DNA from: Chryseobacterium fluminis
Lineage (GTDB): Bacteria; Bacteroidota; Bacteroidia; Flavobacteriales; Weeksellaceae
Direction of reading: 5' to 3'
Assembly (NCBI RefSeq): GCF_026314945.1
Contig: NZ_CP111121.1
Location: 3,100,001 to 3,164,000, forward strand
DNA: 64,000 bases
Under the pieces are notes generated by a model. It did no database searches, was not told the DNA's origin, and saw nothing but the letters and a program-made list of their open reading frames with translations. Made by a program: the position numbers and the translations under genes. Of the stretch, positions 1 through 64,000 are shown in pieces (within the stretch, counting starts at the first letter, position 1; every line of letters starts with the position of its first letter).

Positions 1-1965
1 AATTCCTGATGAATTTAATATATGGCGGATAGGAGTGTAGCCCAAATTTTTAATCAGATAACTTGAATTTCTTTCAAACGTTTCCAGCTGACTGAGTGTA
101 AATTCTCTTTCGGCCGGTATATCAGAAGACGAAAGATGACTGAAAATACTTTGAACTTTTAAATTTTTATGAGATAAAACCTCAATCAGTTCATCCAGCT
201 CAGAATTTTTGAAACCCAGACGGTGCATGCCTGTTTCAAGTTTAATATGAATAGGATATTTTTTATCAAATCCTGATTTCTGAACTGCTTCATTGAATAA
301 TTCTAAAACCCTGAAACTGTAAATCTCAGGTTCCAGGTTATAGTGGATGACTGTTTCATAACTGTGCTGCTCAGGATTCATTACTACAATAGGAACGGTA
401 ATTCCTTTTTTACGAAGCTCAACGCCTTCGTCTACAAAAGCAACGCCCAGATAATCGATATGATGGTGCTGTAAAAATTCTGATATTTCATAACTTCCCA
501 GTCCATAAGCATTGGCTTTTACCATAGCCATCATTTTGGTTGACGGTTTAAGCAAAGACTGATGGTAACTGATATTATGAAGAATGGCATTCAGGTTAAT
601 TTCTAAAACAGTATCATGTTTTCGGAGTTCAAGTATATCTTTAAGCCTTTCGATCCCGAACTTTCTGGCTCCTTTCAGTAAAATGATCTGATTTTCAAGT
701 TCCGTAAGGTGTTTACTGTCAATGACCTCCTGAGTATTAATGAAAGTATATATTCTGGCATTAAATAATTCACTGAATTTAGATATTTCTTCACCAATAA
801 GGAATATAGAATCAAATTTCTGCTCATTAACGAGTTCAGAAACTTCGTCGTAGAGTTCCTTAGAATTAGACCTGACTCCAATAATATCAGTTAACACCAA
901 TGATTTTTTTGGCTTATTATATTCATTCAGAAACTGTAGGGCCGTTTTCAGAGAATCCAGATCAAGATTGAACGAATCATTGATAACGATATTACTCTTA
1001 ATTCCTTCAATGGCTTCAAGCCTCATTTCAACAGCCTTTAAAGCATTGATTTTTTCGACTATTTTATCATTTTCGATACCCAGCTCCTTTAAGACCGTTA
1101 CCAGTGCCAATGCATTCGTTAATGTAGCTTCATCTCTCTGATGAACGGGAAAAGATATTTCTTCGTTAAAATAACATACTTTCACGTCTTCATTTCTGGA
1201 GATACCGTCTTTAAAGAAAACATCATTCTGCTGTTCAAAACCGTAGGATATTAATTTTTTATCAGAATACAATTCCTTTATTTTTTTGTCAACCAAAAAA
1301 TGATCGCCATTATAAATAATGACCTCCGATCTTTTGAAGAGTTTGATTTTTTCATCAATCAGTTCTTCTTCAGACGTGAAATTGGCAAGATGGGCAGTTC
1401 CGATGTGAGTCAGCAGACCGATTGCAGGATGGAAGATGTTTTCAAGCTTTTCCATTTCCTGAGGTCTGGAAATTCCGACTTCGAAAATGCCGAGTTGGTG
1501 GGCATTATTGATCTGCAGCAGAGAAAGGGGCAGGCCAGTCTGCGAATTAAAACTTTTAGGGCTTTTAACTGTTGGAAATTCATTCCATAGACATTGGTAG
1601 AGCCATTCTTTCAAAATGGTTTTGCCATTGCTTCCTGTAATTCCGATCGATTTCAGGTGAGCATTCTCAAAATGATATTTAGACAGTTTCTGAAGAAATT
1701 CTAGCGCATTTTCAACAATAATCCATGTTACATTTTCAAACTGAGGATAGTGATGTTCGGAAATAATAATATTAATTCCCCGGCCAATGGCAGATTCAAT
1801 GAATTTTTCACCTGAATTTTTATAAGTATTGATGGCAATAAATGCGGCATCTCTGGTAGAATAAATAATCCTGCTGTCGAAAGCTATGTTTCTGATGATC
1901 AGACAACCATCACCAATGAAATGCGAATTGGTAATTTCTGCAATATATTTTATTGTGTAGTTCAT
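1..1965 (-). CDS. murF-alr: Bifunctional MurF / alanine racemase fusion (5' part, runs off window)
   Basis: The 655 codons present read MurF first, then alanine racemase. MurF adds D-Ala-D-Ala to the UDP-MurNAc tripeptide; Alr interconverts L- and D-alanine with PLP, so both act in cytoplasmic peptidoglycan precursor synthesis. Seen: the ATP-binding motif GITGSNGKT in the MurF half, and the racemase start with KMMAMVKANAYGLG, which carries the PLP lysine. The open frame reaches base 1, so the C-terminal part of the racemase lies outside the window. The fusion is characteristic of Bacteroidota. Start ATG at 1965 gives the typical MurF N-terminus MNYTIKYIAE. It lies just downstream of the toxin gene on the same strand. 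Confidence 0.93.
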   Translation of the reverse strand, partial: MNYTIKYIAEITNSHFIGDGCLIIRNIAFDSRIIYSTRDAAFIAINTYKNSGEKFIESAIGRGINIIISEHHYPQFENVTWIIVENALEFLQKLSKYHFENAHLKSIGITGSNGKTILKEWLYQCLWNEFPTVKSPKSFNSQTGLPLSLLQINNAHQLGIFEVGISRPQEMEKLENIFHPAIGLLTHIGTAHLANFTSEEELIDEKIKLFKRSEVIIYNGDHFLVDKKIKELYSDKKLISYGFEQQNDVFFKDGISRNEDVKVCYFNEEISFPVHQRDEATLTNALALVTVLKELGIENDKIVEKINALKAVEMRLEAIEGIKSNIVINDSFNLDLDSLKTALQFLNEYNKPKKSLVLTDIIGVRSNSKELYDEVSELVNEQKFDSIFLIGEEISKFSELFNARIYTFINTQEVIDSKHLTELENQIILLKGARKFGIERLKDILELRKHDTVLEINLNAILHNISYHQSLLKPSTKMMAMVKANAYGLGSYEISEFLQHHHIDYLGVAFVDEGVELRKKGITVPIVVMNPEQHSYETVIHYNLEPEIYSFRVLELFNEAVQKSGFDKKYPIHIKLETGMHRLGFKNSELDELIEVLSHKNLKVQSIFSHLSSSDIPAEREFTLSQLETFERNSSYLIKNLGYTPIRHILNSSGI

Positions 1966-1968
1966 AAA

Positions 1969-2271
1969 CTACTTCTCTGTAATTAAATTATAATTGAAAT
2001 TAGGATTTCGGAAATTATTAATCATATTCAAAAGATTTATTTGAGTTCCTGAAATTTCGTAAATGATCGAATTGTGCTTGGTAATCAATAATTTGTAGAA
2101 GTTTATATCTTCATATTTCTGATGTACAAGATTTCCGCTTTCAAACAAAGATATTTTCTTTTCTAAAACGACATAAAAATCCTCCAACACATCAAATCCC
2201 CAATTCGGGATCAGAAAGTCTTCTAAAATTTCTAAATCTGTTTTAGCTTTATTAGTCCAGTAAATGGGCAT
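1969..2271 (-). CDS. ParE/RelE-family toxin-like protein
   Basis: A protein of about 100 residues beginning MPIYWTNKAKTDL, with the helix-hairpin layout of ParE/RelE plasmid-stabilisation toxins and the late segment YKLLITKHNSIIYEI typical of that fold. By family it would poison gyrase or cleave mRNA; which of the two cannot be read from sequence. An in-frame TTG at 2286 would add five residues, but the ATG at 2271 starts at the family's usual first strand. It follows the HTH antitoxin gene by 28 bases, and its stop is 3 bases from the murF-alr start, so the cell wall gene may be co-transcribed with the module. Confidence 0.75.
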   Translation of the reverse strand: MPIYWTNKAKTDLEILEDFLIPNWGFDVLEDFYVVLEKKISLFESGNLVHQKYEDINFYKLLITKHNSIIYEISGTQINLLNMINNFRNPNFNYNLITEK

Positions 2272-2299
2272 TTTTCTTTTTTGCAATTCTTTCTTTTAC

Positions 2300-2584
2300 T
2301 TAATCCATAACGATTGAATGTTCTGTTATTTTTCCCCTTCTGACATCATTTAAACCTTCCTGAATTGCACTCAGTACATCATTTGAAATTCTTTCCGGTT
2401 CTATAATCTCAGCAATCTTCAGCAATTCTTCAGGAAGAAATTTTTTCTCTTTCATTTTTCTGAAAAAGGTAGGTTCGGAAATTCCGCTTTTCTCGATAAT
2501 ATATTTCAGCTTGAAAGGCGAATTTTTCAGAGTCTCATCAATAGAATTACTTATTTTAATATAATTTTTGATTTCTGATATCAT
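2300..2584 (-). CDS. HTH antitoxin-like protein
   Basis: A 94-residue protein with a probable helix-turn-helix at residues 25-60 (YIIEKSGISEPTFFRKMKE), then a helical C-terminus GLNDVRRGKITEH that resembles the toxin-binding tail of small antitoxins. It precedes the ParE-like gene in the antitoxin-toxin order. A 14-base perfect palindrome lies between its start codon and the -7 box, as expected for an autorepressor. Antitoxin function is inferred from partner and layout; the exact antitoxin family was not recognised. Confidence 0.7.
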   Translation of the reverse strand: MISEIKNYIKISNSIDETLKNSPFKLKYIIEKSGISEPTFFRKMKEKKFLPEELLKIAEIIEPERISNDVLSAIQEGLNDVRRGKITEHSIVMD

Positions 2585-2590
2585 TTTATG

Positions 2591-2623
2591 ATAGTTTAAA
2601 CTATTAAATTTTAAACAAATTTA
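2591..2623 (-). promoter_or_regulatory. Promoter and palindromic operator of the toxin-antitoxin operon
   Basis: On the minus strand a -7 box TAAATTTG covers 2623-2616. Between it and the antitoxin start is the perfect 14-base palindrome ATAGTTTAAACTAT at 2591-2604, at or just after the expected transcription start. This is a natural binding site for the HTH antitoxin. No clear -33 element was seen. Confidence 0.55.
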
Positions 2624-2638
2624 AAAATAAATTTGATA

Positions 2639-3229
2639 TTAAATCCCTTTTTTATTTAAAACTTCATCCACAAAAACTTTTCTGCTTACTGCATCGTAAG
2701 ACTCTGTTTCTCCGAGTTCTACCAGGTCTTTCCCGGCAGAGGTTCTCATCGAATAGTTGGCCAGATTTCCGGTTCTCCTGCAGATCGCATGTACTTTAGT
2801 TACATATTCTGCAGTAGCCATTAAATTGGGCATTGGCCCGAAAGGTCTTCCCAGGAAATCCATGTCCAGACCGGCAACGACGACCCTCACTCCGGTGTTG
2901 GCCATCTGATTGGCGATTTCCACAATGCTTTCGTCGAAAAACTGTGCTTCATCAATTCCCACCACATCACAATTTGAAGCCAGCAATAAAATTTCGCTGG
3001 GGTTATCTACTGCCGTACTCCGGATCTTATTCTGGTTGTGAGACACCACATCTTCATCAGAATATCGGGTATCCAGCCTGGGTTTAAAAATCTCTACATT
3101 TTGTCCCGCCATTTCTGCTCTTCTCAGCCTTCTGATCAACTCTTCGGTTTTTCCGGAAAACATTGAGCCACAAATAACTTCCATCCAACCACTTTGTTTG
3201 GAATGATTAATTGTATTTTCTAAAAACAT
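2639..3229 (-). CDS. tdk: Thymidine kinase (type II)
   Basis: Phosphorylates thymidine to dTMP in the salvage pathway. The 196-residue protein carries the P-loop GSMFSGKT at residues 21-28 and the catalytic/Mg motif DEAQFF at 93-98, both diagnostic of the tetrameric type II family. The lasso region near residues 150-180 (ICRRTGNLANYS) has only a single cysteine, so the four-cysteine zinc site of E. coli-type enzymes is absent; I recall the same in other Bacteroidota. The gene stands alone on the minus strand, divergent from the acidic repeat protein gene. Confidence 0.95.
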   Translation of the reverse strand: MFLENTINHSKQSGWMEVICGSMFSGKTEELIRRLRRAEMAGQNVEIFKPRLDTRYSDEDVVSHNQNKIRSTAVDNPSEILLLASNCDVVGIDEAQFFDESIVEIANQMANTGVRVVVAGLDMDFLGRPFGPMPNLMATAEYVTKVHAICRRTGNLANYSMRTSAGKDLVELGETESYDAVSRKVFVDEVLNKKGI

Positions 3230-3258
3230 TTGTTAAATTAGCCGTATATTTCTATCAT

Positions 3259-3266
3259 CAAAAGTA
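3259..3266 (-). promoter_or_regulatory. Putative -7 box for tdk
   Basis: TACTTTTG on the minus strand about 30 bases before the tdk start matches TAnnTTTG. No well-spaced -33 TTG was found. Confidence 0.35.
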
Positions 3267-3289
3267 CGCAATTTTAACAAGATTCTTAT

Positions 3290-4813
3290 ATGCAGAACAT
3301 CCAAGATTTAAAGGAAAAGATTTTTTTCGAATCCAAGAATATCATTGGTATTTTGGATAAAATAAGCAACGTAGACGAGTTACTTTCCAAGCAGGATCTT
3401 GTGGATGAACTTGGTAACAGGATCTCGTTTCTGAGGTTACTGGAAAAAAACATAGAGTATTTCAGCGCCCGGAATCCGGCGGAAGATTCTGTAAATTCAT
3501 CATTTCTTTCATCCGATATGCCTCAATTTGAATTTAACGATGAAAATCGTGAAGTTACGGAAGAGGAAGCCATCTTTAATAATGAGCTGAATGAAATCGG
3601 CGGGTATGAAGTTGGTTCCCAAAGTCATAAAAACGAAGATGAAGAAGCTGAATTCAACCATCAGTTAAACGAAATTGTCGAAAATGAGCTGCATGAGACG
3701 GTTGTACATTTAGCTGAAGAACATTCGTCTGAAAGAAATGCAGATATCGGAGAAACCCTTTCCCAGCATCTGGTAACGGAAGAGGAAGCCATATTTAATA
3801 ATCAACTGAATGAAATTGATGAAACGGAGCCTTCTTCACAAGATAGCGGGCAGATATTAAATTTCGTTGATGAGGAAAAGATTCTCGCAGATGCTGAACC
3901 GGATGACGATGAAGGTATCGAGGAGAAGATGTTTTCTGATGAAGTAACGGAGGAAGAAGCCGTTTTCAATAATCAGCTGAATGAAATCGATGAATTTGAA
4001 AATCAGATTTCTGATGATGACGGAAATATCAACCATTTTGAGGAAGAAGAAAAAATACAGGATACTTTTCAGTCGATGGCACAGAGTGAAGATAAAGAAT
4101 ATGCCACTTCTGAACCAGTTGCAGGTACTTTCGACAGTGAGCCGATAGAGGATGAAGAAATTTTGATAGAAGAAGCTGAAGAGGAATATATGGCTTTTCC
4201 GGGAACGGCGGAACAGGGTGGCCCGGTATCAGAAACTTCCAATACAGAAGATCTACTGACTGATATTAAAAATGAAAATTCCCAGGAAGATTTAGTAAAC
4301 CCAGAGACCAGCGAGAGAAGAAAAATTACGGAGATTGATAGACCTCACATTGAAAAAGAAATTCATCCTTCTGATGAAAACTTTGAGGACCTGGATCAGT
4401 ACAATCACGAGAAAAAAATAAAATTAGCCAATATCAAAGGATTAAAATCCATTCATTCATTATTCGACAGCGATCCCCTTGACAAAGATTTTCCTGACCA
4501 TAAAACAACTGGTGTTCCGGAAAAAGAAGAAACAGGAAGCATTCTGAAGACCAATATCCCGACCCATTTCATGGAAGCTGAAAAGGCAAAACCTGCTTTC
4601 AGGCTAGATCTTAATGACAGGATTGCTTTTACAAAAACACTTTTCGGCGGGAGTCAGGCAGATATGAATGATGTGATCGGAAATCTGAACAGTTTCAGAA
4701 CATTGGAAGAAGCTAAAGAATACCTAAGCGATCTTTACTATGAAAGAAAATGGAGCGGGGTGGATGAGTACGCTCAAAGACTTTGGATATTGGTAGAAAA
4801 CAAATTTTTATAA
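3290..4813 (+). CDS. Acidic repeat-containing protein, conserved C-terminal domain
   Basis: A 507-residue cytoplasmic-looking protein with no signal peptide or membrane segment and no function I recognise. Three parts are visible: an N-terminal helical segment (1-60), a very acidic low-complexity middle (80-360), and a C-terminal folded region (436-507) starting FRLDLNDRIAFTKTLFGG. The middle holds four copies of a motif of the form VTEEEAIFNNQLNEI at residues 89-103, 117-129 (degenerate), 162-176 and 219-233. Its stop is 8 bases before rsmI, so the two are probably co-transcribed. The C-terminal region is the part to use for homology searches. Confidence 0.8.
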   Translation: MQNIQDLKEKIFFESKNIIGILDKISNVDELLSKQDLVDELGNRISFLRLLEKNIEYFSARNPAEDSVNSSFLSSDMPQFEFNDENREVTEEEAIFNNELNEIGGYEVGSQSHKNEDEEAEFNHQLNEIVENELHETVVHLAEEHSSERNADIGETLSQHLVTEEEAIFNNQLNEIDETEPSSQDSGQILNFVDEEKILADAEPDDDEGIEEKMFSDEVTEEEAVFNNQLNEIDEFENQISDDDGNINHFEEEEKIQDTFQSMAQSEDKEYATSEPVAGTFDSEPIEDEEILIEEAEEEYMAFPGTAEQGGPVSETSNTEDLLTDIKNENSQEDLVNPETSERRKITEIDRPHIEKEIHPSDENFEDLDQYNHEKKIKLANIKGLKSIHSLFDSDPLDKDFPDHKTTGVPEKEETGSILKTNIPTHFMEAEKAKPAFRLDLNDRIAFTKTLFGGSQADMNDVIGNLNSFRTLEEAKEYLSDLYYERKWSGVDEYAQRLWILVENKFL

Positions 4814-4821
4814 ATTAAATT

Positions 4822-5496
4822 TTGAGCGGAATTCTTTATTTTGTTCCCACACCGATCGGGAACCTAGATGACATGACTTTCAGGGCGGTAAAAATACTGA
4901 AAGAAGCAGATTATATTTTATGTGAAGACACCAGAACTTCCGGAATTCTTTTAAAGCATTTCGAGATTTCCAAGCCTTTAAAATCTTACCATTTACATAA
5001 TGAACATCAGGCTACAGAAAAAGTGATTGCTGATCTTAAAAGTGGTCAGAATATTGCCATTATTACAGATGCCGGAACTCCCGGAATTTCGGATCCCGGG
5101 TATTTATTGGCAAAAGCGGGCTCAGACCATAATATTGAGATGATCTGCCTGCCCGGAGCCACTGCTTTTGTTCCGGCCCTGGTCGTTTCCGGTCTGCCGA
5201 ACAACGAATTTTTATTTGCCGGTTTTCTTCCGCAGAAAAAGGGACGGCAGACAAAGCTTAAACAGCTTGCAGAAGAGAAAAAGACCATTGTTTTATACGA
5301 AAGTCCACATAAAATCAATACGACCTTAGAACAGATCAGAATGTTTTTTGGTGAAGAAACTAAAATAAGCTTAAGCAGAGAAATATCGAAAAAATTTGAA
5401 GAAACCAAACGCGGAACAATCAGTGAATTAATCGAGTTCTCTAAAAGCAAAACTTTAAAAGGGGAGATTGTTCTGATTGTCAATAATGCTATCTAA
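4822..5496 (+). CDS. rsmI: 16S rRNA (cytidine-1402-2'-O)-methyltransferase
   Basis: Methylates the 2'-hydroxyl of C1402 in the decoding centre of 16S rRNA, using SAM. The 224-residue protein shows the family landmarks FVPTPIGNLDDMTFRA at the N-terminus, CEDTRTSGILLKHF, and a glycine-rich SAM-binding stretch around GTPGISDPG. No ATG is available: the previous gene's stop is at 4811-4813 and the family N-terminus begins immediately, so the start is TTG at 4822. It sits 6 bases before the WG-repeat gene, which also starts with TTG. Confidence 0.93.
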   Translation: MSGILYFVPTPIGNLDDMTFRAVKILKEADYILCEDTRTSGILLKHFEISKPLKSYHLHNEHQATEKVIADLKSGQNIAIITDAGTPGISDPGYLLAKAGSDHNIEMICLPGATAFVPALVVSGLPNNEFLFAGFLPQKKGRQTKLKQLAEEKKTIVLYESPHKINTTLEQIRMFFGEETKISLSREISKKFEETKRGTISELIEFSKSKTLKGEIVLIVNNAI

Positions 5497-5502
5497 TTTT
5501 AA

Positions 5503-7002
5503 TTGAAAAAACTATTTTTTGTACTGATTTCGTCGATTTGTATGGCACAGCAGACCGATCAGTACACTCAGATACTTTTATCCAGAAAGCTTGGAAAAGA
5601 AGTTCGGTCTTATGCTAACGGATACGGAGTCATTGTCGATCCCGAAACCGAAGGATCCGGAATTGTTGATTCTTCAGGAGCAGTTACTTTGGCACCGGCA
5701 GGAAAGAACGAGATCATTCATCTGCTCAAAAACAGGTTCATGCTAAGGGTTAAAGAAGCGGATTCAAAGATAAAAACGGCTTTAATTGACGAAAAAGGAA
5801 AACAGCTGATTCCCCTCGACATTCAAAAACTGGATGCATCCTGGAGTATTAATGAACGGATCATTTCCTCCAAAGAAGGAAAAGAATCTGTCTATGATTT
5901 TAATGGAAAAGAAATTATTCCATTTTCTGACAAGATAAAATTTGCAGGACAAAATAGGTTTTTCGTGAAAAAGGAGGGAGGATGGTATATTTATGATGCT
6001 AACGGAAAGCCTGTTTCCGACAGAAGATTCGATGAAAACCTGTACTTTTATAAGAACAGAGCCTACATAAGTTCCGGAGGCAGAAAAGGAGAGATTATTG
6101 ATAATAACGGCGTGGTTCTGAATACAATTCACGACAATAATATTGACAATATCGGGGCGTATCCCTATCTCATCACCAAAAATAAAAAGGGTAAATACGG
6201 GATTATTGATGCCGATGAAAACCGCATTGCTGAAGAAATATATGATGAAGTCTTTCTGGGAACAAGATATATTTACCTGATCAAAAGCGAAAAAGTAAGT
6301 ATCTTTTCTAAGGAGGCTAAAGAAGTTTTCCCTACCGAATTCGGTTATGTAAAATCCTTATTCGGTAATTTGTTTACTACACAGAAGACCCTTAAAAACC
6401 CTAAAATGGCAGTCATCCGGGTAAACGGCGAAGTAGTAATACCAAAAGAATACGATAATATTGAAGGAATAAAAATCTCGGGAGAAGATTTTATATATCT
6501 GATTAAAGAAAACCAACAGCGTTTTTTAGATAAAGATTTAAAAAATGTTTTGAAACCGGGCTATCAGATCGAAAGAATTTTTCCGAACAGCCTGATTCTC
6601 CGGAAAGAGAATATCTACTACAGATATACGGTTACCGATAAAAGTTATAAGGAGTTAAAGAATGTAACTTCTATAAAGGAGAACGGGGTTTTTTACTATC
6701 CCAAAACCATATTTCCTGCGATGATCTGCAAAAATAATTTAGGTTTTTACGGAATGATCGGCGAAAATGGGGAAGAAATACTTCCGTTCATCTATGATGA
6801 TATTATCACTTTTCTTTCTGACAATGAAATTGTAGTACAAAAAGGAGGTAAATACGGGGTTACCAATTACCAGAATGAGCCGCTTAAAGAGGTGATCTTT
6901 GATAAGTACACTACTGACAAGCAAGGAATAAAACTCTATAAAGATAAAACTACCGATTATCTTTACTTTACCGATTCCGTTAATGAAAAAGATTCACAAT
7001 AA
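5503..7002 (+). CDS. WG repeat-containing secreted protein
   Basis: A 499-residue exported protein. The TTG start at 5503 is supported by a signal peptide directly after it (MKKLFFVLISSICMAQQ, cleavage near residue 15). The rest is built of WG-type beta repeats, for example KKEGGWYIYDANGKPV, KKGKYGIIDADENRI, LGFYGMIGENGEEILPF and KGGKYGVTNYQNEPL, a fold thought to form a propeller-like structure. WG proteins are common in Bacteroidota; the molecular role is not established. It is the last gene of the run that starts at 3290; after it comes a 170-base gap holding the fabG promoter. Confidence 0.85.
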   Translation: MKKLFFVLISSICMAQQTDQYTQILLSRKLGKEVRSYANGYGVIVDPETEGSGIVDSSGAVTLAPAGKNEIIHLLKNRFMLRVKEADSKIKTALIDEKGKQLIPLDIQKLDASWSINERIISSKEGKESVYDFNGKEIIPFSDKIKFAGQNRFFVKKEGGWYIYDANGKPVSDRRFDENLYFYKNRAYISSGGRKGEIIDNNGVVLNTIHDNNIDNIGAYPYLITKNKKGKYGIIDADENRIAEEIYDEVFLGTRYIYLIKSEKVSIFSKEAKEVFPTEFGYVKSLFGNLFTTQKTLKNPKMAVIRVNGEVVIPKEYDNIEGIKISGEDFIYLIKENQQRFLDKDLKNVLKPGYQIERIFPNSLILRKENIYYRYTVTDKSYKELKNVTSIKENGVFYYPKTIFPAMICKNNLGFYGMIGENGEEILPFIYDDIITFLSDNEIVVQKGGKYGVTNYQNEPLKEVIFDKYTTDKQGIKLYKDKTTDYLYFTDSVNEKDSQ

Positions 7003-7058
7003 ATTCCATATAACAAAAAACATTATTAAAATTTTACTAAAATGATGATTTAAAATGC

Positions 7059-7085
7059 TTTGAATAACATTTTATAATATCTTTG
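7059..7085 (+). promoter_or_regulatory. Putative fabG promoter
   Basis: TTTG at 7059-7062 and TATCTTTG at 7078-7085, 15 bases apart, about 90 bases before fabG. The -7 box is a perfect TAnnTTTG; the spacer is slightly shorter than usual for flavobacteria. Confidence 0.5.
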
Positions 7086-7175
7086 CGACCATTAATTTTA
7101 GATCAAAATTAAATAGACTAAATTAGCCAACTTTCAAAAAGCTAATTAGTTATAAAGAAAATAATTGTCATACAT

Positions 7176-7922
7176 ATGAAACTATTAGAAGGAAAAGTAG
7201 CGCTAATAACGGGAGCTACAAGAGGAATCGGAAGAGGAATCGCTGAAGTTTTTGCACAGCAGGGGGCAAAAGTAGCATTCACCTATGCCGGTTCTGTAGA
7301 CAAAGCGAAAGAATTAGAAGCAACTTTAAGTTCTGTAACTCAAATTAAAGGTTACCAATCTGATGCATCAGACTACGATGCAGCTCAACAACTCATTGAA
7401 GAAGTAATGGCAGAATTCGGCAAAATCGATATCTTGGTGAATAATGCAGGAATTACGAGAGATAATCTCTTATTAAGAATGTCTAAAGATGATTGGGATA
7501 CGATTATGAAAGTAAATTTAGATTCTGTATTTAACCTTACAAAGGCTGTGATTAAGCCGATGATGAAGGCAAAATCAGGATCTATTATCAATATGACTTC
7601 TGTAGTGGGATTGAAAGGAAATGCCGGGCAGGCCAACTATGCTGCCTCTAAGGCCGGAGTTATCGGATTTACAAAATCGGTAGCCCTTGAATTAGGTTCC
7701 AGAAATATCCGTTGCAACGCGGTGGCGCCGGGATTCATTGAAACTGAGATGACGGCTGTTCTGGATGAAAAAACAGTACAGGGATGGAGAGACGGGATTC
7801 CGTTGAAAAGAGGAGGAAGACCTGAAGATATTGCCAATGCCTGTGTATTTTTCGGCAGCGACATGTCATCATATATTACCGGCCAGACATTAAATGTTGA
7901 CGGAGGAATGCTGATGCCTTAA
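7176..7922 (+). CDS. fabG: 3-oxoacyl-[acyl-carrier-protein] reductase
   Basis: NADPH-dependent reduction of beta-ketoacyl-ACP in type II fatty acid synthesis. The 248-residue protein is a classical short-chain dehydrogenase: cofactor motif TGATRGIGRGIA at residues 12-23, NNAG at 89-92, catalytic Ser142, Tyr155 and Lys159 in YAASK, and the C-terminal SSYITGQTLNVDGGM seen in FabG proteins. The length and the RDNLLLRMSKDDWD segment favour FabG over other family members. It stands alone with its own promoter and a strong terminator. Confidence 0.94.
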   Translation: MKLLEGKVALITGATRGIGRGIAEVFAQQGAKVAFTYAGSVDKAKELEATLSSVTQIKGYQSDASDYDAAQQLIEEVMAEFGKIDILVNNAGITRDNLLLRMSKDDWDTIMKVNLDSVFNLTKAVIKPMMKAKSGSIINMTSVVGLKGNAGQANYAASKAGVIGFTKSVALELGSRNIRCNAVAPGFIETEMTAVLDEKTVQGWRDGIPLKRGGRPEDIANACVFFGSDMSSYITGQTLNVDGGMLMP

Positions 7923-7941
7923 TTAAGCTTACATTATAACC

Positions 7942-7972
7942 AAAATCCGTCTACTTGTAGACGGATTTTTTA
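7942..7972 (+). terminator. Intrinsic terminator after fabG
   Basis: Stem ATCCGTCTA (7945-7953) with TAGACGGAT (7958-7966), loop CTTG, followed by a T-tract. Confidence 0.85.
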
Positions 7973-8091
7973 TTGTTTTTTCTTTCAATGGAATAACTTT
8001 CCAAGGAATCTCCGGTGTTAAACATTCAAAATCTTAAGACTTTGACGAGAGATCATCTCCATAAACCATGTAGATGGGACTCTTACATTAC

Positions 8092-9132
8092 TTAATCTTT
8101 AAAAATCTGATTTTCCTGTTCCTGAACTCTGATAAAGGTCGTCCTTTTTGACAGTTCTTTTAATTTTGAAGCACCCACATAGGTGCAGGTGGAGCGAACA
8201 CCGCCCAAAATATCCTTTACCGTCTCCGACACCGGACCTTTATATGGCACCTTAACGGTTTTCCCTTCTGAGGCTCTGTATTCTGCCACTCCTCCGGAAT
8301 GTTTATCCATTGCTGTTTTCGAGCTCATACCGTAAAATGACCTGTATTTTTTACCGTTTTCTTCAATAATTTCGCCGCCGCTTTCATCATGGCCGGCAAA
8401 CATTCCGCCCAGCATCACAAAATCGGCGCCGCCGCCGAAAGCTTTGGCAACATCTCCGGGAACTTTACAGCCTCCGTCTGCAATAATATGACCTCCCAGT
8501 CCATGAGCAGCATCAGAACATTCTATGATCGCAGAAAGTTGCGGATAGCCAACCCCTGTTTTTACCCGGGTGGTACAGACAGAACCCGGCCCGATCCCGA
8601 CTTTTATAATATCTGCGCCTACCAACAGAAGCTCTTCTACCATTTCCCCGGTGACCACATTTCCGGCAATGATGATCTTATCCGGAAAATCAGCCCTGGC
8701 TTTTTTCACGAATTCCACAAAATGCTCAGAATAACCATTGGCAACATCTATACATAAAAACTCGATCTTCGGATGTCTGTCGATGATAGCTTTAATTTTT
8801 TCTTCATCAGATTTCCCTGTTCCCGTGCTTAAAGCAATATATTGATGGATACTTTCCGGCTGACTGTTTAGAAATGTACTCCATTCTTCTACAGAATAAT
8901 GCTTATGGACTGCCGTGATAATTTTATCTTTGGCCAGCTCCACCGCCATTTCAAAAGTTCCCACGGTATCCATATTGGCCGCAATAATCGGAGTGCCTTC
9001 CCATTTCTTTTGAGTATGTTTAAAAGTAAATTCTCTTTCCAGATTAACTTCAGAACGGGATTTCAGGGTTGAACGTTTCGGACGGAACATCACATCCTTG
9101 AACCCCAGTTTTACATCATTTTCTATTCTCAT
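8092..9132 (-). CDS. guaC: GMP reductase
   Basis: Reductively deaminates GMP to IMP with NADPH, linking guanine and adenine nucleotide pools. The 346 residues match the length of E. coli-type GuaC. Active-site loop [20 protein letters not shown] carries the catalytic Cys186; other IMPDH/GMPR features are the [11 protein letters not shown] segment near residue 53 and [25 protein letters not shown]. No CBS domains are present, which separates it from IMP dehydrogenase. Start ATG 9132 gives the usual [15 protein letters not shown]-terminus. The gene is divergent from the Lgt-like operon. Confidence 0.95.
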
Positions 9133-9191
9133 TTGGGTAAATTATTTTAAATTGTTTACAGAATAAAAATAGTAAATAATATTAAATATCT

Positions 9192-9199
9192 TATTTTTG
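9192..9199 (+). promoter_or_regulatory. Putative -7 box of the Lgt-like/radical SAM operon
   Basis: TATTTTTG, a perfect TAnnTTTG, ends only five bases before the ATG at 9205. Transcription would start at or beside the start codon, giving a leaderless or nearly leaderless mRNA. Confidence 0.45.
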
Positions 9200-9204
9200 A
9201 GACG

Positions 9205-9957
9205 ATGGATTTTCCTGTAACATTTCATCTTTTTGGTAAAACCATTCTTGCACATCCTCTGTTTGAAGCACTGGGGATGTTCATCGGTATGCGGTATTAT
9301 TTTTATTTAAAAAGAAAATCAGCAGAAAAATTATCGTTTAATACTTCCGCAGCTGTATTGATAGGTGCTACGGCAGGAGCTTTATTCGGTTCGAAACTCA
9401 TTGGAAACCTGGAAAATCCGTATCATGTTTTTGAACATTTTGATTTAAAAAAAATCTGGTCCAATAATACGATTGTCGGAGGTCTGGCGTTTGGATTGTC
9501 TGGCGTGGAGCTGGCAAAGAGAATCGTCGGTCATAAGGAGAGTACCGGAGATTTAATTGTTTTTCCATTGATACTGGCGATGATAATCGGACGGATAGGA
9601 TGTTTTCTTACCGGAATTGATGAAGAAACATATGGTCTTCCAACAGATTCTGTTTTTGGAATGTACCTGGGTGACCAGTATCTGAGACATCCTGTGGCGT
9701 TATACGAAATTGTATTTTTAATTCTGCTCTGGATCGGTTTAAAATATATTCAGCAGAAAGAAAAATATCCTTCAGGCTTTATCTTTCAGATCTTTATGCT
9801 GACTTATTTCACGTTCCGGTTCTTCCTGGATTTTATAAAACCGAGAGTGGAAATTGCCGGAAATCTCGGAACGATCCAGATCGTATGTATTTGTGTAATT
9901 ATTTATTACATTTATAAAATTCAAAATACCCTTATCATCATAAATATTAAGTCATGA
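9205..9957 (+). CDS. Divergent Lgt-family (prolipoprotein diacylglyceryl transferase-like) membrane protein
   Basis: A 250-residue polytopic inner-membrane protein of the Lgt fold. Family marks kept: GRIGCF at 129-134 (Lgt signature arginine), HPVALYE at 162-168, and the late FRFFLDFIKPR. Marks lost: where E. coli Lgt has the essential HGG motif this protein has VGG (residues 91-93), and the signature asparagine after GRIG is cysteine. Canonical Lgt moves diacylglyceryl from phosphatidylglycerol to a lipoprotein cysteine; without that histidine this copy is probably not the housekeeping Lgt. It overlaps the next small membrane gene (ATGA) and lies in an operon with a tetraether-synthase-like radical SAM protein, so a lipid substrate is a reasonable inference. 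Confidence 0.75.
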   Translation: MDFPVTFHLFGKTILAHPLFEALGMFIGMRYYFYLKRKSAEKLSFNTSAAVLIGATAGALFGSKLIGNLENPYHVFEHFDLKKIWSNNTIVGGLAFGLSGVELAKRIVGHKESTGDLIVFPLILAMIIGRIGCFLTGIDEETYGLPTDSVFGMYLGDQYLRHPVALYEIVFLILLWIGLKYIQQKEKYPSGFIFQIFMLTYFTFRFFLDFIKPRVEIAGNLGTIQIVCICVIIYYIYKIQNTLIIINIKS

Positions 9958-10190
9958 AACTTTTAACACTTTTGGAAGTTGGAGATCTTGGAGGGCTGGT
10001 TGTAATGATCATTCTGATCATGCTGTTTGGTGCCTTATTCATTTCGGCTGTCGTCACCTTATTTATAAAATTAATTTATGAATGGAAGGACGGTAAAAAA
10101 TTTTCGAGAAAACAGTTTATACAAACCATGATTATCTGTCTGCTGATCTGTGGTCTGATCAGCGGATATATTTGCGGGGGAGGGTTATAA
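9954..10190 (+). CDS. Small two-helix membrane protein
   Basis: A 78-residue protein, unrecognised. Two hydrophobic helices are visible at about residues 14-42 (GLVVMIILIMLFGALFISAV) and 57-76, joined by a basic loop EWKDGKKFSRKQF. Its ATG overlaps the stop of the Lgt-like gene by four bases, and the radical SAM gene starts 10 bases after its stop, so it is translationally coupled in a three-gene operon. It may anchor or chaperone its neighbours; that is inference from position only. Confidence 0.65.
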   Translation: MKLLTLLEVGDLGGLVVMIILIMLFGALFISAVVTLFIKLIYEWKDGKKFSRKQFIQTMIICLLICGLISGYICGGGL

Positions 10191-10200
10191 AATAAAGAGA

Positions 10201-11603
10201 TGCCAGTAAGAAACTATACGTATTACGATTATACCATCAGCCTGTGTCCAGAATGCCTGAAAAGGGTAGGCGCCAAGATTATTATAGAGGATGAAGCTGT
10301 TTTTATGACGAAGAGATGTCCCGATCATGGCTTTTTTAAAACAAAGATCGCATCGGATGTCCATTATTATAAAAACATCAGAAATTACAACAAAGCCTCT
10401 GAAATGCCTTTACATTTCGGGACGGAGGTAGAATACGGCTGTCCTTATGACTGTGGATTATGTGTAGATCATGAGCAGCATAGCTGTCTCTCTATCGTGG
10501 AAGTGACAGACCGGTGTAATCTGACCTGTCCGACCTGCTATGCCATGTCATCACCTCACTACGGAAGCCACAGGAGCCTGGAAGAGATAGAAGCCATGTT
10601 TGATATCATTGTCAAAAATGAAGGAGAGCCGGATGTGGTACAGATCAGTGGTGGCGAACCAACCATCCATCCTGAATTTTTTAAGATAATGGATATCGCA
10701 AAATCCAAACCTATTAAACACCTGATGCTGAATACCAATGGTATACGGATCGCCAATGATCCGGGATTCGCCGAAAAATTGGCTGCATATGCTCCGGAAT
10801 TTGAGATTTATCTGCAGTTTGACTCATTTAAACCTGAAGTTTTAACGGATTTCAGAGGAAAGGATCTTACTGATGTCAGAATGAAAGCCCTGGAAAAATT
10901 AAATGCCTTAAATCTTTCAACCACTCTTGTCATCGTTCTTCAGCAAGGTAAAAATATTGATGAAATAGGTAAAATCATTGAGTTTGCCTTAAAACAGAAA
11001 TGCGTTCGAGGGATCACTTTTCAGCCGGTAGAAATTGCCGGTAGAAACAGGGAAGATTCCTCACATGAAAAAATTACATTAACAGAAGTACGACAGGAAA
11101 TTTTAAATCAGTTTCCTCTTTTAAATTCGGACGATATTATTCCGGTGCCCTGTAATCCTGACGCTCTGGCTATGGGATATATCCTGAAGCTGGAAGGAGA
11201 AATTATTCCGTTAACGCGTTATATCAATCCTGCTGATCTGCTGAATAATGAAACCCGGAATACCATCGTATACGAGCAGGACACCGGCCTACAGATGCAG
11301 CTTCTGGATATTTTCAGTACAGGTATCTCTGTAGATAAAGTACAGCCTAAAGTCAATCAGTTATTGTGCTGTCTTCCCGAAGTTTCTGCACCCAATTTAG
11401 ATTACGATAATCTTTTCAGGATCATCATTATGAATTTTATGGACGCTCATGATTTTGATGTACGTGCTGTAAAGAAATCATGTGTTCATATCGTCAATAA
11501 AGACTTAAAGCTGATTCCTTTCGAAACCATGAACCTCTTTTACCGGGATGATAAAATTAAATACCTGGAAGAATTACGAAAAGAAGATAAGATTTTGTTT
11601 TAA
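10201..11603 (+). CDS. Radical SAM protein resembling tetraether lipid synthase (Tes/MJ0619-like)
   Basis: A 467-residue radical SAM enzyme. The SAM-cluster motif CNLTCPTC gives Cys106, Cys110 and Cys113; GGEP follows at 151-154. The N-terminus has two extra metal sites: CPEC (Cys16, Cys19) with Cys40 and His43 in CPDHG, like a rubredoxin-type knuckle, and CPYDCGLC with a later Cys96 (Cys81, 85, 88, 96). More cysteines occur near the C-terminus (VPCNPD, LLCCLPEV). This arrangement is that of the MJ0619/Tes group, where the archaeal member joins lipid tails through carbon-carbon bonds. The substrate in a flavobacterium is unknown. Co-transcription with an Lgt-like protein supports a lipid or lipoprotein target. 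Confidence 0.8.
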
Positions 11604-11612
11604 AAAGCCTAA

Positions 11613-11644
11613 AAAGGGTGTAAAATTTAAACTTTACACCCTTT
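11613..11644. terminator. Hairpin terminator between the radical SAM gene and surE
   Basis: Twelve-base perfect stem AAAGGGTGTAAA (11613-11624) with TTTACACCCTTT (11633-11644). Poor T-tract, but placed just after the radical SAM stop; may serve both strands. Confidence 0.6.
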
Positions 11645-11744
11645 AATTTATTTTCAAATAAGCCAGCTTCTCGGATACAGTTTCCTCAGAGTTTGAGCAG
11701 AACTTTTCATGAATCTTCAGGTAATAGAAGGTCTGATTTCTGAC

Positions 11745-12515
11745 CTAATCGAAATTCATTACTTTTTCCAGTGTTGCCATGTATTCGTAGGCTGTCAAGT
11801 CGAACTTTACCGGAACGATTGAGATATAGCCATTGGCCAAAGCAGTTTCATCTGCATCCGGAGATTCATCCATATTGTTGAAATAGCCTGTCAGCCAATA
11901 ATATTTTTTGCCGTGAGGATTTACCCTTTCGTCAAAACTTTCTTCCCATTTTGCCTTAGCCTGTTTGCAGACTTTGATTCCCTTTATCTCTGCTTTAGAA
12001 AGTTTCGGGATATTTACATTCAGAACAATACCCTTTGGCATTGGATTTTCCAGTGTTCTTCTGACGATATTCTGGATATGCTCTTTGGCCTGCGTAAAAT
12101 CTGCTTCCCAGCTGAAATCCAATAATGAAAACCCGATGGCAGGAAGATTTTCTACACCGGCTTCCACCGCGGCAGACATCGTCCCGGAATAGATAACATT
12201 AATGGAAGAGTTAGCTCCGTGATTAATCCCTGAAACGACGATGTCCGGTCTTCTCGGGAGAATTTTATCAAGAGCCATCTTCACACAGTCAACAGGAGTT
12301 CCGCTGCACGAAAAATCTCTCTGTGGACCTTCCAGCTGCACTTCTTCGTAACTAAGCGTAGAATTGATAGTAATGGCATGGCCTTTACCGCTTTGGGGAG
12401 AATTTGGAGCTACAACAACTACTTCTCCGATTTCGTTCATGAAACTGATAAGATTTCTGATACCAGGTGCTGTGATTCCGTCATCATTAGTAACCAAAAT
12501 AAGTGGTCTTTCCAT
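11745..12515 (-). CDS. surE: 5'/3'-nucleotidase SurE
   Basis: Metal-dependent phosphatase acting on nucleoside 5'- and 3'-monophosphates, linked to stationary-phase survival. The 256-residue protein begins MERPLILVTNDDGITAPGI, with the metal-binding DD pair, followed by the family motifs APNSPQSGKGHAIT, SGTPVDCVKMAL and VSGINHGANSSINVIYSGT. Length is normal. The gene is single on the minus strand. Upstream, a 375-base AT-rich gap separates it from the divergent protease gene. Confidence 0.95.
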   Translation of the reverse strand: MERPLILVTNDDGITAPGIRNLISFMNEIGEVVVVAPNSPQSGKGHAITINSTLSYEEVQLEGPQRDFSCSGTPVDCVKMALDKILPRRPDIVVSGINHGANSSINVIYSGTMSAAVEAGVENLPAIGFSLLDFSWEADFTQAKEHIQNIVRRTLENPMPKGIVLNVNIPKLSKAEIKGIKVCKQAKAKWEESFDERVNPHGKKYYWLTGYFNNMDESPDADETALANGYISIVPVKFDLTAYEYMATLEKVMNFD

Positions 12516-12891
12516 ATAGAATTTTTAATTTTAACAAATATACTAATTGAATTTCTTTAAAATCTTTACTGTGAATACAATCTGAATCCTTTAATGCTTA
12601 TTTATCATTTTTACAGAATATTGTATCTGATAATCTTTTTACCATTGTTTTTTTATCATAAAATCAGGATGATCATCCGCCGAATAAGCATGACAGTTAT
12701 CAATTTGTTTTTTAAGATTTTTATTACCATTAATAAAGAAAAAATAAATTCGCCTATTACAGCAATAAAAACTCTTAAAACTAATTGATATTTATAAATA
12801 AGGTATTAAATTTGATAGTTTGTAACAGTAAATTAAAATTTACTACTAATTAAGATACTTTTTAAAATTAATAAAATTACATTACAGATTT
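12516..12891. other. AT-rich intergenic region
   Basis: Holds the prc promoter (12785-12814). A 64-codon plus-strand frame from 12594 starts with a hydrophobic stretch and then becomes lysine-rich, but it has no start context or recognisable similarity and was not called. Nothing else is visible. Confidence 0.4.
12785..12814 (+). promoter_or_regulatory. Putative prc promoter
   Basis: TTG (12785-12787), 19-base spacer, TAAATTTG (12807-12814); fits the flavobacterial consensus and lies 77 bases before the prc start. Confidence 0.5.
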
Positions 12892-14988
12892 ATGTGGAAA
12901 AATTTTAAGCTAAATAAATTTTTACTCCTGATTCCATTAACAAGTCTAATGTTTTGTTTCAATTCGCCTAAAAATGATGATGAAAAGATGCAGACGATAA
13001 TGGTGAGCGTAAAAAATACCCTTTCCTATTTACATTACAGTCCGAAACCGATCAATGATGCATATTCTAAAGATGTGTATAAGCATTATTTCGAGATGGT
13101 GGATCCTGCCAAAAGATATTTCCTGCAGTCGGATATGGATGAATTCGGCAAGCATGAGACCAAACTTGATGATTACCTGAACATCGGAGATCTTACCTTT
13201 TATAAACTTACGATCGACAGGCTTTATCAAAGGGTAGACGAAATCGATAAAATCACTCAGGACATTTTCAGCAAGCCCATTAATCTTGAAGAGGATGAAA
13301 CTTTAACGCTTGAGCCTAAGCTGAAGAAAGTTCCTGCCAATAAGCAGGAGCAGTATAATGAGTGGAAGAAATTCATCAAATATAATATTCTTCAGGAAAT
13401 TGAGTCTATGAATAGCAAAGAAGAAGCTCAGAAAGAGAAAAAAGACTCTGTTCAGAAGTTTAATTTAAAAGATACCATTACACTTAAAATCCTTACCCCT
13501 GAACAGAAAAGAGTGAAGGCTACCGATGAGGTAAAGGATCTGGTAAAAGAAACTTTCACAAGATTCAAGAAGAGAAAAAAAATGGACTGGTTTACGGTGT
13601 ACATGAATTCTTATACTGAAGTTTTTGATCCCCACACCAACTATTATTCTCCTAAAGATAAAGAAGACTTTGACACTCAGTTTGTTGGAAAGGTCATTGG
13701 TATCGGTGCGCTGATTCAGGAGAAAAAAGGAAATCTTTATCTGGGTGCCCTTACGATTGGGGCTCCTGCATGGAAATCCAAGCAGCTTTCTGAAGGAGAT
13801 AAGATCTTAAAAGTAAGATCAAAACCTAAAGAAGATGCTGTAAATGTCGTAGGGATGCTTTCTGACGAAGCGGTACGTCTGATCCGGGGAGAAAAAGGTA
13901 CTCCGGTAACTTTAACGGTTCAGAAAAAAGACGGAACAACGAAAGATGTAACTATGATCCGTGAAGAGGTGGCCATCGAAGATACATTTGCCAGAAGTAT
14001 CATCGTCAATTCTCCGAATGGGAAGAAATACGGATTCATTAACCTTCCGAGCTTTAATGCTGATTTTGAAGATGCTAAGGGAAGAAATGCTTCTGATGAC
14101 ATCAAAAATGAGATCATTAAGTTAAAAGCTCAGAATATTGAAGGAATTATTTTAGACCTTAGAAACAACGGTGGAGGTTCTCTTACCGAAGTAGGTGATA
14201 TCATGGGACTTTTTATGGAAGCAGGACCTTATGTCCAGGTAAAAGACGGAAACGGAAAGATCCAGACCCTGAAGAATAAAAATGAAACGCCGGTTTGGAC
14301 AGGTCCACTGGTTATTATGCAGAACGAGCTTTCGGCTTCGGCTTCTGAAATTCTCGCAGGGGTAATGCAGGACTACGGAAGAGCGATGATTATCGGGTCT
14401 CCACAGTCTTTCGGAAAAGGAACCGTTCAGACATTTGTCGATCTAAACAGATTTTTAAATACAGAAGATGACTTTGGATCATTAAAGCTGACGATTCAGA
14501 AATTTTACAGAATTACCGGAGAATCTACACAGAGAAAGGGTATCGTTTCTCATATTCAGATGAAAGATTTCTTTACGTATGCTGAAATTGGAGAAAGATA
14601 TGATGATTTTGCCCTGGCCTGGGATAAAATTCCAAGTACCAACTTCAAGAAACTGAATTATTTCAATGTACAAGCTCTTGAAAAGGCGAGCAATGACAGA
14701 ATGGCTAAAAATGCCAAGTATCAATTACTTCTGGAGTCTGCGCAATGGAGAGAAAAATTGGACAAGGAAGAAACCATTACTCTGAATATTAACAAATTCA
14801 ACGAGTTAATGAAACAGAGAAAATCTCAGATAGAAAAATTCAAATCGCTGACGAAATCTGAAAATGGTCTTCAGTTTACTATGTATCCTAATGAGGTGGA
14901 AAGAGAGAAAAAAGATGAAGCTTTCAAAAAGAAATCTGAAATCTGGGTTAAGAATCTTAAAAAGATCTGTACCTTCAGGAAGCCATGA
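12892..14988 (+). CDS. prc: Carboxy-terminal processing (tail-specific) protease, 3' end frameshifted
   Basis: Periplasmic serine protease that trims C-termini of envelope proteins. N-terminal hydrophobic signal (residues 10-24), DUF3340-like helical region, a PDZ domain around 255-345, and a catalytic core with SASASE (Ser483 the likely nucleophile) and FGKGTVQ (Lys509). After residue 690 the frame ends in an odd tail, KKICTFRKP. Adding one A to the A-run at 14959-14963 gives KKDLYLQEAMNIIADMNVKS with a stop at 15018-15020, a much more natural end. The annotated stop at 14988 is therefore probably the product of a single-base deletion, either real or an assembly error; the catalytic parts are unaffected. 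Confidence 0.9.
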   Translation: MWKNFKLNKFLLLIPLTSLMFCFNSPKNDDEKMQTIMVSVKNTLSYLHYSPKPINDAYSKDVYKHYFEMVDPAKRYFLQSDMDEFGKHETKLDDYLNIGDLTFYKLTIDRLYQRVDEIDKITQDIFSKPINLEEDETLTLEPKLKKVPANKQEQYNEWKKFIKYNILQEIESMNSKEEAQKEKKDSVQKFNLKDTITLKILTPEQKRVKATDEVKDLVKETFTRFKKRKKMDWFTVYMNSYTEVFDPHTNYYSPKDKEDFDTQFVGKVIGIGALIQEKKGNLYLGALTIGAPAWKSKQLSEGDKILKVRSKPKEDAVNVVGMLSDEAVRLIRGEKGTPVTLTVQKKDGTTKDVTMIREEVAIEDTFARSIIVNSPNGKKYGFINLPSFNADFEDAKGRNASDDIKNEIIKLKAQNIEGIILDLRNNGGGSLTEVGDIMGLFMEAGPYVQVKDGNGKIQTLKNKNETPVWTGPLVIMQNELSASASEILAGVMQDYGRAMIIGSPQSFGKGTVQTFVDLNRFLNTEDDFGSLKLTIQKFYRITGESTQRKGIVSHIQMKDFFTYAEIGERYDDFALAWDKIPSTNFKKLNYFNVQALEKASNDRMAKNAKYQLLLESAQWREKLDKEETITLNINKFNELMKQRKSQIEKFKSLTKSENGLQFTMYPNEVEREKKDEAFKKKSEIWVKNLKKICTFRKP

Positions 14989-15025
14989 ACATCATTGCTG
15001 ATATGAATGTAAAATCATAAATATA

Positions 15026-15059
15026 AAAAATACCGCTAACGAAAATTAGCGGTATTTTT
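15026..15059 (+). terminator. Intrinsic terminator after prc
   Basis: Fourteen-base stem AAAAATACCGCTAA (15026-15039) with TTAGCGGTATTTTT (15046-15059), six-base loop. It starts 6 bases after the frame-corrected prc stop at 15020, supporting that longer end. It may also serve sodC. Confidence 0.85.
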
Positions 15060-15073
15060 ATTTAATAATCTGT

Positions 15074-15577
15074 CTATTTTATTTCTACACATCCAACTCT
15101 TCCACCCGCATTTCCGGTAGGCTGGGTATGGAAATCGTCAGCGGCAGCATGCACAATAATTCCTTTTCCGATGATATTTTTAGACTCATCGGCACAGCCA
15201 AGACACCATTTATCGGTTTTGAAGGTTAAAGTGGCATTTCCGCTCTGATCTGCTGTCAGATTTCCGATATCTCCCATATGGAAATGCTCGGCACCCCATT
15301 TTCCGTGATCGTCCTTTGCAGGATTCCAGTGTCCTCCCGTTGAGGTTCCGTCCGCCGCAGAGCAGTCTCCTTTTTCATGAATATGCACGGCATGAATTCC
15401 CGGAGTAAGATTGGTAACATCAAGTTTCATGATGACGTCATCTCCTTTCTGCATAAATTTTGCCGTTCCTCCTGTCTGAGTGTTGCTTTTTGCGAGTACA
15501 GAATACGTTTTTGTCGTTCCACAGGAAACGGCAAATAATGCACATCCTGCCAGTAGTGCTAATGTTTGTACTTTCAT
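15074..15577 (-). CDS. sodC: Cu/Zn superoxide dismutase lipoprotein
   Basis: Dismutates superoxide in the cell envelope. The 167-residue precursor has a lipoprotein signal with lipobox AVSC (Cys19), so it is anchored in a membrane facing the periplasm or surface. Metal ligands are all readable: HAVHIHEKGDC, GGHWNP, HGKWGAEHFHMGDIGN and the C-terminal DDFHTQPTGNAGGRVGC. The two conserved disulfide cysteines are present (GDC and VGC). It is divergent from the AraC-type regulator gene, with 144 bases between the start codons. Confidence 0.95.
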   Translation of the reverse strand: MKVQTLALLAGCALFAVSCGTTKTYSVLAKSNTQTGGTAKFMQKGDDVIMKLDVTNLTPGIHAVHIHEKGDCSAADGTSTGGHWNPAKDDHGKWGAEHFHMGDIGNLTADQSGNATLTFKTDKWCLGCADESKNIIGKGIIVHAAADDFHTQPTGNAGGRVGCVEIK

Positions 15578-15698
15578 TTTTAAATGATTTAAAGTGATTG
15601 TACGATAAATTTAAACAACATTTTTCAAACCTCTTTATGATTTCGGCTCTTTTTTTAGAAATAGCAATAAAAGACAAACCTTTATAACCGGTTGTTAA

Positions 15699-15706
15699 TA
15701 CCTTTG
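15699..15706 (+). promoter_or_regulatory. Putative -7 box of the AraC-type gene
   Basis: TACCTTTG matches TAnnTTTG; transcription would begin near 15712, which rules out any start codon upstream and leaves the TTG at 15722 or ATG at 15743. Confidence 0.5.
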
Positions 15707-15721
15707 TGCAAAACAACAGTA

Positions 15722-16624
15722 TTGAAAGATTATAAAAAAAGAATGGTGAAGGCGATAGAGTATATTGATCATCATATTGATACGGAACTTACTCTGGAAA
15801 AAGTTTCAGAAATAGCCGCTTACTCACCATTTCATTTTCACAGAATCTTCAGGCTGATTACCCAAGAAACAATTCAGCAATACATCATTAGAAAAAGAAT
15901 TGAAAAAAGTGCCTTTTATCTTGCGGTAAAAAAGGACCTGACTATAAAAGATATTTACCTTCTGGCTGGTTTTTCCAGTCATTCTGCCTTTCATAAAACT
16001 TTTAAAAAGCATTATGGAAGATCCCCATCCGAATTCAGAAATTTGGCTCCCGAAAAATTTCACAAAATTCAATTAAAACAAAGCAAGAACGGACAAGTGG
16101 ATACGGTTTTTCAACAATACATTTGCACTATAGAAAACCTGTTAAACTGGACTGAAATGAATTTAAAGATTAAAGTAACGACTCTGCCGGAAATGAATCT
16201 TGCTGCGGTAATGAGTCTTGGCATTGCCAATGTGGAACCTTCTTACAATATTTTGATGAATTGGGCGAAAGGGAAAAAATTATTTCCAAAGGAGAATGTA
16301 AAAATGATATCTGTGTATCATGACAGTTTTAAAGTTACCCCTCCGGATAAAGTGCGGATTCATGCCTGTATGCTTCTGGATGCAAAACTGCAAAAGCAGG
16401 AGGGTGAAGTTTTTTCTGAAACTGTTGGCAGCGGAAAATTCATTATCGGTAGCGGAGAGTTCACGCTGGCTGATTTTGAGCAATGCTGGGTATCTCTTTT
16501 TTTATGGATGAATGAAAACAGATACTCCGTGAGAAAAGCTTTTCCCTTTGAAATTTATCACACCAATTTTAAAGAACATCCGGAAGGAAAAATGGTGGTG
16601 GATTTCTGTATTCCTGTCAGTTAG
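15722..16624 (+). CDS. AraC-family regulator with GyrI-like effector domain
   Basis: N-terminal double helix-turn-helix of the AraC type (about residues 8-105; landmarks LTLEKVSEIAAYSPFHFHRIF and AGFSSHSAFHKTFKKHYGRSPSEFR), then a GyrI-like ligand-binding domain (about 140-300) of the kind that binds small hydrophobic cations or drugs. TTG at 15722 gives MKDYKKRMVKAIEYIDHH, the usual N-terminus of this group; ATG at 15743 is the alternative. It is divergent from sodC, which could be a target, but no operator was identified. Confidence 0.85.
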   Translation: MKDYKKRMVKAIEYIDHHIDTELTLEKVSEIAAYSPFHFHRIFRLITQETIQQYIIRKRIEKSAFYLAVKKDLTIKDIYLLAGFSSHSAFHKTFKKHYGRSPSEFRNLAPEKFHKIQLKQSKNGQVDTVFQQYICTIENLLNWTEMNLKIKVTTLPEMNLAAVMSLGIANVEPSYNILMNWAKGKKLFPKENVKMISVYHDSFKVTPPDKVRIHACMLLDAKLQKQEGEVFSETVGSGKFIIGSGEFTLADFEQCWVSLFLWMNENRYSVRKAFPFEIYHTNFKEHPEGKMVVDFCIPVS

Positions 16625-16846
16625 TCCGTCAAACATTTCCAATTCACTAAAGAAGAAGGGGTTTAAAATGGCAACAAAGCATTTTCCTGGATACATGGTA
16701 TTTGGAAATGGACGAGCAGAAACCGTATAAATCGTTCCGTTTACCGGAACAAAAAATTAAAATTACCGTTCGGGATTCAAATTCTACGACTCAGCCATAA
16801 AAATTTAAAAGCGGCAGAAATTCATCTTACTTTTGATTCGAAATTA
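16625..16846. other. Unassigned gap before the TonB-dependent receptor
   Basis: This 222-base stretch carries only short broken frames, among them MATKHFPGYMVFGNGRAETV and MDEQKPYKSFRLPEQ. They look coding-like in composition but match nothing I know. A decayed gene is possible. No terminator for the AraC-type gene was seen. Confidence 0.3.
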
Positions 16847-19102
16847 ATGACAATGAAAATACGATTACAAAAAGTATGGTTTCTGTTTGCTTTTTTAAGC
16901 TTTATTCTGGGATATTCTCAGGTGAAGATCACGGGAAAGGTTATGTTCAGAAATAAGGGAATAAATGAAGTAAGTATTACTTTAAAGGATACTTATGATG
17001 GAGCGACAACAGACTCCAACGGGAATTTCTCTTTTGAAACCTCTGAAAAAGGAAATCATATCCTGGTATTTTCACATCCGAAATATGAAGAAACTGAAAA
17101 GTCAGTTGTTATTAACGGTGAAACTCTTATACTTACTGCTGAATTAAAGGAACAGATCAGTGAAATCGATGCCGTCGTCGTTTCTGCCGGATCCATTGAA
17201 GCCAGTGATAAGAAAAGAGCAACAGCCTTGCTCACGCCTATTGATATTTACACAACGGCAGGTGCCGATGGGCAGATTTCCTCAGCGCTTACTTATCTTC
17301 CCGGAGTACAGAAAGTAGGCGAAACGGAAGGCCTTTTTGTCCGTGGCGGTACTGGAACTGAATCTAAAATCTTCATGGACGGAAGTCTGATCAACAATTA
17401 CTTTTCCAGCTCTGTTCCCGGAATTGCCGGAAGAGACCGTTTCAACACTTCTCTTTTTAAAGGAAATGTTTTCTCAAGCGGAGGGTATTCCGCACTATAT
17501 GGGCAGGCGCTCTCCGGCGCGCTCATGCTGGAAAGCGTCGATCTTCCGGATCAGAGCTCGTATGATTTCGGAGTGTCACCGATATTTTTGAATGCGGGGT
17601 TTCAGAAGCTGAGTGATCAGAAAAATTATTCTTATGGAGCTACTTTAGCATATTCAAATTTAAAATTAATGCAGGAAGCTTTAAATTTCAACACCGATTT
17701 TACAGAAGCTCCCCAAGGGATGAATGCCGATTTTAACTTCAGATTCAAAACAAAAACCGGAGGCTTTTTCAAATATTACGGAATGTACGATTCCAATAGA
17801 ATGGGAGTGAAAACCGAAAGCCTCGAAAACGATCATGAATTTAATTTAATAAGGTTAAAAGGTAAAAATACATATCATAACTTATCATTTAAGCAAAAAT
17901 TCGGGAAATATCTCCTGAATGCCGGAGCTTCCTATTCATTCAACAGATCAGATCTTGATTTTTCCACGGAAAATAATACCGTAGAATCTGAAAATACGGG
18001 AATATTAACGGATGGAAATTACGTCAACTTTAAAACCGTTTTAGAAAGAAAAATAAATAAGATCAGTGCGCTGAGGGCAGGTATTGAACTGAACAGTACC
18101 GGCGAAAAACTGAATTACGGAGAAGCGATCAGTAAAAATTATAAAGACCTCATTTCTTCTGCATTTGCAGAAACAGATCTGGGCTTCAGCAATCACCTTT
18201 CTGCTAAAATAGGAGTGAGGGCAGAGCATTCTTCTTTTCTTGAAAAAAGTAATATCGCTCCACGTCTGGCTTTAGCGTACCGATTGGCAGCAAACTGGAC
18301 AACCTCATTCGCATACGGCCTTTTCTACCAGAATCCGGAAAGCAGATATATCAATGGGCCGGCAATTTTAGATTTTCAGAAATCCCAGCATTATATTTTC
18401 CAGGTTCAGCGGACTACCGAAGGAAGAAGTCTGAGGTTCGAAGCTTTTTATAAACAATATGACCAGCTGCTAAAAGTGAAAAACCTGGATTTCAAAGACG
18501 GTCAGAACCAATATGTCCAAACCGCAGATAATAACGGTGGCTATGGATACGCAAAAGGCCTTGAGCTGTTTTGGAGAGACAAAAAAACATTTGACAATAT
18601 CGACTACTGGATCAGTTATTCTTTTCTGGATTCTAAAAGAGATTTTATGAATTATCCGGTAAGCTTAAGGCCTAATTTTGCTTCCGAACATACACTTTCA
18701 GCCGTCGCCAAAAAATTCATTCCGAAATGGAAAACGGGAGTCAATCTCTCTTATACTTATGCAAAAGGACGTCCGTACTATGATATTGCTGCGGAGAATA
18801 GTAACGGAAATTCTGCCTATTATATCAGACATGAAGGAAAACTGAAAGATTACAACGCATTGAATATCAGCTTTAATTATTTGCCTAATCTGGGTAAAAA
18901 AGATGCAAAGGCCTTTACGATTTTTGTATTGAGTATTTCCAATGTACTGGGATCCAAAAATGTGTATGGCTATAATTTTCCGGCTAATGACAGTGGAAGA
19001 AGATCGGCTGTTGTTCCCCCTGTCAATAGCTTTATTTTTGTGGGAGCCTTCATCAGTTTCGGAGTTGATAAAACACAGGATGCCATTAATAATAATTTAT
19101 AA
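16847..19102 (+). CDS. TonB-dependent outer membrane receptor
   Basis: A 751-residue outer-membrane receptor. Signal peptide at the N-terminus (KVWFLFAFLSFILGYSQ), then a carboxypeptidase-regulatory-like beta-sandwich (about 25-105), a plug domain with LPGVQKVGETEGLFVRGGT and FMDGSLINNYF, and a long beta-barrel. The barrel end (VPPVNSFIFVGAFISFGVD) is near the C-terminus but the last residues are not the usual terminal aromatic. The substrate is unknown; the gene is not next to a SusD partner, so glycan import of the SusCD type is unlikely. ATG 16853 is an equally good start. The following small gene has its own promoter. Confidence 0.9.
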   Translation: MTMKIRLQKVWFLFAFLSFILGYSQVKITGKVMFRNKGINEVSITLKDTYDGATTDSNGNFSFETSEKGNHILVFSHPKYEETEKSVVINGETLILTAELKEQISEIDAVVVSAGSIEASDKKRATALLTPIDIYTTAGADGQISSALTYLPGVQKVGETEGLFVRGGTGTESKIFMDGSLINNYFSSSVPGIAGRDRFNTSLFKGNVFSSGGYSALYGQALSGALMLESVDLPDQSSYDFGVSPIFLNAGFQKLSDQKNYSYGATLAYSNLKLMQEALNFNTDFTEAPQGMNADFNFRFKTKTGGFFKYYGMYDSNRMGVKTESLENDHEFNLIRLKGKNTYHNLSFKQKFGKYLLNAGASYSFNRSDLDFSTENNTVESENTGILTDGNYVNFKTVLERKINKISALRAGIELNSTGEKLNYGEAISKNYKDLISSAFAETDLGFSNHLSAKIGVRAEHSSFLEKSNIAPRLALAYRLAANWTTSFAYGLFYQNPESRYINGPAILDFQKSQHYIFQVQRTTEGRSLRFEAFYKQYDQLLKVKNLDFKDGQNQYVQTADNNGGYGYAKGLELFWRDKKTFDNIDYWISYSFLDSKRDFMNYPVSLRPNFASEHTLSAVAKKFIPKWKTGVNLSYTYAKGRPYYDIAAENSNGNSAYYIRHEGKLKDYNALNISFNYLPNLGKKDAKAFTIFVLSISNVLGSKNVYGYNFPANDSGRRSAVVPPVNSFIFVGAFISFGVDKTQDAINNNL

Positions 19103-19153
19103 AAATCTAAATAATCTGAACTTTTCAGCATTTAATGGTAAAGATTAAATACA

Positions 19154-19161
19154 TATCTTTG
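19154..19161 (+). promoter_or_regulatory. Putative -7 box
   Basis: TATCTTTG, perfect TAnnTTTG, 35 bases before the ATG of the exported protein at 19197. No -33 element was clear. Confidence 0.45.
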
Positions 19162-19196
19162 AATAAAATATAACTAACCTTAAAAATAGAAATAAA

Positions 19197-19850
19197 ATGA
19201 AGAAATATCTCTTAAGTTTTGCTTTCGCTCTTGTGAGCTTAACGGCTTTTGCTCAGAACACTTACGAAAAGGTAATGGCTGAAAAAATAATCCATATTGA
19301 AAAAGCTAAAACACCTGAAGAATTTGAAACTTTGGGGCAGGAGTTTAACAGGATCGGGGTGAAGGAAGGAAACCAGTGGCTTCCTTTTTACTATGCTGCT
19401 TATGCGTATATTCAGAAAGGAAGAGCCCAGATGACCGCAGGTAAAAAAGATGAATTGCTGGCATATGCCGGAGCAGCCAGAAAATATCTTGACAATGTAG
19501 GAAAGCTTGGAGGAACAAATAATGCTGAGGTTCAGCTGCTGAGAAAAATGGCCTATTCATTGAGTATGATGGAAAATCCACAGGTGCGGTATGCGACAGA
19601 CGGAGTTAAAGCTACCGAAGCGATGAATGAGGCTAAAAAACTGGATCCCAATAATCCGAGAATTGCCCTGATTGAAGCTGAAGATATGTATTTTACACCA
19701 AAACAGTACGGAGGAAGTGAGGCTAAAGGCATTGAACTGTTTAAGCAGGCTTTAGAGAAGTTCAAGACGTACAAACCAAAGTCTGCTTTAGATCCGAACT
19801 GGGGAAGAGCAGAAGCTGAATATTTTGCAGGACAGACTGCTAAGAAATAG
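19197..19850 (+). CDS. Exported helical (TPR-like) protein
   Basis: A 217-residue protein with a clear signal peptide (MKKYLLSFAFALVSLTAFAQ). The mature part is mostly amphipathic helix with segments such as FYYAAYAYIQKGRAQMT and PNNPRIALIEAEDMYF that suggest tetratricopeptide-like repeats without a strong consensus. The function is unknown. It lies between the TonB-dependent receptor and the kinase gene, has its own promoter and terminator, and so appears to be a separate transcription unit. Periplasmic location is inferred from the signal peptide. Confidence 0.75.
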   Translation: MKKYLLSFAFALVSLTAFAQNTYEKVMAEKIIHIEKAKTPEEFETLGQEFNRIGVKEGNQWLPFYYAAYAYIQKGRAQMTAGKKDELLAYAGAARKYLDNVGKLGGTNNAEVQLLRKMAYSLSMMENPQVRYATDGVKATEAMNEAKKLDPNNPRIALIEAEDMYFTPKQYGGSEAKGIELFKQALEKFKTYKPKSALDPNWGRAEAEYFAGQTAKK

Positions 19851-19871
19851 TCATCCGGACATCCATATAAC

Positions 19872-19899
19872 GCCTTCCCATGTAACGGAAGGCTTTTTT
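19872..19899 (+). terminator. Intrinsic terminator
   Basis: Stem GCCTTCC (19872-19878) with GGAAGGC (19887-19893), then six T. Confidence 0.85.
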
Positions 19900-19989
19900 G
19901 TGCAGTTCGGTCACGGAAAAATACCATTCGGAGAAAAATAATTTTTAATACTTATAATATCGACTAATTTTGAACCAGGAAATTTATTT

Positions 19990-21306
19990 ATGAAACGTAA
20001 AAATCTTATCACCTTACTGTGGATCACAGTGGCTACTTCGCTGTTTTTCTTTTTCTTTTTTACAGATGAGCTGACGGTTCAAAACTTTATGCAGACCTTG
20101 CTGGTCTCTGCAATGTATTCATTTCTTCTGGGAGCGGGAAACGGTCTGATCAACGATTTTCTCAATAAGAAATTTCCATGGTCCGAAGCGACGACGAAAA
20201 GAACGGTTATAAGTATCATTTCTATTCTTGTTGCCAATACGATCCTGGTGTATTTCTGTAATTATATAAATTTTGTGGTTGTACAGAAAACCGCAAACAC
20301 TCATGAATATTTTTCGGGAAGATATAATTTTATCAACTGGTTTACCATTAATATCGCTTTGCTCATTTCGACTTTCCTTCATGCAAAGGGCTTTATGGAA
20401 GAGCTTAAAAAAACTTCAAAAAAAGAGGTTGTCGAGCAGAAATTAATTGCGAAATCGGCCAATGCCCAGTTTGAAAGCTTAAAAAACCAGCTCGATCCTC
20501 ATTTTCTCTTTAATTCTTTAAATGTTTTAAGCTCATTGATTGATGAGAACCCCAGACAGGCTCAAAAGTTTACCGCCTCAATGTCAAAGATTTACAGATA
20601 TGTTCTGGAACAGAAAGATAAAGAACTGGTAACGGTGGAGGATGAAATAGAATTTGCCAAGACCTACTGTGACTTACTGAAAACCAGATTTGAAGACAGT
20701 GTAGATTTTATGTTCGATGTTGAAAAGGAAGACTTCCGCAGGTTTGTCGTCCCGTTGTCTTTGCAGCTGCTTTTGGAAAACTGCATCAAACACAATTTCG
20801 CCACTTCTGCAAAACCTTTAAGGATCAGAATATTTTCTGAACATGATACCCTATGTATTGAGAATAACCTGCAGGTCAGGGAACAGATGAAAGAAAGCTC
20901 AGGGATCGGGCTTTCGAATATCGTTCAGCGGTATTCACTGCTTACCAGACGAAATGTTTTTATTGAAAAATCGGAGGATTATTTTAAAGTAAAACTTCCG
21001 GTATTACCGGCTAAACAAAACGTTGTCAATAGTAAGATTGATAAAAAAGATAAAGCGTATGAAAGAGCAAAAAAGAGAGTACAGGAAATAAAAAGTTTTT
21101 ACGGAAATCTTATCTCGTACTGCATCATCATTCCGGCTTTAATCATCATCAACCTCCTGACAAATCCTAAACAGATCTGGTTTTATTTTCCGATGCTGGG
21201 ATGGGGAATAGGCCTTATCGCTCATGGAATGAGTGTTTTTGCCATTGGAAAAAACTGGGAGGAAAAGAAAATTCGTGAGATCTTAGAAAGGAACAACAAA
21301 CCATAA
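19990..21306 (+). CDS. LytS/YehU-type sensor histidine kinase with C-terminal 2TM domain
   Basis: A 438-residue membrane kinase. Four hydrophobic segments lie in the first 135 residues, then the His_kinase domain with the phospho-acceptor His171 in LDPHFLFNSLN and an ATPase N-box LLLENCIKHNF. Unusually, a 2TM domain follows at about 345-435 (YERAKKRVQEIKSFYGNL ... NWEEKKIREIL). The same domain occurs alone in the next genes. The partner is very likely the LytTR response regulator at 23113 in the same gene run. The signal is unknown. Confidence 0.88.
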   Translation: MKRKNLITLLWITVATSLFFFFFFTDELTVQNFMQTLLVSAMYSFLLGAGNGLINDFLNKKFPWSEATTKRTVISIISILVANTILVYFCNYINFVVVQKTANTHEYFSGRYNFINWFTINIALLISTFLHAKGFMEELKKTSKKEVVEQKLIAKSANAQFESLKNQLDPHFLFNSLNVLSSLIDENPRQAQKFTASMSKIYRYVLEQKDKELVTVEDEIEFAKTYCDLLKTRFEDSVDFMFDVEKEDFRRFVVPLSLQLLLENCIKHNFATSAKPLRIRIFSEHDTLCIENNLQVREQMKESSGIGLSNIVQRYSLLTRRNVFIEKSEDYFKVKLPVLPAKQNVVNSKIDKKDKAYERAKKRVQEIKSFYGNLISYCIIIPALIIINLLTNPKQIWFYFPMLGWGIGLIAHGMSVFAIGKNWEEKKIREILERNNKP

Positions 21307-21320
21307 ATTAAAATAAACCC

Positions 21321-21623
21321 ATGGAACATATTGACGAAAACGACTTCCGCTATAAAGAAGCCCAGCGAAGAGTGAAAAAGATCAAAAATTTTTATGTTTT
21401 TACCTTTGTATATTTTGCTGTAAATCTGTTTATTTTATTCCTTAATTATAAAAACTTACAACCGGGACAGACCATCTGGAGATGGCAGTATTTTACGCTC
21501 CCTTTCTTTTGGGGAATAGGATTGCTCATTTATGCCATGAGTGTCTTTCTTCCCAGATTCTTTTTTGGGAGTGACTGGGAAGAAAAGAAAATCAAAGAAT
21601 TAATGGATAAAGAAAAAAGTTAG
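21321..21623 (+). CDS. 2TM domain-containing protein
   Basis: A 100-residue protein that is essentially one 2TM domain: an N-terminal amphipathic helix YKEAQRRVKKIKNFY, two membrane helices, and the closing motif GSDWEEKKIKELMDKE. The same opening and closing motifs occur at the C-terminus of the adjacent kinase, so it could pair with that domain in the membrane; this is inference. It starts 14 bases after the kinase stop. The biochemical role of the family is not established. Confidence 0.85.
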   Translation: MEHIDENDFRYKEAQRRVKKIKNFYVFTFVYFAVNLFILFLNYKNLQPGQTIWRWQYFTLPFFWGIGLLIYAMSVFLPRFFFGSDWEEKKIKELMDKEKS

Positions 21624-21701
21624 AGCCTGTTTAGGGCTTCCGTAAACCATTAAACTTTGATGTCCGGTTCAGGACTTATAAAAAAACTGTATAAATAAAA
21701 A

Positions 21702-22271
21702 ATGAAAACATTAGAAATACTTTTTACCATTTCCATGTTCGCCTGGTTTTTAAGTGAATTCCTCTATAAAAGAATATTAAAAGCAGGAGAAAAAGATCCT
21801 AAGAATAAAGATAAATCCACACTTAATATTCTGTGGATTGCCATTCTTTTTTCTATAGCGTCTTCCGTCACGGTTTCTTATTTTACCCAATTCCCGATCA
21901 CCCGCCATCCCTGGATTTTCTATTTAGGAGAAAGCTTTATTATAACCGGAATTATCTTGAGATTTATTATTATCAGATCATTAGGAAAATATTTTACGGT
22001 AGAGGTTACCATAAAACAGGACCACAAAATTAAAAAAGAAGGTTTCTACAGACTGATAAGGCATCCCTCTTACACTTTTTCGCTGCTTACTTCTCTTGGG
22101 CTCGGTTTATATCTGAATAATTGGGTATCATTGATTTTGGCATTTGTTCCTCCCTTGATTGCTTTTACCTATCGAATTAAGGTCGAAGAGGAGGCTTTGA
22201 CTGAACAGTTCGGGGCAGAATATGTTGAGTACCGGAAAAAAACCAAAAAGCTCATCCCTTTTGTATATTAA
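21702..22271 (+). CDS. Isoprenylcysteine carboxyl methyltransferase-family membrane protein
   Basis: A 189-residue polytopic membrane protein with the ICMT/NnrU-type C-terminal signature: GFYRLIRHPSYTFSLL followed by EEEALTEQFGAEYVEYRKK. Such proteins use SAM to methylate carboxyl groups or other substrates inside the membrane; bacterial targets are mostly unknown. It sits inside the kinase/2TM/LytTR gene run, so it may be regulated with it. About 210 bases follow before the next 2TM gene, with a promoter there. Confidence 0.8.
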   Translation: MKTLEILFTISMFAWFLSEFLYKRILKAGEKDPKNKDKSTLNILWIAILFSIASSVTVSYFTQFPITRHPWIFYLGESFIITGIILRFIIIRSLGKYFTVEVTIKQDHKIKKEGFYRLIRHPSYTFSLLTSLGLGLYLNNWVSLILAFVPPLIAFTYRIKVEEEALTEQFGAEYVEYRKKTKKLIPFVY

Positions 22272-22406
22272 GTATTTCTCTTAGAAGTAAACAGGTTTTC
22301 TCATGATTTGTTTATTAAGTAGAAGTGTAAAGAAAAGGCGGTTGTTAGCGCTTGACAATACTTTTTACAACTCAGTGATTATTTTCTACCGTTCGGTAAG
22401 ATAAAA

Positions 22407-22438
22407 TTGATCTGAGAACGATTCCCGAACTACATTTG
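22407..22438 (+). promoter_or_regulatory. Putative internal promoter of the 2TM/LytTR segment
   Basis: TTG (22407-22409), 21-base spacer, TACATTTG (22431-22438). The -7 box contains the TTG that would otherwise be read as a start codon, so the next gene begins at the ATG at 22481. A small palindrome ACCGTTCGGT lies just upstream at 22388-22397. Confidence 0.5.
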
Positions 22439-22480
22439 TCTCAGCAAAACAAACAGATTAAATTTTTAAACTTAAAAATT

Positions 22481-22774
22481 ATGGAAACAATCATTAGAAA
22501 AGAAGATCTTGCTTACAGAAAAGCTTCAAGAAGAGTAAAAGAATTAAAAGGATTTTATGGTAATCTGACCTCTTATTGTATGGTTATTCCGTTTTTAGTT
22601 GTGCTGAACCTGGTAACATCTCCTGATTATTTATGGTTCTTCTGGCCCATGTTAGGTTGGGGCTTTGGGATTACCGCACATGCGATAAATACGTTTGGGA
22701 TCGGAAAAAGCTGGGAAGAGAAAAAAATAAGACAATTAATGGAGGAAGAATCAAAAAGTCCGAAGACATTCTAA
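22481..22774 (+). CDS. 2TM domain-containing protein
   Basis: A 97-residue single-domain protein, close in sequence to the kinase's own C-terminal domain: YRKASRRVKELKGFYGNL, two membrane helices with WPMLGWGFGITAHAINTFG, and SWEEKKIRQLMEEE. The near match with the kinase segment (FPMLGWGIGLIAHGMSVFAI) suggests that one arose from the other by duplication. Start ATG 22481; an upstream TTG frame lies in the promoter and is rejected. It is 13 bases from the next 2TM gene. Confidence 0.85.
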   Translation: METIIRKEDLAYRKASRRVKELKGFYGNLTSYCMVIPFLVVLNLVTSPDYLWFFWPMLGWGFGITAHAINTFGIGKSWEEKKIRQLMEEESKSPKTF

Positions 22775-22787
22775 TAACAGTAATCAT

Positions 22788-23081
22788 ATGAAAACGAATA
22801 CAATGAATTATAACCAGGCAGTACAGAGCGTAAAAGAATTAAAAAAGTTTTATAAAAGCTTAGTTTGGTTCGGAATCGTGACAGGAATTGTATATTTCAG
22901 GAATATTTCCGAAAAAGGAAAATTTGATTTTTCAATGTATGACGGATCAGTTATATTCGTGATCTGGGGAATTATTTTAACGGTGAAAGCGGCAAAACTA
23001 TTTATATTCGATGCCGATTGGGAAAATGATCGTATGGTAAGAGAAATCAGAAGATCAAAAGAGCCGATTAATTTTAATTAA
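22788..23081 (+). CDS. 2TM domain-containing protein (divergent)
   Basis: A 97-residue member of the 2TM group: YNQAVQSVKELKKFYKSL, two hydrophobic helices, and a closing ADWENDRMVREIRR in place of the usual WEEKKI motif. Start at 22788 or the in-frame ATG at 22803 (MNYNQAV). It lies 31 bases before the response regulator gene and presumably shares its transcript. No catalytic residues are recognisable; a structural or sensory role in the membrane is the only inference available. Confidence 0.8.
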   Translation: MKTNTMNYNQAVQSVKELKKFYKSLVWFGIVTGIVYFRNISEKGKFDFSMYDGSVIFVIWGIILTVKAAKLFIFDADWENDRMVREIRRSKEPINFN

Positions 23082-23112
23082 ATTTATTTCAAATTAAAAA
23101 ACGAAGACTTAA

Positions 23113-23856
23113 ATGATCAGAACGGTTATTATAGAAGATGAAAAACCGGCTTCAAGGAAGTTGGCAAGGATGTTGAGTGAATTTCCTGAAATAGAAGTTG
23201 TTGCCCATATAGAATCTGTAGAAGACGGCATAGAATGGTTTTCGAATCATGAACATCCTCAGCTTATATTTTCGGATATTGTACTGGGAGACGGACTCTC
23301 ATTCGATATCTTTGAGAAAATCCCATCCAAAGGTTTTATCATCTACACGACAGCATTTGATCAGTATACCTTAAAAGCATTTAAATTAAACAGTATCGAC
23401 TATCTTCTGAAACCTATCCTGGAGGAAGATCTGACGGGAGCCATTGAAAAATTCAAATCATTTATCCCTTCGGATCATTCGGTAGCCTCGCAGGAAATAA
23501 AACAGCTGATTAAGAAAGATAAAACTACGCTTTCCAGAATTCTGGTGAAGATTGGCTATAACCTTAAGATTGTTCAGACCCGTGAAGTCAGCTGTTTTTT
23601 CAGTGAAAATAAAATCGTTTACCTGCAGACTCAGGGTAGAACATTTCCATCTGATTTTACCCTGGATGAACTGGAAGAGGTGTTAGACCAGAAAAAATTT
23701 TTCCGGGTAAACCGTCAGTTTATCATCAGTTCAGACCATATTAAAAATATCCATACTTCACCCACTTATAAAGTCGAACTGGATTTTCAGCCTGCAGAAG
23801 AAATTACCGTCAGCCGCGATCGCGTGAAAGATTTTAAAGAGTGGCTGGTGAGTTAA
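23113..23856 (+). CDS. LytTR-family response regulator
   Basis: A 247-residue two-domain regulator. Receiver domain at residues 1-120 with the phospho-acceptor Asp55 in LIFSDIVLGDG and the conserved acidic cluster IIEDEKPA; LytTR DNA-binding domain at about 145-243 with FFRVNRQFIISSDHI, the core motif of the family. It is the natural partner of the LytS-type kinase at 19990. The whole kinase, 2TM and regulator order suggests one signalling unit. Confidence 0.92.
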   Translation: MIRTVIIEDEKPASRKLARMLSEFPEIEVVAHIESVEDGIEWFSNHEHPQLIFSDIVLGDGLSFDIFEKIPSKGFIIYTTAFDQYTLKAFKLNSIDYLLKPILEEDLTGAIEKFKSFIPSDHSVASQEIKQLIKKDKTTLSRILVKIGYNLKIVQTREVSCFFSENKIVYLQTQGRTFPSDFTLDELEEVLDQKKFFRVNRQFIISSDHIKNIHTSPTYKVELDFQPAEEITVSRDRVKDFKEWLVS

Positions 23857-23935
23857 TTCTGCTAAAGAAGTTAAAAGGTAGCGTTAAAAATATGTCACTA
23901 CATTACTCAGATAATTTGAAAATAAGACAACACAA

Positions 23936-24832
23936 TTATCTGTAATCAATTCTGTTAGAGTCCGTATCTTCAAGCTGTTTGACGATAGATTTCGGAATCT
24001 CTTCACTATCGATAGGGTAGCTGATGGACTCGGAAATAAAATTCTTCCGATCTGCTTTCTGAAAGATTTCGAACAGGGCGATCGGCTCCTGGTTAAAGCT
24101 GATACATGTACTTATAAAATGCAACTCATGGAGCTTATATTCCGGATTCTTCAGCTTTTCCTTGATGTCTTTTATTCTTGAAATAAAATGACGCTGGCGG
24201 ATAAAGGTATTGCTGTTCATAATGATAAAAACATAATCCGAATAAGCCGTTACTTTTCCAAAGTATTTATGACGGTCTCCGCCGCTCCTTTCAATAAAAT
24301 ATTCCCCTGTGGTTTCCGACTTATAAATTTCTGTTGCAGAACGCCAGATCCGGTCTTCTTTTGCCTGTAAGGGACTTTCCGGAAGATTCCTGTTGTAAGA
24401 GTACCAGCAGCCCGTTAAGCGGTCCAGCAAATCTGTATTTTGCTGAACTTTATTCATGTCGATTTTTAAATCATTGAAATTGAACGATTCGGTACTGGAA
24501 TTGACAAAATCTATATAGCTGGAATATCCGAGGGCTTTCACAATCATACTTAATTTTGCCAGATTAGGTTTACTGAGTACAGCGTTTTCATTATGGAGGT
24601 ATTTCTTTAATTTGTTGATGATCAGATGTTCATACAGATAGTTTGATCCCAGAGTATCCGGTGCTTTTTTAATATTATGGTCCGTGCGCTGAACGGCAAT
24701 CAAATCATTGATTTCATCGACAATGTATGACCATTCAGTTTTTGAAACATCTTCCCAGCGATGCTTCTTCAAAAAATGCTGACCCAAAAAATTCATCAAT
24801 TTTTCGAGATGCAGAATATCTTCTTTTTTCAT
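23936..24832 (-). CDS. Hypothetical protein
   Basis: A 298-residue protein I do not recognise. There is no signal peptide or membrane helix. The N-terminal half is helical and basic (LEKLMNFLGQHFLKKHRWEDV, LIINKLKKYLHN), with a stretch around 90-120 (LSMIVKALGYSSYIDFVN) that could be a small helical domain. The C-terminal half looks alpha/beta, with GEYFIERSGGDRHKYFGKV. It is a single minus-strand gene between the LytTR regulator and a divergent gene at 24932. Confidence 0.65.
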   Translation of the reverse strand: MKKEDILHLEKLMNFLGQHFLKKHRWEDVSKTEWSYIVDEINDLIAVQRTDHNIKKAPDTLGSNYLYEHLIINKLKKYLHNENAVLSKPNLAKLSMIVKALGYSSYIDFVNSSTESFNFNDLKIDMNKVQQNTDLLDRLTGCWYSYNRNLPESPLQAKEDRIWRSATEIYKSETTGEYFIERSGGDRHKYFGKVTAYSDYVFIIMNSNTFIRQRHFISRIKDIKEKLKNPEYKLHELHFISTCISFNQEPIALFEIFQKADRKNFISESISYPIDSEEIPKSIVKQLEDTDSNRIDYR

Positions 24833-24931
24833 AAGACTAATGTAAGATTATTTTAAAACTAAAAAGGACCGTTGTGAGACTTTTATATTTTTAGATCGAA
24901 TGATATTTGGGTAAAACTAAAATGTCAAACA

Positions 24932-25639
24932 ATGGAAAAAGAAATCGTATTACAAAATGAGTGGCTTTGGAACAGGCTCAAATCTTTCTCTCCAGACGAA
25001 GAAATGGGCAGGTCTTTCTCACAAAAACTGGCCAGAGAAGAAAATTGGTCTCCTGCCTTCACGGAAAGAGCCATAGAGGAATACAAAAAGTTTATTTATC
25101 TGTGCTGTACTCTGCCAGACGGAGCGTCACCAAGCAGGATTGTAGATAGAGTCTGGCATATGCATCTGCTCTATACTCAGAATTACTGGGAAGAATTCTG
25201 TCCGAACATTCTCCGGTTCAGACTCCATCATCATCCTTCAAAAGGGGGTTCTGAGGAGAAGCAAAAACATAAACTTTGGTTTGATAACACACTGAAACAC
25301 TATCAGGAGATCTTTGGTCGGCCTCCTGCAGATATCTGGATACATAAGAAAGAAAGGAAAAATCCCAAAATGAACCCGCTTACTATGATTTCAGCTGTAG
25401 GTCTCCTTTTGACTTTAAGTTCCTGTTCCGATGGTCTTGGGAATGTTTCAGCCCTATTTCTCTTCATATTTTTAATTTCATGGATGTTCGGAAGAAACAA
25501 GGATGCTGAATCTCAAAATAAAGGGCAGAATGGCAACGACGGAGGCTCCGGCAGCTGTGGCGGAAGTTCCTCAGGTTGCAGCAGTTCTTGTAGCAGTTCA
25601 TGTGGCGGCGGATGCGGTGGATGTGGTGGTGGGGATTAA
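24932..25639 (+). CDS. Glycine-rich domain (GRDP-like) protein with Cys/Gly/Ser tail
   Basis: A 235-residue protein in three parts. The N-terminal part (1-125) has the GRDP-like signature VDRVWHMHLLYTQNYWEEFC with a histidine-rich follow-up RLHHHPSKGG. A hydrophobic segment lies at about 150-185 (MISAVGLLLTLSS, SALFLFIFLISWMFG). The tail (200-235) is almost only Gly, Ser and Cys, with about ten cysteines in GGSSSGCSSSCSSSC-like repeats. Function is unknown; the histidines and cysteines suggest metal binding, which is inference. The next gene starts 11 bases later. Confidence 0.7.
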   Translation: MEKEIVLQNEWLWNRLKSFSPDEEMGRSFSQKLAREENWSPAFTERAIEEYKKFIYLCCTLPDGASPSRIVDRVWHMHLLYTQNYWEEFCPNILRFRLHHHPSKGGSEEKQKHKLWFDNTLKHYQEIFGRPPADIWIHKKERKNPKMNPLTMISAVGLLLTLSSCSDGLGNVSALFLFIFLISWMFGRNKDAESQNKGQNGNDGGSGSCGGSSSGCSSSCSSSCGGGCGGCGGGD

Positions 25640-25650
25640 ATTTCAAAGCA

Positions 25651-26001
25651 ATGAAAAAAATAATTGTTCATACAGTCGCGGTTTTGATCAGCCTGATCTG
25701 GCTTTTCATCAACCATCATACCCTGAATCCGGTTTCCGTGAAAGGTCCCGTCTTTCTGAAGTTTTACCTGATGCTTCTTTTAAGCTATTATGTCTCAATT
25801 TTTATATTAAATTTTTTTAAAGAAAGGATTGGCAAAACAACATGGTGCTTTATGGTTTCTATTTTTTTTCTGGGAGTTATAAAGTTGATTCGGGGTATCT
25901 CCTTAGACAAACCTATCGGATTTTTAGTGATGATTCTAATAATAGAAATAGTGGTTACCCTAATGTTTGTCTTACTTAAACCAGAGAATAAGAGGAAGTG
26001 A
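25651..26001 (+). CDS. Small polytopic membrane protein
   Basis: A 116-residue protein with four hydrophobic helices (VAVLISLIWLFI, FLKFYLMLLLSYYVSIFIL, FMVSIFFLGVIKLI, GFLVMILIIEIVVTLMFVLL) and a short basic end. Unrecognised. ATG 25651 starts it with MKKIIVHT directly after the GRDP-like gene, so the pair is probably co-transcribed. A terminator follows at 26021. Confidence 0.65.
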   Translation: MKKIIVHTVAVLISLIWLFINHHTLNPVSVKGPVFLKFYLMLLLSYYVSIFILNFFKERIGKTTWCFMVSIFFLGVIKLIRGISLDKPIGFLVMILIIEIVVTLMFVLLKPENKRK

Positions 26002-26020
26002 TTTTAAATACTTTCAAAAT

Positions 26021-26048
26021 AAAACCCGAAACAAATACTTCGGGTTTT
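26021..26048. terminator. Hairpin terminator
   Basis: Ten-base stem AAAACCCGAA (26021-26030) with TTCGGGTTTT (26039-26048), loop of eight. It lies between two converging genes and could serve both. Confidence 0.8.
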
Positions 26049-26066
26049 ATACCATAACAGGGAAAT

Positions 26067-26264
26067 TTATTTTTCTTTCGTAGGTTGATAACCATATTTT
26101 TTACACCCGTAATAAGTAATGGCCAATAGAATGGTACTTAATACTCAATGTGATTTTTCGGGATTTACGATAGCCTGATATAAATTATATCCAAAAACAA
26201 ACGACACCACAAAGATTAAAATCTGATTGATCTGAGCATACTGATCCGTTAAAGTAGTTTTCAT
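26067..26264 (-). pseudogene. Small membrane protein gene interrupted by an in-frame TGA
   Basis: Reading from ATG 26264 gives MKTTLTDQYAQINQILIFV and a membrane helix, then NPEKSH and TGA at codon 40 (26147-26145). The same frame continues without a shift as VLSTILLAITYYGCKKYGYQ and ends PTKEK at TAA 26067, a second membrane helix with a basic tail. The 65 codons thus look like a two-helix membrane protein broken by one nonsense change. A real 39-residue product or a sequencing error are alternatives. Confidence 0.55.
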
Positions 26265-26352
26265 AATTAATAGATTAAATTGTTATTGATGAGTAAGTAA
26301 ACCAATTCGGAATATGTTACACTAAATTTTATTTCTGAATATTAAAATGATA

Positions 26353-26379
26353 AAGCCTGAAAATTAAATTTCCAGGCTT
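26353..26379 (-). terminator. Hairpin terminator
   Basis: Stem AAGCCTG (26353-26359) with CAGGCTT (26373-26379) just after the minus-strand gene ending at 26391. Confidence 0.5.
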
Positions 26380-26390
26380 ACCTTATCTCA

Positions 26391-26693
26391 CTAATCTCTA
26401 AATCCCCGATTAATGGCAACTCTTTTGTCTTTTTTAAAACCGTATTTCTGATACTGCGCATACTGTGATCTGTTCAGAATTTTTCTAAGTCGGATATCAT
26501 ATTCTCTTGGGCTGAGCCTCTGTTTGGAAAGCGCACTGATTTGTTTTTCCTGAGAACGCGTTAACCTTAGCCCATCAAAATCTCTCGGACCCTGGTGATA
26601 TTCCACTTTATCATATCTTCTGTCGTCATTTCTGTGCTGTGCATTGGCTGCGAATGCGATAAATATACTGGCTGCAAACACTAACTTTTTCAT
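26391..26693 (-). CDS. Small exported basic protein
   Basis: A 100-residue protein with a signal peptide (MKKLVFAASIFIAFAANAQ) and a very basic, charged mature part. LRLTRSQEKQISALSKQR followed by LRKILNRSQYAQYQKY recalls the LTxxQ repeats of Spy/CpxP-type periplasmic proteins, in which two such helices form a cradle. That similarity is weak; otherwise unrecognised. It is single, with its own hairpin terminator. Confidence 0.65.
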   Translation of the reverse strand: MKKLVFAASIFIAFAANAQHRNDDRRYDKVEYHQGPRDFDGLRLTRSQEKQISALSKQRLSPREYDIRLRKILNRSQYAQYQKYGFKKDKRVAINRGFRD

Positions 26694-26944
26694 AATAATT
26701 AAATTTTAAATTGATATTCTGTTTTGTTATTCTTATATAAGATTAAACAATAGATATGCCTGAATCCGGCATAGATAGCGGCTTATGGAAGTATAAGCCA
26801 TTCTTATAGATGAACGTTAAAATTTAATCGACGATTAAGATATATGATGCTTTTAAATTGGTGTGACCTTACAGAAAAAATTATTTATTTTTGATTTAAA
26901 GCTGCTTAATTACGGTGAATTGTTGTTTGTATTATTTTTTTTAG

Positions 26945-27047
26945 AAGCAGTTTCCCGCTTTCGCTACTCGCTTTTCTAGTTTCGGCGGCGGCAAAGCCGC
27001 CGCCGAAACTAGAAAAGAGCTCAAACATGCCGCTCGATCGGGGCTAG
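26945..27047. repeat. GC-rich palindromic intergenic element
   Basis: A perfect 22-base inverted repeat (26971-26992 and 26996-27017) closed by the loop AAA, flanked by TTTCCCGCTTTCGCTACTCG on the left and GCCGCTCGATCGGGGCTAGG on the right. From memory, flavobacterial genomes carry many intergenic copies with the same outer ends (CTAGCCCCGAT and AGCGGGAAA read on the minus strand) and variable inner hairpins. Only one copy is in this window, so repetition cannot be shown here. Confidence 0.55.
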
Positions 27048-27062
27048 GAATTAGTAACTGGT

Positions 27063-27099
27063 AAAAAAAACATCATAGGTTTCAAAACCTATGATGTTT
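27063..27099 (-). terminator. Intrinsic terminator after mnmA
   Basis: Fifteen-base stem AAACATCATAGGTTT (27068-27082) with its complement at 27085-27099; read on the minus strand it ends in a run of eight T. Confidence 0.85.
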
Positions 27100-27139
27100 G
27101 ATATCTTATAAGGGCCATCATCAAAAAGCATTACAATAA

Positions 27140-28327
27140 CTAAGCAATTACCCCGCTTCCGATAAGTTCATCACCGATATACCACGATGCAAACTGTCCC
27201 TCAGCAATGGCTGACTGCGGTTCTTCAAACTCCATATAAAAAGCATCCTCAAACTGGAAGATTTTTGCAGGCTGCAAAGCCTGTCTGTAACGGAATCTGG
27301 CCATAACTTCCATAGATTCCCCGATGTTCAGTCTAAGATCTTCTCTTACCCAATGCAATTCGGAATTATCTACTTTTAAAGCTTTCTTATGCAATCCGGG
27401 GAAGCTATGTCCTTCTCCCACGAAAATAATATTATTTTCCATATCTCTGGAAACGATAAAACAGCTTTCTTTGTGGCCGCCAATCCCAAGGCCTTTACTT
27501 TGACCGATCGTGAAAAACTGAGCCCCCTGATGCTTTCCGATCACTTTTCCATTAGCTTTTTTATAATGTATTTTTTGACTTAAATGTTCCAACTCTTTCT
27601 GTTTTGATGAAAACTGAGGAGTTTCCTGAGCGAAAAGAGGAGAATCTTTGAAGATTTCTACAATTTCGCCTTCTTTTGGAACGAGTTGCTGTTGTAAAAA
27701 CTGGGGTAAACTCACTTTCCCAATAAAGCACAATCCCTGCGAATCTTTTTTATCAGCTGTTACCAGCCCGATTTCTTTCGCAATTTCTCTGACCTGGGGT
27801 TTGGTAAGTTCTCCAATCGGGAACAAAGCTTTTGACAGCTGATCCTGGCTCAACTGGCACAAAAAATAAGACTGATCTTTATTGTTATCCTTGCCTGCCA
27901 GTAAATGAAAAATTTCTTTTCCGCTTTCATCAAAGGTTGAATCCACTCTTGCATAATGTCCGGTTGCCACTTTATCTGCTCCTAAAGACATCGCCGTCTT
28001 CATAAAAACATCGAACTTTACCTCTCTGTTACACAGAACATCAGGATTCGGCGTTCTTCCTCTCTGGTATTCGTCGAACATATAATCCACGATTCTTTCC
28101 TTATAAAGATCACTCATATCAATCACCTGGAAAGGAATCCCAAGCTTTTGAGCAACCATTAAGGCATCATTACTGTCCTCGATCCAGGGACATTCATCTT
28201 CCAGCGTTACTGAAGCATCGTTCCAGTTTCTCATAAACAATGCCACCACTTCATGACCTTGCTGTTGCAGCAAATAAGCGGTCACACTCGAATCTACACC
28301 TCCTGAGAGGCCTACTACTACTTTCAT
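27140..28327 (-). CDS. mnmA: tRNA-specific 2-thiouridylase
   Basis: Puts sulfur on C2 of the wobble uridine of tRNA-Lys, -Glu and -Gln. The 395-residue protein has the PP-loop GLSGGVDSS at residues 6-14, [12 protein letters not shown] with Cys99, and SQGLCFIGK with Cys200, the two catalytic cysteines. The C-terminal beta-barrel ends with [12 protein letters not shown]. It is about 25 residues longer than E. coli MnmA, from small insertions such as the segment around 225-255. It stands alone with a strong terminator. Confidence 0.95.
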
Positions 28328-28376
28328 TTATTTCAATTTTACGAAACTCTTAACGGGAGTTCTTAGTTTGATGCGG

Positions 28377-28384
28377 CAAAAATA
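28377..28384 (-). promoter_or_regulatory. Putative -7 box for mnmA
   Basis: TATTTTTG on the minus strand, 50 bases before the mnmA start; no clear -33 partner. Confidence 0.35.
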
Positions 28385-28442
28385 CAATTAAAAAGATTCG
28401 GAAAAAAACCATAATTTTAAACATTGACAAAAACAATAGAAC

Positions 28443-28970
28443 ATGAAAAAATTTATTATACCTGTACTTCTCCTGATTTCAGAATCCTTATTTTCCCAAG
28501 TTTCCGTTGGGGCTTCCCCGGAAAGTAACAATCGCTGGACCTTTGGTGGAGGAATCGGGATTGGCTTTGGAAGCCAGAGCTCCTTTTATCTCCAGGCTTC
28601 ACCAAGAGTTGGCTACCGTCTTACAGAGGATCTGGAAGGTGGGGTAGTAGGCAGCATTTCCTGGCAAACCTCAGATTACAACCGGTCGACAATGTTTGGA
28701 GTAGGTCCGTTTTTAAATTATTATATCGCAAGAACATTTTACCTGGGCGCAAATTATCAGCATTATTTTATCAATTACGAAAATAAGTATTACGACTACA
28801 AGCTGAATAATGAGGAGGATGCCTTGTACCTGGGAGGTGGTTATATGCAGAGAATCGGAAACAATTCTTTTATGCAGTTTGGGGTGATGTACAATGTTCT
28901 CTGGAAGGAAAGGACCAGTATATTTTCCAGTGGGCTGGTGCCTAATATCGGTTTTGTGGTGGGGCTTTAG
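28443..28970 (+). CDS. Small outer-membrane beta-barrel-like protein
   Basis: A 175-residue exported protein. Signal peptide MKKFIIPVLLLISESLFSQ, then alternating strands rich in Gly, Tyr and Phe (WTFGGGIGIGFGSQSSFYLQ, GVGPFLNYYIARTFYLGANY, FMQFGVMYNVLW) typical of OmpA/OmpW-like eight-stranded barrels. No peptidoglycan-binding domain is present. The gene is single and divergent from mnmA, and its exact family was not recognised. Confidence 0.7.
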   Translation: MKKFIIPVLLLISESLFSQVSVGASPESNNRWTFGGGIGIGFGSQSSFYLQASPRVGYRLTEDLEGGVVGSISWQTSDYNRSTMFGVGPFLNYYIARTFYLGANYQHYFINYENKYYDYKLNNEEDALYLGGGYMQRIGNNSFMQFGVMYNVLWKERTSIFSSGLVPNIGFVVGL

Positions 28971-29068
28971 AAATTTACTACAGATTGTTTTCACGATGAT
29001 TATAAATTTAAATTATTAAATCTAGGTCATAATATAATTAGCTAAAAATTTGTACTTTTAGCCCAACA

Positions 29069-30247
29069 ATGGCAGACAAAGCATACATAACACCAAATGT
29101 TCTAAAATGGGCAAGGGAATCGGCAAGAATGTCCGAGGAAATTGCTGCTGCCAAAGTTACTGTGTCTATTGAAAAGATAAGGGAATGGGAAGAAGGAATT
29201 AGCCAACCTACTATTAGACAAGCGCAGACATTAGCTAAATCATATAAAAGACCTTTTGCACTTTTCTTTTTACCAGACATTCCTCGAGACTTTCAACCTT
29301 TGCAAGACTTTAGAAAATCGGGTTCGAAATCGCTGACAACATCTTCAATTTTTATAATTAGAGAAATACAACAAAAACAAGCGTGGATAAGGGATGTTTA
29401 TTCAGATAGTCAAGAACAAAAACTTCCATTTGTTGGACTATTCAATATTAATTCAAATCCTGAGAAAGTAGCAAAAGACATACTTGAAACTTTAAATATT
29501 AATCCATTATTTTACAAATCTGATAATCCAATAAAAGAGTGGATTGACGCAGCGGAAATCAATGGAATATTTATCTCACGGACAAGTTTCATTCATTCTA
29601 GATTAAAATTGGACTCTGACGAATTGCAAGGTTTTGCAATTGCAGACTCATATGCTCCATTCATATTTGTAAATTCAGAAGATTGGAATGCTCCACAACT
29701 TTTTACACTAGTTCATGAACTAGCACATATTTGGATTGCGGAAACTGGTATTTCAAATGAAGTTGAACCTAATCTGAAACAAAAAGATAAATTTCATCCT
29801 GTCGAATTATTTTGCAACGAAGTTGCAGCAAATGCTTTGATGCCTAAAGAAATAATATTAAATTTTGATGCTTCATTATTTCAATCTTCAAAAGGTATTT
29901 TTAAAATTGCTAAACAATTAGGAGTTAGTTCGTTTGCATTGTTGGTAAGAGCATTAAACCTTAATATTATTTCAGTTAATACTTATCAAGATCTCAAAAA
30001 ACAAGCGGATAAAAATTTTGCAGAATACCTAATAAGAGAAGCAGAAAAGAAAGCAAAACAAAAAGATAAGGAAAATCCAGGTGGACCAAATTATTTTTTA
30101 CTACAATTAAATAGAAATAGTAGACTATTTACACAAACTGTTTTAGATGCATTTCGGGGTGGATATATTGAACCAACTTTGGCTAGTAATCTTTTAAATG
30201 TCCAAGTAAATAAATTTCAAAAATTAGAATCTCAATTAGTTAGATGA
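29069..30247 (+). CDS. XRE-HTH / ImmA-IrrE metallopeptidase
   Basis: A 392-residue protein with an XRE-type helix-turn-helix (about 10-65; SEEIAAAKVTVSIEKIREWE) and a zinc metallopeptidase domain with HELAH at 216-220 and the third ligand region CNEVAANALMPK at 249-260. ImmA/IrrE proteins cleave repressors; with DUF4411 they form a recognised toxin-antitoxin-like pair. The region is visibly richer in A and T than its neighbours and uses AT-ending codons, suggesting transfer. Its stop overlaps the next start (ATGA). Confidence 0.88.
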   Translation: MADKAYITPNVLKWARESARMSEEIAAAKVTVSIEKIREWEEGISQPTIRQAQTLAKSYKRPFALFFLPDIPRDFQPLQDFRKSGSKSLTTSSIFIIREIQQKQAWIRDVYSDSQEQKLPFVGLFNINSNPEKVAKDILETLNINPLFYKSDNPIKEWIDAAEINGIFISRTSFIHSRLKLDSDELQGFAIADSYAPFIFVNSEDWNAPQLFTLVHELAHIWIAETGISNEVEPNLKQKDKFHPVELFCNEVAANALMPKEIILNFDASLFQSSKGIFKIAKQLGVSSFALLVRALNLNIISVNTYQDLKKQADKNFAEYLIREAEKKAKQKDKENPGGPNYFLLQLNRNSRLFTQTVLDAFRGGYIEPTLASNLLNVQVNKFQKLESQLVR

Positions 30248-30753
30248 ATACAAAGGCAAATACATATTGTTTAGATGCCAATGTGCTAATTCAAGCATGG
30301 CAAAAATATTACAATCCAACATTTTGTCCAGACTATTGGGATATATTGATTGAACTTGGCAAACAAGAAAAGATATTTATTCCTGAATATGTTTATGAAG
30401 AAATAGTAAGAACAGAAGATGATCTTTCTAAATGGTTGAAAAGCAGCAAAATTCCAATTAAAAAGGTAAGTGAACAAGTTGCAAATTGTTTAAAAAATAT
30501 TTACTCATCAAATCCTAATCATATAAACTTAGTAGATAATACAAGAGCGCGTTCATTAGCAGATCCTTGGGTAATTGCACACTCAATACATGAAAATGCT
30601 ACTGTTGTAACAAAAGAAGAAAAGGTAACTGCATTAAATTCCAGCAAAATAAAGATTCCAAATGTTTGCGACAATATGGGTGTACGTTGGATAAATGATT
30701 TTCAATTCATTCATGAATTAGACCTAAAGTTTAAATGTTTCTTGTCGAAATAA
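30244..30753 (+). CDS. DUF4411 PIN-like protein
   Basis: A 169-residue protein with the PIN-fold acidic residues: Asp11 in YCLDANVLIQAW, acidic residues around EEIVRTEDD (52-60), and Asp107 in RSLADPWVIAHS. PIN proteins are Mg-dependent RNases and often toxins. DUF4411 proteins are commonly coded with an XRE-ImmA protein as here, with a four-base overlap. The presumed toxin comes second, and the HTH-metallopeptidase would regulate or neutralise it. RNase activity is inferred. Confidence 0.82.
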   Translation: MNTKANTYCLDANVLIQAWQKYYNPTFCPDYWDILIELGKQEKIFIPEYVYEEIVRTEDDLSKWLKSSKIPIKKVSEQVANCLKNIYSSNPNHINLVDNTRARSLADPWVIAHSIHENATVVTKEEKVTALNSSKIKIPNVCDNMGVRWINDFQFIHELDLKFKCFLSK

Positions 30754-30865
30754 AAAGTTTCAAGGCTTAATAAATCGACTTTTTATCAATCTCAAAGATT
30801 TTATTCCCTCCTAATTTACACTTATTCATCTGAGCAATTTGTGGGGAAGATTTATTTAAAAACAA

Positions 30866-30891
30866 AAAGCATCGGAAAATTTCGATGCTTT
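30866..30891 (-). terminator. Intrinsic terminator after clpC
   Basis: Stem AAAGCATCG (30866-30874) with CGATGCTTT (30883-30891); on the minus strand it is followed by T5-G-T5. Confidence 0.8.
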
Positions 30892-30914
30892 CTATTTCTA
30901 TTAAATTATTTATT

Positions 30915-33449
30915 CTATGATTGAGAAGACTTTTCCGCCGATTTTTTCGGTTTTGAAGTTTTCCCTGCCAAGGCATCTTTCGCCTCATTGAGATCAAGAA
31001 CTACAGTTTCTCCTTCATTTAACTGTTTATTTACAAGCATTTCCGCTAGTAAATCTTCAATGTATTTCTGGATGGCCCTTTTTAACGGTCTCGCACCAAA
31101 ATCTTTATCCCAGCCTTTTTCAGAAATAAAGTTTTTCGCTTCGTCGGTTAACTCTACTTTATAGCCTAATTTTTCAAGTCTGCTGTAAAGTTTGTTAAGC
31201 TCAAGATCAATGATTTTCTTAATATCAGTCTGTTCAAGAGAATTAAAGATTACAATATCATCAATTCTGTTTAAGAATTCCGGAGCAAATGCTTTTTTAA
31301 GCGCATTTTCAATGGTGCTTCTTGCTCTGGAATCAGTATTGGTCTTTTTAGCTGATGTTCCGAATCCTACACCATCACCAAAATCTTTAAGATCTCTTGT
31401 TCCGATGTTTGATGTCAGAATGATAATGGTATTTCTGAAATCAATTTTTCTGCCTAAGCTATCGGTAACATGACCTTCATCCAGGATCTGCAATAAAATG
31501 TTAAATACATCAGGGTGAGCTTTTTCAATCTCATCCAGAAGAACCACAGCATAAGGCTTTCTTCTTACAGCTTCTGTTAACTGACCGCCTTCTTCATAAC
31601 CAACGTATCCCGGAGGCGCTCCAACCAATCTTGAAACTGCGAATTTTTCCATGTATTCACTCATATCGATTCTGATCAGAGACTCGTCAGATTCGAACAA
31701 CTCTCTTGCCATAACTTTAGCCAGCTCAGTTTTACCGACTCCGGTAGTTCCTAAGAAGATAAAGGTTCCGATAGGACGGTTCGGATCTTTCAGCCCTGCT
31801 CTGTTTCTCTGAATTGCTTTGACAACCTTTTTCACAGCGTCTTCCTGACCGATTACTTTTCCGTTTAGTTTTTCGTCCATCTGAGCTAATTTATCAAGCT
31901 CATTTTTACCTACTTTTGTTACCGGAACACCACTCATCATAGAAACCACTTCCGCTACATTTTCATCGGTTACGGTTTCTTTTTTCTCCTTCACATCCTT
32001 ATCCCATTTATCCTGGGCAGCATTCAGTTCCATCTGAAGTCTTTCTTCTTCATCCTTCAGCTTTCTGGCTTCAAGATAATCCTGAGCTTTTACCGCTTTC
32101 TGCTTCATTTCTTTGATATCCTCGATTTTCTTCTCAAAATCGATGATTTCAGTAGGAACCTTCATATTTTTAATATAGACACGGGATCCCGCTTCGTCCA
32201 TGGCATCAATCGCCTTGTCCGGTAGGAAACGGTCTGTAATATATCGTGAGGTCAGGTTTACACACGCTAAAATAGCTTCAGGCGTGTAAACTACATTATG
32301 ATGCTCCTCATATTTGTCTTTAATCTGATTCAGAATCTGCACGGTTTCTTCAATAGAAGTCGGTTCCACCATTACTTTTTGGAATCTTCTTTCCAACGCA
32401 CCGTCCTTTTCAATATACTGACGGTATTCATCAAGAGTAGTGGCACCAATACATTGGATCTCACCTCTGGCCAATGCAGGTTTAAACATATTAGAAGCAT
32501 CTAAGCTTCCGGTGGAACTTCCTGCACCGACGATCGTATGAAGCTCGTCAATAAATAAGATGACATCCCGATTTTTCTCGAGTTCTGTCATGATCGCTTT
32601 CATTCTTTCTTCAAACTGACCACGGTATTTCGTACCTGCCACTAAACTGGCCAGATCCAGGGTAATCACTCGTTTACCAAAAAGAACACGGGATACTTTC
32701 TTCTGCTGAATTCTTAATGCTAATCCTTCAGCAATTGCAGATTTACCGACACCCGGCTCACCGATAAGCAAAGGATTGTTTTTCTTTCTTCTTGATAAAA
32801 TCTGGGAAACTCTTTCAATTTCTTTTTCACGTCCGATGACAGGATCCAGCTTACCGTCCCGAGCCAGAGAAGTTAAGTCTCTACCGAAGTTATCAAGGGT
32901 AGGAGTTTTACTTTTGGCAGAGCCTAAATTTCCCGTAGGCTTTCTCATCTGCTCAAAATCCTCTCTTTCATCATCGTCATCATAAGCACTCATTTGTGGT
33001 GCCTGACCGGAGTTTTTAAGCATGGTGTGATACTCTTTTGAAACGCCTTCATAGTCGATGTCATATGCTCCTAATATACTTGAGGTTGGGTCTTCATATT
33101 TATAAAGAATACCTAAAAGTAAATGAACCGTATTGATTTCATTACTTTTATATTGTCTGCATTCTAACTCTGCACGTTTGATCGCGTGATCTGCCATCTT
33201 GGTGAAAGAAATATTGGTAACTTCCTCAGAAATAGGATTAAGACCTGCTGTATTTAGGGTTTCAATTTTTCTTCTGATTTGTGTTAAATCCGCATTAAGG
33301 TTCTGAAGGATTTCTTTTGCAGAGTTTTCCGTTTTTATAATACCTAAAAGTAGATGTTCTGTATTAAGAAATTCACTTTTCAGCCGTTTAGCTTCGCTTT
33401 TGCTTTGTTTGAACACCTGGCTCAAACCTTGTGAAAACTTATAATCCAT
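30915..33449 (-). CDS. clpC: ATP-dependent Clp protease ATP-binding subunit ClpC
   Basis: AAA+ unfoldase that feeds ClpP. Domains in order: Clp_N repeats (about 1-145), first AAA+ module with GEPGVGKSA, a UVR-type coiled middle ([20 protein letters not shown]), second AAA+ module with GTTGVGKTE, and a ClpB-D2-small C-terminal domain. The short middle domain marks ClpC rather than ClpB. The gene could also start at the ATG 33461; 33449 (MDYKFSQGL) matches the usual N-terminus better. A lysine/serine-rich tail ends the protein. No mcsA/mcsB or ctsR is nearby. Confidence 0.95.
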
Positions 33450-33601
33450 AATATATCTCATTAGAATAAAGGCAACATTACCATTTATTCATTATCTAAA
33501 TTACAAATATTTTACCAAAAACAAATAAATGACGATATGGCAGAAAAAATTTTATTATCTTATTGAAAATGATTAAGTTTGTGATCTTCAAAATTCCTCA
33601 C

Positions 33602-33826
33602 ATGAATCCCGAAATTGCTACCTATATCGGATATTCCGCTTCCCTTTTTATTGTGCTGAGCTTCATACTGAAAGACATAAGGAAAATCAGAATTGTCAAC
33701 ATGATCGGCTGTATCTGTTTTGTCATTTATGGAATCTTCAGCGGAATGCTTTGGCCTGTCATCATACCCAACGGCTTAATCTGTTTTATTCAGATTTACC
33801 ATTTGCTCAACGGAAAAAAGGGCTGA
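33602..33826 (+). CDS. YgjV-like small membrane protein
   Basis: A 74-residue inner-membrane protein with three hydrophobic helices: YIGYSASLFIVLSFIL, IVNMIGCICFVIYGIFSG and LWPVIIPNGLICFIQIY. The layout and the IRNVN/GYGI-type turns match the YgjV family, whose role is unknown. ATG 33602 (MNPEIATYIGY) fits the family start; ATG 33569 would add 11 residues. The stop overlaps the ATG of the following glycosyltransferase by one base (TGATG), so they are coupled. Confidence 0.75.
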   Translation: MNPEIATYIGYSASLFIVLSFILKDIRKIRIVNMIGCICFVIYGIFSGMLWPVIIPNGLICFIQIYHLLNGKKG

Positions 33827-34926
33827 TGCGTAAGAAAATTATTACGTCTGCTTTCAGTAATTTATCCACAGATCAGCGCATTGAAAAGATATGCAGAACT
33901 TTGTACGAAAATGGCTACGAGATAGAATTGCTGGGGAATAACTGGGGTGGTGCAGAGAAAATGTCCAGACCTTACAAGGTTTCAAGAATACCTTTAATCT
34001 CCACGAGTTTAAAAACTGCTTATTTTGAATTCAACTGGAAATTATACCGTGAATTAAAGAGAAAAGCGGATAAGAGTACAGTTCTGCACGCCAATGACTT
34101 GGATGCACTGCTTCCAAATTATTGGCTGGCTAAAAAACTAGGTATTCCCCTGGTTTTCGACAGTCATGAAATCTTCTCGGAAATGCCTGCCATTCAGGGT
34201 AAAATGTCACAGAAACTGTGGAGATATCTTGAAAAGAAAATGGTGCCGGATATACAGTTTATGATAACGGCAAGTTCCGGATATGCAGATTGGTTCAAAA
34301 ATAAGTACAACGTTGATGCTACTGTCGTTCAGAATGCTCCGAGAAAATTATCCGGAAGTATCGAAATACCTGAAAATAAGCCCAGAATCCTACTGTATCA
34401 GGGAGTAATCAACCCGTTCCGTGGGATCGATAAAGCGATTTTGGCAATGCATCACTTGGATAATATTATTTTTAAGATTGCCGGTGACGGCCCTATGAAA
34501 AAAGAATATGAAGACCTGGTTACCAGAGAAAACCTTCAGCATAAAGTTTGTTTTTTGGGGAAATTACTTCCTGAAGATCTAAGAAAAATAACGCCGACGG
34601 CAGATTGCGGCATGAGCATCGAAGAAAATGGTGGGGAAAGCTATTTTTATTCCTTACCTAATAAAGTTTTGGATGGTATCCAGGCACGGATTCCGTTGAT
34701 ACTGTCAAATCTTCCTGAAATGCAGAATATTAAGCGACAATTTGACATTGGTGAAATTATTAAAGACCATCGACCGGAAAGTATTGCAGAAGCAATCCGG
34801 AAAGTTTTGGATAAAGGAAGAAAAAATTATCTGCCTGAACTTGATAAAGCGGCGGATTTTCTCTGTTGGGAGAATGAAGAAATAAAATTATTAAAGATTT
34901 TTGATAAGGCTTCAGCTTCTTTATGA
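33826..34926 (+). CDS. Glycosyltransferase family 4
   Basis: A 366-residue GT-B glycosyltransferase. N-terminal donor-independent half with SAFSNLSTDQRIEKICRTL and HANDLDALLPNYWLAKKL; C-terminal GT4 half with LLYQGVINPFRGIDKAI, KIAGDGPMKKEY and the acidic pair region MSIEENGGESYFYSLPNKVLDGIQA, where a GT4 EX7E motif is expected. Probable role is sugar transfer in surface polysaccharide or lipid-linked glycan synthesis. The start overlaps the YgjV-like gene. A longer open frame upstream (from 33751) is the shadow of that gene. Confidence 0.85.
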   Translation: MRKKIITSAFSNLSTDQRIEKICRTLYENGYEIELLGNNWGGAEKMSRPYKVSRIPLISTSLKTAYFEFNWKLYRELKRKADKSTVLHANDLDALLPNYWLAKKLGIPLVFDSHEIFSEMPAIQGKMSQKLWRYLEKKMVPDIQFMITASSGYADWFKNKYNVDATVVQNAPRKLSGSIEIPENKPRILLYQGVINPFRGIDKAILAMHHLDNIIFKIAGDGPMKKEYEDLVTRENLQHKVCFLGKLLPEDLRKITPTADCGMSIEENGGESYFYSLPNKVLDGIQARIPLILSNLPEMQNIKRQFDIGEIIKDHRPESIAEAIRKVLDKGRKNYLPELDKAADFLCWENEEIKLLKIFDKASASL

Positions 34927-35009
34927 GCTGATAGATCAAAAAACCTCGGCGGTATCAATATCATCTTATTTGCCCTGATGTATTCCTTCAGGTCTAAAGC
35001 ATAAATTAG

Positions 35010-35017
35010 TATCTTTG
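35010..35017 (+). promoter_or_regulatory. Putative -7 box for sufE
   Basis: TATCTTTG, perfect TAnnTTTG, 15 bases before the sufE ATG; a short leader. No clear -33 element. Confidence 0.45.
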
Positions 35018-35031
35018 CAGAAAGTATAAAA

Positions 35032-35451
35032 ATGACCATTAAAGAAAAACAGCAGGAGCTTATTGAGGAATTTGCGTTTCTTGAGGATTGGGAGCAGAAA
35101 TATGAATATATCATCGACCTCGGAAAGGAGCTGAAAGGACTTGCTGAAGATAAAAAAAATGATGAAAATTTAATTAAAGGCTGCCAGAGTAAAGTTTGGA
35201 TCGATGCGGAATTTAAAGATGGGAAACTTTTTTTCGAGGCTGATTCCGACGGAATTTTACCTAAGGGAATTGTGTCTTTGCTGGTAAGCATCTACAGTGG
35301 TCATTCTACACAGGAAATCTTGGATTCTGATTTCGAATTTATTTCTGAAATCGGGTTGCAGGAATTTCTCTCTCCTTCCAGAGCCAACGGATTAATGGCG
35401 ATGACAAAACAAATAAAGTTCTATGCAGTTGCCTACCAACTGAAATCATAA
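35032..35451 (+). CDS. sufE: SufE-like sulfur acceptor protein
   Basis: Accepts persulfide from SufS and passes it to SufBCD in iron-sulfur cluster assembly. The 139-residue protein shows the family segment LIKGCQSKVWIDAEF with the acceptor Cys51, and LVSIYSGHSTQEIL and FLSPSRANGLMAM, both typical. Start ATG 35032. It is 2 bases ahead of the GT9 gene, so they are co-transcribed although functionally unrelated. No suf operon is in the window. Confidence 0.92.
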   Translation: MTIKEKQQELIEEFAFLEDWEQKYEYIIDLGKELKGLAEDKKNDENLIKGCQSKVWIDAEFKDGKLFFEADSDGILPKGIVSLLVSIYSGHSTQEILDSDFEFISEIGLQEFLSPSRANGLMAMTKQIKFYAVAYQLKS

Positions 35452-35453
35452 TT

Positions 35454-36419
35454 GTGACCAGAATCTTAGCATATCGTTTTTCCGCTTTTGGTGACGTTGC
35501 AATGACCGCACCTGTTTTCCGTGAGTTTTTAGAACAAAATCCGGAGGTGGAAATCATTATGGTTTCCAGAAGCAATTTTGAGAATTTATTTGCTGATATA
35601 CCCAATGTTATATTCAAAGGAATCAACTTGGATGATTATAAGGGTTTCTTTGGATTAAACAGGCTTGCGAATGAGCTCATTAAAGAATTCAGGCCGGATT
35701 TAATCGCCAATCTTCATGATGTTATCAGGACTAAAGTTTTAGATAAAATTTATAGGAGAAAGGGGTTTAAAGTATTTAAGATCAATAAAGGAAAAGAGGA
35801 GAAAGAACATTTAACCGACATCTGGAATCTCAATAAAGTTCAGCTGAAAAAAACAACAGAGCGGTATGCGGATGTTTTTCGTGAAATGGGCTTTAATGTA
35901 GTATTATCTCATCGGCTGAGACCGACCTCCACATCTAAATCCGGGATTGGTTTTGCACCTTTTGCCCAGCATAAAGGAAAAATGCTGCCGTTGGAAAAAT
36001 CTTACGAATTAGTAAGAATATTGGCTCAAAAGCATAAAATCTATTTCTTCGGAGGCGGAAAACAAGAGACTGAAACCCTGGAAAGATGGGAAAGGGAAAT
36101 ACCCAACACCCAAAGTCTGTCAGGAAAACTGAGCCTTAAGGAGGAACTCAATAAAATTTCTGAACTGGAACTCATGATCTCTATGGACTCTGCCAATATG
36201 CATCTGGCAAGTCTCATGGGAACCAGATGCATCTCTATCTGGGGATCTACTCATCCTTACGCAGGGTTCTTAGGCTTTGGACAGAATGAGGAGGATGTGG
36301 TTCAGGTAAAGGATCTTACCTGCAGGCCATGTTCTGTTTTTGGTGATAAAGAATGTTATCGCGGTGACTGGGCTTGTCTGGAAGAGCTTAACCTACAGAA
36401 AATTATACAGAAAATTTAA
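35454..36419 (+). CDS. Glycosyltransferase family 9 (heptosyltransferase-like)
   Basis: A 321-residue GT9 protein, start GTG 35454 giving MTRILAYRFSAFGDVAMTAPV, the typical ADP-heptose transferase N-terminus. Later landmarks: FAPFAQHKGKMLP, SLKEELNKISELELMISMDSANMHLA and GSTHPYAGF, the family's nucleotide-sugar-binding region. CRPCSVFGDKECYRGDWAC near the C-terminus holds four cysteines, common in GT9 heptosyltransferases. It probably adds a core sugar to lipid A. A good terminator follows. Confidence 0.88.
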   Translation: MTRILAYRFSAFGDVAMTAPVFREFLEQNPEVEIIMVSRSNFENLFADIPNVIFKGINLDDYKGFFGLNRLANELIKEFRPDLIANLHDVIRTKVLDKIYRRKGFKVFKINKGKEEKEHLTDIWNLNKVQLKKTTERYADVFREMGFNVVLSHRLRPTSTSKSGIGFAPFAQHKGKMLPLEKSYELVRILAQKHKIYFFGGGKQETETLERWEREIPNTQSLSGKLSLKEELNKISELELMISMDSANMHLASLMGTRCISIWGSTHPYAGFLGFGQNEEDVVQVKDLTCRPCSVFGDKECYRGDWACLEELNLQKIIQKI

Positions 36420-36421
36420 AT

Positions 36422-36453
36422 AAATGCCGTTTTATCATTGTAAAACGGCATTT
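36422..36453 (+). terminator. Intrinsic terminator after GT9 gene
   Basis: Stem AAATGCCGTTTTA (36422-36434) with TAAAACGGCATTT (36441-36453), six-base loop, then more T. Confidence 0.85.
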
Positions 36454-36528
36454 TTGTTTCTTTTTATTATTTGGAATTGTTTTTAATAAAAGATTTTAAT
36501 CCGTATTATTAATTGTGGGCAGATCCCT

Positions 36529-36975
36529 TTAATGTACAGGAATAGCTATTGTATTTTTTATCCTTTTCTGTTTGGCGAGATAGACTTCTTTTGTTTTCGT
36601 ATCAGTCAGTTTGATATAATCTCCTGACCGGTCTATTTTTAAAACTATTTTCTCACTGTTTTTTGAGTTTGTAAGCGTAATGATGTCATCTTTAATGGTA
36701 GGCTTTAAAAGTGCTTTTCTGTCTTCTGTACCAACTCCCGGATTCATTTGAAAGAAAGCTTCTTCATTACTGAGAAAAACCAAAACTTTTGAATGAGCCT
36801 GCTGAGGTTTAGTAACACTTTTGCTTTTGTACTCATATGCCTTCGCGTTAGTAAAATCAGAATCAGTAAATTTTGATGGTTTCAGCACTTCCGGAGCATC
36901 TGCCTTTATGACTTCCTGAGAATAATAAGTGGCAAAGGGTAAGCATATGACCAGCAGGATATATAATTGTTTCAT
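36529..36975 (-). CDS. Exported hypothetical protein of the DUF4280 block
   Basis: A 148-residue protein with a signal peptide (MKQLYILLVICLPFATYYSQ); no lipobox. The mature part is basic and probably beta-rich (VLVFLSNEEAFFQMNPG, IVLKIDRSGDYIKLTD). It is the last gene of the minus-strand block and begins 22 bases after the lipoprotein gene. An immunity or envelope accessory role for the block's large protein is possible but unproven. No family recognised. Confidence 0.65.
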   Translation of the reverse strand: MKQLYILLVICLPFATYYSQEVIKADAPEVLKPSKFTDSDFTNAKAYEYKSKSVTKPQQAHSKVLVFLSNEEAFFQMNPGVGTEDRKALLKPTIKDDIITLTNSKNSEKIVLKIDRSGDYIKLTDTKTKEVYLAKQKRIKNTIAIPVH

Positions 36976-36997
36976 TATTATCTTAGATTGTTACATT

Positions 36998-37813
36998 TTA
37001 CTTCAGCTCAGAAAAAGAACTGCTGTATCGGAAAACTTCAAAAGAATCGGAGCCTTTGGGCTTGTGTAAAATAATATAATTGGAATTCAGCATTCCTTCT
37101 TTTTTGTCTTCAGCGGATAATACACCCATGCCCTTATTTTGAGAAATATTTTCCAAAGCAACGGCTCTTCCGTGTCCCAGTATTTTTATGGTAAATTCAT
37201 TAAAATCAGGAAGTAAGTCTTTGTGAGAGGAAAAATAATTTTTAAGATTTTCATTGTATTTTTTCTGGCCCTCTTCAGAAAGTCCGTCTGCAATAAAAAG
37301 ATCGTTTTTAGCTTTAGAAATTTCTTTCATAAACTGATCTCCGTTTCCTGAATGCAGAAGATTTCTCAGTTCATCATATTTTGCAAAAACCTCATCGTGC
37401 AGCTTGCTTTTATCCATCTTTGAAATATCCTGAGAGTTATTCAGGTTGTTGATTCCGGGAGTGGCTTCTGCGTCAAACTCCCATTTAAACTCATAGGAAG
37501 GAACCGGCTTTTCAAGCTTTGGAAATTCAAGTTTTTTTACTTCCTGGATGTTATTGTAATCTTTATTCTGAAGAAGGTAAATTCCCGTATTTCTGCTTAT
37601 TTCATTCAGGATTTCCGAAGTTATTTCTTTCTGATTTTTATTAGCTGAAATCTTTATCCGTACTTCCTGTTTTCCATTGGAGAAAATATATTGATTCAGT
37701 TTATAGGGCCCGGGAATTCCGTTATTTTCGTGGGATTGTCCCACGAGGAAATCATTTAAATATATTTCGTAGTCTACATTTCTTATTTCATGATTAAGAA
37801 GGTATGATTTCAT
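36998..37813 (-). CDS. Hypothetical protein, probably the body of a frameshifted lipoprotein
   Basis: A 271-residue open frame starting MKSYLLNHEIRNVDYEIYLND, unrecognised, with no signal peptide of its own. The first part looks beta-rich (LNQYIFSNGKQEVRIKIS), the second half helical and charged. Immediately upstream, in another frame, lies a short lipoprotein signal (37810-37932). Adding one A to the A7 run there joins the two into a 311-residue lipoprotein whose linker reads KKESNQPANEQNITKKIPS. The intact gene would then start at 37932, coupled to the stop of the 1012-residue gene. As it stands, the body may not be exported. Confidence 0.7.
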   Translation of the reverse strand: MKSYLLNHEIRNVDYEIYLNDFLVGQSHENNGIPGPYKLNQYIFSNGKQEVRIKISANKNQKEITSEILNEISRNTGIYLLQNKDYNNIQEVKKLEFPKLEKPVPSYEFKWEFDAEATPGINNLNNSQDISKMDKSKLHDEVFAKYDELRNLLHSGNGDQFMKEISKAKNDLFIADGLSEEGQKKYNENLKNYFSSHKDLLPDFNEFTIKILGHGRAVALENISQNKGMGVLSAEDKKEGMLNSNYIILHKPKGSDSFEVFRYSSSFSELK

Positions 37814-37932
37814 TGATGGTATTTTTTTTGTGATATTTTGTTCGTTTGCAGGCTGATTGCTTTCTTTTTTTCATTGCCGCAGCATACAAACAGTAAGGTA
37901 CAAGAGGTAACTGTTAATAAAAAATGTCTCAT
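37810..37932 (-). CDS. Detached lipoprotein signal (5' part of frameshifted gene)
   Basis: ATG 37932 opens MRHFLLTVTSCTLLFVCCGN, a lipoprotein signal with cysteines at 17 and 18, but the frame ends 40 codons on at TGA 37812-37810. The start shares a base with the TAA of the upstream gene (TAATG), the hallmark of coupled translation, so it is a real start. The A7 run within codons 21-23 is the likely site of a lost A. See the 36998-37813 entry for the rest. Confidence 0.6.
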   Translation of the reverse strand: MRHFLLTVTSCTLLFVCCGNEKKKAISLQTNKISQKKYHQ

Positions 37933-40900
37933 TATTTTATTTCTCCTTTATTTTTAAAAATATTAATCTTGTCTTCGTAATCAGGAATGAGTTGTACTGT
38001 TTTAGCATCACTTTTGTCGGAATATCCTGCTTCTGCCCATACTTTTAAAGTAACGCCGGCAAAATAAAAATCTGCATCCCAGTCATTATTTTTCCCGAAG
38101 TTTTTTCCCAAGGTAAGCGTTACGCTTGTGTTGGCTTCTGCCCCGATACCTGCTCCCAGAGATTTCTTTTTGTTCTCTTCCGCATCAAAAGACTTGTTTT
38201 TCTCTGCTTTTACATATATTTTAAGAGAAAAACTGGCATGCAGCACTCCCTTTAATTCTCCCTGTAAAGCAATACTGCCACTAAACGCTTCATCTGCAAA
38301 ATTATATTTAATATTCGCAGGCGTAGATTCTCCGTCTTTAGAATCTGCCCCCACCAGTGTAATTGCAGCAGAGAGTTCAAAATACAATTCATAATTAACT
38401 TCCACCCGGCCGCCACTAAAAAGATTGGCAAGCCAGGATACAAGATCCAGCGCATCAATAATGGCTCCCCATGGCTTAAATTTACTTCCCAGTGCTAAGA
38501 TATCTAATTTTACTTTAGCACCGATAATGGGATCTGCAACAATTCTGCCTTCTAACTCTGCTGTAATATGACCTGCCTTAGAAACTCCATATCCTATCCC
38601 CAGACCGACACCGATACTTGGAGGGTTAAGCTCAAAGCTCATAGGAAGTGCATTTAACCTGGCCATAAGTCCTTTCTGAGTGGCCGGAGAAGTCTGGAGC
38701 CGTCTGTTTTCTGCCTGAGCATCAGAAACCCCCAGATCTCCGTCTACTTTATTGACAATCCAAAAAAGAGGCTTAAGCATCGTTCTGTATTTTTCAGCAA
38801 AATCATGGCCCAATTTTATAACGTCGTCTTCGCCACTTACTTCGCATTCTACATACAGGCCGAAAGATGTTTTTCTGCCTACGTAATGCTGTAAATGATT
38901 GGCCACTTTTTTATCAAGAATATCTTTTCTTGTACTGTTGTTCTGGGTATTGACTTTTCCTTCATTAAATCCGCTATAATACTCATCCAGTGGAGTTGTG
39001 GTGTTATAGTAAAGGGGAGTATCAATATTATAATTAAAATTAATCACCCATTTCATATCCGGGAATACCCGGACTCCGGCTATTTGATTGGGGTATCTGC
39101 AGGTTGTAACGGGAACGAAGTAGGTCTGATGAATCTGCTCTTTGTTAAAAAACTTCAATAAGTATCTTACAACCCAGGCATTTTTGAAATTATCATTTAA
39201 AAGACCTTTTGACATATATTCCTGTTTCCCGTACAGGTAATTATTAATTTTATCGTCGTAGGACTTATTATACTTATATTTAAGTTTTAATGTAATAGAA
39301 TCGTTGCCCTCATCAATGATAAAATCCGTTCCTTCCTGCAGTCCCTGAATTCCCGAAACGGAGATTCCCTTAAAAACTTCCTGCACTTCTTTGGGTTGGG
39401 GAGTTCCTTTCATTTCCTGATCGGTAGGGACTTTCTGAATGCTGAGTTTCGGAGCCTTACTGGCATTGGAGGGATGATACACCAGCGGACCTCCCGGAGC
39501 AGGAGATTTTGCAAGATCCAGAACTCTCTGTATAAATAAGGTGGGATCTTGGGAAGGCCGGTATTGTCCGACAATCCAGTCCATTTTAAAAACGTCTTTA
39601 ATTCCTTCATGGGGCTTTTCGTCATTCAGAATCATCTGACACAGATATCCGTTTTTAGCAGTTCGTACGTTCTCAGGGACGGCATCTTTAGACTGAAGAT
39701 ATTTTGCGGTAATTTTTACATCCTTTGCTTCTTTATCTCCTGCTACAATATCCACCCATCTTTTGGTGCTGTCCTTTACCTGATCGCCCGTACTGTACTC
39801 ATTGAAAATCTCATGATCAGTTTCTCCGTCGTTAATGATAATTTTTGAATAGGCACAAGGATTTTTATCTTTATAATTATAGTCAATATCACCAATATAC
39901 TGTATCATATTGGCTTTTTTCTGCTCCAGCCTGGCCATCACCATTTCCATTTCCTCATACTTTACCCAGAAAACAGGAGAAACATCCAGATCATCAAAAT
40001 CTCTTTTAGATTCGGAAATTCTCCGGATCTGGCTGCTGTCCGGCTGATAGGTATATTCTTTTTTTGTTTTAGTATTGGTAATCTTTATATCGACAGAGTA
40101 GGCTTTTACTTTTTTGTCCTTAATATGGATGGTATCTTTCCAGTCGGGATTAATAAAGATGGGAAATTCATAGGCGATATTGGCTGTTCCAAGACTGATG
40201 TGGATGCTGCCTGCATCTTTTACAGTAGGAGAGTAGTCTACCAACTTTCCTTTTATAATAGGCTCTTCCAATAAAACTTTATGGTTTTCATCTGTAAGCT
40301 TTATCTCAACCTCCAAATGTTCAAAAGATGGCTCTTCTTCTATTTTTCCGTACTTCGCTTTATACTGATCACTGATTTTGAGAGGGAGCATATGGGTCGC
40401 CACATGAAATTTAATAACCTCACCGTAAGAATAATAGCCATCATTGATCTTAAACTCTTTGATTTCGGGATCTACATTCTGCTTGTCAAAATATGCTAAA
40501 TAAACTTTCGGTTTATCAATGGTCAGGAAGTGAAAATTTAAGCCTTTTCCCGGGATATGGCTGAAAACTTCCATTCTATGGTAATTCCCAAGCCAGACAT
40601 CATGTTCGTTAGGGGTAATCTCTATCGCCGAACCCTGTTTATACTGATCATCAATTCCCAAATATTTTACAGAAACATCTCCGCCACCCAAATCTGCCCA
40701 TAAGGGAAGCTTTTCATTTTCAGGGGTTTTTAAGGCTTCTCCATAGAGATACGATAAAATAAAAGCCCATTTTGCTCCGTGTACTGTGGTCTGGGGATTG
40801 GTGGTCTTTGATCCCAGAATGTTCGCATTGTTTTCCAGTACAAACCGATGGGTTTTTCCACTGAGAAGATAAACGACCACATCGGGAACTACGGTGAACT

Positions 40901-40970
40901 CCTTTCTTCCGTCTATCTCGTGATAGCAGGCCTTTATTCCTTTCAAAATATCTTCCATTTTATCTTGCAT
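37932..40970 (-). CDS. Large (1012-residue) protein of the DUF4280 block, candidate cargo
   Basis: A large protein with no signal peptide and no named domain I recognise. The first 330 residues are beta-rich (PKVYLAYFDKQNVDPEIKEF), looking like tandem Ig-like or carbohydrate-binding modules. A central part (330-780) holds mixed segments including YTYQPDSSQIRRISESKRDF. The last 226 residues (from about 787) are Gly-rich amphipathic strands (GVGLGIGYGVSKAGHITAEL, FSGSIALQGELKGVLHASFS), as in membrane-inserting or barrel-like regions. Its ATG overlaps the end of the DUF4280 gene by 11 bases; ATG 40958 is an alternative. Lack of a signal peptide and the PAAR-like neighbour fit cargo of a contractile secretion system; this is inference. 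Confidence 0.75.
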   Translation of the reverse strand: MQDKMEDILKGIKACYHEIDGRKEFTVVPDVVVYLLSGKTHRFVLENNANILGSKTTNPQTTVHGAKWAFILSYLYGEALKTPENEKLPLWADLGGGDVSVKYLGIDDQYKQGSAIEITPNEHDVWLGNYHRMEVFSHIPGKGLNFHFLTIDKPKVYLAYFDKQNVDPEIKEFKINDGYYSYGEVIKFHVATHMLPLKISDQYKAKYGKIEEEPSFEHLEVEIKLTDENHKVLLEEPIIKGKLVDYSPTVKDAGSIHISLGTANIAYEFPIFINPDWKDTIHIKDKKVKAYSVDIKITNTKTKKEYTYQPDSSQIRRISESKRDFDDLDVSPVFWVKYEEMEMVMARLEQKKANMIQYIGDIDYNYKDKNPCAYSKIIINDGETDHEIFNEYSTGDQVKDSTKRWVDIVAGDKEAKDVKITAKYLQSKDAVPENVRTAKNGYLCQMILNDEKPHEGIKDVFKMDWIVGQYRPSQDPTLFIQRVLDLAKSPAPGGPLVYHPSNASKAPKLSIQKVPTDQEMKGTPQPKEVQEVFKGISVSGIQGLQEGTDFIIDEGNDSITLKLKYKYNKSYDDKINNYLYGKQEYMSKGLLNDNFKNAWVVRYLLKFFNKEQIHQTYFVPVTTCRYPNQIAGVRVFPDMKWVINFNYNIDTPLYYNTTTPLDEYYSGFNEGKVNTQNNSTRKDILDKKVANHLQHYVGRKTSFGLYVECEVSGEDDVIKLGHDFAEKYRTMLKPLFWIVNKVDGDLGVSDAQAENRRLQTSPATQKGLMARLNALPMSFELNPPSIGVGLGIGYGVSKAGHITAELEGRIVADPIIGAKVKLDILALGSKFKPWGAIIDALDLVSWLANLFSGGRVEVNYELYFELSAAITLVGADSKDGESTPANIKYNFADEAFSGSIALQGELKGVLHASFSLKIYVKAEKNKSFDAEENKKKSLGAGIGAEANTSVTLTLGKNFGKNNDWDADFYFAGVTLKVWAEAGYSDKSDAKTVQLIPDYEDKINIFKNKGEIK

Positions 40971-41436
40971 TTAACAGATCGTAAGGATAAGTAAGGGCAT
41001 TATTTTTTAAATTCAGGACAGGATTGATATGAGACTGTAATTCTTCATCTCCATTCTGAATACTGCTTTCGGAAGGCTCCCCGATCTGCCCGGTTTTCAA
41101 AATGCTGATGCAGTCTTTTCCGCCAATAGGACAGGTGGCCTTGCTGTCTTCCAGTAAAATAAATCCGTCAGGGGGAGAGTATTTTTCTTTTTCATAGTAG
41201 CCGCTCCATTCTGTAACACTGGCTGTGCAGGGGCTGTTGTTCATCTTTTTACAGGAGCCGAATGTGTTTTTTTCGAAAGTAAGGCCTATATCTTTATGAG
41301 TAGCAGCCAATTTCGAACTGCCGTTAAAGTCATTAATGAAGTACTTCTGCTGGGTAAGTACTTTTAGTTTGTCCGGAGTAGTACCAAACTGACATTGGCA
41401 CAAGGCTCCCTGTACTACCTTTTGTTTTAAGGACAT
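40960..41436 (-). CDS. DUF4280 (PAAR-like) protein
   Basis: A 158-residue protein matching DUF4280: an N-terminal KVVQGALCQCQFGTTPDKL, a central TFGSCKKMNNSPCTASV, and a C-terminal ATCPIGGKDCISILKTGQ. In Bacteroidota such proteins are thought to act as spike-tip (PAAR-like) units of type VI secretion subtype iii, carrying or pairing with effectors. No other secretion structural genes are in the window, so this would be an orphan tip-plus-cargo unit. Cysteine positions suggest a metal-bound tip, as in PAAR proteins. Confidence 0.82.
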   Translation of the reverse strand: MSLKQKVVQGALCQCQFGTTPDKLKVLTQQKYFINDFNGSSKLAATHKDIGLTFEKNTFGSCKKMNNSPCTASVTEWSGYYEKEKYSPPDGFILLEDSKATCPIGGKDCISILKTGQIGEPSESSIQNGDEELQSHINPVLNLKNNALTYPYDLLNAR

Positions 41437-41492
41437 ATTAATATAATTTTGTGTGGTAGGTAAATTTAGTGTTTTTTATTCAAACAGGATTT

Positions 41493-42473
41493 TTACCAGT
41501 CGTTTTCATACCTGTTTTTATAAAATCCCCATGGATTAGGCTCAGAGACGACCATTCCGCCTGTGATAAAGGGGCTGTCCCTGTCTAGTTTTCGGTCTTT
41601 ATATTCTCCGGTATTTTCCTGAAATTGGGTATAATTGATCCTTTTGATGAAAATTTTATTTCCTGCCCAGTCTTTTGTGTAAACTTCAAAATAGGCCTGA
41701 ATATGCATTGGAAAATGATGATAAACGTCCATGTCAAAAATAACTTTTAGAGACATAAAGCAGCTTTGGTGGGTATAATGACGAGGGATAAAATATGGAT
41801 GCGCAGCCATCTCGTTACTGTTAAATTCTATAACAAAAGAATGGTATTTTGTGGGGATTTTATGAATTAACTGCGTTCCTGAAAATTTTACAGGAGGTCT
41901 GTAAGGAATAACGGATAGGTTTAATGAAGTTTCGGTTGTTCTGAATTCGCCATAATCAATAAATTTAGGATGGAAAAACAGATTCCAAAACCAATCGTAT
42001 TTTAAACTCCTTTCTACACTCGTTTTATCAGACAGCTTTTTATCAGCAGCAGCAAAAAAACTGTACAGAGAGTCACTTTGATGATTTTGTACTATCTTTT
42101 GTTTTTCCAGCTCCCACCGGGACATCGTTTCTTTATGGTTAAGTATTTCACTTGTGGTCAGTCCTTTCTCATTAATAACGGTCTGAAGCGGATACAACGC
42201 TTTCGATATTGATTCTCCCAATATCTCGTTAATACGGTCTGGCTGGTGCTGATTGTAATAGATGTTTTCCTTATGAACCGTCAAGGTCCCTCGGTTATAT
42301 TCCAGGCTCAACTCCACATTTATATCATAATCTATTCTTTTTGAGGGGATTTCTTCGTTTTCTGAAAAGTATTTTACAGTAATACCATATTTTCTTTGAG
42401 TTAACCCAAAAGGTTTTATTCTAAGGCTGTTAAGTCTTCTCAGAATTTCCTTTTTTGACATTAATACGTCCAT
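41493..42473 (-). CDS. Hypothetical protein, first gene of the DUF4280 block
   Basis: A 326-residue protein, unrecognised. No signal peptide. It is basic and rich in aromatic residues (RLNSLRIKPFGLTQRKYGIT, YDWFWNLFFHPKFIDYGEF). The C-terminal half (HQSCFMSLKVIFDMDVYHHF) may be a beta-sandwich. Start MDVLMSKKEIL; ATG 42461 (MSKKEIL) is possible. It lies 56 bases upstream of the DUF4280 gene on the same strand, and 143 bases from the tRNA-Val pair. A chaperone or adaptor role in loading is only a guess. Confidence 0.6.
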   Translation of the reverse strand: MDVLMSKKEILRRLNSLRIKPFGLTQRKYGITVKYFSENEEIPSKRIDYDINVELSLEYNRGTLTVHKENIYYNQHQPDRINEILGESISKALYPLQTVINEKGLTTSEILNHKETMSRWELEKQKIVQNHQSDSLYSFFAAADKKLSDKTSVERSLKYDWFWNLFFHPKFIDYGEFRTTETSLNLSVIPYRPPVKFSGTQLIHKIPTKYHSFVIEFNSNEMAAHPYFIPRHYTHQSCFMSLKVIFDMDVYHHFPMHIQAYFEVYTKDWAGNKIFIKRINYTQFQENTGEYKDRKLDRDSPFITGGMVVSEPNPWGFYKNRYENDW

Positions 42474-42587
42474 GGCTGATTCATTTTTTATTCAACACTA
42501 TTTCTACATCTGAACCGAAAAATAGGGATATAAAGAAAATAGAAATAATTTCTTCATGAGTTTTCGATTGGTTATTATAAAAATAAA

Positions 42588-42615
42588 AAAATCTCTCAGA
42601 AGTCTGAGAGATTTT
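42588..42615 (-). terminator. Terminator of the tRNA-Val operon
   Basis: Thirteen-base perfect stem (42588-42600 with 42603-42615) followed on the minus strand by a long T-run; it begins one base after the mature 3' end of the second tRNA. Confidence 0.85.
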
Positions 42616-42616
42616 G

Positions 42617-42691
42617 TGGGCCCTGAGGGATTCGAACCCCCGACCCTCTGGGTGTAAACCAGATGCTCTGAACCAACTGAGCTAAGAGCCC
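42617..42691 (-). tRNA. tRNA-Val (anticodon TAC)
   Basis: A 75-base cloverleaf on the minus strand: acceptor GGGCTCT/AGGGCCC, D-arm TAGCTCAGTTGG, anticodon stem TCTGG/CCAGA with loop TTTACAC, T-arm GGGTTCGAATCCC, discriminator A. CCA is not encoded. It is nearly identical to the second copy 32 bases away, differing mainly in the acceptor stem. Confidence 0.95.
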
Positions 42692-42723
42692 GATTTTTTT
42701 TGAAAGGTTTCGTTTCCTTTTTG

Positions 42724-42798
42724 TGGGTCCTGAGGGATTCGAACCCCCGACCCTCTGGGTGTAAACCAGATGCTCTGAACCAACTGAGCTAAGAACCC
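42724..42798 (-). tRNA. tRNA-Val (anticodon TAC)
   Basis: A 75-base cloverleaf with acceptor GGGTTCT/AGGACCC, the same D-, anticodon and T-arms as the copy at 42617, loop TTTACAC, discriminator A, no CCA encoded. It is the first tRNA transcribed from the promoter at 42831-42861. Confidence 0.95.
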
Positions 42799-42830
42799 TC
42801 TTTATCGTTGTTTCCTCGATTAGAGTGGTG

Positions 42831-42861
42831 CAAATATACGACTTATTTGGAAATCTCCAAA
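42831..42861 (-). promoter_or_regulatory. Promoter of the tRNA-Val pair
   Basis: On the minus strand TTTG (42861-42858), 19-base spacer, TATATTTG (42838-42831): a full match to the flavobacterial consensus. The -33 element lies inside the 3' end of folC. Confidence 0.65.
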
Positions 42862-44087
42862 TTTTTTTCTAAAAATTCTCCGACTACAAAGTTGCTTCCG
42901 CCGATAAAAATCATTTCTTCATTTGTACATTCCTCTTTTGCAGAAAGATACGCATCCTGTACCGTGTCGAAAATTTTGTAAGAAATTTTTGCATTCACCA
43001 GAAGATTTTCATACTCCTGAGGCGGCCTTCCCCTGTGGATCGCCGGTTTTGCAAAATAAAATTCAGAATCGTCCGGTAATATATTCATCACCTCATCTAT
43101 TTTTTTATCATTTACAAAACCTAAAATAATATGTTTGTGTTTATTTATTGAATTTAACTGGTCAAAAACATAGGCTAAACCTGCCTGGTTGTGTCCGGTG
43201 TCACAAATGATCAGTGGGTTTTTTGAAAATTCAAACCAACGGCCGATAAATTTTGTATTCTGATGAACGTGTAAAAGGCCTTCTTCAATACTTCGATCAG
43301 AAATAACGATATTTAATTTTCTTAGTTCTTCAATTAAAGCAAGAACGGTTTTGATATTTTTTTTCTGGTAATTTCCTTTCAGATCGGATGACAAATCCGT
43401 GGTCAGCAGACTTGCATCCACGAAGGGAGCATTCTCTTCAATGGCTTTGCTTCTGATAATCTCTTTTACTGTTTCATTGTCATCTCCGGAGATGATGGAT
43501 ATACCGGGCTTAATTATTCCCGCTTTTTCACCTGCAATTTCTTCGATGGTATTTCCCAGGATATTCTGATGGTCGAGCTCTACATTAGTAATTGCGGCAA
43601 CTAAAGGGGTGATAATGTTGGTAGAATCCAATCTCCCTCCCAAGCCTACTTCAATGATAGCAAAATCTGCATTTTTTTGGTGAAAATACTCAAAAGCCAT
43701 AATCGTGGTAAATTCGAAAAACGAAGGAAGAATATCTTTCGGAAGGTTTTTAAGCTTCTGGATAAAATTATATACAAATTCCTTATCACAATTTTCACCG
43801 TTTATTTTGATACGTTCTGTAAAATCAATAAGATGGGGTGAATTATATAAACCTGTTTTGTAACCTTCTTCCTGCAGTACTGAAGCGAGCATATTGCTTG
43901 AGGAACCTTTCCCGTTTGTGCCGCCAATGTGGATACATTTAATTTTTTTTTGAGGATTATCAAAAAAATCACAGAGCCTTTTAATATTATCCAAACCAGG
44001 CTTATAAGCTTTCTCTCCATCGATCTGATAATTCGGAGCCTGTACAAAGAGCCATTCTACAGCTTCCTGATATTGTTCGTTTGTCAT
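42843..44087 (-). CDS. folC: Bifunctional dihydrofolate/folylpolyglutamate synthase
   Basis: Adds glutamate to dihydropteroate and folates. The 414-residue Mur-ligase-like protein has the P-loop IGGTNGKGSSSNML (about 55-68), DFTERIKING, GLGGRLDSTN and ITNVELDHQNILGNTIEEIAGEKAGIIK, the core FolC motifs, and the C-terminal domain with CDTGHNQAGLAY. Its last codons overlap the tRNA-Val promoter. Divergent from the TolC-like gene; 96 bases separate the two start codons. Confidence 0.93.
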   Translation of the reverse strand: MTNEQYQEAVEWLFVQAPNYQIDGEKAYKPGLDNIKRLCDFFDNPQKKIKCIHIGGTNGKGSSSNMLASVLQEEGYKTGLYNSPHLIDFTERIKINGENCDKEFVYNFIQKLKNLPKDILPSFFEFTTIMAFEYFHQKNADFAIIEVGLGGRLDSTNIITPLVAAITNVELDHQNILGNTIEEIAGEKAGIIKPGISIISGDDNETVKEIIRSKAIEENAPFVDASLLTTDLSSDLKGNYQKKNIKTVLALIEELRKLNIVISDRSIEEGLLHVHQNTKFIGRWFEFSKNPLIICDTGHNQAGLAYVFDQLNSINKHKHIILGFVNDKKIDEVMNILPDDSEFYFAKPAIHRGRPPQEYENLLVNAKISYKIFDTVQDAYLSAKEECTNEEMIFIGGSNFVVGEFLEKNLEISK

Positions 44088-44130
44088 GATGCAAAATTCT
44101 TAAAAGTTTTTAAAATAAAATATTAATTTT

Positions 44131-44156
44131 TTGAAACTGTAACTTTTTTATATTTG
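44131..44156 (+). promoter_or_regulatory. Putative promoter of the TolC-like gene
   Basis: TTG (44131-44133), 15-base spacer, TATATTTG (44149-44156), 12 bases or more before the candidate starts at 44169 and 44184. Confidence 0.45.
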
Positions 44157-44183
44157 ACACGTCTAATCATGGAAAAATCTCAT

Positions 44184-45530
44184 ATGAAAAAAGTTTTGAT
44201 TATTATTTTAGGATTATCCTGTCTGGGAATCGGCGCCCAGGAAAAATGGTCTCTGAGAGAATGTATAGACTATGCGGTAAAGCATAATCTTCAGGTAATC
44301 CAAAACGAATACTCAAAACAGATTCAGGACTCTAACCTCAGAATTGCGCAGAAAAGCTATCTCCCGTCTGTATCTGCTAATGTAGGAAATACGGTAAGTT
44401 TCGGTCAGACCTCATTCGGTACGGGAAGTTTGCGAAATGACAGATTCAGTAACAGTGCCAATATTGCTGCTGATGTTTTGCTGTATAATAACGGAAGGCT
44501 GGATAAGACGATCCGCAAGACGGAATTTGATGTAGAGGCAAGCCAATATGATATTGAAACCATCAGGAATGATATTTCTCTGCAGATTGCACAGCAATAT
44601 CTTACCACTTTACTGAATAAAGAAATCGTAAAGATAGCTGAAGCAGCCGTAGAAAATGCTCAGAAACAATATGACAGGGCAAAGATAACAACGAAGGTAG
44701 GAACAACGGCTCAAACCGTTTTGGCAGAAGCAGAAGCGGCCCTTGCAAGAGAGAAACAAAACCGCAAAACTGCGGAAATTAATGTAGGAAGAAGCTTATT
44801 CGCACTTGCCCAGCTTTTACAACTGGAGGAATATAAAGATTTTGATGTGGAAAATGTAGAGGTTCCAGATCAGCTGGCTCCCCAGCTCAGAACTGTGGAT
44901 GAAGTCCTGACTACTGCTTATGATACCCAGCCTCAGATAAAAGCGGCGGAAAGCAGAATAAAATCGGCAGAAGCACAGACCGAAGTTACGAGAACCTCTT
45001 TTTGGCCTACCCTCTCTGCAAGTGTGGGCATCGGATCTTTCTACAATAACCTCTTGACCACCAATACAACAGGGATAGACGCCGCCGGGAACATTATTAC
45101 GGAAAGAAATTTATTCGGACAGTATAAGGATAACTTTGGACAGCAGGCTGCCATATCCTTAAATATTCCTATTTTCAATAAAGGAATTACCAGACTGCAG
45201 GTGGAACAGTCCAAAATTAACGAAAGCATTGCCAAAACAACTTTAGAGCAGCAAAGACAGATCGTTCGTCAAAACGTACAGAAAGCTCAGTTTGATGTGG
45301 ATGCCAACTACGAAATTTACCTTTCTTCCGTAGAAACCGAAAAAAGTACAAAACTGGCATTGGATTTTGCAGATAAAAGCTATGCTGCGGGTAGATCTAC
45401 CATCTATGATGTCAATATAGCAAGGAATAATTATGCTAATGCACAGGGCTCTGTAGCGCAGGCAAGATTTAACTATATTTTCAGTCTTAAATTATTGAAT
45501 TTCTATGCGGGAATTCCTCTAAGTTTATAA
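44184..45530 (+). CDS. TolC-family outer membrane efflux protein
   Basis: A 448-residue outer-membrane channel protein. Signal peptide MKKVLIIILGLSCLGIGAQ from ATG 44184 (an in-frame ATG at 44169 would add MEKSH). Two OEP repeats follow: the first about 25-215 with LRECIDYAVKHNLQVIQNEY, the second about 240-440 with the coiled helical parts (EAEAALAREKQNRKTAEINV) and the family end YNFSLKLLNFYAGI-like. No inner-membrane pump or adaptor gene is adjacent, unlike a complete tripartite operon; it may serve a system elsewhere. The next gene starts 1 base after the stop. Confidence 0.9.
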   Translation: MKKVLIIILGLSCLGIGAQEKWSLRECIDYAVKHNLQVIQNEYSKQIQDSNLRIAQKSYLPSVSANVGNTVSFGQTSFGTGSLRNDRFSNSANIAADVLLYNNGRLDKTIRKTEFDVEASQYDIETIRNDISLQIAQQYLTTLLNKEIVKIAEAAVENAQKQYDRAKITTKVGTTAQTVLAEAEAALAREKQNRKTAEINVGRSLFALAQLLQLEEYKDFDVENVEVPDQLAPQLRTVDEVLTTAYDTQPQIKAAESRIKSAEAQTEVTRTSFWPTLSASVGIGSFYNNLLTTNTTGIDAAGNIITERNLFGQYKDNFGQQAAISLNIPIFNKGITRLQVEQSKINESIAKTTLEQQRQIVRQNVQKAQFDVDANYEIYLSSVETEKSTKLALDFADKSYAAGRSTIYDVNIARNNYANAQGSVAQARFNYIFSLKLLNFYAGIPLSL

Positions 45531-45531
45531 A

Positions 45532-46122
45532 ATGTCCATTCAATCATTAGAAAAATATTTACCGCCCAATACATTAGAATATTTAAAACTGTGGTTTGCC
45601 GATCATTATATTCATATAAAGATCACGCGAAACAGGAATTCCAAATTGGGAGATTACCGGAAGCTTCCGGATAAGTCCCACGAAATTACCATCAATTCGA
45701 CTCTTGTTCCGGAGCTTTTTTTCTTCGTGCTTACCCATGAACTTGCCCATCTCATTGCTTTTGAAAAGTATGGCAGAAGAATCTCTCCTCATGGTAATGA
45801 GTGGAAGCTTACATTCAGGGAAATGTTGCTGGAAAGTCTCAGTATATATGACGAAAAGCTCCGCCCCATCATCATCCAATTTTCAAAATCTCCAAAGGCC
45901 AATTTTATGTCCAGCCCGGATTTGGTTAAATATTTTCATATTGAAAAACAAGATGATACCCTTCAGTTTATTGAAACCCTTCAGAAAGGAGATTTTTTTA
46001 TGTATCGAAATGAAAAGTATTTATTAGAAGGTCTGATTAAAAAAAACTATCTTTGTAAGAACCTGGCTACAGGAAGAAAGTATTCTTTCAAACCATTAGC
46101 GAGGGTAGAAAAATGTAGTTAA
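45532..46122 (+). CDS. SprT-like zinc metalloprotease domain protein
   Basis: A 196-residue cytoplasmic protein. HELAH at residues 69-73 and a downstream histidine in SPHGNEWKLTFREM (His87) form the zinc site of the SprT/spartan fold. The C-terminal part has a short beta region (GDFFMYRNEKYLLEGLIKKN). In eukaryotes the fold degrades DNA-protein crosslinks; the bacterial function is unknown. It lies tightly between the TolC-like gene and manC (2 bases), so it is probably co-transcribed with both. Confidence 0.85.
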   Translation: MSIQSLEKYLPPNTLEYLKLWFADHYIHIKITRNRNSKLGDYRKLPDKSHEITINSTLVPELFFFVLTHELAHLIAFEKYGRRISPHGNEWKLTFREMLLESLSIYDEKLRPIIIQFSKSPKANFMSSPDLVKYFHIEKQDDTLQFIETLQKGDFFMYRNEKYLLEGLIKKNYLCKNLATGRKYSFKPLARVEKCS

Positions 46123-46124
46123 AC

Positions 46125-47207
46125 ATGTCAAGATCAGATAAATACTGTGTGATTATGGCTGGAGGGATCGGTAGCAGATTCTGGCCCATGAGTACGCAGA
46201 AATTTCCAAAACAATTTCAGGATATTTTAGGGACGGGACGTACAATGATACAGCAGACCTATGACAGGATCAGTAAAATGATTCCGGATGAGAATATATT
46301 CGTCATTACCAATAAAGAATACGTTACGCTTTCTCATCAGCAGCTTCCTGAAATTCCTGAAGAAAATATAGTGGGGGAACCGATGGCGAAAAATACAGCC
46401 GCCTGTAATCTCTATATGGTAAACAAAATTGCCGAAATAGATCCTGATGCGACCATGATTGTCCTTCCTGCAGATCATCTTATTCTGAAAGAAGAGATTT
46501 TTCTTCAAAAGGCAGAAATTGCCTTTGACCTGGCGTCACAAAACGATTACTTAGTGACCTTAGGAATAACTCCTACGAGACCGGATACAGGGTACGGATA
46601 TATTCAGTTGGTGGAAAAAGAAGGATCAGATTATTTCAAAGTAAAAACGTTTACGGAGAAACCTATTCTTGAACTTGCACAGAATTTTCTTGAAAGCGGT
46701 GATTTTATCTGGAATGCTGGAATTTTTATCTGGAATGTGAAATCGATAAAGCATGCTTTTGAAATGCATCTTCCGGAGATGACGCAACAGTTTATGTCCT
46801 GTGAATATAATTCTGAAAGTGAAAGTAGCTGTATTGAAATTATTTATCCTAAAGTTCAGAAAATTTCTATTGATAACGGTATTCTCGAAAAAGCTAAAAA
46901 TGTATATGTAATTCCTGCAGATCTCGGGTGGAGTGATCTCGGAACATGGACTTCGGTTTATGAAAATACAGAAAAGGATGAAAATCAGAACGCAATCAAT
47001 CAAAAATATCTTCTGACATACAATTCCGAAGGAAATCTCGTTCATATTAAAACCAACAACAAAATGGTAGTGATTGATGGACTGAAAGATTATATTGTCG
47101 TAGATACGGATAAGGTGCTTCTTATCTGTCCGCGGGATCATGATCAGCTGATAAAGGATTATGTTTTAGATCTTAAAAACTTCAAAAAAGGAGAAAAGTT
47201 CATGTAG
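46125..47207 (+). CDS. manC: Mannose-1-phosphate guanylyltransferase
   Basis: Makes GDP-mannose from mannose-1-phosphate and GTP for surface glycans. The 360-residue protein has the pyrophosphorylase signature MAGGIGSRFWPMSTQKFPKQF at residues 11-31, GEPMAKNTAACN and ADHLILKEE. It lacks the C-terminal isomerase domain, so only the guanylyltransferase activity is expected. C-terminal region VIPADLGWSDLGTWTSVYE is typical. Tight spacing links it to the SprT-like gene; a small exported protein follows 21 bases later. Confidence 0.93.
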   Translation: MSRSDKYCVIMAGGIGSRFWPMSTQKFPKQFQDILGTGRTMIQQTYDRISKMIPDENIFVITNKEYVTLSHQQLPEIPEENIVGEPMAKNTAACNLYMVNKIAEIDPDATMIVLPADHLILKEEIFLQKAEIAFDLASQNDYLVTLGITPTRPDTGYGYIQLVEKEGSDYFKVKTFTEKPILELAQNFLESGDFIWNAGIFIWNVKSIKHAFEMHLPEMTQQFMSCEYNSESESSCIEIIYPKVQKISIDNGILEKAKNVYVIPADLGWSDLGTWTSVYENTEKDENQNAINQKYLLTYNSEGNLVHIKTNNKMVVIDGLKDYIVVDTDKVLLICPRDHDQLIKDYVLDLKNFKKGEKFM

Positions 47208-47228
47208 CAACCTGTATGTTTACCCATT

Positions 47229-47891
47229 ATGAACAGTTTAAAACTCAAATTTCCGGTACTTATCCTGATGCTTTCAGGAGTGTTTTTATTTTCCCAGGAG
47301 AAAATGAAATTTTCAGGAATTCCGAATATTCTCCAACGAATCGAACCGAATGGCAAAGTAGACTTCTGGGTGCTGGTTTATAATTCTTACGGGAAAGATA
47401 AAGAAATAAAGACTTCAGGAAGCAAGAAGACTTATATTCCTCAGTTTTCAGGATTCGACCTTTTTCCAAGTGAAGACAGTTTTTATTATATTGCTTATTC
47501 ACAGGCAGGAAAGATGAATTATGTGCTGGACCTGCCCGGTCTTAAAACATTCATCGGAAAGGTAGATAATGTAGAGGAAGCAGCTATTGACGCTACGATA
47601 GAAGGATATTTTGTAGATGAGGAGTTTAAAGATATGGCGGGAAATTATTATGAAGATAAATCCAATTATTATCTGGAACTTGGGAAACTTACTTCCACAG
47701 AATGTCCATACCAGAAAACGCATTATACGTTAACAGTAAGCAAATCTTCAGGAAATGTAACAGACGTAAAAGATAACGGGACCTATATTGAGCTTTACAA
47801 TAAAAAGTGCACGAATAATCCGAGGCTTTTAAAACTTGAGAAAAAAAACGAACCAAAAGATGAGCCTAAAAAATCTACAAAACGCCGATAG
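47229..47891 (+). CDS. Exported hypothetical protein
   Basis: A 220-residue protein with a signal peptide (LKFPVLILMLSGVFLFSQ). The mature part is rich in Tyr, Lys and Asp and has no domain I recognise; two cysteines (TECPYQ and KKCTNN) could form a disulfide. The C-terminus is very basic, KKNEPKDEPKKSTKRR, and its last 32 bases overlap the start of the acetyltransferase gene. It may be co-transcribed with manC and the acetyltransferase. Confidence 0.65.
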   Translation: MNSLKLKFPVLILMLSGVFLFSQEKMKFSGIPNILQRIEPNGKVDFWVLVYNSYGKDKEIKTSGSKKTYIPQFSGFDLFPSEDSFYYIAYSQAGKMNYVLDLPGLKTFIGKVDNVEEAAIDATIEGYFVDEEFKDMAGNYYEDKSNYYLELGKLTSTECPYQKTHYTLTVSKSSGNVTDVKDNGTYIELYNKKCTNNPRLLKLEKKNEPKDEPKKSTKRR

Positions 47892-48393
47892 TTTTTATGA
47901 AACGGAAAGACTGATCATTCGTCCGATGTCATTGGAGGATGGTGAATTTATTTTTGATCTTTACAACAGGCCCAAGTTTATAGAATTTATCGGTAACCGT
48001 GGTATTAATACGGTTGCAGATGCTGAAAATTATATCAGGAACAAATTTCTGCCTCAGTTTCAAAGACGGGGATTCGGAAACTATCTGGTCGTAACAAAGG
48101 ATCACAATAAAAAGATAGGGGGCGTAGGAATATTTGAAAGGGAAGGACTGGATATTGTAGATATAGGCTTTTCTCTTTTAGATGAATTTGAAGGCAAAGG
48201 ATATGCCTATGAAGCTGCTTCAAAAGTAAAATCGATCGGAATGGATGATTTTGGGTTAACAAAAATCTCTGCGATCACGTCAAAAAATAATTTTTCTTCT
48301 CAGAAGCTGATCGAAAAGTTAGGGCTGAAATTTCAGAAATATGTTACGCTTCCCAATGAAGATGAGGAACTGATGTACTTCGAAACTGAATAG
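47860..48393 (+). CDS. GNAT-family N-acetyltransferase (RimJ/RimL type)
   Basis: A 177-residue acetyl-CoA-dependent acetyltransferase. FYETERLIIRPMSLEDGEFI opens the RimJ/RimL layout; GFSLLDEFEGKGYAYEAAS contains the CoA-binding loop (GKGYAYE), and NFSSQKLIEKLGLKF the final helix-strand. ATG 47860 overlaps the upstream gene by 32 bases; an in-frame TTG at 47836 is unlikely. Substrate unknown; such enzymes acetylate protein N-termini or small amines. Confidence 0.85.
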   Translation: MSLKNLQNADSFYETERLIIRPMSLEDGEFIFDLYNRPKFIEFIGNRGINTVADAENYIRNKFLPQFQRRGFGNYLVVTKDHNKKIGGVGIFEREGLDIVDIGFSLLDEFEGKGYAYEAASKVKSIGMDDFGLTKISAITSKNNFSSQKLIEKLGLKFQKYVTLPNEDEELMYFETE

Positions 48394-48564
48394 CTTCCCC
48401 TTTTACATCGAAGGGCAGCTTTAAGAATCGTAGAACAACCAGGTTTGCCATGCCGAAGATCAGGTAAAATCCAATCTGAAATCTGAATTTCAGCATGACA
48501 AATAGTGGTAAAAAACACCGGTTTAGTACTTGTTAATGAAACAGATAAATGAACAGAAGCAAAG

Positions 48565-49014
48565 TTATCCTTCTAAAATCTGCTGCGCTGCGGTCTTTGA
48601 AGTCACTTTTTCAATGACTCTTTCACAGATTCCCTTTTCATCGAAAATAAATGTTGTCCGTACAATTCCCATATAGGTTTTTCCAAAGGTCTTTTTCTCT
48701 TTCCATACTCCGAATTTTTCAATAATATCATGGGTTTCATCAGCAATAAGATCATAAGGAAAAGCAAACTTGCTGTGAAAGTTTTTCTGCTTTTTTACAC
48801 CGTCTCCGCTTATTCCCAATAACTGAAATCCGGCTTCTTCCAGTTGAAAATAATGGTCGCTCAGATTACAGGCTTCTACCGTACAGGTAGGGGTGCTTGC
48901 CTGAGGATAAAAGAAAACGACAAGTTTTCTACCTGAGAATTGGGATGAGCGTACCGTTTCGCCATCCTGATTGATTCCTTCGAATTCCGGTAATTTGTCT
49001 CCGATTTTCAGCAT
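48565..49014 (-). CDS. bcp: Thioredoxin-dependent peroxiredoxin (Bcp)
   Basis: Reduces hydroperoxides with electrons from thioredoxin. The 149-residue AhpC/TSA-fold protein has FFYPQASTPTCTVEACNL, giving the peroxidatic Cys44 and the resolving Cys49 five residues later, the arrangement of alpha-type Bcp enzymes. The normal threonine of TxxC (Thr41) is present. Start ATG 49014. It is divergent from nth, and their -7 boxes lie almost back to back. Confidence 0.93.
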   Translation of the reverse strand: MLKIGDKLPEFEGINQDGETVRSSQFSGRKLVVFFYPQASTPTCTVEACNLSDHYFQLEEAGFQLLGISGDGVKKQKNFHSKFAFPYDLIADETHDIIEKFGVWKEKKTFGKTYMGIVRTTFIFDEKGICERVIEKVTSKTAAQQILEG

Positions 49015-49021
49015 AATAAAT

Positions 49022-49029
49022 TAATTTTG
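49022..49029 (+). promoter_or_regulatory. Putative -7 box of nth
   Basis: TAATTTTG, perfect TAnnTTTG, 18 bases before the nth ATG. The best TTG upstream (48995-48997) is 24 bases away. The TTG at 49027 lies inside this box, so it is not a start codon. Confidence 0.45.
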
Positions 49030-49031
49030 TT

Positions 49032-49063
49032 CAAATTTAATGGTTACATGACAAAAAAGCAAA
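49032..49063 (-). promoter_or_regulatory. Putative bcp promoter
   Basis: On the minus strand TTTG (49063-49060), 20-base spacer, TAAATTTG (49039-49032). It overlaps the nth start region, so the two divergent promoters probably compete. Confidence 0.5.
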
Positions 49064-49668
49064 GAGCCGAGCTCGTACAAATAGAATTAGAAAAATTATA
49101 TCCGGAAGTTCCTGTTCCTTTAGATCATACCGATCCGTATACATTGATGGTAGCAGTAGCATTGTCTGCACAGACTACGGATAAAAAAGTGAATCAGGTT
49201 ACGCCTCATCTTTTTGCAGTGGCAGGAACACCGCAGCGGATGGCAAAACTGGAGGAATTTCAGATAAAAGAACTCATTAAAGAAATAGGGCTGTCCAATA
49301 CCAAAGCCAAAAATCTGAAACGAATGGCTGAACTTTTATTAGAAAGGCACCAGGGAGTCGTGCCTCAGACTTATGAGGAACTAGAAGCTTTGCCGGGGGT
49401 GGGGCACAAAACAGCTTCTGTGGTGATGAGTCAGGGGTTCGGGTTTCCTGCTTTCCCAGTAGATACCCATATTCACAGGCTGATGACGCAATGGAAGCTT
49501 ACCTCAGGGAAAAATGTGGTGGAAACCGAAAAAGATGCAAAACAACTCTGGAAAAAAGAACTATGGAATAAGCTTCACCTTCAGATTATCTATTACGGAA
49601 GAGAATATTCTCCGGCAAGAGGAAAAGGGGAGAAAGATTTTATTACGAAAATGCTGTTTGAAAAGTAA
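49048..49668 (+). CDS. nth: Endonuclease III without iron-sulfur cluster
   Basis: DNA glycosylase/AP lyase for oxidised pyrimidines. The 206-residue protein has the helix-hairpin-helix LPGVGHKTASVV with catalytic Lys121 and Asp139 in PVDTHIHR. The C-terminal four-cysteine iron-sulfur motif of E. coli Nth is absent: after YYGREYSPARGKGEKDF the protein ends without cysteines. Cluster-less Nth is known in some lineages, and the catalytic core is intact. ATG 49048 chosen because the upstream TTG lies in the promoter. Confidence 0.92.
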   Translation: MTKKQRAELVQIELEKLYPEVPVPLDHTDPYTLMVAVALSAQTTDKKVNQVTPHLFAVAGTPQRMAKLEEFQIKELIKEIGLSNTKAKNLKRMAELLLERHQGVVPQTYEELEALPGVGHKTASVVMSQGFGFPAFPVDTHIHRLMTQWKLTSGKNVVETEKDAKQLWKKELWNKLHLQIIYYGREYSPARGKGEKDFITKMLFEK

Positions 49669-49713
49669 CAGAATCCGTTTCAGTAAACGGATAGCCCAAT
49701 CGAAAGATAATTG

Positions 49714-49760
49714 AAAAAATCCGTTTCCTACATTTGACTTTGTAAACATAGGAGACGGAT
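49714..49760 (-). terminator. Terminator after the DinB gene
   Basis: Imperfect stem ATCCGTTTCCTA (49719-49730) with TAGGAGACGGAT (49749-49760), followed on the minus strand by six T. Confidence 0.6.
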
Positions 49761-49765
49761 GCCTT

Positions 49766-50212
49766 TTACAGGTCCAGCAGCCTTCTGTGGTAATTAACCT
49801 GCCCCAGATGATAATTTAGGTGCCCGACCAGATGGATCAGGAAATAATCTATCGTCATAGGATATCCCAAAGGTTCAATAGGGTAGGGTTTCTGTGTATC
49901 TTCTTCATTAAGCTGATCTAAAGTCTTTATTACGATCCGGATTGTGTCTTCCACTTTTCTAAGTAATTCGGTTCTGGGAATATCTTTCTGTGAAAATTCA
50001 AGATCACGGTCTCTTATGTAGCCTGAATCTCCCAGGATTGCTCCGATGTAATGGCTGAGGTTTCCTACGAGGTGTAGACAGAGATTTCCGGAAGAGTTGG
50101 AAATATTCTTGTCTGTTTTCCAGATCGATTCTTCATTCTGATACGATTCAATCTCCACTTTTAACCGGTTTAAATCTCTCTCGTAAAGAGATTTGATGGA
50201 TTCTGTTATCAT
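49766..50212 (-). CDS. DinB-family protein (DUF1572-like)
   Basis: A 148-residue four-helix-bundle protein. The three histidines expected for the DinB metal site are readable: LCLHLVGNLSHYIG and LIHLVGHLNYHLGQVNYHR. This family includes bacillithiol transferase and related metal-dependent enzymes; which reaction it catalyses is not known. Length and layout suit the DUF1572 subgroup. The gene is single on the minus strand with a terminator. Confidence 0.8.
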   Translation of the reverse strand: MITESIKSLYERDLNRLKVEIESYQNEESIWKTDKNISNSSGNLCLHLVGNLSHYIGAILGDSGYIRDRDLEFSQKDIPRTELLRKVEDTIRIVIKTLDQLNEEDTQKPYPIEPLGYPMTIDYFLIHLVGHLNYHLGQVNYHRRLLDL

Positions 50213-50331
50213 CTTTTATTTCTGTATTCTGATCTATATTTCTAAAGCAATATAATGAGATATAAAAAATTCACTATAATATATAAAACAAGGGAGTTAA
50301 TAGCTGCCTGTAAATGATTGTTTGATATCAA

Positions 50332-52128
50332 TCATCTCTGCTTCTTAGCCCAAAGTTCCATTTTTCTGTTCAGAACATTCAATGGAAGACATCCCTGGCT
50401 TAAAACTTCGTCATGGAAGTTCGCCAGTTTAAACTTACTTCCGAGCTCTTTCTGATACTTTTCTCTCAGCTCACGGATTCTCAATGAACCGATTTTATAG
50501 CCCAAAGCCTGTCCGGGCATTGCCATATATCTTTCTACTTCGGCTGTTGCTCCGGCTTCATCATAAGAAATATTGCTTAGAAAATACTTAATAGCATCTT
50601 CTCTGGTCATTTTTCCGGTATGCAGACCCGTGTCTACTACCAGTCTCACCGCTCTCAGCATCTGGTCACTTAAATAGCCCATTTTCTGATAAGGGTCAGT
50701 ATACAAGCCAAATTCCGGGCCCAGCGTTTCACAGTAATGGGCCCAGCCTTCACCATAAGCCCCGAACCAGCCAAATCTCATAAACTTCGGAAGTTTCGTA
50801 TTCTCCTGTTGAAGAGAAACCTGGTAATGATGCCCGGGAATGGCCTCATGCAGGAATAAAGATTCCATTCCGGAAGTTACGTTAAACTTTGAAGGATCAG
50901 GAAGAGGAACATAAAAAATTCCGGGTCTTTTTCCATCCGATGTTCCCTGAATATATTCTGCACTGGCACTCGCTTCTCTGAACTTTTCGGTCTGTCTGAT
51001 CTCAAATTTTGTTTTAGGAGTTACATTGAACATGGTTTTAAGTTTCGGGCTGATCTTCGCTAAAATACCGTTAAAGCTTGCTAAAACCTCTTTTGAATTT
51101 TTATAAGGCATTGCTTTCGGATCAGTTTTTACAAAATTGATAAACTCTTCCAATGTTCCGGTAAAGCCAACCTGCTGTTTTACTTTCTCCATTTCTGCAC
51201 GCAACAGGGCAACCTGCTGCAGACCTGTTTTATTGATTTCATCCGGGGAAAGATTGGTGGTTGTCCAGCTTTTAGCATAATACTGATAAATCTCTCTTCC
51301 ATTGGGAAGACTGTTGTATCCGTCTGTATCTCTTGCTTTTAGCAGGTATTCCTTTTCTAAAAAATCTCCCATTTTAGTATAAGCCGGAATGATTTTTTGA
51401 ATAATAACATCTTTATAAAGTTTTGAGAATTTATCTTTTTGAGCCTGTGTGAAATTTTGGGGAAATTTTCTGATGGGGCCGTAGAAGATATTCTTCTCCA
51501 TATCGGAGGTCGTGATTTCTTCTGCTCGCATTTGGGGTATCATTTTTACGACCAGCTTTTTGGGTAAAACGATCTTGTTATTGATGCCGTCACAGAAATT
51601 TTCAGCGGCAGCATTCATCCAGTCAGGAAACTTTTCCATTCTTTTGAACCAGTCGCTGTAATCTTTTTCTGTCTTAAAGGGCTGGCTTCCTTCACCGCTG
51701 CCATATAACGGAAATGTTAAAGGAAGTCCTCCAAACTGGGTAAACGGAATGTATTCGGGATGATAGGCATAGACTTCAATCCTGTCCTTCAAAGTATAAT
51801 CCAGAACATCATACACGACTTTATTATCGTCTGAAAGACTTTTATAATCCACATTAGAAAGCTGTTTCTGAACGGAGCTGTAGAAGGCGATCTCCCCAGA
51901 AATAAAATCTTTGTCTATATTAATCGGTAACTGGTCATTGTATCTCGGGTCTCCCTGTGAAGTGGCTTCCAGAGGATACATCTTAAGATATTGCTCATAA
52001 TAATTAGAAGCTATGGAATCCAGATTACTCGGCGTGACTTTGGTTAAAGGGGAATCAGATTTTTTGCATGAAAACAAACTTATGGCTAAGCCTGCAGCAA
52101 TAAAACCTTTCGATAAAATATTTTTCAT
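50332..52128 (-). CDS. DUF885 metallopeptidase-like lipoprotein
   Basis: A 598-residue lipoprotein of the DUF885 family. Lipobox SLFSC with Cys21 followed by KKSDS. The catalytic zinc motif is HEAIPGHHY at 427-435, followed by FGAYGEGWAHYCETLG and the helical C-terminus ending in NVLNRKMELWAKKQ. The family is thought to be gluzincin-like peptidases acting in the envelope; substrate unknown. The lipoprotein signal lacks an acidic residue after Cys, so surface exposure cannot be called. The gene is single on the minus strand. Confidence 0.88.
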   Translation of the reverse strand: MKNILSKGFIAAGLAISLFSCKKSDSPLTKVTPSNLDSIASNYYEQYLKMYPLEATSQGDPRYNDQLPINIDKDFISGEIAFYSSVQKQLSNVDYKSLSDDNKVVYDVLDYTLKDRIEVYAYHPEYIPFTQFGGLPLTFPLYGSGEGSQPFKTEKDYSDWFKRMEKFPDWMNAAAENFCDGINNKIVLPKKLVVKMIPQMRAEEITTSDMEKNIFYGPIRKFPQNFTQAQKDKFSKLYKDVIIQKIIPAYTKMGDFLEKEYLLKARDTDGYNSLPNGREIYQYYAKSWTTTNLSPDEINKTGLQQVALLRAEMEKVKQQVGFTGTLEEFINFVKTDPKAMPYKNSKEVLASFNGILAKISPKLKTMFNVTPKTKFEIRQTEKFREASASAEYIQGTSDGKRPGIFYVPLPDPSKFNVTSGMESLFLHEAIPGHHYQVSLQQENTKLPKFMRFGWFGAYGEGWAHYCETLGPEFGLYTDPYQKMGYLSDQMLRAVRLVVDTGLHTGKMTREDAIKYFLSNISYDEAGATAEVERYMAMPGQALGYKIGSLRIRELREKYQKELGSKFKLANFHDEVLSQGCLPLNVLNRKMELWAKKQR

Positions 52129-52242
52129 TATCAGGATCTTTTGAGTAACAAAAATAAGTAATATTTAGAATAAGCTGAATGGTCTTGTGAAATTGATTGA
52201 AAAAATAACATTCAAAATATTTTTCACTTTCAATCTATTTTT

Positions 52243-52250
52243 TATCTTTG
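52243..52250 (+). promoter_or_regulatory. Putative -7 box
   Basis: TATCTTTG, perfect TAnnTTTG, 48 bases before the gene at 52299. No clear -33 element. Confidence 0.4.
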
Positions 52251-52298
52251 CTGAAAACGTTTAACAATCATATTATTACAGTTCTTTTTTAAGAAATA

Positions 52299-52760
52299 AT
52301 GAAAGGGATTTTAAAAATTTACCATCCGGAGGAAACGCTAAAGTACAATATCAGAAATACTTATTGTAAAGCCGTTTACAGCAACCAGCAACACCTTCTT
52401 GAGGTTGAGATCATTACGGATGACGGGTTGGATCATGTGGATGATGATTCATTACAGTACAATTTTCCGCAGCTTTCTTTTGAAGTTTTTGATTTCCCCT
52501 TAGACTCGGGAGAAATTGAGGGAAAATCTATTACCATTGATGATTCCGATGAGGAAACCTATACGGAAGTAGACCTTTTTGATGATGAGGAAGCTTTTAT
52601 TTATGATAATGAGCTCCAGTTTGAAAAAAACGAGGAGGGTGAGCTCCAGGTAATCTGGAAAGGAACGATTGACGATTTCTACACGGGATCAGATACACCC
52701 ATCCCATTCAGGTTAAAATGCGAGTTTAAACAGGATGATATTGTGGTAGACGAAGATTAA
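52299..52760 (+). CDS. Acidic hypothetical protein
   Basis: A 153-residue cytoplasmic protein, unrecognised. It is strongly acidic throughout (DGLDHVDDDSL, DDSDEETYTEVDLFDDEEAF) with alternating strands (LLEVEIITDDG, LQVIWKGTIDDFYTG). No signal peptide or membrane segment. Single gene with a promoter, 171 bases before the exbB operon. Confidence 0.65.
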   Translation: MKGILKIYHPEETLKYNIRNTYCKAVYSNQQHLLEVEIITDDGLDHVDDDSLQYNFPQLSFEVFDFPLDSGEIEGKSITIDDSDEETYTEVDLFDDEEAFIYDNELQFEKNEEGELQVIWKGTIDDFYTGSDTPIPFRLKCEFKQDDIVVDED

Positions 52761-52893
52761 ATTCCTCTGCCCCTGTTTTTAGATCAAATTTCTTTTCAGA
52801 ATTCTTTTTGGAAAGAAATTGCTGTTTTTGCGCAATAACAAATTTTTAAGTTGTTTTAAGCAATTTTTAAGATATCAATTGATAATATTCCAC

Positions 52894-52901
52894 TACATTT
52901 G
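52894..52901 (+). promoter_or_regulatory. Putative -7 box for the exbB operon
   Basis: TACATTTG, perfect TAnnTTTG, 30 bases before the exbB ATG; the nearest TTG (52879-52881) is too close at 12 bases. Confidence 0.4.
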
Positions 52902-52931
52902 TCGTTAAAACTTTTATAAAAATACACATTA

Positions 52932-53636
52932 ATGCTGTTAACGGAACTTACTCAGATTTTATTCGCACAGGTTGCTACCCCTGCAGTAGCTGCAGAAGAT
53001 TTAGAATTTTCATTTTGGAAAATTATGTTTCACGGAGGAGCTTTCGCTAAAATAGTGATGGTAACCGTGTTGCTGTTGGGTGTGTTTTCTCTATACCTGT
53101 TTTTCGAACGCTTTTTCTTTATTAAAAGGTTAACTTCGAAAACAGACTCCAATTTTATGGATAATATCGAAGACTTCATTAAAGAAGGCAAAATAGAAGC
53201 TGCAGCCGATTATTGTAAAAGACAGAATTCCCCGGAGGGAAGAATTCTTGAAAAAGGAATTTCACGACTGGGCCGTCCCGTATCAGATATTGTAAGTGCT
53301 ATGGAATCCCAGGCTCAGGTAGAAGTAGCCAATATGGAGAAAAACCTGAATCTTTTGGCAGTGGTACCCAGTATTGCACCGATGTTGGGTCTTTTGGGAA
53401 CAGTTATCGGGATGATTATTGCATTTTTTAATTTATCTCACGCAAGCGGATCTTTTTCTCCCAAAACATTGTCAGAAGGTATTTATACCGCTTTAGGGCA
53501 AACTGCTGTGGGTCTTGCGGTGGCAATTCCGGCCAACTTTTTCTACAATATTCTTTTAACAAGAATAGACAAATTTGTTCTGAAAGCCCAGAATATGTCA
53601 GGAGAATTTTTAGATCTTATCAACAAACCTTTATAA
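52932..53636 (+). CDS. exbB: MotA/TolQ/ExbB proton channel protein
   Basis: Proton channel subunit that energises TonB at the inner membrane. The 234-residue protein has an N-terminal membrane helix (KIVMVTVLLLGVFSLYLFFE), a cytoplasmic loop and the paired helices LNLLAVVPSIAPMLGLLGTV and GLAVAIPANFFYNILL, the MotA/TolQ/ExbB signature. Its order exbB-exbD-tonB, with spacings of 9 and 32 bases, forms a complete energy-transducing operon. Likely feeds the TonB-dependent receptors. Confidence 0.92.
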   Translation: MLLTELTQILFAQVATPAVAAEDLEFSFWKIMFHGGAFAKIVMVTVLLLGVFSLYLFFERFFFIKRLTSKTDSNFMDNIEDFIKEGKIEAAADYCKRQNSPEGRILEKGISRLGRPVSDIVSAMESQAQVEVANMEKNLNLLAVVPSIAPMLGLLGTVIGMIIAFFNLSHASGSFSPKTLSEGIYTALGQTAVGLAVAIPANFFYNILLTRIDKFVLKAQNMSGEFLDLINKPL

Positions 53637-53645
53637 ATCTTCGGT

Positions 53646-54044
53646 ATGAAAATTCAAAGAAGAAATAAAGCAAATCCTGAATTTAGTCTGGCCGCGATGA
53701 CGGATGTTATCCTTCTGATGCTGATCTTTTTTATGATCACCTCATCTGCAGCCAATCAGAGCGCGATTGATGTAAAATTACCGAAGGCAGGAGCTGTGGA
53801 TGATAATATTCCGAATCCGCTAACGGTAAGCATTAAACCGGACGGAACCTATTTTGTAGATGATAGCCCCGTGGACCGGGTGCAGCTGGAACAGATCATC
53901 GTTGATAAATTAGCCAGTCAGACCAATAAGTCTTTTACTATACGGGCAGATGAAAACACAATGCATAAGGATGTTGTTTTTGCAATGGAGATAGCCGAAA
54001 AGCACAAATTTAATATCGCCATTGCCACAGTTAAGGATAAATAG
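53646..54044 (+). CDS. exbD: ExbD/TolR biopolymer transport protein
   Basis: Partner of ExbB. The 132-residue protein has a short cytoplasmic N-terminus, one membrane helix MTDVILLMLIFFMITSS carrying the proton-path Asp (in AAMTDVI), and a periplasmic C-terminal domain with the expected layout (DKLASQTNKSFTIRADENTM and IAIATVKDK). Length is normal. It begins 9 bases after exbB and precedes tonB. Confidence 0.93.
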   Translation: MKIQRRNKANPEFSLAAMTDVILLMLIFFMITSSAANQSAIDVKLPKAGAVDDNIPNPLTVSIKPDGTYFVDDSPVDRVQLEQIIVDKLASQTNKSFTIRADENTMHKDVVFAMEIAEKHKFNIAIATVKDK

Positions 54045-54076
54045 CAGTCCCGGAATTCCGGAAAAGATCATGTAAG

Positions 54077-54961
54077 ATGAAAAGCCATATTGTAAACAAA
54101 GGAGAGGAAAATAGAGACCGGATTAAAAGTGCATTACTTTCTATCCTGATTTGGTCTGCGATCCTGCTTTTTGTTTTTATCTATAAACTGAAGCCGGAAA
54201 TCGAAAAGGAGCCCGAAGTGGTAACGACAATGCTCGTTAATTTCGGGGACAACAGAAATGGAGAAGGTACTGAGGAACCTGCCGAACAGCCTGGAAGTTT
54301 AGCTGCTGCAAGTGAGGAAGTGACTACGGAGCCTGTAGAAGCTGCTGTTCCTGAAACAAAAGCAGTGATAAAACCGGAACCTGTTCCTGAACCGAAAAAA
54401 ACGGAGGCCAAAGAGAAGGTCATTACGGGAAATAATTCTAAACTAAGCGCACCTAAAAAAGAGGATGCTAAAAAAACAGATAAAAAGTCTGCTACGAGCA
54501 CTTCAGCTACTAAAAATACAAAGAAATCGGGTGCGGTGACAGGAAATTCCAAAACCGGCAACGGCGATGGAAAAGGAAATGCAGCGATTGGAAATTTACT
54601 GGCAGGAAGAGGAAAAAACCCGGGAAATCAGGGTGATGGAAAAGGACCAGGAAATGCAGGTGATCCTCTGGGCGGTGACGGTAATGGAGACAGCAAAGTA
54701 GGAATAGACCGGAAATTAGTTTCCTATATCCCGGGAACAATGGGAAGAGGCGGTGCGCAGCCTGCTAACAGCTGTACGGCAAGCGGAACAATCACCATAG
54801 CCTACACTGTGGATAAAGCCGGAAATGTTGTCTCTGCAAGAAGATCGGGAGGAACTTCAGATCCCTGCATCAGTTCAAACGCGGTAGCTTGGGTGAAGAA
54901 ATATGTAAAAGCCGAAAAAGCCAGTACATCATCTACAGGAACCTATAAAATTACCTTCTAA
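54077..54961 (+). CDS. tonB: TonB-family energy transducer
   Basis: Links ExbBD to outer-membrane receptors. The 294-residue protein has an N-terminal membrane anchor (LLSILIWSAILLFVFIYKL), a long Pro/Glu/Lys spacer (KPEPVPEPKKTEAKEK), a Gly/Asn/Lys-rich linker (GDGKGNAAIGNLLAGRGKNP), and a C-terminal domain of about 80 residues (SCTASGTITIAYTVDKAGN ... TGTYKITF) of the TonB-like sort. Two cysteines in the C-terminal domain could form a disulfide. The unusually long linker is common in Bacteroidota versions. Last gene of the exbBD-tonB operon. Confidence 0.85.
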   Translation: MKSHIVNKGEENRDRIKSALLSILIWSAILLFVFIYKLKPEIEKEPEVVTTMLVNFGDNRNGEGTEEPAEQPGSLAAASEEVTTEPVEAAVPETKAVIKPEPVPEPKKTEAKEKVITGNNSKLSAPKKEDAKKTDKKSATSTSATKNTKKSGAVTGNSKTGNGDGKGNAAIGNLLAGRGKNPGNQGDGKGPGNAGDPLGGDGNGDSKVGIDRKLVSYIPGTMGRGGAQPANSCTASGTITIAYTVDKAGNVVSARRSGGTSDPCISSNAVAWVKKYVKAEKASTSSTGTYKITF

Positions 54962-54967
54962 AAATAC

Positions 54968-54993
54968 AAAGCGCTTTATTCAAGTGCTTTTTT
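54968..54993 (+). terminator. Intrinsic terminator after tonB
   Basis: Stem AAAGCGCTT (54968-54976) with AAGTGCTTT (54982-54990), one G-T pair, then a T-tract; it overlaps the end of the converging gene at 54976. Confidence 0.7.
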
Positions 54994-55368
54994 TATTTCC
55001 GAGATTCTGTTGATAACCGGGAGCGCAAAGATCCCGCTGGTTTGAAGATAAAGCTCATAAAATGTCTTGGCTTTGTCTAAAAACTCATTATCTTTCTCTC
55101 CCCGGCCTTTGAAATAGAAAAGGTTTCCTAACATCTCGTAATAATCTTTGTGGTCTCTTTCCTGCCTTTCATTCACGATTTCTATGATTTCCTCCTTGGA
55201 TTTCAGTGAAAGGGTCGTGAAGTCAAATTTGAAAATATCTCTCATTAAAGAATCGAAGTCCAGTTCTTTCTGCATTAAGCTTTCTTCAGGTTTGTCTAAA
55301 ATCAGTTTTTCCAGTGCCTGACTTAACTGGCGTATGAGTCTTAAAGTGAATTCTTTATCTGTTATCAT
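54976..55368 (-). CDS. Hypothetical helical protein (DUF6483-like)
   Basis: A 130-residue, probably all-helical cytoplasmic protein. The opening MITDKEFTLRLIRQLSQALEKL resembles DUF6483 proteins from memory; the rest is charged helices such as KSKEEIIEIVNERQERDHKD and a short TPR-like stretch EFLDKAKTFYELYLQT. Function unknown. Single gene on the minus strand, its 3' end in the tonB terminator. Confidence 0.6.
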   Translation of the reverse strand: MITDKEFTLRLIRQLSQALEKLILDKPEESLMQKELDFDSLMRDIFKFDFTTLSLKSKEEIIEIVNERQERDHKDYYEMLGNLFYFKGRGEKDNEFLDKAKTFYELYLQTSGIFALPVINRISEIKKALE

Positions 55369-55457
55369 AATTGATTTAAAGTTTTATGTTTAAAGTTATT
55401 AGTGGTTTCGGAAATCTCAATCACTAAGTTGTTTTCTGATTAAAAGAATTTATATAC

Positions 55458-55492
55458 ACGGGCGGTGGCTGAGGTTCTCGAAGCCTCCCGTA
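55458..55492. repeat. GC-rich hairpin, possible interspersed repeat and terminator
   Basis: ACGGG/CCCGT outer stem around an inner GAGGTTC/GAAGCCTC hairpin. The words GGTGGCTGAGG and TCGAAGCC recall interspersed hairpins known in many flavobacteria (from memory). It sits just after the SpmAB-like gene on the minus strand and may terminate it. Confidence 0.4.
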
Positions 55493-55497
55493 TTTAT

Positions 55498-56901
55498 TTA
55501 AGCAAAGAAAAGATGCGCCAGGATAATCGCTGTAATAACACCTACCAGATCCGCTAAAAGCATAGCAATTACCGTATATCTGGTGTTCTTTACAGCTACT
55601 GCCCCAAAATAAACGGCAATCACGTAAAACGTCGTATCTGAGCTTCCTTGAAGAACTGCCGCTAATTTCCCCTGGAAACTATCCGGACCGAAAGTAGCCA
55701 TCGTATCCATCATCATTCCACGTGCTCCTGAACCGGATAATGGCTTGATTAAAGCAGTGGGAAGTCCGTCTACAAATCTTGCATCTAAATTGGAAGCATT
55801 GGCAACCCATTTCATTCCGTCAATAATGACTTCAAAAACGCCTGAAGTCCTAAGAAGTGAGATAGCGATTAACATCCCAACCAAATATGGAATAATTTTC
55901 ACACTTGTAGTAAAACCTTCTTTTGCTCCATCTACAAAAGCTTCAAAAACATTGATTTTTTTATAAACAGCTCCCAGTATAATCGCGAGGAAAATGAATA
56001 GAATTAGTCCATTACTCAAAACCTGACTGAATATATCTAAAGCTTCTTTACTCAATCCCGTAAGATACCAAACCAGAGCGCCAATCAATACAGAAATTCC
56101 TCCAATGTAGGCTAAAAGAACAGGTTTTAAGAGATTTATTTTTTGATAAACAGAAACTATAATCATTGCAGCCAACGTCGCCGCAAAAGTAGCAATCATA
56201 CAATACAGGAAAATATCCGTCGGGTTTTTAGACCCGGCAGAGGATCTCAGGGCGATAATCGAAACCGGAATCAAAGTCATTCCTCCGGCATGAAGGCAGA
56301 GAAACATGATTTGTGAATTACTCGCCGTATCTTTATTTGGATTTAAGCTTTGAAGACTTTCCATCGCTTTTAATCCAAAAGGAGTCGCAGCATTATCCAA
56401 ACCCAGAAGATTCGCACTAAAATTCATCAGCATATGTCCAAAAGCCGGGTGATCTTTCGGAATTTCAGGGAATAATTTAGAAAAAAATGGTTGAATTAAT
56501 CGGCTTAAAAGATTGATTCCGCCTGCTTTTTCTGCAATACTCATGAAACCCATGAACAGTGCCATGATTCCAATCAATCCCAAACAGATTTTTACTGCAG
56601 TTTCGGAAGTGCCGATTACGCCGTCTGTTTCCTGAACACGGTAAACTTTTACATCTTGTCTTAAAGAATCGGTTCTATAATGAATTCGGTTGTCTTCAAA
56701 ACTGTTTTTTTTCATCAGACTATCCCGAACAATCGGTTCAACAACACTCATCTTTTGTGTTGCGATTTTTACCGTATCACCACCTTTTCCTACCACCATA
56801 TCATTGAAAATGGTTTTGTAGTGGCTTGATGAAACGTATTTTATACTGGCAATGGCAATAGCTATGATAATAAAAGCCGACCAAATTCTGCTGAGAACCA
56901 T
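55498..56901 (-). CDS. Fused SpmA/SpmB-like nucleoside recognition domain membrane protein
   Basis: A 467-residue polytopic membrane protein with two gate (nucleoside recognition) domains. The first, around 90-220, has ICLGLIGIMALFMGFMSIAE and GLDNAATPFGLKAMESL; the second, around 325-430, has VKIIPYLVGMLIAISLLRTSG and GARGMMMDTMATFGPDSF. This is a fusion of SpmA- and SpmB-like parts, common in Bacteroidota, which do not form spores; the transported substrate is unknown. An N-terminal helix is followed by a periplasmic insert (residues 25-85). The gene is single. Confidence 0.88.
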   Translation of the reverse strand: MVLSRIWSAFIIIAIAIASIKYVSSSHYKTIFNDMVVGKGGDTVKIATQKMSVVEPIVRDSLMKKNSFEDNRIHYRTDSLRQDVKVYRVQETDGVIGTSETAVKICLGLIGIMALFMGFMSIAEKAGGINLLSRLIQPFFSKLFPEIPKDHPAFGHMLMNFSANLLGLDNAATPFGLKAMESLQSLNPNKDTASNSQIMFLCLHAGGMTLIPVSIIALRSSAGSKNPTDIFLYCMIATFAATLAAMIIVSVYQKINLLKPVLLAYIGGISVLIGALVWYLTGLSKEALDIFSQVLSNGLILFIFLAIILGAVYKKINVFEAFVDGAKEGFTTSVKIIPYLVGMLIAISLLRTSGVFEVIIDGMKWVANASNLDARFVDGLPTALIKPLSGSGARGMMMDTMATFGPDSFQGKLAAVLQGSSDTTFYVIAVYFGAVAVKNTRYTVIAMLLADLVGVITAIILAHLFFA

Positions 56902-56970
56902 TTTATTGAATTAAGATTGTTTAAACTTATCAAAAAAACTTCAGATTACAAAGAGGGGATGAATTTTTAA

Positions 56971-57140
56971 GTCATTGCCAGGCATGAAATAACGAAGTAA
57001 TCTTTTAATATTAGTAGGAACGTGCTAAAGCCGATTTAAAGAATGACGGGTATCAAAATTGGCTCTGGCCAAAACATAGATGAATAAAAGGTTTATTAAA
57101 ATAGATTCTTCACTCTGCATTCGCCTCGTTCAGAATGACA
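56971..57140. repeat. Degenerate interspersed repeat sequences
   Basis: GTCATTGCCAGGCATG ... AACGAAGTAATCT (56971-57003) and AGATTCTTCACTCTGC followed by CTCGTTCAGAATGACA (57103-57140) resemble two halves of an interspersed repeat found in many bacterial genomes (GTCATTGCGAGGAACGAAGC type). Both copies are eroded. No gene lies in this 270-base gap. Confidence 0.4.
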
Positions 57141-57172
57141 ACTATATGTTAACCGTCAATATAAAAAACATA

Positions 57173-57685
57173 TTATTTTTCATCCAGGTAAACCAAAAAT
57201 CCGTCAAAATCATCATCCAGTTTCTTTAAAACTTTGGCTTCCTTCATTTTTTTCTCAAGACCATCAATAAAAAAACTTTTCTCAAAAAACTGGCGGTGTG
57301 TTCCCGGTAAAAGTTCCATGAAATAATCCATTCCGATCTTATTGTTATGAAGATCCATTTTGGTTTCTAATGGCTTGTTCGGAAACAGTTCTTCATGAAG
57401 ATCTGTGATTCTTTTACAGAATTTAAGAGCTTTCTTTGGAGAGGAAACCTTGCAGCAGTACATCATGATGAGCGCGCACCACAATGCATGTCTGAAAGAA
57501 TTTCCTATACCATTGTTGGATGCGGTCTTGGGAAACTTTTTCTGCGCAATGGTAAATGCCTGTAATGTCGCATGAAAGCTCAGCAAAGAAAATAAGGGGT
57601 GGGGCAGAACCAGCGATAAAAGACGCATGATCTTTTTAAAGCTCATACTTCTGACGGTATTGATAAATATCCTGAATGTCCTCAT
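57173..57685 (-). CDS. Hypothetical protein (DUF6973-like)
   Basis: A 170-residue, mainly helical protein. Segments NGIGNSFRHALWCALIMM and MDLHNNKIGMDYFMELL resemble DUF6973 from memory, with His and Asn residues that could be catalytic or metal-binding; this is not established. The first 30 residues are basic and hydrophobic (LRLLSLVLPHPLFSLLSFHA) but not a clear signal peptide. It lies downstream of accD on the same strand, separated by a terminator. Confidence 0.6.
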   Translation of the reverse strand: MRTFRIFINTVRSMSFKKIMRLLSLVLPHPLFSLLSFHATLQAFTIAQKKFPKTASNNGIGNSFRHALWCALIMMYCCKVSSPKKALKFCKRITDLHEELFPNKPLETKMDLHNNKIGMDYFMELLPGTHRQFFEKSFFIDGLEKKMKEAKVLKKLDDDFDGFLVYLDEK

Positions 57686-57692
57686 AAATAAA

Positions 57693-57723
57693 AATCTCTC
57701 CCCAATTAGAGAGAGATTGTATT
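57693..57723 (-). terminator. Terminator after accD
   Basis: Stem AATCTCTC (57693-57700) with GAGAGATT (57711-57718); on the minus strand it is followed by five T. Confidence 0.65.
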
Positions 57724-57739
57724 GTATTGATTAGAAAAT

Positions 57740-58594
57740 TTAAGCGTTTACAGCCAATAAGTTAACTGTTTTAGCGACTGTATCTCTGATTTCAGTTCTC
57801 TTGACAATGAAGTCAACAAACCCTTTTTCCTGTAGGAATTCAGAAGTCTGGAAACCTTCAGGTAAATCTCTTCCGATTGTCTCACGGATCACTCTCGGGC
57901 CTGCAAAGCCGATTAATGCTTTAGGTTCGGCCATGATGATATCTGCTGTCATTGCAAAAGAAGCCGTGATCCCCCCGAATGTAGGGTCACAAAGATAAGC
58001 AATGTACAGAAGTCCGGCTTCTGAAAGCTGAGCTAATTTAGCCTGTACTTTAGCCAGCTGCATTAAAGAATAGGTGGCTTCCTGCATTCTCGCTCCTCCA
58101 GACTGACAGATAATCATATACGGTAGCTTGTGTTCAATACAGTAATCTATTGCTCTTCTGATTTTTTCTCCCATCACAGAACCTAACGATCCTCCGATAA
58201 AGGCGAAATCCATACAGGAAACGACCATTCTGGTTCCTTTGACAGTACCCACAGCGTTTCTGATAGAATCCGTTAATTTTGTTTTAGCCTTTACTTCCTT
58301 TAAACGGTCAGCATAAGCCTTTGTGTCCTTGAAAGTAAGGATATCTATACTTTCAACATGAGCATCCAGTTCAGTAAATTTACCTTCATCAAAAAGGATG
58401 TCAAAAAATTCTGCACTTCCTATCCTTACATGAAATCCATCTTCAGGAGAAACATAATTGTTTCTTTTAAGTTCGTCATTCTCAACTATTTTTCCTGACG
58501 GAGTCTGATGCCAAAGACCTTTGGGAACATCCTTTTTTTCATCAGTAGAGGTTGTTATGTTTTTTGCCTGTCTTTTAAACCACTCGAATGCCAT
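57740..58594 (-). CDS. accD: Acetyl-CoA carboxylase carboxyltransferase subunit beta
   Basis: Moves the carboxyl group from biotin to acetyl-CoA to make malonyl-CoA. The 284-residue protein has the carboxyltransferase core: [51 protein letters not shown] and [13 protein letters not shown]. The N-terminal zinc ribbon is missing; the corresponding part reads [20 protein letters not shown] with no cysteine, a Bacteroidota trait. ATG 58594 (MAFEWFKRQ) is the start; the longer frame upstream is spurious. It follows fbaA, separated by an inverted repeat. Confidence 0.93.
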
Positions 58595-58623
58595 ATTGTC
58601 TGTATTAATGTACATTGTAGAAT

Positions 58624-58664
58624 GTAAAATGTATAAGAGCACCGGAGTATCTTATACATTTTAC
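58624..58664. repeat. 15-base inverted repeat between fbaA and accD
   Basis: GTAAAATGTATAAGA (58624-58638) and its perfect complement (58650-58664) with an 11-base loop. No T-tract follows, so it may be a regulator site, RNA stem or processing signal rather than a terminator. Confidence 0.55.
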
Positions 58665-58674
58665 TTTTACAAAA

Positions 58675-59745
58675 TTATTTTAAAGTATTTACGTTATTTA
58701 AATCTTCAAACGCTTTTACCAGTCTTGCCGAGAAAGTTTCTTCACCTTTTCTCATCCAGCCTCTCGGGTCGTAAAATTTCTTGTTCGGTTTTTCTTCCCC
58801 TTCAGGATTTCCGATCTGAGTCCTTAAATAATCAATATTGTCGATCATATAGTCTCTGATTCCTTCTGTATAAGCGAACTGAAGATCAGTATCAATGTTC
58901 ATCTTGATTACTCCGTAGTCGATGGCTTCTCTGATCTCTTCTAAAGTAGATCCCGAACCTCCGTGGAATACAAAGTTTACAGGCTTTTCACCGGTTCCGA
59001 ATTTCTCCTGAACATATTTCTGAGAGTTATCAAGGATTTTCGGAGTAAGGACTACGTTTCCTGGCTTATATACCCCGTGTACGTTTCCGAAGGCTGCTGC
59101 AACAGTAAAATTATCAGAAATGGCTTTCAGCTTTTCATACGTATAAGCAATATCTTCCGGTTGAGTATATAATTTCGAATTATCTACATCCGAATTATCA
59201 ACACCGTCTTCCTCACCTCCTGTAACCCCGATTTCAACCTCTAATGTCATCTGCATTTTGGCCATTCTTTCAAAGTACTGAGCTGAAATCTCCAGATTCT
59301 CTTCCAAAGATTCTTCAGAAAGATCCAGCATGTGAGAAGAATATAATGTTTTTCCTGTCTGCTTGTAGTGCTCTTCACTGGCATCCAGTAATCCGTCGAT
59401 CCAAGGCAATAATTTCTTTGCTGCGTGATCGGTGTGAAGAATTACAGTAGCTCCGTATGCTTCTGCAAGAGTATGAATGTGTTTTGCGCCTGCAACTGCT
59501 CCTAAGATTGCAGCTTTCTGCCCGTCGTTGCCTAATCCTTTTCCTGCATTGTAAGCAGCTCCACCATTAGAAAACTGAATAATAACAGGTGAGTTTAGTC
59601 TTGCTGCAGTTTCCATAACCGCATTTACGTTGCTTGAACCAATTACGTTTACTGCCGGTAATGCAAATTTATTTTCTTTAGCATGCTGAAAAATATCAGT
59701 AACTAATTGACCTGTGGCAACTCCTGCCGGGAAAATTCTGCTCAT
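58675..59745 (-). CDS. fbaA: Fructose-bisphosphate aldolase class II
   Basis: Splits fructose-1,6-bisphosphate in glycolysis and makes it in gluconeogenesis. The 356-residue length is normal for class IIA. Zinc and active-site motifs are seen: LHTDHAAKKLLPWIDGLLDA, EVEIGVTGGEEDGVDNS and FHGGSGSTLEEIREAIDYG, and the end KKFYDPRGWMRKGEETFSAR. Start ATG 59745. It is directly followed on the same strand by accD. Confidence 0.95.
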   Translation of the reverse strand: MSRIFPAGVATGQLVTDIFQHAKENKFALPAVNVIGSSNVNAVMETAARLNSPVIIQFSNGGAAYNAGKGLGNDGQKAAILGAVAGAKHIHTLAEAYGATVILHTDHAAKKLLPWIDGLLDASEEHYKQTGKTLYSSHMLDLSEESLEENLEISAQYFERMAKMQMTLEVEIGVTGGEEDGVDNSDVDNSKLYTQPEDIAYTYEKLKAISDNFTVAAAFGNVHGVYKPGNVVLTPKILDNSQKYVQEKFGTGEKPVNFVFHGGSGSTLEEIREAIDYGVIKMNIDTDLQFAYTEGIRDYMIDNIDYLRTQIGNPEGEEKPNKKFYDPRGWMRKGEETFSARLVKAFEDLNNVNTLK

Positions 59746-59817
59746 GTTTTACTTTTTAATATAAATTATTAGGGTGTTTTTTAAATTCCTGTAAAGGTAA
59801 TAATTTTTAAGCTATTG

Positions 59818-60684
59818 TTAATTTCTTTTGTCCCTTCCCCAAAGTAACTTCTGGCGGATGGTCTCATAGAAGCTCAGATTGTTGGGCTGTACCAGAAGGA
59901 TCTGGAAACTGGCCTTTCTGACGATGATCTCTTTATCGGTTTCTATATGGATCAGCCGGGAGTCCAGAGAAAGAGAATACTGTGAAACCCTGCTTTCCAC
60001 TTTGAATTTAATTTCAACGCGGTCGTTCACCACCAAAGGTCTTACATTAAGATTGTGAGGGGCGATCGGGGTAATCACAAAGTTTTCATTATTCGGGGAA
60101 ATGATCGGTCCGCCACAGCTTAAAGAATAAGCAGTAGAACCTGTAGGAGTAGAAACGATAACACCGTCTCCCCAGAAAACATTTAAAAACTCATCATTAA
60201 TATAAGAATCCACCGTAATCATGGATGTGGTCTCCTTTCTTGAAACAGTTACATCATTCAGGGCATAGGGGAAAAAACCTTCCAGTTCGGGAGAAACCAC
60301 CTGGATGACAGAGCGTCGGCTTGTTTTTACATCTCCTCTTAAGATAGAATCCAGCTCTTTGAACGCTTCTTCTTTGGTGAAGCTTGCCAGAAATCCGAGT
60401 CTTCCGGTATTAACACCTACGATAGGAATCTCAAGATCTTCAATAAAAGTAAGAGAATTTACAATCGTTCCGTCTCCTCCGAAAGTGAAAAAAAGATCCA
60501 CCTCTTTATCCAGAAGATCCTGTTTGCTGTTAAAGGTTTCAAATATTTTTGAAAACTGAAGGGCTTCAGCCATTTCATCATACAAAACAGATTTTACGCC
60601 TCTGTTTTCAAGTTCTGAAACAAATTTGCTTAAATATAAAAAAGTATCTAGATCTTTTTTCTGAGAATAGATGGCTGCCTTCAT
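59818..60684 (-). CDS. nadK: NAD kinase
   Basis: Phosphorylates NAD to NADP. The 288-residue protein has TFGGDGTIVNSL (GGDG motif, around residue 71-74), GVNTGRLGFLASF, VTVSRKETTSMITVD and WGDGVIVSTPTGSTAYSLSCGGPI, the conserved NadK motifs. It starts at ATG 60684, 6 bases after the CBS-domain gene stop, so the two are co-transcribed, a pairing often seen in Bacteroidota. Confidence 0.95.
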   Translation of the reverse strand: MKAAIYSQKKDLDTFLYLSKFVSELENRGVKSVLYDEMAEALQFSKIFETFNSKQDLLDKEVDLFFTFGGDGTIVNSLTFIEDLEIPIVGVNTGRLGFLASFTKEEAFKELDSILRGDVKTSRRSVIQVVSPELEGFFPYALNDVTVSRKETTSMITVDSYINDEFLNVFWGDGVIVSTPTGSTAYSLSCGGPIISPNNENFVITPIAPHNLNVRPLVVNDRVEIKFKVESRVSQYSLSLDSRLIHIETDKEIIVRKASFQILLVQPNNLSFYETIRQKLLWGRDKRN

Positions 60685-60690
60685 TTAGTT

Positions 60691-61341
60691 TTATATTTCT
60701 ATGAATTTTTGGAAAAAACCGAATCTGTCATCGAACAGATCTGATTTCTCATCAGAGTAATACTTCTGTACGATCCGATAATCATACCGGTCGAATGTTT
60801 CATCAATAGAACTCAGATTTTCATTGCTGATCTTTACGGTTACATGAATCAGCTCATCGGACATGAAACTGATAAATGCACCGTAAAATTTAGAGTTGTT
60901 GCTTTCTACGATATTCGCGATCTCTGTCATAGAGTATCTTCTGGAGGGAACTTCTACGGTGAGAATAGCTCCCGATTCCGAAAACAGAGGATATTTTGAA
61001 AAATCCTGAAAAATGTCTTCACAGCTGATGTACCCCAGATATTTTTCGGCCTTATTGATTACAGGGACCACATTGGCATTGAAGGTATGAAACAAACGTA
61101 TGCTGTCCATAATATTATGGTCTTCAAGAATAGCAAACCGCTCGATCTGGTGTTCCAGATCTTTCAGCGTTCCTTCTTCTTCATAAAGGAAATCCTGCGC
61201 CAAAGCTCCGTAAAAATGATGGGATTTTTTAACGAAAACATGTGAATATCCAAAGTCCTCTAACATGTTTCTTGCTGATTCTATAGAGTCAGTCAGGCTA
61301 AAACACGGGAAATCTTTTGAGATATAGTCCTTGATAAACAT
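60691..61341 (-). CDS. CBS domain-containing protein
   Basis: A 216-residue protein with two CBS modules (about 5-60 and 70-130): FSLTDSIESARNMLEDFGYSH, and FAILEDHNIMDSIRLFHTFN followed by VVPVINKAEKYLGYIS. The C-terminal part (140-216, with EVPSRRYSMTEIANIVESNN) resembles an ACT-like domain. CBS pairs bind adenosine nucleotides; given its coupling to nadK it may sense adenylate or NAD status, which is inference. Start ATG 61341. Confidence 0.85.
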   Translation of the reverse strand: MFIKDYISKDFPCFSLTDSIESARNMLEDFGYSHVFVKKSHHFYGALAQDFLYEEEGTLKDLEHQIERFAILEDHNIMDSIRLFHTFNANVVPVINKAEKYLGYISCEDIFQDFSKYPLFSESGAILTVEVPSRRYSMTEIANIVESNNSKFYGAFISFMSDELIHVTVKISNENLSSIDETFDRYDYRIVQKYYSDEKSDLFDDRFGFFQKFIEI

Positions 61342-61425
61342 TGTGCTAATTTATAAAAAATTAAACGAATCCTATTTGTAATATTAAAGTTTTTTTTCTC
61401 AAAAAATAAAAAATGAGCTCCAAAA

Positions 61426-61456
61426 TTTGTTTGTGTTTAAAAAAAAAGTATCTTTG
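61426..61456 (+). promoter_or_regulatory. Strong consensus promoter without a coding gene downstream
   Basis: TTTG (61426-61429), 19-base spacer, TATCTTTG (61449-61456) on the plus strand. Transcription would start near 61462. No plus-strand gene follows; a terminator comes at 61493. Confidence 0.6.
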
Positions 61457-61461
61457 TCGCC

Positions 61462-61531
61462 TTTCATTTTTACTTTTTATTAGATTTATTTCAAACTGCA
61501 CTGTCTATAAGACATATGCAGTTTTTTTATT
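61462..61531 (+). ncRNA. Candidate small RNA (promoter to terminator, about 65-70 nt)
   Basis: The consensus promoter at 61426-61456 is followed by a 30-base AT-rich stretch and then the intrinsic terminator at 61493-61531, so a short transcript is predicted with no open frame of note. The 5' part is U-rich. Its genomic place is between two minus-strand genes, and the terminator touches the 3' end of the TrmH-type gene. Not matched to any RNA family I know. Confidence 0.4.
61493..61531 (+). terminator. Intrinsic terminator
   Basis: Outer stem AAACTGCA (61493-61500) with TGCAGTTT (61517-61524), inner TGTC/GACA, then T7-A-T4. The T-tract is on the plus strand, so it ends plus-strand transcripts. 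Confidence 0.75.
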
Positions 61532-62057
61532 TTAAGGCCTTGGCAAATTCCCACATTACGATCCCTCCGCATACACTTACATTTAAAGAGTGTTTTGTTC
61601 CCAATTGTGGAATTTCCAGGAAGGAATCAATATTGGGTAAGGCTTCATCGCTGATTCCTTCTACTTCATTTCCCAGGATGACCGCATATTTTTTAGATGC
61701 ATCAATTGTAAAATCTGTAATCATCAGGCTGTTGGAAGTCTGCTCAATTCCGATAATTTCAAAGCCCTGGCTCTTCAAATCGGAAATGGTTGTATTAATA
61801 TTATTTTCATGACTCCAATCTACACTTTCCGTAGCTCCCAAGGCCGCTTTATGAATTTCACGGTGGGGAGGCTGAGGAGTAATTCCGCAGAGAATGATTT
61901 TCTGGACAAGAAATGCATCTGCCGTCCTGAATGTAGCTCCTACATTATGCATGCTTCTGATATTATCTAAGACTACGATTAAAGGGATTTTTTCAACCGT
62001 TTTAAAAGTTTCTACGTCTATCCTGTTGAGTTCTTCCAGTTTTAATTTGTGTACCAA
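61527..62057 (-). CDS. TrmH-family RNA methyltransferase
   Basis: A SPOUT-class 2'-O-ribose methyltransferase of 176 residues, the minimal catalytic domain without an extra RNA-binding domain. Motifs: LDNIRSMHNVGATFRTADAF (motif 1), YAVILGNEVEGISDEAL (motif 2) and IPQLGTKHSLNVSVCGGIVM (motif 3), forming the SAM-binding knot. The target, tRNA or rRNA, cannot be decided. It begins 4 bases after the MORN-repeat gene stop, so they are co-transcribed. Confidence 0.9.
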   Translation of the reverse strand: MVHKLKLEELNRIDVETFKTVEKIPLIVVLDNIRSMHNVGATFRTADAFLVQKIILCGITPQPPHREIHKAALGATESVDWSHENNINTTISDLKSQGFEIIGIEQTSNSLMITDFTIDASKKYAVILGNEVEGISDEALPNIDSFLEIPQLGTKHSLNVSVCGGIVMWEFAKALK

Positions 62058-62061
62058 TGTT

Positions 62062-62682
62062 TTATTTTGTTGAGATTAATTTTCCGTCTCTGTAAACTTC
62101 TGTTTTCCCAATGCTTCCGTCTTCGCGGTAATGAACTCTGGTTCCGTTCCATTTATCATTTACGAATTCGGTCTCCCTTTGGATTTTTCCCGATGGGTAA
62201 AGCATTTTCCATTTTCCTGTAGCCAACCCGTTGTCATAATTTCCGATTTGCTTTACAGACTTTCCGTTTTCATAAAAAAGTTTACTTTCGCCATGCAATT
62301 TACCAAATTTAAAATTTGAAATCTCTGTAATGACTCCCGAAGCATTATAAAAAGTGGCTGTCAGGCTGTTGTCATAAATGTTTTTCTCTCCGTTTCTGAA
62401 AACTTCTTTTGATGTTAAAACTCCGTTTTTATCAAAATATTGCCATTCTTTAACCTTATATCCTTTTTTATATTCGCCCTTTGCCTGAATTTTCCCGTTT
62501 TCAAAATAAAATACAGCACTACCCTCCAGTTTTCCCATTTTCCATTCGGCAATTTCTTTGATCTGCCCATTGTCAAAAAACTGTTGGCAGCTACCATACT
62601 GCAGGCCGTCCTTGAAGCCGCATGGTTTTTGTGCTTTGAACACTGAAAATGCGAGAACCGGAATTAAAAGTGAAAACTTCAT
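62062..62682 (-). CDS. Exported MORN-repeat protein (YwqK-like)
   Basis: A 206-residue exported protein. Signal peptide MKFSLLIPVLAFSVFKAQ, then at least six MORN_2-type repeats: FFDNGQIKEIAEWKMGKLEG, FYFENGKIQAKGEYKKGYK, YFDKNGVLTSKEVFRNGEK, LFYENGKSVKQIGNYDNG, YPSGKIQRETEFVNDKWNG, HYREDGSIGKTEVYRDGK. Such proteins are sometimes labelled YwqK-family antitoxin, but no toxin is adjacent and the signal peptide makes that role unlikely. It lies upstream of the trmH-type gene on the same strand. Confidence 0.85.
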   Translation of the reverse strand: MKFSLLIPVLAFSVFKAQKPCGFKDGLQYGSCQQFFDNGQIKEIAEWKMGKLEGSAVFYFENGKIQAKGEYKKGYKVKEWQYFDKNGVLTSKEVFRNGEKNIYDNSLTATFYNASGVITEISNFKFGKLHGESKLFYENGKSVKQIGNYDNGLATGKWKMLYPSGKIQRETEFVNDKWNGTRVHYREDGSIGKTEVYRDGKLISTK

Positions 62683-62804
62683 CGTTTTTTATTTTAAAAA
62701 TTGAACTTAATAGTGTAAAATATATTTTAATATCGATTTATGAAGATGATTTTTTAACATTTTACTCCCCAAATATGGGTATTTATTCGGTTTTGCAAAA
62801 TACC

Positions 62805-62812
62805 TATATTTG
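62805..62812 (+). promoter_or_regulatory. Putative -7 box
   Basis: TATATTTG, perfect TAnnTTTG, 15 bases before the ATG at 62828. It excludes an in-frame start at 62810. Confidence 0.4.
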
Positions 62813-62827
62813 GTTAAAATATACACT

Positions 62828-63424
62828 ATGAAAGATGCTCTTATTCTGGTAACTGTGGTATCGGCCCTTTTTGCCAAAGCACAGAATACGTATTATCCTC
62901 AAGCTTTCTTTGACAAAAAGCAGGCTCAGCAAATGATCGGTTTCGGAAACGCAACCATTGAAGGAACGGCGTCTACCAAACAGAAAAACAATTGGGGAAT
63001 AAAACCTTTGTTGGCCCAAAAACATTATGCACAGAAAGGAACTGTGGTCATGCTTTTTCCCGTAACTTCTTATTTTGAAGAATTCTATAGTATGAGGAAA
63101 AAATATGAAAATAAAAAAACAACGGTTTATATGTCTGAAGAAGCCTTTAAATACAGAATCGAAGCCCTAACGGACGATCATGGACGATTCAGGTTTGAAA
63201 AACTGAAACCCGGAAAATATTATCTTGAAACTATTGTTAATTTTACAGCTACGGCAAGTTACCAGCAGAAAACGGGTCAGTCAGATGCCTACAATGCTTA
63301 TGGGGGATATTTATATTCCACGCCCATATACCAGACTTTTTTCTACGGTTATTCTGCAGGAAACCGCGAAAGTAAATTTGTAGAAATAAAAAAAGACGGA
63401 GAATTTAAAGAGATTAATCTTTAA
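62828..63424 (+). CDS. Exported hypothetical protein
   Basis: A 198-residue protein with a signal peptide (MKDALILVTVVSALFAKAQ). Most of it is unrecognised. One part, DDHGRFRFEKLKPGKYYLET near residue 120, is the turn of a carboxypeptidase-regulatory or SpaA-like beta-sandwich. The C-terminal half is rich in Tyr and Gly (YNAYGGYLYSTPIYQTFFYG). It probably works in the periplasm or outer membrane. Single gene, converging with the bestrophin gene. Confidence 0.65.
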   Translation: MKDALILVTVVSALFAKAQNTYYPQAFFDKKQAQQMIGFGNATIEGTASTKQKNNWGIKPLLAQKHYAQKGTVVMLFPVTSYFEEFYSMRKKYENKKTTVYMSEEAFKYRIEALTDDHGRFRFEKLKPGKYYLETIVNFTATASYQQKTGQSDAYNAYGGYLYSTPIYQTFFYGYSAGNRESKFVEIKKDGEFKEINL

Positions 63425-63433
63425 AAAATCAGG

Positions 63434-64000
63434 TCATTTTTTGAACATGATCTGATGGACATTTTTCTCTATGTTCTGCGCTATCGTTTCCATAGGAATA
63501 TCATTTTCATCATTATTGAACGGATCTTCAATTTCTTCTGCAATGAGTTCCAGGCTCATCAGTACATAATATACAAAAACCGTCAGCGGAATCATAAAAA
63601 GCCCGATGGTAATGACATAGGCGATCGGTAAAGCAAAAACATAAAGGATTATAAATTTTTTAATAAATGAGGAATAAGAATAGGGGATCGGTGTGTTTTT
63701 AATACGTTCACATCCTCCGCAAACATCCAGAAAACCAGAAAGCTGGGGATCCAGATAGAGCATGTCCATGTCTGAAATTTTTCCTTGTTTCTTCAGCATA
63801 TTCAGTTTGTGAGTGAGCAGGATAATCATTTCGCTGGGACCATGGTTTTGCAGAGACTTTTCAATTTCAGAATAGTCTTCATCCAAAGCCAGACGTGTAG
63901 ATTCTTTTGAAAGATGCTTGGCCAGAAAATGAGGAAAAAACTTTAAATACCTTGCGATCTGTTCTGCATCCTGTGGATCATCGGTCAGGATATTATTAAT
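63434..64000 (-). CDS. Bestrophin-family ion channel (C-terminal part, runs off window)
   Basis: The last 189 codons of a membrane protein whose 5' end is beyond the window. Bestrophin marks: the ending EIEDPFNNDENDIPMETIAQ, a bestrophin hallmark, and the paired helices FIILYVFALPIAYVITIGLF and MIPLTVFVYYVLMSLELIAE. Bacterial bestrophins are pentameric ion channels. The frame is open to base 64000; an in-frame ATG at 63886 is internal, because the coding pattern continues upstream. Confidence 0.85.
   Translation of the reverse strand: MNNILTDDPQDAEQIARYLKFFPHFLAKHLSKESTRLALDEDYSEIEKSLQNHGPSEMIILLTHKLNMLKKQGKISDMDMLYLDPQLSGFLDVCGGCERIKNTPIPYSYSSFIKKFIILYVFALPIAYVITIGLFMIPLTVFVYYVLMSLELIAEEIEDPFNNDENDIPMETIAQNIEKNVHQIMFKK

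Follow-up and report, generated by a model that had tools for sequence, protein, structure and literature searches.

A conserved gene triad in Bacteroidota joins an Lgt-like protein, small membrane proteins with a C-terminal cysteine and a Tes-like radical SAM protein

Why should genes for an Lgt-like membrane protein and a Tes-like radical SAM protein stand side by side in a bacterial genome, with a small reading frame between them? Lgt (prolipoprotein diacylglyceryl transferase) gives proteins their lipid anchor, and Tes (tetraether synthase) is the archaeal enzyme that joins lipid tails. The question is raised by a locus in the window (the whole stretch of 64,000 nucleotides analysed here), for which the closest named relatives are from Chryseobacterium. 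Three tightly packed, co-directional open reading frames occupy positions 9205-11603 on the + strand, as do all features described below: an Lgt-like integral membrane protein of 250 residues, recognised by a Pfam profile match (9205-9957); a small membrane protein of 78 residues with hydrophobic helices, a positively charged loop before the last of them and a cysteine near the C-terminus (9954-10190); and a Tes-like radical SAM protein of 467 residues, assigned by profile, sequence and structural comparison (10200-11603). All three had been listed in a first-pass annotation of this DNA, which was also right about the ATGA overlap that places the start of the 78-residue frame inside the stop of the Lgt-like gene; the second gap is 9 bases, and not the 10 it gave. 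The flanking genes, an IMP dehydrogenase/GMP reductase-type gene and surE, are both on the opposite strand, and the three genes thus form a unit of their own.

The distribution of the triad was addressed at several scales. Within the genus Chryseobacterium, a strong radical SAM gene was found in 19 of 24 genomes (own genome included) at 94 to 97% identity; the Lgt-like protein is more variable (62 to 86% identity in five relatives), and the 78-residue protein is 57 to 64% identical in three relatives, a fourth (L052) not being alignable by BLAST. In a phylum-wide sample of 395 genomes, 34 encode a radical SAM relative at an E-value of 1e-40 or better. The first-pass annotation had proposed a check for homologues that mostly lack the Lgt-like gene, and the outcome is the opposite: all 31 genomes with a radical SAM protein scoring at least 335 bits also carry an Lgt-like gene of at least 86 bits. 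In 29 of the 31 the two genes share a contig and are at most about 1.2 kb apart; in G070 and G307 they are on different contigs. One genome of the 395 (G054) has the Lgt-like gene without a radical SAM partner, and of the three genomes with a weaker radical SAM relative, G132 (32% identity) has the adjoining pair and G102 and G337 do not. Among the named loci, taken as the best 80 of at least 554 relatives and drawn partly from the same genomes as the genus and phylum samples, the Lgt-like gene is present in 77, always upstream and on the same strand; it ends no more than 300 bp from the radical SAM gene in 63 of these and farther away, up to 1.6 kb, in 14. The remaining three are a locus at a contig end (L110) and two whose genome has a strong Lgt-like gene at another place (L125, L135); for L125 this gene would, to judge by the coordinates, lie about 3.9 kb upstream.

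The system extends to Sphingobacterium, Mucilaginibacter, Chitinophaga, Xanthocytophaga and Persicobacter, in the last of which a plasmid carries it, and to actinobacterial records, so that the “flavobacterial” scope given at first pass was too narrow. In records from Mycobacterium branderi, M. avium and Nonomuraea the radical SAM relative is at 26 to 28% identity and all parts of the triad are kept; an Lgt-like gene lies beside the gene of this relative, together with one or two genes for membrane proteins whose final helix runs into the sequence Cys-Thr-Gly-(Leu/Ile)-Asn-Pro, and in Nonomuraea the same cysteine tail is found on a far longer, proline-rich protein. As the arrangement is kept across the phylum and in the actinobacterial records, it is not due to chance. 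Across the loci compared, the Lgt-fold enzyme keeps company with the Tes-fold radical SAM enzyme and with small membrane proteins, of which there are one to three.

Relatives with other partners were also found. Seven of nine plasmid matches were inspected (H1, H2, H3, H5, H7, H8 and H9, leaving out H4 and H6); relatives at about 30 to 35% identity from Mycolicibacterium, Salinirubellus and Haloarcula are paired with a methyltransferase-domain gene; these three records have no Lgt gene, and no cysteine-tail reading frame was found for them. The three radical SAM genes (L164, L165, L166) are plasmid-borne and TrsS-like, the two haloarchaeal ones also being near a DUF547 gene.

A search for conserved neighbours in 32 fetched regions plus the window revealed only the two enzymes as recurring in more than 10 loci. 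A cluster from 10 loci consists, by eye, of mixed short-chain dehydrogenase-like proteins at scattered places, and another from 8 loci resembles lepA, again by eye; both were dismissed as further components. At three loci from distant families (L069, L070, L071), an ICMT-family methyltransferase gene and a DUF4395 gene lie between the radical SAM and Lgt-like genes; the ICMT profile (PF04140) scores 50 to 59 bits in L070 and L071, the two loci scanned by Pfam, and DUF4395 was scanned in L070. In eukaryotes the substrates of ICMT enzymes are lipidated cysteines, and by this analogy the gene would fit a lipidated-cysteine theme. The radical SAM proteins of Sphingobacterium (L097-L101) share 83 to 85% of their residues with that of the window, far more than those of Flavobacterium do (about 68%), suggesting transfer between families. 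One locus labelled as a Limnohabitans MAG, of another phylum (L144), branches among the Bacteroidota of the radical SAM family; its label is possibly a binning error.

Turning to the single components, the Lgt fold claimed at first pass for the 250-residue protein is borne out by its match to the Pfam LGT profile (PF01790; 81.9 bits against a cut-off of 24.9) and by structural comparison, with scores far below the NCBIfam lgt equivalog cut-offs (42.5 bits of 334, 33 of 118.9 and 18.5 of 636). In alignments, V91 (9475-9477), which precedes the GG of the HGGL motif, takes the place of the catalytic His103 of E. coli Lgt, and none of the 30 Lgt-like proteins of the triad system has a histidine there. 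In the G-R-I-G-C stretch (9589-9603), R130 corresponds to E. coli R143 and C133 occupies the position of N146, a replacement of asparagine by cysteine found in 30/30; Y201 and R205 (9805-9819) correspond to Y235 and R239. R130, Y201 and R205 are invariant in the same 30 proteins, Y201 not being diagnostic because 18 of 21 other Lgt proteins have no tyrosine opposite it in the alignment. In E. coli Lgt, H103 is essential (PMC4728403) and the N146A variant is inactive (PMC8689077); given that the Lgt-like enzymes are without both residues, their acceptor or their mechanism may differ. A separate canonical Lgt (178.7 bits) is encoded in the same genome. A plain duplicate of Lgt was rejected on the missed lgt cut-offs together with the two replaced catalytic residues.

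The 467-residue protein matches the profiles Radical_SAM (95.3 bits) and Zn_ribbon_HMPTM (71.5 bits), and structural comparison gives it a full-length Tes fold by a wide margin over other matches; in the VIA-align comparison no family besides Tes and Lgt came close to them among the matches listed. A best structural match to a radical SAM family unrelated to lipids had been named at first pass as a refutation, and the best match is the Tes fold; in a PDB-sized search the Tes structure 7tol was matched at an E-value of 1.7e-62. The assignment to the MJ0619/Tes group thus stands for the fold and fails in the strict sense, since the protein scores 274.4 bits against the Tes cut-off of 450 (NF045702) and lies outside the Tes clade: Tes, L073 and L074 group together (100/99) and the window clade is separate, in a tree with long branches where deep placement is unsure. 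Its best curated match is TrsS (NF045646), at 321.8 bits over residues 12-452, below the cut-off of 490. A gene of the same phylum (L073:8864-10321, genome G102) does pass the curated cut-off for Tes (450 bits) with a score of 493.8; its fetched region has no Lgt-like gene and no adjoining cysteine-tail reading frame.

The cysteines reported at first pass were all found at their positions. C16-x2-C19-x20-C40-x2-H43 (10245-10328) has a spacing identical to that of Tes C9-x2-C12-x20-C33-x2-H36, the rubredoxin-like ligands of the Tes structure (PMC9433317), and C81-x3-C85-x2-C88 with H91 (10440-10472), a predicted N-terminal auxiliary [4Fe-4S] site, aligns to C73, C77 and C80 of Tes and to the histidine that serves the second Tes site as its fourth ligand (PMC9433317). 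The radical SAM CxxxCxxC motif is formed by C106, C110 and C113 (10515-10538). Cys96 (10485-10487) had been taken as the partner of the CPYDCGLC site; it was rejected as fourth ligand of the N-terminal cluster because His91 sits at the Tes spacing, and it belongs to an HxC motif that is absent from Tes, L073 and L074 and common to the Lgt-associated and methyltransferase-associated relatives. L072 and the actinobacterial proteins retain this motif although they have lost the cysteines of the N-terminal cluster, so that C96 may have a part in catalysis or in a cluster in this clade. Candidates for a C-terminal auxiliary cluster are C318, C390/C391, M411 (corresponding to Tes Met439) and C428 (11151-11483); C318 and C428 are invariant in the 16 rows of alignment A2, and M411 and C390/C391 are kept in the main group and not in L069-L072. 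M411 and C428 align with C-terminal cluster residues of Tes, and the other cysteine ligands are shifted. Tes Tyr459 is replaced by Ile431 and the cysteine of the Tes PFC motif by glutamate (PFE); Tyr459 is strictly conserved in archaeal Tes, yet Y459L Tes is still active (PMC9433317). Elsewhere in the own genome (G000:C2:4990881-4991237; locus L206, about 2882-3238) there is a decayed piece similar to the last quarter of the radical SAM protein, with 31% identity and six in-frame stops, adjoining a gene pair that by eye resembles an insertion-sequence transposase.

The 78-residue protein was present in the first-pass list, where its role as a third part and its C-terminal cysteine (C74, codon 10173-10175, in SGYIC-GGGL) were overlooked; comparison of small reading frames across loci shows it, at the level of sequence, to be a conserved component with a C-terminal cysteine. 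The small genes lie between the two enzymes in Chryseobacterium-type, Sphingobacterium and Apibacter loci, and directly after the radical SAM gene, one to three in number, in most others. They share a common plan, with a last hydrophobic helix, a positive loop preceding it and a cysteine with 2 to 16 residues behind, and are otherwise little alike (mean column identity 16% in alignment A5). No Pfam or NCBIfam family matched the 78-residue protein at an E-value of 0.01, and none covers the small proteins, the commonest weak match being to DUF4064 (5/56, best E-value 1.8e-5). As position and tail are conserved, a spurious reading frame was rejected.

Two tests addressed the cysteine. The first, independent of it, took from each locus the most hydrophobic small reading frame at the expected place; 65 of the 80 loci gave a candidate and 15 none. 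A cysteine lies within the last 21 residues in 64 of these 65, against a chance expectation of 9.3% (from the cysteine rate outside the tail) or 39% (from the rate inside the last helix), and at the sole exception (L158) two other small reading frames do carry it. The second and stricter test, which demands the cysteine plus a lysine or arginine before the helix, yielded 98 small reading frames and was positive in 71 of 80 loci; the corresponding figures are 3 of 80 for antisense regions and 7 of 144 for distant windows. Of its nine misses, two have the tail by eye (L098, L106), two run off the contig (L126, L133), and the five assessable loci (L109, L115, L131, L135, L157) have no cysteine-tail gene near the radical SAM gene. 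Among loci of the triad type, a loosened test was negative for L062, L072, L168 and L169; the tail is visible by eye in the latter three, and L062 has none near the radical SAM gene by eye either. At least four of the 98 (L136, L139, L149, L162) are oddly placed or overlap the Lgt gene, and such reading frames may have arisen by chance. Because the strict test requires both features, the invariance of the cysteine in A5, and much of the charge figure (a positive loop before the last helix in 95 of 98), arises by construction.

By the positive-inside rule, the loop before the last helix is probably cytoplasmic, since it is positively charged, and both ends of the 78-residue protein would face outward, with the cysteine at the outer end of the last helix. 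The residue directly before the cysteine is G, A or S in 9 of 98 only, so there is no ordinary lipobox (the full pattern occurs in 4/98); one helical turn before the cysteine, G or S is found in 92 of 98, with 12.8% expected. The last helix is, in its predicted geometry, a lipoprotein signal helix shifted to the C-terminal end. Tandem copies of the small gene occur in up to 21 of 71 loci, or 19 when chance-looking reading frames are set apart.

Taken together, the triad looks like an undescribed way to attach a lipid to a protein and to alter it chemically. We give a probability of about 0.5 to its being a dedicated protein-lipidation system, in which the Lgt-like enzyme would load a lipid on the C-terminal cysteine and the Tes-like enzyme would alter the lipid tails. 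Lgt meets its acceptor and binds phosphatidylglycerol at the outer face of the membrane (PMC4728403); working likewise on the outer side of the inner membrane, the Lgt-like enzyme would move the diacylglyceryl group of a phospholipid to the small protein, whose cysteine is the likely acceptor because an Lgt-family enzyme is tied here to a protein with one conserved cysteine at an outer helix end. The tandem copies suggest that the small proteins would be substrates and not helpers. Cleavage by lipoprotein signal peptidase is unlikely, a suitable residue preceding the cysteine in only 9/98, and since the residues before it are thus mostly unsuited, the product would probably stay embedded in the membrane, as a protein whose tail bears a lipid. 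Tes takes long acyl chains, and the radical formed on the chain is trapped by the C-terminal cluster of the enzyme in a C-S bond, after which C-C coupling follows (PMC9433317). As the radical SAM protein has the Tes fold, the chemistry we favour would take place on lipid tails, whether those of the donor lipid or those carried by the lipidated small protein: the cytosolic enzyme would take hydrogen from an acyl chain, either while the chain is still part of the phospholipid or once it has been transferred to the protein, and would then make a C-C or C-S bond, by joining tails or by inserting sulfur from the C-terminal cluster. The reaction favoured, with low confidence, is the joining of iso-branched chain tails. 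It seems doubtful that the full scheme holds, in which a histidine-less Lgt paralogue loads diacylglyceryl on the uncleaved C-terminal cysteine of small multi-spanning proteins and the Tes-like enzyme joins acyl-chain ends, to give a stapled or membrane-spanning lipid on protein in two bacterial phyla.

The same Tes fold, over the full length of the protein, would suit a remodelling of lipids in the first place: the Tes-like enzyme may join or alter the (iso-branched) tails of free phospholipids, the Lgt-like enzyme acting on that lipid and the small protein anchoring or presenting it, with a structural cysteine. Tes binds a bacterial phospholipid (PMC9433317), and a role as brGDGT enzymes has been proposed for its bacterial homologues (PMC8941075); we nevertheless think this unlikely, as it leaves unexplained both the tandem small proteins and the conservation of a cysteine (64/65) in proteins otherwise so dissimilar (16% mean column identity). 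The tandem genes, their coupling to a radical SAM gene and their conserved cysteine would in turn agree with RiPP-like precursors, whose residues the radical SAM enzyme alters (for example by a thioether at the cysteine), the Lgt-like enzyme adding an anchor or serving export or immunity; lipidated RiPPs are known from a Chryseobacterium-type enzyme subfamily (PMC12636315), and we rate this reading as less probable still. Least of all do we expect a small-molecule radical SAM enzyme of the TrsS or pterin type that is linked to the membrane genes by chance or through regulation, a reading for which speak the best curated score (TrsS, 321.8 bits against 274.4 for Tes), the naming of some relatives as 7,8-dihydro-6-hydroxymethylpterin dimethyltransferase and the three sister-type plasmid genes paired with a methyltransferase, and against which stand the retention of the Lgt-like partner across phyla, the recurrence of no methyltransferase among the neighbours in the 32 fetched regions plus the window save the ICMT-type gene in L069-L071, and the rejection of the pterin annotation of Tes by the authors of its structure, the pocket being hydrophobic (PMC9433317).

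The three-part system is real and widespread, and its enzymes belong to recognisable families whose combination we did not find described: a search of titles and abstract openings, with subscription journals mostly outside its scope, returned no account of the triad or its parts as a system. If protein lipidation with altered tails is what it performs, bacterial lipoprotein chemistry would extend to C-terminal cysteines, radical lipid-tail chemistry would be present in common cultivable bacteria, and the reading of bacterial “Tes homologues” would change. Such homologues, 456 of which were counted in bacteria and given a proposed role in brGDGT synthesis (Zeng et al., PMC8941075), occur in bacteria not known to make biphytanyl chains (Lloyd et al., PMC9433317), and a 2025 survey lists them as possible, unconfirmed brGDGT genes (PMC11868695). 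The criteria given for Tes in PMC8941075 (E-value below 1e-50, identity above 20%) would probably accept the radical SAM protein of the window, though it belongs to a different, Lgt-coupled clade. This bears on the claimed sources of the bacterial tetraether lipids used as palaeothermometers.

With Tes or GDGT-MAS (MJ0619, PDB 7tol/7tom), the radical SAM protein shares the rubredoxin-like site, the [4Fe-4S]N site with its histidine, the CxxxCxxC spacings and the full-length fold; it differs in its score (274.4 bits against 450), its clade, Ile431 for Tyr459, PFE for PFC and the extra HxC, and the Lgt-like and small-protein partners set the triad apart. TrsS (NF045646) is the best curated match, nearly over the full length, and the HxC motif is also found in methyltransferase-paired relatives; the score is, however, below the cut-off of 490, and Lgt-like and small membrane genes adjoin instead of a methyltransferase. 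From Lgt (PF01790, 5azb), the Lgt-like protein is distinguished by the missing catalytic histidine, the change of Asn146 to cysteine (30/30) and scores far under the lgt cut-offs. Bacterial lipoproteins have their lipobox, G/A/S-Cys, after an N-terminal signal helix, whereas the cysteine of the small proteins is C-terminal and outside such a pattern. In MYXO-CTERM tags, the remainder of the tag after the cysteine motif is a membrane helix. Common to these tags (MYXO-CTERM/myxosortase, PMC11980579) and to the small proteins is a C-terminal membrane tag with an invariant cysteine; there the cysteine motif comes first and the rest of the tag after it, whereas in the triad the cysteine follows the helix. 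The nearest published concept is that of lipidated RiPPs of the ordinary lipoprotein pathway, the DAG-RiPPs (PMC12636315), which likewise combine a small ribosomal product with lipoprotein-type lipidation, in a subfamily that includes Chryseobacterium; theirs is the ordinary N-terminal lipobox pathway with an MNIO enzyme, whereas the triad has an Lgt paralogue of its own, together with a radical SAM enzyme and a cysteine at the C-terminal end.
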